The notes below the pieces were generated by a model, which was given only the letters and a program-made list of their open reading frames with translations, made no database searches and was not told where the DNA came from. DNA of 34,142 bases, from the NCBI GenBank assembly GCA_943354915.1, contig CALRDO010000003.1:1-34142 (forward strand), written 5' to 3'. Positions 1 to 34,142 of this stretch are shown one piece after another; the first letter of the stretch is position 1; each line of letters opens with the position of its first letter. The position numbers were made by a program, and so were the translations under genes. The DNA is from Patescibacteria group bacterium UBA4664. Its GTDB lineage: Bacteria; Patescibacteriota; Saccharimonadia; CAILAD01; BJGX01.

Positions 1-22
1 ATATTTTTGACTTCTCTGGCAT
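1..22 (-). CDS. N-terminus of a CDS running off the left edge (MPEKSKI...)
   Basis: Minus-strand ATG at 22..20 preceded by a strong SD AAGGAGGG (plus ccctcctt 32-39) with 9-nt spacing; only about 7 codons visible. Confidence 0.6.
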
Positions 23-314
23 CGGTACTTACCCTCCTTGTTTATTTTTTGATGTATGTACCTATCATACTATAGGCATAATTGGTTTGTAAATAGTGTT
101 TGGCATACTTTTTTTGACACTACCTGTAGCGTAGCGCAATATCAGGGTAGCGCTAGGTTTGGTGGTGTTTTTATCAGATAATACGAACAATATACACACA
201 AACAGTTGATTAGGCTTATGTATAGGCCAAATATAGCTTGCCTGTAGCAATAACTAGTGGCACTTTTGGCAATATTAGTTGCCCTTTAATAAGCATAGGC
301 GTTACAATAAGTAG

Positions 315-1010
315 ATGAAAAATAACCAACCCGAGCCTCTATCAGTTGAGGCAATTCAAGAGGCCTGCCAGCTTAAGCATGATGACGAAACAAGCGAACG
401 CGTCTGCCGGATTAATGAAGAAATTACCCAGGGGTTAGAGCTAATCAGCCATTATCCTAAAAAAGTTACTTTTTTTGGGTCAGCTAGGTTTAAGGAGGAT
501 CACCCAGAATATCAAAAGGCTCGCAATCTGGCTAAGCGCCTAGTGAGCGAGCTAGATTATACTATCGTAACAGGTGGAGCTGGCGGGATCATGGAAGCGG
601 CCAACCGTGGAGCCAAGGAAGCTGGGGGGAATTCTCTGGGCCTCAATATCAAGCTCCCTACAGAACAGACTATCAACCCCTTTGTAACTCAGGCGATTCC
701 CTTCCGCTACTTCTTTACGCGCAAAGTTATCCTAAGCTTTGCCTCCAGAATGTATATATACTTCCCCGGCGGCTTTGGCACCATGGACGAGTTTTATGAA
801 ATCTTGACGCTGGTTCAGACCGGTAAAATTCATAAGGTACCGATTGTCTGTGTTGGGGCTTACTTCTGGGAAACTCTTAATAAAAACATGCACCATGGGC
901 TGATGATACCAACTGATACCATCGACGAAACAGATATGGGCCTCTACACTATTACCGATAGCGAAGATACTATTATGGAAATCGCCCGTAGCGCCCAAGC
1001 CCGCAAATAG
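315..1010 (+). CDS. LOG family protein (Rossmann-fold nucleotide-binding, TIGR00730-like, 'lysine decarboxylase' family)
   Basis: TVTGGAGGIMEAANRGA and PGGFGTMDEFYEILT motifs typical of the LOG/YgdH family. Confidence 0.9.
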   Translation: MKNNQPEPLSVEAIQEACQLKHDDETSERVCRINEEITQGLELISHYPKKVTFFGSARFKEDHPEYQKARNLAKRLVSELDYTIVTGGAGGIMEAANRGAKEAGGNSLGLNIKLPTEQTINPFVTQAIPFRYFFTRKVILSFASRMYIYFPGGFGTMDEFYEILTLVQTGKIHKVPIVCVGAYFWETLNKNMHHGLMIPTDTIDETDMGLYTITDSEDTIMEIARSAQARK

Positions 1011-1078
1011 TTATTGGCAAAACTCGCCTGATGGCTATAATAGCTAATACTAGATAACTAATACATTAAGGAGAAATA

Positions 1079-1459
1079 GTGGACGATAAAACCCCTCTTC
1101 AGGCCATCCATCGGCTGATGCCAGAAATAGCCCAGTCAAAAGAAAAAATTAAAACAATCCGGGAGCAACTCAAGGACGTCTTGGAGAGCAACGATGAGTA
1201 CCAAAAACTTGAAGAAGAAATTAAGGAGCTATCGGCTAAGCGAATGGAGGCCAAAAAACTATTGTTATCTGACAAGGATTTTCAGAAGATTAATGCCGAG
1301 CTAGACGACGAAAAACTTAAAAATAAAGACCTCCAGGAGATACTTAGCCACTACCTTGTAACTTACTATAACGAAACGCAAAAAACGGAACTAACCGATG
1401 AAACTGGCGAAACAAGACAGCTGCTACTATCGGCCAAGCTTGGCAAGGCTATAGCCTAA
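1079..1459 (+). CDS. Hypothetical coiled-coil protein
   Basis: ORF with GTG start, SD AAGGAG upstream, charged heptad-like composition. Confidence 0.65.
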
Positions 1460-1506
1460 CTACTAGGTTTGACCGAGATAGGCTTTTATGCTACTATTAC
1501 CAGGTT

Positions 1507-1857
1507 ATGAAATCTAGTATTCACCCTGAATTAAAAGCTACAAAGGTCAACTGCCTCGGTTGTGGAACTGCCTTTGAAAGCACATCTACGGTTGACCAAA
1601 TTACCGTTGATGTCTGCAGCCTATGCCATCCATTTTATACCGGCAAACAAAAACTAGTTGATACAGCTGGTCGAGTTGATAAATTCAGAACACGAACCGA
1701 GGCTGCAAAATCTCAAAAGCAAGCCCTAGGTAAGAAAGCTATTAAGGCTAGTAAGCGTCAAGCCGCTAAGATTGCTAAATCTCAAAATAAATTGGAGCCA
1801 ATAAAGCCAGCTAAAAAAATATCTAAAACCCCACAAGTTCAAGTCAAGGAACAATAA
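1507..1857 (+). CDS. rpmE: 50S ribosomal protein bL31 with Lys/Ala-rich C-terminal extension
   Basis: N-terminus [28 protein letters not shown]...[26 protein letters not shown] is classical bL31 with Cys pairs. Confidence 0.93.
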
Positions 1858-1904
1858 ACTAACCTTAAGTACCATAATGCCCTATAATTAGGGTATTATT
1901 TATT

Positions 1905-2972
1905 ATGAAACTGATTAACCCCACCGCCATCAAGAATATCCAAGACGAGCTGTCCGATATAGCCAGCCAGCTTAGTGATGCCACCATTTATGCTAGCCCA
2001 CGGTCCGCTAAGCTCATTAATAGACAGCGCGAGCTCTCGGAAAAGTTAGAACTCTTTCAGAAAGTTGCTGCCGCTGAAGACGACCTAGAAACAGCCAGAC
2101 TAATGCAAGGTGACCCTACAACAAAGGAGTTCGCAACAGAAGAAATTATTAAACTTAAAACGCTCCTAGAACAGCTAGAAGGTAGTGTCAGGCTTGCTCT
2201 TATCCCAACTGATCCTGCTGATCAAAAAAATGCCATTATTGAAATCCGAGCAGGGGCAGGTGGCGACGAGAGTAGTATCTTTGCTGGCGACTTACTTAGA
2301 ATGTATGCGCGCTATTGTGAAGACCACGGACTGAGCTTAAGTTTGCTTAGTGAAAATATTAACCCTGTTGGTGGTTATAAAGAAGTTATTGCCCAAATCC
2401 AAGGCAATGATGCTTATGGTACGTTCAAGTATGAATCTGGCGTGCACCGGGTCCAGAGGGTGCCAGCTACGGAAAGTGCTGGGCGTATCCATACTAGTAC
2501 GGCAACTGTCGCTGTCTTGCCAGAGGCTGAGGAGCATGACGTCCAGATTAATCAAAATGAACTGCGCATTGATGTTTTCCGTAGCTCCGGCAATGGCGGA
2601 CAGAGTGTTAATACCACCGATAGTGCCGTTAGAATTACTCACCTGCCAAGTGGGATTGTAGTCACCTGCCAAGACGAGAAATCGCAACTAAAAAATAAAC
2701 TTAAGGCCATGAGTGTCTTGCGCTCTCGCTTACTTGATGTCCAAACACAGCAAAAGTCCAAGGAACTAGGCGACCAGCGCCGAGGACAGATTGGGACTGG
2801 AGATAGAAGCGAAAAGATACGTACATATAACTTCCCCCAAGACCGCATCACCGACCATCGCATTGGCTATACCACGCATAATTTAAATAAAGTTATGGAT
2901 GGTGATATAGATAACATTATCTCAGCCCTAAAAACCGCAGCGACTGAAAAAATACTCCACGAGCAACTATGA
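1905..2972 (+). CDS. prfA: Peptide chain release factor 1
   Basis: [23 protein letters not shown] (GGQ motif) and [27 protein letters not shown]. Confidence 0.97.
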
Positions 2973-3790
2973 ATGTCCACGAGCTAGCTAGATTGGGGCA
3001 AAAAAAATTAACTAAGGTCGGGATCAATAGTGCCCAATTAGACTCGGAAATTTTATTGTCTTGGAGCCTCAGTAAAACTCGCGAATGGCTGATTGCCCAT
3101 AGCCTAGATGAGCTGACCCAAAGCCAAGCTAATTTATTTAATAGTCTCATTGCGAGAAGACTGGAGCATCAGCCGATTTGCTATATTACCAATAGGATAG
3201 AATTTTATGGCCTTGATTTTTATGTTGATAATAGAGTCCTGTGCCCTCGCGCCGAAACCGAATTAATTGTTGAGCAAGCAATCAAACGAGCTCCGCTTAA
3301 CTCTAGCTTGATTGATTTAGGGACTGGTAGTGGAGCTATTGCTATTGCTATTGCCTACCACCGCAAAGACCTAACCATCACAGCAACAGAGATAGCTAGT
3401 AAGGCCCTCGTTGTAGCCAAGCGTAATGCCGAGTATATTTTAGGAAAGAATAATAATATCAAATTTATAAAATCTAACATCTGGGATGATATCAATGGCA
3501 AATTTGATACTATTGTTACCAATCTCCCCTATGTGTCTACAAGCTACACCCCCAATATGGAGCCAGAAGTTAAAAAAGAGCCAGCTATTGCCATTTTTGG
3601 TGGAGGTAAGGATGGCTTAAGTTTATATCGTAAATTTTACGATGGGATGCCGAGCCATACCAATCCCAAAACCATTGTGTTCCACGAATCTGACCCCTGG
3701 CAACATGATAAATTAAAAAAACTAGCCAATCAGGCTAGTTTATCATTACTATTTGAGGACTATTTAATACTTGGCTTTTTAAAAAAATAA
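2969..3790 (+). CDS. prmC: Release factor glutamine methyltransferase
   Basis: [16 protein letters not shown] and TNLPYV (NPPY-like) motifs; ATGA overlap with prfA. Confidence 0.92.
3719..3741 (-). terminator. Rho-independent terminator for the minus-strand LCP/membrane-protein operon, inside prmC
   Basis: Minus strand: AAACTAGCC-TGATT-GGCTAGTTT followed by TTTTAATT; perfect 9-bp stem plus T-tract, 70 nt past the stop at 3811. Confidence 0.75.
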
Positions 3791-3810
3791 AATATTAAAC
3801 TAGCTAGATC

Positions 3811-4620
3811 CTAACCAGTACCTGTCCAGCGGTTCATGAATATTAAAAGTACAAAAACTATAACCGTAACGGCTAAGTATTCAATGGTAATGCTCTTTTT
3901 TAGAGTGCGTTGCTTATAATGGTAGTAGATACCCCCCCAGCCGTAGGCCAGAGCTGTGATAATAGCACTGTACTGCGACAAAATAAGTGGTACGCTAGGT
4001 AGCTGATATAATACCGTCCACCGCGATGCTATCCAGAAAATCTGGACGGCCACAAAGCCCCAAAGGGCAGCGAGTATTTGGGGTTTATTGGTAAAATCAA
4101 GCAACCACCACAGGGCTATTAGAAAATTAATAATCCATAATATTAACATCACTAAAGCAGCCGGCCAATGCCAGTAGACTACAGTCAGGCTGGCCAGAGA
4201 GCTACTAACCAGAATAAATAAAAGAGTCAGGATATTATCCAATAGCAAATTAGGCTGAGGCTGTGTTTCTAGGTAGCATATCACTCCGTAAACTGCAGAT
4301 GATACTGCGACGGATAGGATAAACAACAAAGGCGACGTTTTGCCGATGATATATACGCTATAAATATAAAACAAGCTAATAGCTATCCATAGCATTGGTC
4401 GCAGTGACTTTGTGATAATTGTGCTAAACTTATTAGTTACAATCAGGCGCCGGAATAAAATATAGTTGAGTATTAGTCCAGCTGGAATCATTAAAAGTGG
4501 CGAGGGTGTGTAATATAAAATGGCAATTGCACAGGCCGCAATGAGTACACAGATAATAGCTATCAGGCGTTGGCCCTGAGTAAATAAATTAAGCCTTTTA
4601 ATCGCTGTTTTTAAATTCAT
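3811..4620 (-). CDS. Hypothetical polytopic membrane protein
   Basis: 269-aa ORF with multiple hydrophobic segments; overlaps the 3' end of the LCP gene. Confidence 0.8.
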   Translation of the reverse strand: MNLKTAIKRLNLFTQGQRLIAIICVLIAACAIAILYYTPSPLLMIPAGLILNYILFRRLIVTNKFSTIITKSLRPMLWIAISLFYIYSVYIIGKTSPLLFILSVAVSSAVYGVICYLETQPQPNLLLDNILTLLFILVSSSLASLTVVYWHWPAALVMLILWIINFLIALWWLLDFTNKPQILAALWGFVAVQIFWIASRWTVLYQLPSVPLILSQYSAIITALAYGWGGIYYHYKQRTLKKSITIEYLAVTVIVFVLLIFMNRWTGTG

Positions 4621-5992
4621 AGTCTGCTCCTAATATAATTACTATCTCGGCTTGAGAACCAGCGGGGCGATTCTGCTTGCTAACCTCAACACCTAGCCTA
4701 TTGCTTAAATACTTGGCGGTGTAGGGTTTGTCGCCATTGGTATAGTCAATGAGCTGAGTTTTACTCTCGCCGCTAGCAATAATAGCTGGAGTCTTTATAA
4801 CATTATAGCCCAATGATTGCAACACAATTGATAGGGCATAGGCGTATCCAAGCTTATCCCCGCCAGCAATAATTTCAACTTTTGCCGACTCACTCTTAAT
4901 ATAGCCGTCTATCAATAAGCTCTTGATGTACGACTGGATTGACCTATAATTACCAACGCCATCAGTCGGTATTACTACGCTAACATCACCAACATTACTA
5001 TTTTTTACTAACCCTTGAAACTCGTTTTCTAGAACCGTATTGACTATGGCATTAGCATCTACTCTGCGGCCAATAGCAATTAAACGCTTCATTTCCTCTA
5101 GGCTAATATCAGTCGATAAATGATTGCCAACAATAGTAAGCAAGTCATTAACTTTAGCGGGGTTTAAAATGTTATCCAGTTGCAAGGCCTTGTCGCGCAT
5201 TGCCACCAAAACTACTTGTTGTCTTAGAGCCCTACCATAATCATCGCCGCAACTCCCCTTACGGCAACGTGTAAATTTGAGAGCTAGAGCGCCATCCATG
5301 TGGTGGTAGCCAGCCTTAAGATTGAACCCGCAGGTGTAAGCGCCATTTCTATCACATGGATAATCTGGGTCACTTAGATTGCTGGGATTATAAACATCAA
5401 CACCGCCAATGGCATCAACAGATTTTTTGAGACCTGTAAAATCAACTTTTAAAAAGTAATGGACCGGTACACCTAAAACCTGACTCACCGTTTGCTTAAT
5501 AACCTCTGCACCAGAATCCTCCTTCTGCTGTTCGGCGAAAACATAAGCAGCATTTATTTTACTCCACCAAAAACCTGGAATTTTAACATACAAATCCCTT
5601 GGCACACTAATTAGTGCCACATCATTGGTTTTTGGATCAATACTGGCAAGTAGAATTGTGTCAGTCAAATCCTCTCCCGCATGCCCAGTATCGCCTGTGC
5701 CTAAAAGTAAAATATTAACACGCCCCTCACCTTCACCTTTTAGCTGGTTTAAGTCTAAATCACCCTTAAGACCTACGGCGCCAGCGCCGTTGTGACTTTT
5801 AATAACCTTACTAAGCGTCGCAATTGTTTTAAGGCCAAAAGCACCAGCTAATAATATTGCCATAGCAAATATCACCAGGAACACTCTGATACCCCAGTGT
5901 TTTTTTAGATTTTTCTTTTTTAGGCTAGTGGTAGGCGGGACCTCAGGAGAACTATCAGTATCTCTAGCTTTCGGCCTCTTAAATAGTTGCAT
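4598..5992 (-). CDS. LytR-CpsA-Psr (LCP) family protein with C-terminal LytR_C-like domain
   Basis: N-terminal TM; VNILLLGTGDTGHAGEDLTDTILLASIDPKTNDVALISVPRDLYVKIPG; GGVDVYN; ALKFTRCRKG...DYGRALRQQ. Confidence 0.93.
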   Translation of the reverse strand: MQLFKRPKARDTDSSPEVPPTTSLKKKNLKKHWGIRVFLVIFAMAILLAGAFGLKTIATLSKVIKSHNGAGAVGLKGDLDLNQLKGEGEGRVNILLLGTGDTGHAGEDLTDTILLASIDPKTNDVALISVPRDLYVKIPGFWWSKINAAYVFAEQQKEDSGAEVIKQTVSQVLGVPVHYFLKVDFTGLKKSVDAIGGVDVYNPSNLSDPDYPCDRNGAYTCGFNLKAGYHHMDGALALKFTRCRKGSCGDDYGRALRQQVVLVAMRDKALQLDNILNPAKVNDLLTIVGNHLSTDISLEEMKRLIAIGRRVDANAIVNTVLENEFQGLVKNSNVGDVSVVIPTDGVGNYRSIQSYIKSLLIDGYIKSESAKVEIIAGGDKLGYAYALSIVLQSLGYNVIKTPAIIASGESKTQLIDYTNGDKPYTAKYLSNRLGVEVSKQNRPAGSQAEIVIILGADYEFKNSD

Positions 5993-6081
5993 ACTGTTTC
6001 TATTATAGATGATTAAGCCTTAGCAATAAACACTTATGCATGTTCTAGAATATTGCTACTTAGCTGTTATAATTAGTTATA

Positions 6082-6888
6082 ATGGACAACAAAGAAGAAA
6101 CAGCTGATGTTCACGCTAGACGAGACGATTCAGAACTGCTACAGCCAGGCACTGATATTAAGCCGGGAGCCTACCCTAATCCCAGCGAGGCCGAAGGCAG
6201 CTCTACGGTAGGTACAGGCAATATTGAGGCCGACGTTAAGGACTTTAATAATTTTGTAACCCTCCAAGATGAGTCTGCAGTTGAAGAAAAGCCAAAACAC
6301 AGTCTGCTGCATATTATTTGGGAAATTGTAAAAACCCTAATCATTGCTGCCATTGTTGTAATATTTATCAATACTTTCGTATTTCAAGCCTACTACGTAG
6401 ACGGAGGCAGTATGAACCCAGATTTTATTAATGGAGACTACCTGCTAGTTGATAAAATAAAAACCTCACTTAAGAATATTAATGGGTTTTTTGGCAATAA
6501 GAGTGGCCTAAAAATTAACCGTGGCGATGTCCTAGTCTTCAGGCCTCCTGGCAATACAGAAATCTTTTATATTAAGAGAGTCATCGGCCTCCCTGGTGAT
6601 AGAATAACCTTGAAAGATGGTGTCTTTACAATCTATAACCAAGAGCACCCCAAGGGGCTAGTATTAAAGGAGGCTTATGTTGACCCGAGCTATAAGGCCG
6701 AGGGAGAAGTTGATGAGGTTATTGAAGCTAATAATGTCTTTGTAGTTGGGGATAACCGCTCGCCTGGCGCCAGTTATGATTCTAGAAGCTGGGGACAACT
6801 GCCTCAGGCCAATATCATTGGCAACGCCTTCTTTAGGGTTATGCCACTAAATGATGCTGGTTTTATTCAGCAGCCCAGCTACAATTAA
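6082..6888 (+). CDS. lepB: Signal peptidase I
   Basis: TM followed by YYVDGGSMNPDFINGDYLLVDK, GDVLVFRPPG..IKRVIGLPGD, VFVVGDNRSPGASYDSRSWGQL. Confidence 0.95.
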   Translation: MDNKEETADVHARRDDSELLQPGTDIKPGAYPNPSEAEGSSTVGTGNIEADVKDFNNFVTLQDESAVEEKPKHSLLHIIWEIVKTLIIAAIVVIFINTFVFQAYYVDGGSMNPDFINGDYLLVDKIKTSLKNINGFFGNKSGLKINRGDVLVFRPPGNTEIFYIKRVIGLPGDRITLKDGVFTIYNQEHPKGLVLKEAYVDPSYKAEGEVDEVIEANNVFVVGDNRSPGASYDSRSWGQLPQANIIGNAFFRVMPLNDAGFIQQPSYN

Positions 6889-6897
6889 TACTGATAA

Positions 6898-7791
6898 TTA
6901 ATCTTCGCCTCGTATCTGGTTGGCGATTCTAGTTAGTTCTTCTTCGGAGTAGTACTCTATTATCAGCCTCCCCCCATTGGCTTTCTTCTGCACCTTAACC
7001 TTAGTGCCTAGCGCCTTGCCGATACTATCCGTTAAAGCATTAAATTCAGTGCGCATAGTAACTGCGTGGGCTGGCTTATGAGCTCCATCGCTTGATTTAA
7101 AGCGACGAGTCAGTTCCTCTGCCTCCCGAACCGTTAGCTTAGATTTAATAATAGTCTCTAGCAGTTGTGTTTGATCTGCCTGATCATCTAAGGAAAGAAT
7201 GGCCCTGGCATGACCCTCCGAGATAGTACCCTTCTGCAGTGCCAATTTAGCTTGGTGCGGCAAGTTAAGTAGCCTCACAGAATTAGAAACGGTTGAAGGG
7301 CCCTTGCCGACCCGCTTAGCTATTGCATCGTGAGTTAAATTAAACTGATCAATAAGCTTGGTATAAGCGATTGCCACCTCAAGAGGGGTAAGATCGGCGC
7401 GCTGGATATTCTCAATCACAGCTAATTCTAATTGCTGTTGTTGAGAGAAAGTGCGGACAATTGATGGGATCGATGCTAAGCCGAGTTTTTTTACAGCCCT
7501 AAGCCTGCGCTCTCCAGCAACTAACTGGTACTTGCCTTGCTTAGTCTTAATAACAATAATAGGCTGTAACACTCCATGGAGCTTAATGCTGCTGGCTAAC
7601 TCCTGTAACTGCGAGCTAGAGAATTCTGTTCTGGGCTGATGTGGATTGGGGGATATATCGGCAGGGTTTAGCCTTGCTATCATGCTCCCGTCAATCTTCA
7701 GCTCTGGTGGCAAACTATCTGCTATAAAATCATCAATATCCGTCGGTATTAAAGCATCAAGCCCCCGACCTAATCTACTTTTTGAACTCAT
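6898..7791 (-). CDS. parB: Chromosome partitioning protein ParB
   Basis: RLGRGLDALIP, ISPNPHQPRTEF, GERRLRAVKKLGLASIP, HTH IAKRVGKGPSTVSNSVRLLNLP. Confidence 0.96.
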   Translation of the reverse strand: MSSKSRLGRGLDALIPTDIDDFIADSLPPELKIDGSMIARLNPADISPNPHQPRTEFSSSQLQELASSIKLHGVLQPIIVIKTKQGKYQLVAGERRLRAVKKLGLASIPSIVRTFSQQQQLELAVIENIQRADLTPLEVAIAYTKLIDQFNLTHDAIAKRVGKGPSTVSNSVRLLNLPHQAKLALQKGTISEGHARAILSLDDQADQTQLLETIIKSKLTVREAEELTRRFKSSDGAHKPAHAVTMRTEFNALTDSIGKALGTKVKVQKKANGGRLIIEYYSEEELTRIANQIRGED

Positions 7792-8558
7792 ATTGCTAAC
7801 CTCTTTTCTACTTCTCGAGCTAATTTCTTGTAAGCCTGCGCTCCTTTAGAAAACCTATCGTACTCAAAGATTGGTTTGCCGTGGCTTGGAGCTTCAGCTA
7901 ATCGTATATTGCGCGGTATAATAGTGTCAAATATTTTAGCTGGAAAATGTTTTTTGAGCTCCACTAGCACCTGCTCGCCAAGAGTTGTCCTGCGATTATG
8001 CATAGTTACAACGAGACCTAATAATTCTAGGGTTTGATTCAAGCTAACCCTAACGCGTTTAATTGTTTCTAGTAATTCCGAAAGCCCCTCTAGGGCATAG
8101 TACTCACTCTGGACTGGAATTAAAATAGATTTACTAGCTACAAAGGCGTTGATTGTTAAAAGGCCGAGTGATGGCGGGCAATCTATGATAATTACTTCAT
8201 ACTCTAGCTGTGCCAGAGAGTTTTTAAGAATTTTTTCTCTACCTTGGGTGGCAGAGATCTCAACTTCTGCAGCTGCTAGTTCTGGCTTAGATGGCAAGAT
8301 ATCCAAATTATCTACCTTGGTTTTTACAATCACATCCAGAGCTGAAGTCTTATCAACCATCACATTATAAATACTCAATTTAAGTTTATGCTTATCAAGA
8401 GCTAGACCGCTCGTAGAGTTGCCTTGGGGGTCCAAATCAACTAAAAGTACCTTATGCCCAAATTTTGCCAAATAAGCAGCAAGGCTAATAGCTGTAGTGG
8501 TTTTTCCGACGCCACCTTTTTGATTAGCAACTGACATAATTTTGCTGACATCTGACAT
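7788..8558 (-). CDS. parA: Chromosome partitioning ATPase ParA (Soj family)
   Basis: ANQKGGVGKTTTAISLAAYLA deviant Walker A; VLLVDLDPQGNSTSGL; IIIDCPPSLGLLTINA. Confidence 0.97.
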   Translation of the reverse strand: MSDVSKIMSVANQKGGVGKTTTAISLAAYLAKFGHKVLLVDLDPQGNSTSGLALDKHKLKLSIYNVMVDKTSALDVIVKTKVDNLDILPSKPELAAAEVEISATQGREKILKNSLAQLEYEVIIIDCPPSLGLLTINAFVASKSILIPVQSEYYALEGLSELLETIKRVRVSLNQTLELLGLVVTMHNRRTTLGEQVLVELKKHFPAKIFDTIIPRNIRLAEAPSHGKPIFEYDRFSKGAQAYKKLAREVEKRLAI

Positions 8559-8598
8559 ACTAACTAATTATAGCAAGCTTTCATGATTTAACAGAGGG

Positions 8599-8628
8599 TT
8601 TACAGGGTAGATACTTTCGTGCTATAAT
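8599..8628 (+). promoter_or_regulatory. Sigma70-like promoter of rplU (TTTACA-N18-TATAAT)
   Basis: TTTACA 8599-8604, 18-nt spacer, TATAAT 8623-8628. Confidence 0.75.
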
Positions 8629-8670
8629 TTTTAATTGTCTAAAAACCAACCAAAGAAAGGAAAACTAGCA

Positions 8671-8982
8671 GTGATAGCGGTAATAGAATCAGGCTCAAAG
8701 CAATATATGGTAGAAAAAGGTCATCAAATCAAGACCGAATTATTACATTCCGATCAAGATGAAGTTGAATTTAGTCCTCTAATTATTATCGATGGGGATA
8801 ATATTCAAATTGGCAAACCAAAGCTTGAGGGAGCTACGGTAAAAGCCAAAATTATATCAGCAGACATCAAAGCCGATAAAGTTAAGATCCTAAAATATAA
8901 AGCAAAGAAGCGACAGAAAACACTAACTGGCCACAGACAGCGCCACACGATACTAGAAATCACGGCCATAAAAATAAAATAG
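8671..8982 (+). CDS. rplU: 50S ribosomal protein bL21 (start moved to GTG 8671)
   Basis: MIAVIESGSKQYMVEKGHQIKTE...; AAAGGA SD before GTG 8671; the ORF-track TTG at 8635 coincides with the predicted transcription start. Confidence 0.93.
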   Translation: MIAVIESGSKQYMVEKGHQIKTELLHSDQDEVEFSPLIIIDGDNIQIGKPKLEGATVKAKIISADIKADKVKILKYKAKKRQKTLTGHRQRHTILEITAIKIK

Positions 8983-8995
8983 TAAATTAATTTTT

Positions 8996-9041
8996 AAACA
9001 CCTTTGAGAGATTTTTAATCAAAATAAAAAGGTGTTTTTTT
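8996..9041 (+). terminator. Rho-independent terminator between rplU and the convergent hydrolase gene
   Basis: AAACACCTTT (8996-9005) pairs with AAAGGTGTTT (9028-9037), followed by T-tract. Confidence 0.85.
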
Positions 9042-10443
9042 ATTTACAATTATTACTAACTGGCTGCGATGACAAGATATTTTGCATCCAACTTATAGTG
9101 TCCTTAAAGCTAGCGTTCATTACCTGATAATGGTCTACTTTGCCAGACTGGTTGTAGTCTTGAATGGCGTATGGGCTTGTATCGTACTTTTTAAAAGTTA
9201 CCGCGTTGCCGCTAACGCACATCCTTTCTAGGCCGTGCTGGCTCTGCGAAAGCAATATAACATCATCATGGATACCATGGTTAATAAGTTTCGGCCTGTC
9301 AGTTTTTTTGCTTCCAACAATATTCTTTGCCAAATCTGCAGAGAGCCCAGCATAGGCAGCATCAGCCGCAATATTTAACTTTTTGGCTACCTTGATAAAT
9401 TCAGGAGTATAAACTTGGTTTGATCGATTATCTCCTATGTTATTGGGCCAAGTTTTATTAAACATATCTAGGCAGATAGCCTGCGAAGCTGTCTGATAGG
9501 TTTTAGCCCATTTGGGCAACAGAATCTTATCTACAGGGTAGGCGGCCTTATACCAATCGCCATAACTAGCTACAATTAAAGGACCAAACCAGTTAATATT
9601 AGCTCCGTTAGTGGCATCATCTAGCGTCTCCTCAACGCTAGTGACTGGCCCAAACCCAATCGCTGCTTTTAAGTTGATTTCAGGAGCATAATCATCTTTA
9701 ATTTGATCGGCCCAATATGCTCCGTGCCCGCCCTCGGAATACCCAGCGCTAAAAACTTTAGTATCATCAATTTGATCTTTTGAGAGAGCAAGATTTTTAA
9801 GCGAACGGATACTATCCAAAACTGCCTTGCCAGCTAGTTCCCCCACCATATAATGATGAAGTCTATTGGCGTCACGCATACCCTCGTAATCAATAGCTAC
9901 CACGACGTAGCCCTGACTGGCATAAGCCATCAGCAAGCTATCATAATTACCCCAATCCTTTTTTGCAGGGTCCTCAAGCGAAGCACTACAGCTATCGCCA
10001 ACTCCGGTAGTACCTGGCGCGAACGCTAGCACTGGTTTTTTATTAGTACCTGCCGGGACATAAACCCTGGCATAAATTGGCACATTATCGCTTTGGCCAT
10101 CTGAACTGTTAAAGACAAATGTCTGCTTAGTAACTTCGGTAGTAATAGGGCTATCAAAGCGCTTATTGGTTTGCACCACTAACCGCTGCACGGCATCTGC
10201 AGAGAATACTCCGACAGGTTCTTCGCTAATTATTTTACCAGTTTTAATGGCACGGTTGACATGCTCTTTAATGCTCACAACATTAGGAACCTGCTTAGGC
10301 TTTGATTTAGGTAAAACATAGTAAAAATACCCAGCCAGCAATGCAACAAAAATAAGCTCAACAATTAAGATTACCCATAAGCCACGCGCTACCAGTCTTC
10401 GGTTCTTTTCTAGTCTTGAAATTGGTTTACGGGTTTTTCTCAT
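9040..10443 (-). CDS. Secreted/membrane-anchored alpha/beta hydrolase (secretory lipase-like)
   Basis: N-terminal TM anchor; GYVVVAIDYEGM, FSAGYSEGGHGAYWA nucleophile elbow (GxSxGG). ATG at 10443 preferred over TTG 10464. Confidence 0.82.
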   Translation of the reverse strand: MRKTRKPISRLEKNRRLVARGLWVILIVELIFVALLAGYFYYVLPKSKPKQVPNVVSIKEHVNRAIKTGKIISEEPVGVFSADAVQRLVVQTNKRFDSPITTEVTKQTFVFNSSDGQSDNVPIYARVYVPAGTNKKPVLAFAPGTTGVGDSCSASLEDPAKKDWGNYDSLLMAYASQGYVVVAIDYEGMRDANRLHHYMVGELAGKAVLDSIRSLKNLALSKDQIDDTKVFSAGYSEGGHGAYWADQIKDDYAPEINLKAAIGFGPVTSVEETLDDATNGANINWFGPLIVASYGDWYKAAYPVDKILLPKWAKTYQTASQAICLDMFNKTWPNNIGDNRSNQVYTPEFIKVAKKLNIAADAAYAGLSADLAKNIVGSKKTDRPKLINHGIHDDVILLSQSQHGLERMCVSGNAVTFKKYDTSPYAIQDYNQSGKVDHYQVMNASFKDTISWMQNILSSQPVSNNCK

Positions 10444-10475
10444 ACAACTATCCAAATCTACCAAGCGGTATTAAC

Positions 10476-11393
10476 TTAAGCGCTCTCTAGGTACCTCTCT
10501 ACCTCTAGTGCAGCCCTACAGCCATCGCCTGCTGCTGTAACCGCCTGGCGATAAAGTGGGTCAGCAACATCACCTGCCGCAAAAACTCCATCAATAGCAG
10601 TTTTAACATTATCCTTAACTACTAAGTACCCAGTTTTATCCATCTCTAGGGACCCCTTAAATAAAGCAGTAGCCGGTGTGTGCCCAACTGCTACAAAGAA
10701 CCCTTGGCAGGCTATTTTTTTAGTTTTCGCAGTTTTAATATTTTTGATCTTCACGCCCTCAACCTTATCTTTTCCTAAAACCTCTAGAACTTCCGAGTCC
10801 CATATCACTTCAATCTTATTATTCTTGAGCACTCTTTCTTGCATTATCTTGCTAGCCCTAAATTTATCTCGCCGATGAATGAGCGTAACTTTACTAGCTA
10901 ATTTGGCCAGCGTTAGCGACTCTTCCATGGCGCTATCGCCGCCGCCAACCACAACAACCTCTTGGTCCTTAAAAAAGAATCCATCACAGGTGGCACAAGA
11001 CGAAACTCCATTGCCCATTAGTCGCTGTTCGCTATCGAGCCCTAACCAATTAGCGCTAGCGCCAGTAGCTATAATGATAGTTTTAGTCAAATACTCCTGT
11101 TTGCCAATTAACAACTTCTTGGGCTGACCCCCTAGTTCTACTTTGGTCGCAAATTCTTGGATAATTTCTACCCCAAACCTTTTAGCCTGGGCTTTCATTG
11201 CGTCCATCAGCTCGGGCCCCAATATGCCATCCTTAAGCCCTGGAAAATTTTCGACTTCGGTAGTTAATAAGAGCTGTCCGCCAGGCGTTGTACCTGCTAC
11301 CATTAGTACTTTAATGTTTGCTCTGGCAGCATAAATAGCTGCCGTGTAGCCAGCCGGGCCGGCTCCAATAATTATTAAGTCGTATGCTTTCAT
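10476..11393 (-). CDS. trxB: Thioredoxin reductase
   Basis: IIGAGPAGYTAAIYAAR, SCATCDGFFFKDQEVVVVGGGDSAMEE (CxxC), GVFAAGDVADPLYRQAVTAAGDGCRAA. ATG 11393 (track start is TTG 11396). Confidence 0.96.
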   Translation of the reverse strand: MKAYDLIIIGAGPAGYTAAIYAARANIKVLMVAGTTPGGQLLLTTEVENFPGLKDGILGPELMDAMKAQAKRFGVEIIQEFATKVELGGQPKKLLIGKQEYLTKTIIIATGASANWLGLDSEQRLMGNGVSSCATCDGFFFKDQEVVVVGGGDSAMEESLTLAKLASKVTLIHRRDKFRASKIMQERVLKNNKIEVIWDSEVLEVLGKDKVEGVKIKNIKTAKTKKIACQGFFVAVGHTPATALFKGSLEMDKTGYLVVKDNVKTAIDGVFAAGDVADPLYRQAVTAAGDGCRAALEVERYLESA

Positions 11394-11400
11394 CAATTAA

Positions 11401-12627
11401 TTATAACAGATTAAATAAGTCTATTGTTTGTGTCGCTAGTAATGTCATGCTAAATAACAACCCTAAGATTGGCACTACTAGTGGTACGCTAAAAATTGGC
11501 CGTTGCAGCCGGCGGTGTTTTACCTTCCAGTATATTAAAGATAAGTTAACTATCGCAAAAACAATTAAAATTAAATAGCTAGTAGTAACTGCCAGAGTGG
11601 TAAGATCAAAAAATATTGCTAGTAGCGAGGAAGCTATGACCATTACTATAATAGCTAGCGAAGGAGTTTGGCGACGCTCGTGGACCATAGCTAAGCGTTT
11701 GTGTACCCAGCCAACTTCGGCCATGCCGTATAGTAATCTCGAGCCACTAATTAGGTGAGCTAGCACCCCTCCGGCCGTGGCGGTTAAGGCGATTATAGTA
11801 ATAATCCATGCCGGGGAGTTAGTAATTTTATTAAAAACCAAACTAAGTGGTGCCGTAGATGCCTGTAACTGCTCCGCAGGGATAGTGCTAGTAGCGACAA
11901 TTGCTATTAATATATACAAAACCGTTGCAATCGTCATGGCTGAGACTATAGCCATTGGCATTATAAAGCGAGGGTTTTTTGTTTCCTCCGATAAATGGAC
12001 CATATCCTCAATGCCAATATAGGCATAAAAAGCTAGGAATGCTCCGGAGAGTAGTCCAGTCATACCAACGGCCCGAATATCTATCATCGCGCTGGGGTTA
12101 GCAAATGCTACGCCCAAAGTCTCCTTACCAAACCAAATGATGGCTATCAAGCCAGCAATTTCTATTAATGTATGTACGGCCGCAAATATTAGGGATTCCT
12201 TCACCCCCCATGAGGCAACGAAACCAAGAACTAGTATTATTAATGTTGAGCCAATAGGCATTATTATCTCCGTTGAACTAAAAACATAACCACCAAAGGC
12301 TCTGGCTAGGGTGGCGGCCGATACTATCGTAGCAACCATCATTAATAACCCAACTGCAATCGAGACTGACTTTCTTTTGAAGGCCCGATGGACATAAGCA
12401 GATACTCCCTCACTATAAGGGTGAAGGCTAGATAATTCAGCAAAAGAGAGGGCGCTAAATGAAGCTATCAACATAGATAGTAAAAAAGCCAAGGGGGTAG
12501 CCATGCCAGCCTCACCTGCGACCTTGCCAATCAGGGCATATATCCCGGCCCCGACAATATTGCCTAGGCCATAAATAGTTACCAAAAATATACCGAGTGT
12601 ACGCTTGAGCTTGTGCCGGCGAGCCAT
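11401..12627 (-). CDS. APC superfamily amino-acid permease
   Basis: LGIFLVTIYGLGNIVGAGIYALIGKVAGEAG N-terminal APC signature; about 12 hydrophobic segments; AFYAYIGIEDMVHLSEETKNP. Confidence 0.92.
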   Translation of the reverse strand: MARRHKLKRTLGIFLVTIYGLGNIVGAGIYALIGKVAGEAGMATPLAFLLSMLIASFSALSFAELSSLHPYSEGVSAYVHRAFKRKSVSIAVGLLMMVATIVSAATLARAFGGYVFSSTEIIMPIGSTLIILVLGFVASWGVKESLIFAAVHTLIEIAGLIAIIWFGKETLGVAFANPSAMIDIRAVGMTGLLSGAFLAFYAYIGIEDMVHLSEETKNPRFIMPMAIVSAMTIATVLYILIAIVATSTIPAEQLQASTAPLSLVFNKITNSPAWIITIIALTATAGGVLAHLISGSRLLYGMAEVGWVHKRLAMVHERRQTPSLAIIVMVIASSLLAIFFDLTTLAVTTSYLILIVFAIVNLSLIYWKVKHRRLQRPIFSVPLVVPILGLLFSMTLLATQTIDLFNLL

Positions 12628-12629
12628 TT

Positions 12630-13409
12630 TTAGGGCCTAAGAGTACCGGCGAAGACCTGCCAAGCTAAAGCCGTCTTGGCAACCAGGCTCAGAATAATAT
12701 AAACGCGTTCGCCGTAGAGGTAGTTCTTCCAGGGTCCCCACTTTTTGTACTGCAAGAACATATTGATAGCAAAACAATTGAAAAACAAAGAGATAGTAAT
12801 AAAGATCCAATAAACAAATGCTGGTATTTTGGCGTCCGAGGTCGAGCTAGAAGCGCTGGCCCAAAAATAGATTGCAATACATATCCAGGGCACGATACCT
12901 GCAATACAACCCACAATGTAGCTAACCCATTTTGTTTTTTCGGTAGTTTGGTTGTGGATCTCCATTATTAGACCGCAGAGGTTCATGACCATCACCAGTG
13001 CAAATAAACAAATTAAGCTGACTAAGTCGTAAATGCCCGTTAGTAATGCAATTGCCACAATCATGGTGCTAGCCGAAAAGCTGTATTCTATCCAGCGAGC
13101 TCGGTTCATACCAAGCTTGAGGTCTTTTTTGTAACGGCGGTAGTAGATAGTAGAAATTATCAGGTGGGCTAGCATGCACATGACCAAGAACGCTAGAATC
13201 AACCAAACCAAGGGTAGCTGATATATAGACTTGGTGGCGGAGTCGAGGCTTTCGGTGCTGGTATTAAATGTCAGGTAGCTGACACTAATCGGAAACTTAA
13301 CCTTAGCATTGGCAATCATAAACATCACCGCCACTTGAATTGCAAAAAATACAAACATAAATATATTGAACTTTCTAAGACCCTCAACCGTAATCTTTTT
13401 CATAGCCAT
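12630..13409 (-). CDS. Heliorhodopsin
   Basis: TM7 YLYGERVYIILSLVAKTALAWQVFAGTLRP with Schiff-base Lys; TM3 RWIEYSFSASTMIV; VGCIAGIVPWICIAIYFWA; IPAFVYWIFITISLFFNCFAINMFLQYKKWGPW; closely resembles heliorhodopsin 48C12 as recalled. ATG 13409 with SD AGAAAGGTGAG. Confidence 0.95.
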   Translation of the reverse strand: MAMKKITVEGLRKFNIFMFVFFAIQVAVMFMIANAKVKFPISVSYLTFNTSTESLDSATKSIYQLPLVWLILAFLVMCMLAHLIISTIYYRRYKKDLKLGMNRARWIEYSFSASTMIVAIALLTGIYDLVSLICLFALVMVMNLCGLIMEIHNQTTEKTKWVSYIVGCIAGIVPWICIAIYFWASASSSTSDAKIPAFVYWIFITISLFFNCFAINMFLQYKKWGPWKNYLYGERVYIILSLVAKTALAWQVFAGTLRP

Positions 13410-13462
13410 TTGACATCTCACCTTTCTGTAAAATTAATTAATTCTTAAAGCTTATGCTTATA

Positions 13463-13491
13463 ATTATAAATTAAAAATTAGGCCGAAGCAA
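13463..13491 (-). promoter_or_regulatory. Candidate heliorhodopsin operon promoter (TTGCTT-N17-TATAAT)
   Basis: Minus-strand TTGCTT (13491-13486), 17-nt spacer, TATAAT (13468-13463), overlapping the 3' end of the upstream CDS. Confidence 0.5.
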
Positions 13492-13960
13492 TCTTAATGT
13501 AGTTGGTATTGTCGCAAATATAGTAGGCCAGTATTTTAAAACTATCAAGCTTGGGAAGCTTAAATTTTTTAGCAATTGCTACAAGGTCCTCAAAGCTCGT
13601 GCCACTGGTATCTACTAGCGTAAAAACTAATACGGTCGGCACGCTATAGTGCCTAAGGTGCGTAAGGAGTTTGTTCGCAAAAAATATTTCGATTTGGTTT
13701 AAGCGTTCGTCGTGTGGTAAGTTGGCAGGCAAAGATAGCCGGCACAGCTGGGGGTTATAAACACACTGCACCGAGGCTTGGTCGTCTGAGATTATAACGC
13801 TGTCAAAACCCAACAACCCTCCATCCTTAGCGTAGATCATATCTGGGTTCTCGGCATACGACTGAAAAACCCAGCCATGATACTCTGGGCATACTTGCAG
13901 AAACTTCTCAACGAGCTCCCTCTCGCGATGTTTTTTTATTTTGTCATATGGTAAATTCAT
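13478..13960 (-). CDS. Hypothetical protein (160 aa)
   Basis: Intact ORF in the rodA-nuclease gene string; no recognised motif. Confidence 0.65.
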   Translation of the reverse strand: MNLPYDKIKKHRERELVEKFLQVCPEYHGWVFQSYAENPDMIYAKDGGLLGFDSVIISDDQASVQCVYNPQLCRLSLPANLPHDERLNQIEIFFANKLLTHLRHYSVPTVLVFTLVDTSGTSFEDLVAIAKKFKLPKLDSFKILAYYICDNTNYIKIASA

Positions 13961-13976
13961 AATTTATACATTCTAA

Positions 13977-14507
13977 TTACTTTGTAGTTCCGGAGCAAGT
14001 TTTTGGCGACCATAAACCTACTTCGCCCTCCCGAGCTCTGAGCTCTGCTTGCTTAAAATCATTTTGATATTTATAAGCTTGGGACCGATAGGTATATTCA
14101 TGAGCATATCCCTCCTCAATAAGCGATAGATTAATAAGCTTGCCCTGCTCCCAAACATAGGCCAGCAAACGATTATATTTATCACGCTCACCTACAACTG
14201 GATCAAACTCAAGGCTAATACTTTTGCCGGTTAGGAGCTCTTTGGTTTTTTGTGAAGCCTCCTTGCCAAAACACTGCACGGGCTTGCGAGGATCAATAGT
14301 TTCGGGGGTATCAATGCCAATAAAACGAACCTTCTCGAGTTTACCATAGCGTAGTATCTCCAGCGTGTCTCCATCGTGAACCTCTCGTACATCATAGAAC
14401 TCACCCACTGGACGAGTAGTGTGCGCTTGAATTTTGCTATACCCAACTGCTACTCCTACTGTAATTAGCAGTACTCCCACTATCAACAATTGTTTTGGCT
14501 GCATCAT
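13977..14507 (-). CDS. Thermonuclease (SNase-like) family protein, secreted or anchored
   Basis: N-terminal TM/signal; VHDGDTLEILRYGKLEKVRFIGIDTPET, GERDKYNRLLAYVW, LSLIEEGYAHEY. Confidence 0.93.
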   Translation of the reverse strand: MMQPKQLLIVGVLLITVGVAVGYSKIQAHTTRPVGEFYDVREVHDGDTLEILRYGKLEKVRFIGIDTPETIDPRKPVQCFGKEASQKTKELLTGKSISLEFDPVVGERDKYNRLLAYVWEQGKLINLSLIEEGYAHEYTYRSQAYKYQNDFKQAELRAREGEVGLWSPKTCSGTTK

Positions 14508-15631
14508 ACTAGTTCCGAATTAGTTAACTCTCGACCTCGCCGCCTAAAATAAATACTCTCGACGAGCCCAACCGAAAATAAACTAACCATTAAGCTCGTT
14601 CCACCGGCCGATATAAATGGCAACGGAATGCCAGTAACAGGCATAATGCCCAGGTTCATACCAATGTTAACAAAAATATGTACGACAAACATTGTAGCTA
14701 CCCCGATACAAATCAAACTGCCAAATCTGTCCGGGCTAAGCCCAGCATCAATTATAATCCTAACCATTACGGCTACAAAAAGTAATATACTAACTAGTGC
14801 CCCAAGAAATCCTAACTTTTCAGACAGCACCGCAAATACAAAATCGGTATGGGAGCTAGGTAGAAAATTGCCTTGGCTCTGGCTCCCAGCTCCTAAACCC
14901 TGCCCGTATAATCCTCCAGACCCAACAGCGATAATTGCTTGATTAACATTATAGCCAGCCCCGCTAGGGTCCGCACCAGGCTGTAGAAATGTATCAATAC
15001 GCTCTTTCTGGTAGCCCTTAAGCGTTGGGTATAGAATCGGCATCATGACTAGCAATAAAAGTAGCAGCCCAAGAATATATTTCTTTTTAACTTTTGTGGA
15101 TAGTGTCATGACCAACCAAATAAACCCTAGGACAATAGCGGTACCTAAGTCTGGCTGAGCCAGAACTAAGAATATTGCAGGTAGTGTATAGGCTAATGAT
15201 TTTACTAAAAATCTTAATTGATCAGTGAAATCAAAGTTTTGAGAATAAAACTTGGCAAGCACTATTATCAGGATGAGCTTAGCAAGCTCCGATGGCTGGA
15301 ATTGGAATGAACCAAGTGCTATCCAACGTGTCGCCCCCAATCTTGTTGCGCCAAATAGCTCAACAGCCAAGAGTGTAGCTATCATAAAAAAGTATAAAAC
15401 ACCGCTATAGTTCCTTAATACTCTATAGTCATTCCTGGCGGCAAGTACGAGTAGTAAAAAGCCAATTAAGGCATAGACAATTTGCCTGGTGCTATCTAGT
15501 TGGTTGGAAACCTGCTTGGCCTTAATGCCTAGCGAGTACAATACTGTTAAGCCTAATACTACGAGCAGAGTAGAAGCGGCTAATAATAGATTATCAAAAT
15601 TACCAATCTGCCAAACTGATTTAGGCTTCAT
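14504..15631 (-). CDS. rodA: SEDS glycosyltransferase RodA/FtsW
   Basis: GATRWIALGSFQFQPSELAKL, VLAQPDLGTAIVL, FLPSSHTDFVFAVLSEKLGFLG, TGIPLPFISAGGTSL. Confidence 0.92.
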   Translation of the reverse strand: MKPKSVWQIGNFDNLLLAASTLLVVLGLTVLYSLGIKAKQVSNQLDSTRQIVYALIGFLLLVLAARNDYRVLRNYSGVLYFFMIATLLAVELFGATRLGATRWIALGSFQFQPSELAKLILIIVLAKFYSQNFDFTDQLRFLVKSLAYTLPAIFLVLAQPDLGTAIVLGFIWLVMTLSTKVKKKYILGLLLLLLVMMPILYPTLKGYQKERIDTFLQPGADPSGAGYNVNQAIIAVGSGGLYGQGLGAGSQSQGNFLPSSHTDFVFAVLSEKLGFLGALVSILLFVAVMVRIIIDAGLSPDRFGSLICIGVATMFVVHIFVNIGMNLGIMPVTGIPLPFISAGGTSLMVSLFSVGLVESIYFRRRGRELTNSELV

Positions 15632-18527
15632 GCTTTTCTAGCTCAATTATCAATTCATCGCCGTCCATAGCTAATGTCTTTTTGAACTGGTAAGACTTAG
15701 ACTCTAGCGCGTACTCCTTAGCCAATGTTTCGTGAGATATTAATTCCTGATATTCCTCGAGGGCCAGCTTGAGGATACTAGATTTTGTAATAATGGCCAG
15801 CTTAATACGGTTCTCAATTACCAGGCCAGCTTCTTTACGGCAGGATTGAACATTGCGGATGATATCCCTTGCGAGGCCTTCGTTTCTAAGCGTTGGAGAG
15901 ATATTAGTGTCTAGCTGGACCTCCACTAGATCGCTCTTTTTATATTGTACTTCCTTAACATTGAGCTCATCGGCAATAATTGCCGAGAGCTCTTTGGTAA
16001 TTTTTTTAGGCCCATAGAGTACCACACTCTGCAACGGCTGGCGAACTTTAATTTTATGCTCAGAGCGTTTAGCAAGGCCATCGTTAACATAACGGCGCAC
16101 AGCATCCATATCCACTAAAATATCCCCATCATGCTGGTGAGCATTGGGCCAGTCACTCAAATGCACCGACTGTGGAGCAGCTAGAATATCTGCTGTTAGA
16201 TGTCGATATAGCCAGTCACTCATAAACGGAGCCCACGGGGCGAGCAATTGGCAAATAGTTATTAGCGACCAGTGTAGTGTCTGGTACGCTTGCGATTTAT
16301 CTAAATCGTCCTCTGACTTCCAGAATCTTCTACGGCTCCGCCGCACATACCAATTGGATAAATCATCAACCAATTTATAAACGGGCCAACATGCTTTGGC
16401 TAATTCAAAATTATTAGCGGCAGTAGTAACCTCTTTAATGGTGTTGGATACCCTTGCCACTAGCCAGATATCAAGAGGGTTCTCTAGGCCTGTTGGCATA
16501 TCCAAACTCTCTGGCTTCCAGTTGTCAATCTCGCTATATAAACTCATAAAAGAAGCACTATTATAAAGTGTCATAAATAAATTCCGATTAATGTCACTAA
16601 GGCTAGCGCGGTCAAAGCGCATATTATCAGCCGAAAGGGCTGGCGCGCTAGATAGTAGGTAGTACCTTAAGCTATCCGCTCCTTCAAGGTCAAAGACATC
16701 TTGAAGTGGTGGATAATTTTTAAGCCTCTTGGATAGCTTTTGTCCATCGGCGGCGGTAATCATTCCGTTGACCAAAACATTTCGATAAGCAGGCTTACCT
16801 AGTACAATCGTTGAGATGACATGTAAAACATAAAACCATAATCTAGTCTGATCAAGCCCCTCGCCAATAAAATCTGCTGGCAAACTATTTTTAAATTTAT
16901 CAGTGTTTTCAAAAGGGTAGTGTTGCTGGGCTATTGGCATCGAGCCAGAGTCAAACCAGCAATCCAGAACCTCCTCAACGCGCTTGTATACTTTTTTGCC
17001 TTTTTGTATCGTAACGCTATCTATAAAAGGACGGTGCAAATCAGATAAATCAATATCTGGGCCGGCTAGCTTTTGAAGCTCTTCAATGCTTTCTACGACT
17101 ACTATGTCGCTCTCGTCTTTAATGTTAACCCAAATTGGCATCGGTGCACCCCAGTAGCGATTCCGCGATACCGCCCAGTCCCTAGCACCCTCCAGCCATT
17201 TGCCAAAACTGCCAGCTTTGATATTAGAGGGAGTCCAATTAATCTCTTGAGCTGCTGCTAGTAACTCTTTTTTAATTGTAGAGACAGCGATAAACCATGT
17301 ATCAATAGCATAGTAAAGCAGTGGGGTATCGCAGCGGTAACAATAAGGGTAGGTATGCGCAAATGTTTCTGCCGAATAGATTTTACCCTGCTTCGTTAGC
17401 TCCTCTATGATTATTTTATCGGCTGATTTGAAAAACTTACCCTCTATGGCGTCCAGCCCCATATTTTGCTTAACTTTGCCTGACAAATCAATAGTATTAA
17501 TGATAGGGATATCCTTCTGCTGGCCTAAGGTGAGATCGTCCTCACCAAAAGCTGGGGCTACGTGTAAGATCCCGGTTCCATCATCGACGCTAACAAAATC
17601 CACGGCCCATATTTTGTAAAGATTCTGATGCTTTGTCGTACCCTTAATATCAAATAATGGCTGGTAGCTCTTGCCGACTAAATCGCTAGCTGCGATAGTC
17701 TTCAAGACCTCATAGCTATCGGTCTTGATGCTCTCCAGGCGTTTTTCGGCAATTATCAACTGCTCGCTTGTTCCGTCCTGATAATGAACATTAATAAGCA
17801 GATATTTAGCATTGGGCGCAATTGCCAGGGCACAATTACCCGGTAGGCTCCATGGCGTTGTAGTCCATGCCAATAAGCTTGCCTGCTCGCCTTGTAGCTT
17901 GAACTTTACAATCACGCTAGGGTCCGAGACGTTATCTTTGTAGCCCTCATTAACCTCAAAATTACTAAGTGGTGTAGCACAGCGCGGACAATAAGGCATG
18001 CACTTAAAGCCCTTATAAATTAAGCCTTTTTTATAAATCTGCGCAAATGTCCACCATTCCGACTCAATATATTGATTATCGATAGTAGCATAGGCATTTT
18101 CTTTATCCGTCCAGCGACCAATTCTATCAAAGTAACTTTCCCAGTCGCTCTTATATTTAAAAACAGAGTCCCGGCAGGCATTATTGAATTTCTCTAGTCC
18201 CAACTCCATAATTTGCTGTTTGCCAACAACATTAAACTGTTTTTCTATTTCAAATTCTACCGGTAAGCCATGGCAATCCCAGCCGTTTCTACGCTCCACG
18301 TACCTTCCCTTCATAGTTTGGAATCGCCCAATTGAATCCTTGATGCTAGTCACTAGGCTGTGCCCGAAGTGAGGAAGCCCATTTGCAAATGGTGGGCCAT
18401 CGTAAAAACTAAATGGTTTACCATTTTTAGTTTTCTGTAATGTGGCTGCGAAGGTGCCCTCATCCTGCCAGGCCTTGAGCATTGCTTCTTCGACTACTTT
18501 TGGTTTGTACTGAGGTAATTTTTTCAT
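15621..18527 (-). CDS. ileS: Isoleucyl-tRNA synthetase
   Basis: DGPPFANGLPHFGH (HIGH), NGWDCHGLPVE, KLSKRLKNYP (KMSKS variant), editing domain TTTPWSLPGN. Confidence 0.97.
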   Translation of the reverse strand: MKKLPQYKPKVVEEAMLKAWQDEGTFAATLQKTKNGKPFSFYDGPPFANGLPHFGHSLVTSIKDSIGRFQTMKGRYVERRNGWDCHGLPVEFEIEKQFNVVGKQQIMELGLEKFNNACRDSVFKYKSDWESYFDRIGRWTDKENAYATIDNQYIESEWWTFAQIYKKGLIYKGFKCMPYCPRCATPLSNFEVNEGYKDNVSDPSVIVKFKLQGEQASLLAWTTTPWSLPGNCALAIAPNAKYLLINVHYQDGTSEQLIIAEKRLESIKTDSYEVLKTIAASDLVGKSYQPLFDIKGTTKHQNLYKIWAVDFVSVDDGTGILHVAPAFGEDDLTLGQQKDIPIINTIDLSGKVKQNMGLDAIEGKFFKSADKIIIEELTKQGKIYSAETFAHTYPYCYRCDTPLLYYAIDTWFIAVSTIKKELLAAAQEINWTPSNIKAGSFGKWLEGARDWAVSRNRYWGAPMPIWVNIKDESDIVVVESIEELQKLAGPDIDLSDLHRPFIDSVTIQKGKKVYKRVEEVLDCWFDSGSMPIAQQHYPFENTDKFKNSLPADFIGEGLDQTRLWFYVLHVISTIVLGKPAYRNVLVNGMITAADGQKLSKRLKNYPPLQDVFDLEGADSLRYYLLSSAPALSADNMRFDRASLSDINRNLFMTLYNSASFMSLYSEIDNWKPESLDMPTGLENPLDIWLVARVSNTIKEVTTAANNFELAKACWPVYKLVDDLSNWYVRRSRRRFWKSEDDLDKSQAYQTLHWSLITICQLLAPWAPFMSDWLYRHLTADILAAPQSVHLSDWPNAHQHDGDILVDMDAVRRYVNDGLAKRSEHKIKVRQPLQSVVLYGPKKITKELSAIIADELNVKEVQYKKSDLVEVQLDTNISPTLRNEGLARDIIRNVQSCRKEAGLVIENRIKLAIITKSSILKLALEEYQELISHETLAKEYALESKSYQFKKTLAMDGDELIIELEKHEA

Positions 18528-18535
18528 TACAGGGC

Positions 18536-18775
18536 TCCCTTAAAATATTAAGACACCGCATCATATCAAATACTCGATGCGGTGTCAGGGTTCATATATT
18601 ATTGAACGGTACCACCTGACTTCCCTTTTTTAAAAGGGCACTTCATTAATGAGCTCTGTCGCGTCTCGAGCGATGGGTTCTACTAACTCTGCCTAGCAGG
18701 GTTTTCTTCCCACGGCGCTGCGTTTTAAAAAAACGCACTCTTGGTCGATAACCAATCGTATCCTAACGCCTTAAC
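18536..18775 (-). promoter_or_regulatory. T-box riboswitch leader of ileS
   Basis: Minus-strand GTCAGG-TGGTACCG-TTCA..TGAA-CCCTGAC antiterminator with T-box motif, then GACACCGCATC-N13-GATGCGGTGTC hairpin and T-rich run just before ileS. Confidence 0.9.
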
Positions 18776-18808
18776 TATACTTATTATAGTATTATAATGA
18801 GTTAAATA

Positions 18809-19075
18809 CTAGATATAGCCAATTGCTTGGTGGAGTTCATTGCTGGTCGGCAAAGTCCCTTGCCAGACGGCCTGGAAGGTATCGTCGTCTCTGAGTAAGA
18901 GTAGCGCTGGAAAGCTTAAAATATCATAGGCCCCAATCGTACTAATTGCGCTGGCCGAGTTAATATCAACTGCGCTTAATCTGACATGGTTTAACTTGAG
19001 GTTTTTCTTTAACTCCAATAGCTCAAGCCTAAATTTCTTGATATCCCCCCTGCTATAAAAAAGTGTTGCCTTCAT
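18809..19075 (-). CDS. Thioredoxin-fold-like small protein lacking CxxC
   Basis: 88-aa ORF MKATLFYSR...LRLSAVDINSA...YDILSFPALLLLRDDDTFQAVWQG resembles thioredoxin-like cis-Pro region (SFPAL). Confidence 0.65.
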   Translation of the reverse strand: MKATLFYSRGDIKKFRLELLELKKNLKLNHVRLSAVDINSASAISTIGAYDILSFPALLLLRDDDTFQAVWQGTLPTSNELHQAIGYI

Positions 19076-19101
19076 ATTGCTTATATTTTAACATAAGCAA
19101 T

Positions 19102-19560
19102 TTAATTATGGAGTTTTTTGATTTTAGTTAATTCCTTCTCAAAACTAGATAGACTTGCAAAGCTTCGATAAACACTAGCAAACCTAACATATGCTACGTC
19201 ATCAACTTTTAATAATTCGTCCATTACAATAGCGCCAAGTTTGCTAGTTGGTAGCTCGGGCTGGTCTAGCCCGCGCGCCAGGCGCTCCACTTCGGCAATA
19301 AGCTCTTCAATCCGCACAGCTTCAACTGGCCTTTTTTCAAATGCCTTATAGACTCCTATTGATAATTTCGGTTTATCAAATAGCTCCCGTTCGCCGTTTT
19401 TCTTAATAACAAAAAGGTTCGGTACCTCTAGTCGCTCATAGGTTGTATAGCGATGTTTGCAATCAAGGCATTCGCGTCGCCGGCGGATAGAACTAGCACC
19501 TTCCACGTCTCGCGACTCAAGTACCCGGCTTTCTTCTATACTGCAAACGGGGCACTTCAT
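19102..19560 (-). CDS. nrdR: Transcriptional repressor NrdR
   Basis: MKCPVCSIEESRVLESRDVEGASSIRRRRECLDCKHRYTTYERLE zinc-ribbon/ATP-cone. Confidence 0.97.
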   Translation of the reverse strand: MKCPVCSIEESRVLESRDVEGASSIRRRRECLDCKHRYTTYERLEVPNLFVIKKNGERELFDKPKLSIGVYKAFEKRPVEAVRIEELIAEVERLARGLDQPELPTSKLGAIVMDELLKVDDVAYVRFASVYRSFASLSSFEKELTKIKKLHN

Positions 19561-19570
19561 ATCTACCCCG

Positions 19571-20971
19571 CTAAAGCTTTTTCTTTACAAAGCTTGGCAT
19601 ATCGTCATCGACTTTCTTAGCCTTTGGTCGGCCTATCTTTAAGCCCAGTCTCTTATAGGCTGGCAGATCAGAATCATCATCCTCGGCTTGATCAAAATTT
19701 GTAGATATAGTCTCTACAATAGGCTCCTCTGGGAGTTCAGTTCTGGCTGACTCCTTATTATAATCTTCTACATCAAAGGCAAAATCAATGGTTTCCTCGT
19801 CTAGGGCACTTTCGTTGTTGCCAAATAATGAGGATTTTTTGGGTTTTGCGCTTACTAGAGGCTCATCGTCGGTATCATCAAAAACAGGCTTAGAGTCGTA
19901 ATTTTTCAAAAATGGCATTTCAGCCGGTTCGGTTTCTGCTAGGGCATCTTCCGAATCTCCAAAAATACTGGGCGCTTCACGCCCTAGCCTGACTGGAAAA
20001 TTAGTGGGAGTACTTTTATGGCTATCAAAGCCAGTAGCAACTAAGGTCACCCTGATCTCACCAGTCAAGTTCTCATCTAATACAGTCCCCCAGATAATAT
20101 TGGCTTCAGGATCAACCGAATCGTGTATTAATTTCGCTGCCTCCTCAATCTCGTGCATGCCCATATCTCGACCACCAGTAAAGTTAATTAGCACTCCCTT
20201 AGCACCCTGTATGGAGACATCTAGTAGTGGCGAGTCCATAGCATATTTAACGGCATCAATTGCCCTGGTATCGCCCGAACCCTGTCCGATACCCATTAGT
20301 GCCGAGCCAGCGTTACTCATAATAGATTTGACATCAGCAAAATCTAAATTAACCAACCCATTAACTGTAATTAGGTCAGCAATACCCTGTACGCCTTGCT
20401 TTAAAACATCATCAACCGTACCAAAGGCATCTAGCAATGTCGTTTTACGATCAACTAGCTGTAGAATCCTATCATTAGGGATAGTGATAAGGGTATCAAC
20501 CTTATCCTTCAGTTCCTCGATACCCGCCTCGCAGATTTTACGGCGTCTATCCCCTTCAAAGGAGAAAGGCTTAGTGATAATTGCAACAGTTAAGGCACCT
20601 ATATCCCTTGCTATTCTAGCAACTACTGGTGCAGCTCCCGAACCTGTACCGCCCCCATAGCCAGCAGTGATAAAGACCATTTCGGAATGCTTTAAGGCAT
20701 TGTAAATAGCCTCTTCGCTCTCCTCGGCGGCTTGTCGGCCAATCTCTGGGTTAGCGCCAGCACCCAAACCACGCGTAGCCTCCTTGCCAATATGAACCTT
20801 GGTGTTAGCCTGCGACCAATGCAGCGCTTGGGCGTCAGTATTAATAGCAACGAAATCAATACCCCTTAGTTTGGATTGAACCATTCTATTTAGGGCATTG
20901 CCTCCGCCGCCACCAATACCGATGACTTTAATACGCGCGAATGTTTCTATTTCTGGTAAGATTTCTGCCAT
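19571..20971 (-). CDS. ftsZ: Cell division protein FtsZ
   Basis: IKVIGIGGGGGNALNRMV, FITAGYGGGTGSGAAPVVA tubulin signature, NLDFADVKSIM. Confidence 0.98.
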   Translation of the reverse strand: MAEILPEIETFARIKVIGIGGGGGNALNRMVQSKLRGIDFVAINTDAQALHWSQANTKVHIGKEATRGLGAGANPEIGRQAAEESEEAIYNALKHSEMVFITAGYGGGTGSGAAPVVARIARDIGALTVAIITKPFSFEGDRRRKICEAGIEELKDKVDTLITIPNDRILQLVDRKTTLLDAFGTVDDVLKQGVQGIADLITVNGLVNLDFADVKSIMSNAGSALMGIGQGSGDTRAIDAVKYAMDSPLLDVSIQGAKGVLINFTGGRDMGMHEIEEAAKLIHDSVDPEANIIWGTVLDENLTGEIRVTLVATGFDSHKSTPTNFPVRLGREAPSIFGDSEDALAETEPAEMPFLKNYDSKPVFDDTDDEPLVSAKPKKSSLFGNNESALDEETIDFAFDVEDYNKESARTELPEEPIVETISTNFDQAEDDDSDLPAYKRLGLKIGRPKAKKVDDDMPSFVKKKL

Positions 20972-21005
20972 ATATTTATACCTCCCTACTCCTAGAATAA
21001 TTGCT

Positions 21006-21027
21006 TGGGAAGGATAGTACCCTCCCA
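21006..21027 (-). promoter_or_regulatory. Hairpin in ftsZ 5' leader
   Basis: Minus strand TGGGAGGG-TACTAT-CCTTCCCA, 8-bp stem (one G-U), upstream of SD AGGGAGGT. Confidence 0.6.
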
Positions 21028-21077
21028 GATGTAATCTGCCTTACCACATACCTTTTTAATTAGAAAAGGATACATTT

Positions 21078-21106
21078 ATTATATACAAACAAACCGTCTT
21101 ATGCAA
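21078..21106 (-). promoter_or_regulatory. Sigma70-like promoter of ftsZ (TTGCAT-N17-TATAAT)
   Basis: Minus-strand TTGCAT 21106-21101, 17-nt spacer, TATAAT 21083-21078. Confidence 0.7.
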
Positions 21107-21268
21107 TATATTTGTTCAAGATTTTTATAACTTTATAAGGTATAAATAATGTGTTCGTTGCAAAAAATTAATTGTTCTATTTTTTTGAGCTAAGCGCGAT
21201 TAAAAAATAACTACCTACTATTTTAGAATTTTAGGCACAATAAGGAACTATTTATAAATAACTGCGGG

Positions 21269-22504
21269 CTAGGGCATTAATCTCTTAAAAATGGCCTTAG
21301 CTTTATGGCCGATTCTGCCGATTGCACCATCAAAACTACGAGATTTGCTAGTTTTGGGTATATCCATATCTTCTAGCATTAACCCAATTGCAACGGCATA
21401 GGCAGGATCTGTAATCTTATCTGAAACGCCGGTATACTTCTGGGAGGAGCCAACCGCAGTTGGTAGTTTTACGAAACCCTTAGCAAACTCAGCAATTTCG
21501 GTCATCTTTGCACCTCCTCCAGTTAAGACCACCCCCGCTGAAAGCTGCTGGTGCTGGTCAATTTTTGTTATCTCTTTCGCCGCTAGTTCGAAAATCTCAC
21601 TAAGTCTAGCGAAAATTATCTTGTCGACGTCATTTTTGGCTACAACGCCTTTGCCACCAAATTCGGAAAGGTCAATTTTTAGTTGATCTCGAGGGCTTGG
21701 ATGCTGAGCAGTGCCATATTTAATCTTAACCTGTTCGGCAATTTCAATACCTGTTCGTAACCCATAAACCAAGTCCTTCGTAATATTATTGGACCCCATT
21801 GGAATAATATTGGTATACGATAGCTTCCCCTCGTTATAAACCGCAATGCCAGTCGTTTGAGACCCAAGATGTACCAATGCTACACCGAGTTCCATTTGTT
21901 TCTTGGTTAATACCGTACGGGCGGCGGCGATTGGTACAATCAGCTGGCTATTGATTTGAACTCCAGATCTAAATACAGCATTTTGCAGGTTTTTTAATGC
22001 TGGGCTGAGGCCTGTAATAATATGCGTATCAACTTCAAGGCGGATCCCGCTCATGCCAACCGGATCAGTAATACCGGACTGGCCATCGACGCTATAATTT
22101 CGTGGGATTACCTGCAGAATCTGTCTATTGGATTCTAACTGGATTGCAGTTGAAGCTTGCTCAACGCGAACTAATTCTTCTTTAGTAATCTCATGGTCGG
22201 CTCTTGATACTGCAATCACACCCTTAGAATTTAAACTTTGAATATGGGCGCCATCAACAGCTATCGTAGCTCGTTCTATTGCTATCCCACTCATCCGCTC
22301 GGCTTCTTCTAGTGCCGCCGTAATGGAGCTAACGGTTTCTTCCACATCTACCACTACGCCTTTTCTGACGCCAGATGTAGGGGAGACCCCAAGTCCTATA
22401 ATGCTAGGGAGTGCCGAATCCTGCTGGTGCAAGCCAACAACACAAACTACCTTACTTGAGCTAATATCTAAACCAACGTATGTTTCTTCGTCTTTAGGTG
22501 CCAT
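21269..22504 (-). CDS. ftsA: Cell division protein FtsA
   Basis: YVGLDISSSKVVCVVG, VVLTGGGAKMTEIAEFA, adjacent to ftsZ. Confidence 0.96.
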   Translation of the reverse strand: MAPKDEETYVGLDISSSKVVCVVGLHQQDSALPSIIGLGVSPTSGVRKGVVVDVEETVSSITAALEEAERMSGIAIERATIAVDGAHIQSLNSKGVIAVSRADHEITKEELVRVEQASTAIQLESNRQILQVIPRNYSVDGQSGITDPVGMSGIRLEVDTHIITGLSPALKNLQNAVFRSGVQINSQLIVPIAAARTVLTKKQMELGVALVHLGSQTTGIAVYNEGKLSYTNIIPMGSNNITKDLVYGLRTGIEIAEQVKIKYGTAQHPSPRDQLKIDLSEFGGKGVVAKNDVDKIIFARLSEIFELAAKEITKIDQHQQLSAGVVLTGGGAKMTEIAEFAKGFVKLPTAVGSSQKYTGVSDKITDPAYAVAIGLMLEDMDIPKTSKSRSFDGAIGRIGHKAKAIFKRLMP

Positions 22505-22512
22505 AGCTACCT

Positions 22513-22542
22513 ATTATACTGCAAGCGTGGCTAGTAGTTCAA
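22513..22542 (-). promoter_or_regulatory. Sigma70-like promoter of ftsA (TTGAAC-N18-TATAAT), 8 nt from ATG
   Basis: TTGAAC 22542-22537, 18-nt spacer, TATAAT 22518-22513, ATG 22504. Confidence 0.65.
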
Positions 22543-22549
22543 ATATTAG

Positions 22550-23299
22550 CTAGCTAGCCAGCACTTCGCAGCCATTTTTTGTAACAAGAACTGTATTCTC
22601 AAATTGAGCACTCAACGATCCGTCTCTGGTCATATAGGTCCATCCATCATCAGCTAGATATAAATCGTTGGTACTAATTGATGCAATCGGCTCAATAGCA
22701 ATAGTCATGCCAGCCTTGAGCACTTCACCGGTACCGGCAGTACCATAATTAGCAATAACAGGGTCCTCGTGTAGCTGGTGGCCAACACCATGCCCGGTTA
22801 AGCTGTATATCGGCCTCAGCTTGTGCTTTCTTAAATGATGCTCAATAACAGCACTAATATCGCCAACTCTAACCCCGTCTTTAATGACCTTCAAAGCCTC
22901 TAGCAGGGCCTCATAGCAACCTTCTAGTAGCCTTGCTCCGTCCTTTGAGGGCTTGCCAATACTAATACTGCGCGCGGCGTCTGTTATCATCCCGTTATAA
23001 TTAACACCGTAGTCAATACCTACTAGGTCGCCATTTTGTAATTTACGCTCATTTGGCAGAGCATGAACAATCTCGTTGTTAACAGATACGCAGACGCTAC
23101 CTGGGAACCCTTGGTAACCCAAAAATGCTGGCTTAGCGCCGAGCTTTGCGGTTTCTTCTTGAGCAACTCGGTCTAACGCGAGGCTAGTTACTCCTGGCTT
23201 GGCAAGGCCTACCAGAATATCTAAGACTGCCGTTAAGATTTCACCGCTACGGCGTATATTATCAATTTCCTCAGATGTTTTAATCTTAGTGGCTACCAT
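22550..23299 (-). CDS. map: Methionine aminopeptidase type I
   Basis: GFPGSVCVSVNNEIVHALP, GDLVGIDYGVNYNGMITDAARS, SLTGHGVGHQLHEDP, GMTIAIEPIAS. Confidence 0.96.
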   Translation of the reverse strand: MVATKIKTSEEIDNIRRSGEILTAVLDILVGLAKPGVTSLALDRVAQEETAKLGAKPAFLGYQGFPGSVCVSVNNEIVHALPNERKLQNGDLVGIDYGVNYNGMITDAARSISIGKPSKDGARLLEGCYEALLEALKVIKDGVRVGDISAVIEHHLRKHKLRPIYSLTGHGVGHQLHEDPVIANYGTAGTGEVLKAGMTIAIEPIASISTNDLYLADDGWTYMTRDGSLSAQFENTVLVTKNGCEVLAS

Positions 23300-23838
23300 T
23301 GCAGGGCTGTTTTAATCCTCTGCGATATCTCTAGGGGGTCTCCTGCCCCATCTACTGCTACAAAAATCCCTTGCTCTTTCGCGTGGCTAATAACCTCATC
23401 GGTTAGCCTGTGGAAAACCGCTATCCTATTTTGAATAATAGTCTGGCTATCGTCATGGCGGCCTCTCTTTAGAAGCCTCTGGAGGGATTCTTCGTCAGAA
23501 ATATCTATCAGTAGATATTTTGCAACATTGATGTCATGGGACTGGGCATATTCTTCCACCCATTTAGCTTGGTCGACATCTCTAGGGAAGCCGTCTGAAA
23601 TAATAACACTACCATCGGCAAAACTTTCTAGTTGCTGCTGTATCATTTCATTAACGATACCGTAATCTACCAAATCCCCCGCTTCTAGCGCTTGCCTAAC
23701 TGTTTGGTCAGTTGTCGCCCTCTGCCTAATTAAATCGCCAATCCTGATAATTTCAATTTTACGTAATTTAGCCAGCAGCTCTATTTGAGTATCCTTGCCA
23801 GAACCAGGCAAACCAATAATTATTATTAGCTGCTTCAT
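23293..23838 (-). CDS. adk: Adenylate kinase (short-LID form)
   Basis: IIGLPGSGKDTQIELLAKL P-loop; ISDGFPRDVDQAKWVE; adjacent to map. Confidence 0.88.
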   Translation of the reverse strand: MKQLIIIIGLPGSGKDTQIELLAKLRKIEIIRIGDLIRQRATTDQTVRQALEAGDLVDYGIVNEMIQQQLESFADGSVIISDGFPRDVDQAKWVEEYAQSHDINVAKYLLIDISDEESLQRLLKRGRHDDSQTIIQNRIAVFHRLTDEVISHAKEQGIFVAVDGAGDPLEISQRIKTALQW

Positions 23839-24203
23839 CGAATAAGGTCATTTAAAATGGTGTATACTTTGGGTCCGAAAATAACAGCTGCCACTACGAG
23901 CGCCCCAACCGCCGTGATTAACACGCCGGCGGCCATCATATCTTTAGTAAGCTGGACGAGATGATTGTTTTCTTGGCTAATTAGGTCTAGGGTTTTTTCG
24001 AATGCGGTATTAATAATCTCTGCTAACAGGACCATCACTATAAAGGTTACGACAAATAAAAACTCTAGGGTGCTAATCTTGAGTAAAAATGATAGCAAAA
24101 TTGCAGCAAGCGCAAAGACTAGATGCAATTTAGCATTTCGTTCAGAACTTATTACTGCCCTTAAGCCTCGTAGGGCATATCTAAAACTAGCTAATGTGAC
24201 CAT
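23835..24203 (-). CDS. dgkA: Diacylglycerol kinase / undecaprenol kinase family
   Basis: SFRYALRGLRAVISSERNAKLHLVFA, VLLAEIINTAFEKTLDLIS, KDMMAAGVLI. Confidence 0.93.
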   Translation of the reverse strand: MVTLASFRYALRGLRAVISSERNAKLHLVFALAAILLSFLLKISTLEFLFVVTFIVMVLLAEIINTAFEKTLDLISQENNHLVQLTKDMMAAGVLITAVGALVVAAVIFGPKVYTILNDLIR

Positions 24204-24658
24204 TCAAAATCCCTATATTTATAATGCAATGCTTCCATAATATCACTTTGGAGCTTGTCTAGGCTAGTTATTTGAGCTTGGTCTTGATGGTCAAAACCCA
24301 ATAAATGCAGGGTGCCATGCAGTAAAAGTAATGTCAGCTCTGCCTCCAGGCTAACATTATGCTTATCGGCTTGGCTTCTGGCTATTTCCTCGCAAATTAC
24401 AATATCGCCGCTAGCTCCCTTATTTTTATCGGCACTATAATTAAAGCTCAAGACATCTGTTGGATAATCATTACTGGCATAATGCTTATTAAGCTTTTGA
24501 ATCGTTTTAGTAGTGACAAAAGATAAGCCTACTATTTGATCGCCGGCGTGGCTATCGGTACTAGACGTAGTGGTAAATTTTTCGATACCGCGAGCAACGG
24601 CCCGCAGTTGGGCTGTTTTTAGTAAGCTCTTGCCCTCAATGGTGTATTGAATTGCCAT
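24191..24658 (-). CDS. ybeY: Endoribonuclease YbeY
   Basis: LHGTLHLLGFDHQDQ zinc motif; LNKHYASNDYPTDVLSF. Confidence 0.95.
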   Translation of the reverse strand: MAIQYTIEGKSLLKTAQLRAVARGIEKFTTTSSTDSHAGDQIVGLSFVTTKTIQKLNKHYASNDYPTDVLSFNYSADKNKGASGDIVICEEIARSQADKHNVSLEAELTLLLLHGTLHLLGFDHQDQAQITSLDKLQSDIMEALHYKYRDFEWSH

Positions 24659-24667
24659 AAGTTTTTC

Positions 24668-25111
24668 TTAAGATAGTTTCTGCTTTGCCAGCTGAGCAAT
24701 CAAGCCCCCATCTGCTTGACCAGCAGTTTTTTGGCGAACATGGCCAATAACCTTACCCATATCTGCCATTGAACTAGCGCCTAACTCCGTAATTGCTGAG
24801 TCAACTGCCTTACTAACATCTGCTTGGCTCATTTGCGCCGGTAGATACTTTTCAATAATATCTAGCTCGGCCTGCTCCTCGCTAACCAAATCTTGTCTGT
24901 TGGCGGCGCCGAATTGATTAATTGAATCCTGGTGTTTTTTGGCTTCTTTTTGGAGTACCGAGAGGGACTCCTGCATAGTCAAATCACGACCTAGCTCTAT
25001 TTGATAATTCTTAAGTGAACTTTTTAAAAGCCTTAAGGTCGTGGTACGCACCTCATCGCGCAATTTCATAGCAGAGACTAAATCAGACTCTAATTGCTGA
25101 GTTAAGTCCAC
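24668..25111 (-). CDS. GatB/YqeY domain protein
   Basis: DEVRTTTLRLLKSSLKNYQIELGR, IEKYLPAQMS, ADMGKVIGHVRQKTAGQADGGLIAQLAKQKL. Confidence 0.94.
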   Translation of the reverse strand: MDLTQQLESDLVSAMKLRDEVRTTTLRLLKSSLKNYQIELGRDLTMQESLSVLQKEAKKHQDSINQFGAANRQDLVSEEQAELDIIEKYLPAQMSQADVSKAVDSAITELGASSMADMGKVIGHVRQKTAGQADGGLIAQLAKQKLS

Positions 25112-25320
25112 TATCTCATTCCGATTAGTTCGCGTATTTTCTGTTCCTTGCGAACTCTTTTGCGGATAGCAACGGCTCTAGCTTCAACCTTCGAAATCGG
25201 CTTCTGAAAATACTTTTTCTGACGGGCAGTAGTTAATATACCTGATTGTATGACTTTTTTATTAAAGCGTCTAACCAAGTTTTCGACTGATTCATCGTCT
25301 TTTCTGATAACCTGTAACAA
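25111..25320 (-). CDS. rpsU: 30S ribosomal protein bS21
   Basis: VIRKDDESVENLVRRFNKKVIQSGILTTARQKKYFQKP; TTG start with SD AAAGGAG. Confidence 0.93.
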   Translation of the reverse strand: MLQVIRKDDESVENLVRRFNKKVIQSGILTTARQKKYFQKPISKVEARAVAIRKRVRKEQKIRELIGMR

Positions 25321-25364
25321 TTGGCACTCCTTTAGGATTATTAAAATATTTTTAAATCCGTATA

Positions 25365-25393
25365 ATTATATCTGAAAACGGCAAAAAACTCAA
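25365..25393 (-). promoter_or_regulatory. Sigma70-like promoter of rpsU (TTGAGT-N17-TATAAT) overlapping the hisS stop codon
   Basis: TTGAGT 25393-25388, 17-nt spacer, TATAAT 25370-25365. Confidence 0.65.
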
Positions 25394-26658
25394 GGGTTAA
25401 GCAGTGTCTTGAGAGTAGCAACAAGTTTATCTCGGCTAATAACCTGCTGATTCCCGCTCGCCAAGTCCTTAATGATGGCCTCGTTTAATTTTGCCTCCCT
25501 ATTGCCGATTACAACGGCGTGCTGAGCCTTAGATTTACTGGCTAGCGCCAACTGATCCCCGAGAGACTTCTTAGATAGATTGGCCCCAACTCGAAAGCCT
25601 TCATTGAGTAAATATTCACGCACGACTTCTGCCTCATTGGTTGCCTGGCCACCAATGGCTACCACGTATACATCTGGCGGGGTGGCATCTGGGACAAACT
25701 TTAAATGCTCCAATTCTAGCTTAATTCTCTCAACGCCTAGCCCCATACCAATGGCCGGAGTATCAGCCCCACCCATTTGCTGGACGAGCTTATCGTATCG
25801 CCCGCCGCCGCCGAGGCTATCCCTTGCTGTCCCGCTGGTTGATAAAAACTCAAAAACCGTACCATTATAATAATCAAGCCCTCTAACTAGCCTACTATTG
25901 AGCTGGTAAGCTACGCCGCAGCGCTCTAGCAATTCTAAAATCTGCTGAAACCTTGCAGAGGATTCCTTACCTAAGTAATCTAAAATCTGTGGAGAATCTT
26001 CAATTAGCTTAACGACATCAGGATCCTTACTATCGAGAATACGGAGCGGATTAGTCTCTAGCTGTTTTTTGTTAATATCAGGTAAATCTGCCGAGTACTT
26101 GGTAAAATATTTTTTCAAAACCTCAATGTATTTTTTGCGGTCTTCAGCCGAGCCAATACAATTGATAGATAGTAGATAGCCAATTCCTAGCTTGTTAAAG
26201 AGTCTAGCTCCAAGATTTATGACCTGTACATCACTATTAGGTGTAGGGTCGCCAAAAATTTCTAAGCCCAGCTGGTTGTGTTGTCTATAGCGCCCCGATT
26301 GAGGTCTTTCATACCTAAAATGTGGCTCAAGATAATATAGTAGCACTGGCTTAGGCAAGCTATTCATGCCGTTCTCGATATAAGCCCTAACCACTCCTGC
26401 TGTACTCTCTGGTTTCAATGTCAGGCTATTGCCAGATTTATCATCAAAGCTATACATCTCCTTGCTAACAACCTCGGTGCCTTCCCCGACAGCTCTAGTA
26501 AATAAAGCCGTCGACTCCAAAATCGGCGTCGAGATTCTCTCTATACCAGCAGATTCGCAAAGACCGATATAGGTTTCGGTTATATGGGCCCAGAGTACTT
26601 GGTCGCTAGGCAATATATCTTGCATACCTCTAGGCTTTTGATATTCGATTTGTCCCAT
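25390..26658 (-). CDS. hisS: Histidyl-tRNA synthetase
   Basis: PRGMQDILPSD, TLKPESTAGVVRAYIE, FRYERPQSGRYRQHNQLGLEIFG, GLDYYNGTVFEF, GGGGRYDKL. Confidence 0.97.
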   Translation of the reverse strand: MGQIEYQKPRGMQDILPSDQVLWAHITETYIGLCESAGIERISTPILESTALFTRAVGEGTEVVSKEMYSFDDKSGNSLTLKPESTAGVVRAYIENGMNSLPKPVLLYYLEPHFRYERPQSGRYRQHNQLGLEIFGDPTPNSDVQVINLGARLFNKLGIGYLLSINCIGSAEDRKKYIEVLKKYFTKYSADLPDINKKQLETNPLRILDSKDPDVVKLIEDSPQILDYLGKESSARFQQILELLERCGVAYQLNSRLVRGLDYYNGTVFEFLSTSGTARDSLGGGGRYDKLVQQMGGADTPAIGMGLGVERIKLELEHLKFVPDATPPDVYVVAIGGQATNEAEVVREYLLNEGFRVGANLSKKSLGDQLALASKSKAQHAVVIGNREAKLNEAIIKDLASGNQQVISRDKLVATLKTLLNP

Positions 26659-26877
26659 ATATACATCTTAGCTACAAATTAATATTTCAACAAACCCTAA
26701 CTAATGAACAAATTATTTAATTAAGAATTATAAGGTTTAAATATTGCCCTTCAGATATAGTATTGGTTTACGATATTAGTAGCGAGTTTGCTATCCCTAC
26801 TATAATACTTATATACCAGATGTACTAGCTATAATCAGAGTGCTAATACTATATGAAACTAAGCATTTAGAACAACT

Positions 26878-28557
26878 CTAGTGTTCATATGGCCTAATAT
26901 CAATTATCTCTAGTTGATGCTGCCTTTTGTTTTGCCAGATGTTTTCGCTCAGTTCAAAGACTAGTTCAATGGTCTTGTTATTTTCTAGCCACTGGTAAGA
27001 GCTGGCCATACCAAACCCAATCGCTGTATGCTGGTTGCCATTAGTATCAGCTAACTGCAAACGAAGATGCGAAGAATCATCCCCGACTAACCTAATTTGC
27101 ACAATTTCGTATCGGCCCATCAAATACGGTCTTTTATTGGCATTCCCAAATGGTGCTAACTGAGTAATCTCATCATATAGTTTGATATTGGCACTTTGGC
27201 TAGATAAATTAACTCCAACCGTGAGAGTCCTAAAGTTATTCTTAACGTCCATATTAGCAACGGCATACTGATTTATTCTATAGCGCAACTCTGTTAGCCG
27301 ATCTGTCTTTAGTTTTAGGCCAGCCGCAAAGCTATGCCCACCGCAACTCTCTAGAAAACCCTCACAGCTCCTGATGGCCTTAATAATATCAAATGTCCCG
27401 TAACTTCTCGCTGAGCCTTTAGATACTTCTCCTAATTCTTGCAAAATAATTGTTGGCTTATGCCATTTTTCAGATATTTTGCTTGCTACAATGCCGACTA
27501 CACCATGTGACCACTCGGGGTCTGATAGCACTAGTATCGGATCCCTCCTATAGCGGCTAGCTTGCTTACTGCAAGCCGCCAATATCTCTTTAGTAGCTTG
27601 TTGTCTTTTGTAATTAAGCTCGCCGAGTTCTAGGGCAATGGCTGCTGCTGCTTGAGGGTCCTTAGTAATTAATAAATCGAGAGCTTTTTGAGCATGTGCT
27701 AGACGCCCGGCGGCATTTAGCCTTGGGCCTATTTTGAAACCTAAATCAATTTCATTGACGATTTTTATATCAACCATAGAGCTCTTGGCCAGTGCCAGCA
27801 AGCCTTGCCTATGAGTCATTTTGAGTACTCTTAACCCATAGCTAGCTAAAATTCTATTATCACCGACTAGCGGTACGACATCGCAAATTGTCCCTAGTGC
27901 TACCAAATCTAGTAGCCATTTCTCATGGCCAGGTTTTAATAAATCAGTTTTCGTTTGCAACGCTCGCACGAGGTAGAATGCTACCCCGACGCCAGCTAGA
28001 TACTCAAGTTTATTTTTTTTATCTAACTTCGGGTTGACACAGGCAATAGCCCCTTTAGGGATACCGCCATCTGGTTCATGGTGGTCGGTAATAATTAAAT
28101 CAATGCCTATTTTCTGAGCCAGCTTTGCTTGCTCATGAGCTGTTGTACCACAATCAACCGTAATTATTAAATCGTTTTTTTGCTTCTTTAGTTTTTTTAT
28201 AGCTTCTGAATTAAGCCCATAGCCTTCCTCGAACCTATCTGGGATATAGAGCCCGGCCTCTACCCCCATTGTAGTGAATGCATCATACAAAAGGGCCGAG
28301 GCACTTAAGCCATCGATATCGTAATCGCCATAAATAACTATCTTTTCTTTGGTCTTAATGGCGCGCAGTATTCGACGGACTGCCTTGTCCATACCAGGCA
28401 AAGCAAAAGGGTCAGATAGTCCATTATTATAATCAGGCTCCAAAAAGTTCTGGGCTTGGTCTCGGCTTAACCCTCTATGAGCTAGAAGTTTATTAGGAAC
28501 ATCAATATCGCTGTCTATCTCAAAGGCCTTAGAATAATCCCAAATAATTTTTTGCAT
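26878..28557 (-). CDS. recJ: Single-stranded-DNA-specific exonuclease RecJ
   Basis: KIVIYGDYDIDGLSASALLY, IITDHHEP, GPRLNAAGRLAHA, SCGGHSFAAGL. Confidence 0.97.
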   Translation of the reverse strand: MQKIIWDYSKAFEIDSDIDVPNKLLAHRGLSRDQAQNFLEPDYNNGLSDPFALPGMDKAVRRILRAIKTKEKIVIYGDYDIDGLSASALLYDAFTTMGVEAGLYIPDRFEEGYGLNSEAIKKLKKQKNDLIITVDCGTTAHEQAKLAQKIGIDLIITDHHEPDGGIPKGAIACVNPKLDKKNKLEYLAGVGVAFYLVRALQTKTDLLKPGHEKWLLDLVALGTICDVVPLVGDNRILASYGLRVLKMTHRQGLLALAKSSMVDIKIVNEIDLGFKIGPRLNAAGRLAHAQKALDLLITKDPQAAAAIALELGELNYKRQQATKEILAACSKQASRYRRDPILVLSDPEWSHGVVGIVASKISEKWHKPTIILQELGEVSKGSARSYGTFDIIKAIRSCEGFLESCGGHSFAAGLKLKTDRLTELRYRINQYAVANMDVKNNFRTLTVGVNLSSQSANIKLYDEITQLAPFGNANKRPYLMGRYEIVQIRLVGDDSSHLRLQLADTNGNQHTAIGFGMASSYQWLENNKTIELVFELSENIWQNKRQHQLEIIDIRPYEH

Positions 28558-28823
28558 AAATCTAGTCTAAACTAAAAACTACTAAAAAATAATAAATGTT
28601 AGTCTAATTTATTGTAAGAAAAAATCCGAACCAGATCTCGACTTAAATCCAGCGGGAGTGCTAGCGACATATCTCTGGCGATCATTGTGCAAGAGGCGTT
28701 GCGTTTCGACGAGCTTAGATTGCTTGCCAAACACAAACTCCGAGCAGCGTATAGTTCTAATAATTGTGTGTATTTGTTTTATTTTGACCTCACTTTTTGT
28801 TTTTTAATAATATAACTACATTA

Positions 28824-29093
28824 CTACCTCTTATTGGATGTTTTGAGTACCATCCCCTGTAATTCCTTAAATAGTATGAAGTTCTGATTAACACCATAGA
28901 CCTTGGTATTTGCCTCTTTATAGGCCTTGAGATAGCCAATTTTCTCTAACCTTGCCAGTTCCCTGCTAATATTACCCGGGTCTTCTTTAGTAATTTTGGC
29001 TAAACCTCTAATATGCACCCTATAGTCAGGGTACTTACTAAATAGGGTGATTATTTTGCGTCTTGTCTTAGAAGTAATAAAATACTGTAACAT
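28824..29093 (-). CDS. Winged-helix transcriptional regulator (ArsR/MarR-like)
   Basis: VHIRGLAKITKEDPGNISRELARLEKIGYLKAYKEANTKVYGVN wHTH; SD GAGGT before ATG. Confidence 0.85.
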   Translation of the reverse strand: MLQYFITSKTRRKIITLFSKYPDYRVHIRGLAKITKEDPGNISRELARLEKIGYLKAYKEANTKVYGVNQNFILFKELQGMVLKTSNKR

Positions 29094-29200
29094 TTGTTTT
29101 GACCTCTTATTAATAACATTTTACTCCATAAAAGTAAAAAAGACAACACTTTTTCAAGCATAACTTTTGTGGTAAAATTAAAGGTGAGTAAAATCAATAT

Positions 29201-29710
29201 ATGGATAGATACTGCCCAGAATGTAATTCAACTATGACACCAAGCTTGGTGGGCTATTTGTGTTCAAATTGTGGGAATATGCAAAGATTTTATACTGAAT
29301 CTAACCCACTATTCATAAGTCATACCGAGATGCCCATGCCTAGCGGTAGCCCCAGCCCTCAACAGCCCCCTACTGCGGTTGATAGTGTTGGTAGCAATAA
29401 AATACGCTCAACCTTAAAAAGACTAATGGTACCAGAGCTTCCTCCTCCGCACGGCTACGATTCAACAGCGACAGTTGATGGCATTAGTAGGCCAGTTACC
29501 GGTAGTAGTCCTCAGCCGAGTAACCCTCTGCCGAGTAGCCCTCTATCGACATATGACCATCAGCCTATCCCGCCATCAGAAGTATTGACTAATAAGCAGC
29601 CCGCACCAGTCGCGCAGAGCCATACCGAATTCGACCTATGGCTGTGGGTTTGCATTACATTGGTCGGACTATCGGCTGGGGCTTTAGTATTTTATTTCGC
29701 CCTAGCCTAA
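29201..29710 (+). CDS. Zinc-ribbon, Pro/Ser-rich linker, C-terminal TM protein
   Basis: YCPECNST...YLCSNCGNMQ zinc ribbon; P/S-rich middle; FDLWLWVCITLVGLSAGALVFYFALA tail anchor. Confidence 0.75.
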   Translation: MDRYCPECNSTMTPSLVGYLCSNCGNMQRFYTESNPLFISHTEMPMPSGSPSPQQPPTAVDSVGSNKIRSTLKRLMVPELPPPHGYDSTATVDGISRPVTGSSPQPSNPLPSSPLSTYDHQPIPPSEVLTNKQPAPVAQSHTEFDLWLWVCITLVGLSAGALVFYFALA

Positions 29711-29725
29711 CGACTCAAGCTTCTG

Positions 29726-30637
29726 CTACCTCTTAGCTTTAGCTTTTTTAATTTTCCAATTATTATAAACTACTAGTAATGGTGAGGCATTAAAGATTGA
29801 TGAGTATGTGCCTGAAATTATCCCGATTAGTAACGCTAAGATAAAGTATTTAATAGACTCTCCGCCGAATAGATAAAAAGCTAGCAGCACAATAACTACC
29901 GTAATGGATGTATTAAGAGATCTGGCTAGAGTTTCGTTAATAGAAATATTTACAATTTCCTCGAATGGCCTGTTAAGGCGCCGAAGGTTCTCGCGAATTC
30001 TATCATAAACTACTATCGTATCGTGCACTGAAAAACCAATAACTGTTAATATCGCCGTTACAAACAGGCTATCTATCTGCACCCCAAAGAAATGCCCAAG
30101 AATTGCAAAAATACCTAACACGAATAGGGCATCGTGCAGTAAGGCGATAATTGCTGTTGCGCCAAAACTCCAGGGGCTAACTGGCGGCGGAGTATTGCGG
30201 AAAGCGAAAGCAACATATAAAAGTATCGCAATCGATGCTAGTGCTACACCGAATAAAGCACGCCTTGTAATATCCTCACTAACTGATGGTCCGACAGAGC
30301 TGAAGGAAGTTTCGGTTAAGCCCTTTTGTTTTAGGAGCACATTAATATTTTGCCGGATTTGCTGTGCATCGCCCAGTTCTGGCGCCAAGTCCTTATCACT
30401 ATAGCGAACCAAAAGCCTATCGCTCCCACTGGTAGTAACGGTTATTTCTTTGACGCCAATTTGGGCAACAATATCATGAAGCCCGCTCTGCGTTATCTGC
30501 CCGGCTACCTCTATCTCTTGCCCTCCCGTAAAATCAATCCCCGGTTTGAGCCCCCAGACAAATAACGCTATCGTACCAGGCACGATTAGCAGTATAGAAA
30601 TTGTAAACCATAGCTTGCGCCTGCCTACGATATTCAT
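29726..30637 (-). CDS. secF: Protein translocase subunit SecF
   Basis: GIDFTGGQEIEV, IGFSVHDTIVVYDRIREN. Confidence 0.96.
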   Translation of the reverse strand: MNIVGRRKLWFTISILLIVPGTIALFVWGLKPGIDFTGGQEIEVAGQITQSGLHDIVAQIGVKEITVTTSGSDRLLVRYSDKDLAPELGDAQQIRQNINVLLKQKGLTETSFSSVGPSVSEDITRRALFGVALASIAILLYVAFAFRNTPPPVSPWSFGATAIIALLHDALFVLGIFAILGHFFGVQIDSLFVTAILTVIGFSVHDTIVVYDRIRENLRRLNRPFEEIVNISINETLARSLNTSITVVIVLLAFYLFGGESIKYFILALLIGIISGTYSSIFNASPLLVVYNNWKIKKAKAKR

Positions 30638-31935
30638 TGGTTAGTCTCGCTTTCCATCTTAATACGATAAGAGCTAGGCTTAGAACCAATTTTAGTCCGC
30701 ACCACAGCTTGCATTAATGTCCTGGAAATTGTAATAGCGGTAAACATACTCACGATTACACCAATTGCCAGAGTTACCGCAAACCCCCTAATAATTGGGA
30801 TGCCAGAAATATAAAGTACCGTGCAGGTTATTAGCGTTGAGACATTAGAGTCCCTAATACTCGTCCAGGCTCGCTTAAAACCAGTGTCCATACCTACTGC
30901 TACTGAGCTACCAGCTCGAATCTCTTCCTTCATGCGCTCAAAAATCAAGATATTAGCATCTACGGCCATGCCAATGCTCAGTACAAAGCCAGCGATGCCG
31001 GCAAGGGTTAGTACGATGGGCGATTGAGTCAGCCCAGATAGTTTAAAAATATCAATCGTTATCAATGCATATATGACTAGGGCGCCAGCTGCCACTAAGC
31101 CTGCCAGACGATAATAAATAATCATGAATACCAAGACTGCTACTAAACCAATTAAGCCTGCAAACAGACTGCGCTGAATAGATTCAGCGCCTAGGGTGGC
31201 GCCAACTGTGCGTTGTTCTACCAAGCTAACTGGTACTGGCAGAGCGCCGGCATTGAGTAAATCTGCCGTAGCTTTGGCATCCTTAAGGTCCTTAAAGCCT
31301 GTCATCTCCCCTTTACCGTCGGTAATTGGGGTCGAGACTGTACCATTAAATAATGGCTCATTATCTAAAATAATTACTAGCCGTTCATTCTTCTGATTAA
31401 TCCTTTTAGTTAAGTCGGCAAATTTTTGTATCGAACCGCCTTTCATTTGGAAGGCTACAATCGGCTGGCCGGTCTCAACATTAATATCAGAAGTAGCGCT
31501 TTCTAAATCTTCGCCGTTAATATCGGTAGCCTCTGGGATATTATCTGCACCGACCGACAAAAATGTTAATTGAGCAGTCTTGCCAATTAACCCTATAGCT
31601 TGGTCAATATCATTAACCCCAGGAAGCTGGATGCTGATTCTATCGTTGCCCGATGTCTGAATTACAACTTCAGATGTACCGCTAGGGTTAACGCGCTTGT
31701 TAATAACATTAATAACTCCCTGGATAGCCTTAGCACGATCCTCTGCGGCTGTTTTTGAAAGGTCTGCTTGATAGGTTAAGCTGGCGCCGCCTTGCAAATC
31801 CAACCCCAACCTTACTTTCATTTTTGCATCACCAATACCTAGTAGAGAGAAAAGCTTGTCCTCTCTGGGTAGTGCCAAGGACACCAGAACTACAACCAAT
31901 GCAGCTATTAAGTAGAGTTTCGTTGATAGTTTCAT
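30634..31935 (-). CDS. secD: Protein translocase subunit SecD (start at internal ATG 31935)
   Basis: RLGLDLQGGASLTYQ, VDANILIFERMKEEIRAG; TATAAT ends 2 nt before the track ATG and 8 nt before ATG 31935. Confidence 0.95.
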   Translation of the reverse strand: MKLSTKLYLIAALVVVLVSLALPREDKLFSLLGIGDAKMKVRLGLDLQGGASLTYQADLSKTAAEDRAKAIQGVINVINKRVNPSGTSEVVIQTSGNDRISIQLPGVNDIDQAIGLIGKTAQLTFLSVGADNIPEATDINGEDLESATSDINVETGQPIVAFQMKGGSIQKFADLTKRINQKNERLVIILDNEPLFNGTVSTPITDGKGEMTGFKDLKDAKATADLLNAGALPVPVSLVEQRTVGATLGAESIQRSLFAGLIGLVAVLVFMIIYYRLAGLVAAGALVIYALITIDIFKLSGLTQSPIVLTLAGIAGFVLSIGMAVDANILIFERMKEEIRAGSSVAVGMDTGFKRAWTSIRDSNVSTLITCTVLYISGIPIIRGFAVTLAIGVIVSMFTAITISRTLMQAVVRTKIGSKPSSYRIKMESETNQ

Positions 31936-31943
31936 TAGCATCT

Positions 31944-31972
31944 ATTATATGTAGATTACAGACATTGTACAA
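31944..31972 (-). promoter_or_regulatory. Sigma70-like promoter of secDF (TTGTAC-N17-TATAAT)
   Basis: TTGTAC 31972-31967, 17-nt spacer, TATAAT 31949-31944. Confidence 0.7.
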
Positions 31973-32006
31973 GCAATTATATTTGGGCTAGGGTACAATA
32001 CATACT

Positions 32007-33932
32007 ATGTATGCCGAAGTAAATGTCATAGCATATAGGGGTGCCAGCAGGCGAACATTCACCTATTTAATTGGTGAGTCAGTGGGTGTGCGCATTGGGG
32101 GCCTTGTAGAAATTAGATTCGGCAACAAAGCTAGTATTGGTATAGTCCATAAGATTACTAATCTGCCACCTCCTAAAAAGATCAAATTACAAAATATTAA
32201 AAGCGTCTTAGATATTAGTCCCTTACCAAAACACCTGCTCGTGCTCGGCGAGTGGATAATTGATTATTATGTTGCTACGCCTGCTAGTGTTTGGCAATTA
32301 ATGATACCCAGGAACCCTACCACCAAACCCAGTAAACAATTTGCTAACCCCAGCCATGAGATTAAAGATCTAGTTAGGCTAACCCCTGCTCAATCTAAGG
32401 CCTACTCTAAAATATTAAATTCTACTAAGCCTGTGCTGCTACAAGGCGCAATGGGTTCGGGCAAGACGGAAATATATTTTCATCTTATTGATGCAATGCT
32501 ACGAGTCGGCAAATCGGCAATTCTACTAATGCCAGAGATATTTTTAACGAACCAAATGATAGAGCGCGCCCAGCGGCATTTTGCCGACAAGCTAGTCGTT
32601 ACACACTCTGGGCTGACGCCTGCCGAACGAAGAGCGGCGTGGGTTCGTTGTAGCAACAGCTCCCAATCGTCACCACTAGTTATCTTGGGGGCCCGCTCGG
32701 CACTATTTATGCCAGTTAATAACTTGGGGACAATCATTGTTGATGAATGCCACGAACAAAGCTACAAACAGGACTCTAGCCCTCGTTACCAGAGCGAAAT
32801 GGTGGCTGCTAAACTAGCCAAGATAACTGAGGCAAAGCTCGTGCTAGGTAGTGCTACGCCATCGATTAATACGCGTTTTTTAGCCGATGCCGGCAAGCTA
32901 GAATGTATCAAACTAGAAGAGCGTGCTATCTCCTCGGCCCACCCACATATCAAAATTATTCAAAAAAACCAGCCAGCTGAGATATTTAGCACTGAACTGA
33001 CCAGTGCCATCAATAGCGCCCTAAAGCAACAAAAACTGACAATGCTCTACCTCAACCGCCGTGGCACTGCGCCGATTTTTACCTGTAATGATTGTGGGCA
33101 TAATTTTGAATGCCCACACTGTAGGGTCAACCTCCATTTACATGCCGACAGCATGCGGCTCATTTGCCATATTTGTAATTACTCCCAAGCACCTCCGGGT
33201 AAATGCCCGGCTTGTGACAACACGAACCTACGGGGCATAGGCATTGGTACAAAAGCAGTAGTACAAAAAGCTAGCGAACTTTTTGAGAACGCCAGAATTG
33301 TCCGCATCGACCGCGATAGTTTTAAGCCCAGAGAATTTAATAAAATACTAAGCGAAATTGCTGGCGGAAAGGTAGATATTATTGTTGGTACCCAGATGAT
33401 TGGGCGAGGTATCGATTTAGCAAATCTGCATTTGGTTGGCATCATAGATGCTGACTATGATTTGATTAATATTGATTATAACAGCCTGGAGCGGGCTTTT
33501 CAGCTTTTGAGTCAGACGGCGGGTAGAGCTGGACGACGCAAAGACCGCGGCGAGGTAATTATTCAGACCAAAAACCCCGACAACAAATTTTTTGAGCTAA
33601 TCACTAATAACGATTATGAGAGCTTCTACCAATCGGAGCTGGCTCTACGCAAAAAATACTCTTACCCACCTTACTCGTATCTGTTAAAATTAGAGTGTGG
33701 TTTTATAAGCTCCGAGCTCGGTCGGCAAAAAGCCTTAGAACTAATCGAGAAGCTTACTGGCGTACAACCGATAAGCATCCTGGGGCCAGTACCAGCACAC
33801 CCAGCGCTGCGAGGGCGCAGGCACATCTGGAACCTAATAATAAAAAGCCGAGACCGCAAAATATTAGCTAATATTGCCAGCCAGCTCGATGCTCACTGGA
33901 CAATAAACCTAGACCCCTTCGGAATATCATGA
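32007..33932 (+). CDS. priA: Primosomal protein N' (PriA helicase)
   Basis: LLQGAMGSGKTEIYFHLI, IIVDECHEQSYKQDSSPRY, LYLNRRGTAPIFTCNDCGHNFECPHC zinc motifs, QMIGRGIDLANLHLVGIIDAD. Confidence 0.97.
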   Translation: MYAEVNVIAYRGASRRTFTYLIGESVGVRIGGLVEIRFGNKASIGIVHKITNLPPPKKIKLQNIKSVLDISPLPKHLLVLGEWIIDYYVATPASVWQLMIPRNPTTKPSKQFANPSHEIKDLVRLTPAQSKAYSKILNSTKPVLLQGAMGSGKTEIYFHLIDAMLRVGKSAILLMPEIFLTNQMIERAQRHFADKLVVTHSGLTPAERRAAWVRCSNSSQSSPLVILGARSALFMPVNNLGTIIVDECHEQSYKQDSSPRYQSEMVAAKLAKITEAKLVLGSATPSINTRFLADAGKLECIKLEERAISSAHPHIKIIQKNQPAEIFSTELTSAINSALKQQKLTMLYLNRRGTAPIFTCNDCGHNFECPHCRVNLHLHADSMRLICHICNYSQAPPGKCPACDNTNLRGIGIGTKAVVQKASELFENARIVRIDRDSFKPREFNKILSEIAGGKVDIIVGTQMIGRGIDLANLHLVGIIDADYDLINIDYNSLERAFQLLSQTAGRAGRRKDRGEVIIQTKNPDNKFFELITNNDYESFYQSELALRKKYSYPPYSYLLKLECGFISSELGRQKALELIEKLTGVQPISILGPVPAHPALRGRRHIWNLIIKSRDRKILANIASQLDAHWTINLDPFGIS

Positions 33933-34142
33933 TAAAAAAAATAGTCACCATACCCAATAAAATACTTCGCTTTAAATCCAAACGGATTGGTTACGTTGAT
34001 GACTCAATTCGTAAGCTGGCTAGCGACATGATTGCCACCACACTAGAGTGGGATCACGACAGTGAGTTTGGCGCTGCTCTGGCAGCCATTCAGGTCGGCG
34101 AACCACTCAAGCTAACGGTGGTGCGCAACGATTTTGATAATG
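33929..34142 (+). CDS. def: Peptide deformylase, N-terminal part (truncated by window end)
   Basis: ATGA overlap with priA; MIKKIVTIPNKILRFKSKRI...EFGAALAAIQVGEPLKLTVV resembles PDF motif I. Confidence 0.78.
   Translation, partial: MIKKIVTIPNKILRFKSKRIGYVDDSIRKLASDMIATTLEWDHDSEFGAALAAIQVGEPLKLTVVRNDFDN

Follow-up and report, generated by a model that had tools for sequence, protein, structure and literature searches.

A canonical heliorhodopsin in a small Saccharimonadia genome, with phenylalanine at the position of the TM1 histidine

The window analysed here, a 34,142-nucleotide stretch of contig CALRDO010000003.1 from Patescibacteria group bacterium UBA4664 (Saccharimonadia), carries a gene for a genuine heliorhodopsin (HeR), which is canonical, functional-looking and ordinary for its lineage, and in which the TM1 histidine H23 (numbering of HeR 48C12) is replaced by phenylalanine. 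The identity of the protein, its fold, its key residues, the selection acting on it and its distribution are established by the analysis. The gene and its translation signal are as follows:

12630..13409, minus strand: heliorhodopsin (HeR), 259 aa, with K245, E108, H82 (equivalent to H80), F22 (replacing H23) and C78 (replacing S76)
13417..13427, minus strand: ribosome-binding site AGAAAGGTGAG, just 5' of the HeR ATG at 13409

The ORF is translated into 259 aa with zero internal stops, and the ribosome-binding site just before ATG 13409 makes this codon the preferred start over an in-frame GTG at 13421. The Pfam heliorhodopsin profile PF18761 matches over its full length (1-242/242) with 302 bits (E=2.7e-90; cut-off 26.7), which bears out the earlier note on this DNA, where the protein had been named a heliorhodopsin of a Patescibacteria-like genome and this profile search had been proposed as a check. 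The NCBIfam HeR equivalog NF038020 matches with 317.8 bits (cut-off 100), and since this curated model names HeR directly, routine NCBI annotation would do so as well, contrary to the expectation in the same note that the gene would easily be called a hypothetical membrane protein. Assignment to the type-1 rhodopsins, which are marked by PF01036 and a DxxxK motif in TM7, is not indicated, as PF18761 is the sole match. The best solved relative is TaHeR (PDB 6is6; E=3e-77, 53% identity). Comparison with three congeneric copies gives a dN of ~0.025 and a dS of 0.45-0.97 (dN/dS ~0.03-0.06), and this low dN relative to dS indicates strong purifying selection and a maintained HeR gene.

An AlphaFold2 model of the window HeR, built from 36 class homologues, has a mean pLDDT of 92 and seven transmembrane helices, with a beta hairpin of two strands (38-49 and 54-66) between TM1 and TM2. 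The ten best PDB matches of this model are all heliorhodopsins, with type-1 rhodopsins far behind, and the structural overlay suggested earlier agrees with the profile result, giving a TM score of 0.90 (rmsd 1.7 Å) to 6is6 and of 0.86 to 48C12. By the positive-inside count over the loops (K+R 15 vs 5), a cytoplasmic N-terminus is the favoured prediction.

Alignment to the SLVAK of TaHeR, together with the fold match, places the predicted Schiff-base lysine at K245 in TM7, within an SxxxK motif (S241-LVA-K245), and this is the residue that the earlier note had picked when counting from ATG 13409. The TM3 counterion context RWIEYS proposed there is likewise found, with E108 as its glutamate and S112 in the same helix, and the segment GCIAGIVPW is present from residue 167. 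The S111/S237 equivalents, E149, E230 and W246 are also kept, and A119 occupies position three of the ESL motif, a residue shared by 73 of the 108 aligned class rows. Across the 14 residues of the proton and hydrogen-bond network of 48C12, the window HeR differs at two, H23 (F22) and S76 (C78); in the TM1/TM2 histidine pair, which is typical of heliorhodopsins and not defining, H80 is thus retained as H82 and H23 is lost to F22. TaHeR from Thermoplasmatales archaeon SG8-52-1 (PDB 6is6/7u55) shares the fold, SLVAK, the E108 counterion and H82 with the window HeR, but its TM1 His23 is replaced by Phe in the window HeR and its TM2 Ser near the counterion by Cys. Similarly, 48C12 (6su3, 6uh3) shares the fold and the hydrogen-bond network save two positions, but is 42% identical and has its H23 and S76 replaced in the window protein.

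In this class, a family match alone does not prove that retinal is bound, since Pfam scores class proteins without the lysine and the counterion well over the cut-off. Such retinal-less HeR-like proteins of Saccharimonadia (109-206 bits) are found at L084:5882-6703 (genome G074), L228 (G156), L230 (G042), L231 (G275), L233 (G208) and L235 (G379), where Ser, Ala, Val or Glu stands in place of the Schiff-base lysine and the Glu counterion has been lost as well; unlike them, the window HeR keeps both residues. A more divergent HeR-like group (L232 in G184, L234 in G152, L240 in G031, L246 in G253, and L238, L239 and L247) has Asp at the counterion, mostly with Thr at the Ser position next to it, either Lys or Arg in TM7 and, in most members, Pro for the TM2 His, although the alignment is uncertain at such a distance, and it might be a distinct rhodopsin clade. 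In addition, the HeR at L085:5622-6365 (G230) shows a 9-residue alignment gap in TM3 that removes the Arg, the Glu counterion and the Ser and leaves the TM7 lysine. The class also contains a second HeR paralogue clade (support 100/100), in which 5/8 members (L056:5405-5728, L057, L058, L059 and L064:5685-6014) have a small gene resembling a K+ channel (Ion_trans_2, TTVGYGD filter) upstream of HeR, on the opposite strand and within one to three genes. The paralogues L058 (G011) and L064 (G184) are near-identical and have similar flanks in different families, which may reflect lateral transfer or misbinning of short contigs.

The host genome is small (537 kb in 37 contigs, 93% complete), and the nearest named HeRs, at 95% identity, come from MAGs titled Patescibacteria group bacterium, Candidatus Saccharibacteria bacterium and UBA4664, two of which carry the label Baikal-deep. 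HeR occurs in 11/13 genomes of the host family, in 102/393 Saccharimonadia genomes (~26%) and in 61/381 genomes of a Patescibacteria phylum sample, 58 of them over the cut-off (15%). The earlier note had left it open whether HeRs are common in the lineage; by these counts they are not rare, and their occurrence was already known, as Chiriac et al. (2022; PMC9166423) report 80 HeRs in Saccharimonadia and tie them to oxidative stress. Those HeRs share the host class, the protein family and the SLVAK motif with the window HeR, but a clade with phenylalanine at position 23 goes unmentioned in the main text of that paper as excerpted.

The loss of the TM1 histidine, a feature absent from the earlier note, is specific to the family clade. 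Phenylalanine occupies position 23 in 10/10 full-length HeRs of this clade, and the ten sequences group together in the tree with support 100/100, which leaves a recent HeR transfer from outside the family unsupported. Among aligned rows outside the clade, position 23 is His in 92, and of the rows that include TM1 two others deviate, one with Gln and one with Tyr, the latter in a protein that also has no lysine. A second set of 40 strong HeRs, half of them from the class and half from other parts of the phylum (20 each), has His in 39 and Leu in one. The S76C change occurs in the window genus and one other genus of the family, plus two unrelated rows. No prior description of a clade-specific TM1 histidine loss was found in a search of open-access papers.

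In 48C12, the mutation H23F slows the photocycle with M still formed, and H80-H23-Q26-W246 may relay a signal outward (PMC9726877); His-23 also changes orientation in low-pH structures (PMC9385722). Another study found that the pigment does not depend on H23 (PMC6951262), and the effect of Phe at this position may therefore be mild. H23F and S76C in the window HeR are predicted to slow the photocycle and to break the extracellular branch of signalling. The same two changes could mark a degenerating or light-independent relic that has kept the fold without light signalling, for example in deep-lake populations, and both the related class proteins entirely without a Schiff-base lysine and the two close relatives from MAGs titled Baikal-deep would fit such a relic; however, the lysine, the counterion and the retinal-pocket serines are retained and purifying selection is strong at the dN/dS given above, which makes decay highly improbable. 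It is also very unlikely that the protein transports protons in a light-driven or light-gated manner, as the viral V2HeR3 does, instead of acting as a sensor. Proton transport is known for some heliorhodopsins, the transport hallmark of V2HeR3 being Glu191 (PMC9448325), and the adjoining APC permease could use a proton gradient, but at the position of BR W182, where the ion-transporting V2HeR3 has Trp, the window HeR has Phe (F210), as in non-transporting HeRs.

No blh gene lies in the window, in line with the earlier note, which had seen no retinal biosynthesis gene there; none was detected in the host genome and nothing exceeded the cut-off across 386 genomes, although the positive control, Halovivax, was also without a match and no control genome scored, so that the absence of blh is only likely. 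The host genome has no type-1 rhodopsin (PF01036) either, while the same search exceeded the cut-off in 7/386 class genomes. Saccharibacteria carrying type-1 rhodopsins are reported to have no blh, and their rhodopsins were shown to take up external retinal rapidly (Jaffe et al.; PMC9296517). With neither a type-1 rhodopsin nor a detectable blh in the host genome, the retinal of the window HeR is probably scavenged from neighbours or a host.

Four further genes on the same strand flank HeR:

13478..13960, minus strand: family-specific protein, 160 aa, no Pfam match, 68 bp before the HeR ATG
11401..12627, minus strand: APC-superfamily amino acid permease, 408 aa (Pfam PF13520, 3.4e-37), 2 bp after HeR
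10476..11396, minus strand: thioredoxin-disulfide reductase TrxB (TIGR01292, 408 bits; cut-off 343), likely start ATG 11393
9040..10464, minus strand: secretory-lipase-like alpha/beta hydrolase (PF03583, 1.3e-20), last of the co-directional run

The co-directional run is tightly spaced, with 2 bp between HeR and the permease, 4 bp between the permease and the reductase and 11 bp between the reductase and the hydrolase, and it is operon-like in the window and in genome G010; a promoter and terminator scan gave results at chance level. HeR adjoins the permease in G000, G010, G012 and G008, which represent only two genera. An inverted helicase gene lies between permease and reductase in G008 and G012 and directly after HeR in G011 and G004, the reductase directly follows HeR in G003, and HeR lies elsewhere in the genome in G006 and G007. 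A conserved operon of the four genes in its strong form is rejected because the helicase gene interrupts it in congeners, and since the linkage is only partly conserved, the output partner stays a candidate, the APC permease being the best local one. Among the HeR partners published so far are glutamine synthetase, photolyase and an ABC transporter (PMC9529153, PMC9769723 and PMC11109279). The gene of OcHeR, like that of the window HeR, adjoins a membrane transporter gene, but its partner OmrDE is an ABC transporter with measured binding, whereas the APC permease is a candidate by adjacency and is not among the ten frequent HeR neighbour groups of PMC11109279.

An alternative, possible though unlikely, is that the light sensor acts on the nearby thioredoxin reductase and not on the permease, with redox defence as its output. 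The reductase lies within three genes of HeR in five genera (g1, g2, g3, g4 and g7), without consistent co-transcription, redox genes are enriched around HeR (PMC8612252), and MsrA is near HeR in ten other loci. On the other hand, the inverted helicase gene stands between HeR and the reductase in G004, G008, G011 and G012, and gene order is in any case largely shared among close genomes, which makes the proximity weak evidence.

The 160-aa upstream gene is rejected as a HeR partner, as six genomes carry it apart from HeR, and it is probably an unrelated neighbour; where its context is visible, it comes in most cases after the rodA/SNase genes belonging to the ileS block. The protein has invariant ENPD and GFDS-like motifs, and its AlphaFold2 model (pLDDT 78; helix-strand-strand-strand-helix-strand) has no significant match in the PDB, the insignificant ones including nucleases such as Hjc. 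Another uncharacterised family without a Pfam match (c47; 166-182 aa; L110:6445-6951, L111 and L132) immediately precedes HeR in three genomes and adjoins the 160-aa gene in G009. In G046, which belongs to the same order, HeR is directly preceded, at 55 bp and on the same strand, by genes for a response-regulator-like protein and a histidine kinase (L118:5243-6939).

Taken as a whole, the window gene quite likely encodes a functional retinal-binding HeR that senses light instead of pumping ions, with a mainly cytoplasmic signal and an output to a neighbouring membrane protein or to oxidative-stress physiology. The inferred parts of this picture (photochemistry, uptake of retinal, role as a sensor, slower cycle and partner) would combine as follows. 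The protein would sit in inverted topology, with its N-terminus inside, and be loaded with all-trans-retinal from neighbours or a host; light would isomerise the K245-bound retinal, and the proton of the Schiff base would pass to E108 and then to H82. Phe at the H23 position would interrupt the proposed outward relay H80-H23-Q26-W246, which should slow the cycle and leave the signal to travel mainly through the intact cytoplasmic network N15-Y93-E234-R105-E150, and the output would probably modulate a neighbouring membrane protein, for which the APC permease is the best local candidate, or oxidative-stress physiology. A wider reading, tentative and rather doubtful in its full extent, is that the natural H23F HeRs of this whole family-level clade of freshwater Saccharimonadia (with S76C in two genera) have a broken extracellular relay and a signal that is cytoplasmic only, with a slowed photocycle perhaps fit for dim water, and that they may gate the adjacent APC permease.

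What heliorhodopsins do remains a matter of debate. H23 has been proposed to act in the relay, and a natural clade with conserved H23F makes the relay model testable with unmutated proteins. The putative light sensor is kept in a genome of ~0.54 Mb without detectable retinal synthesis, which again suggests hosts or neighbours as the source of retinal.
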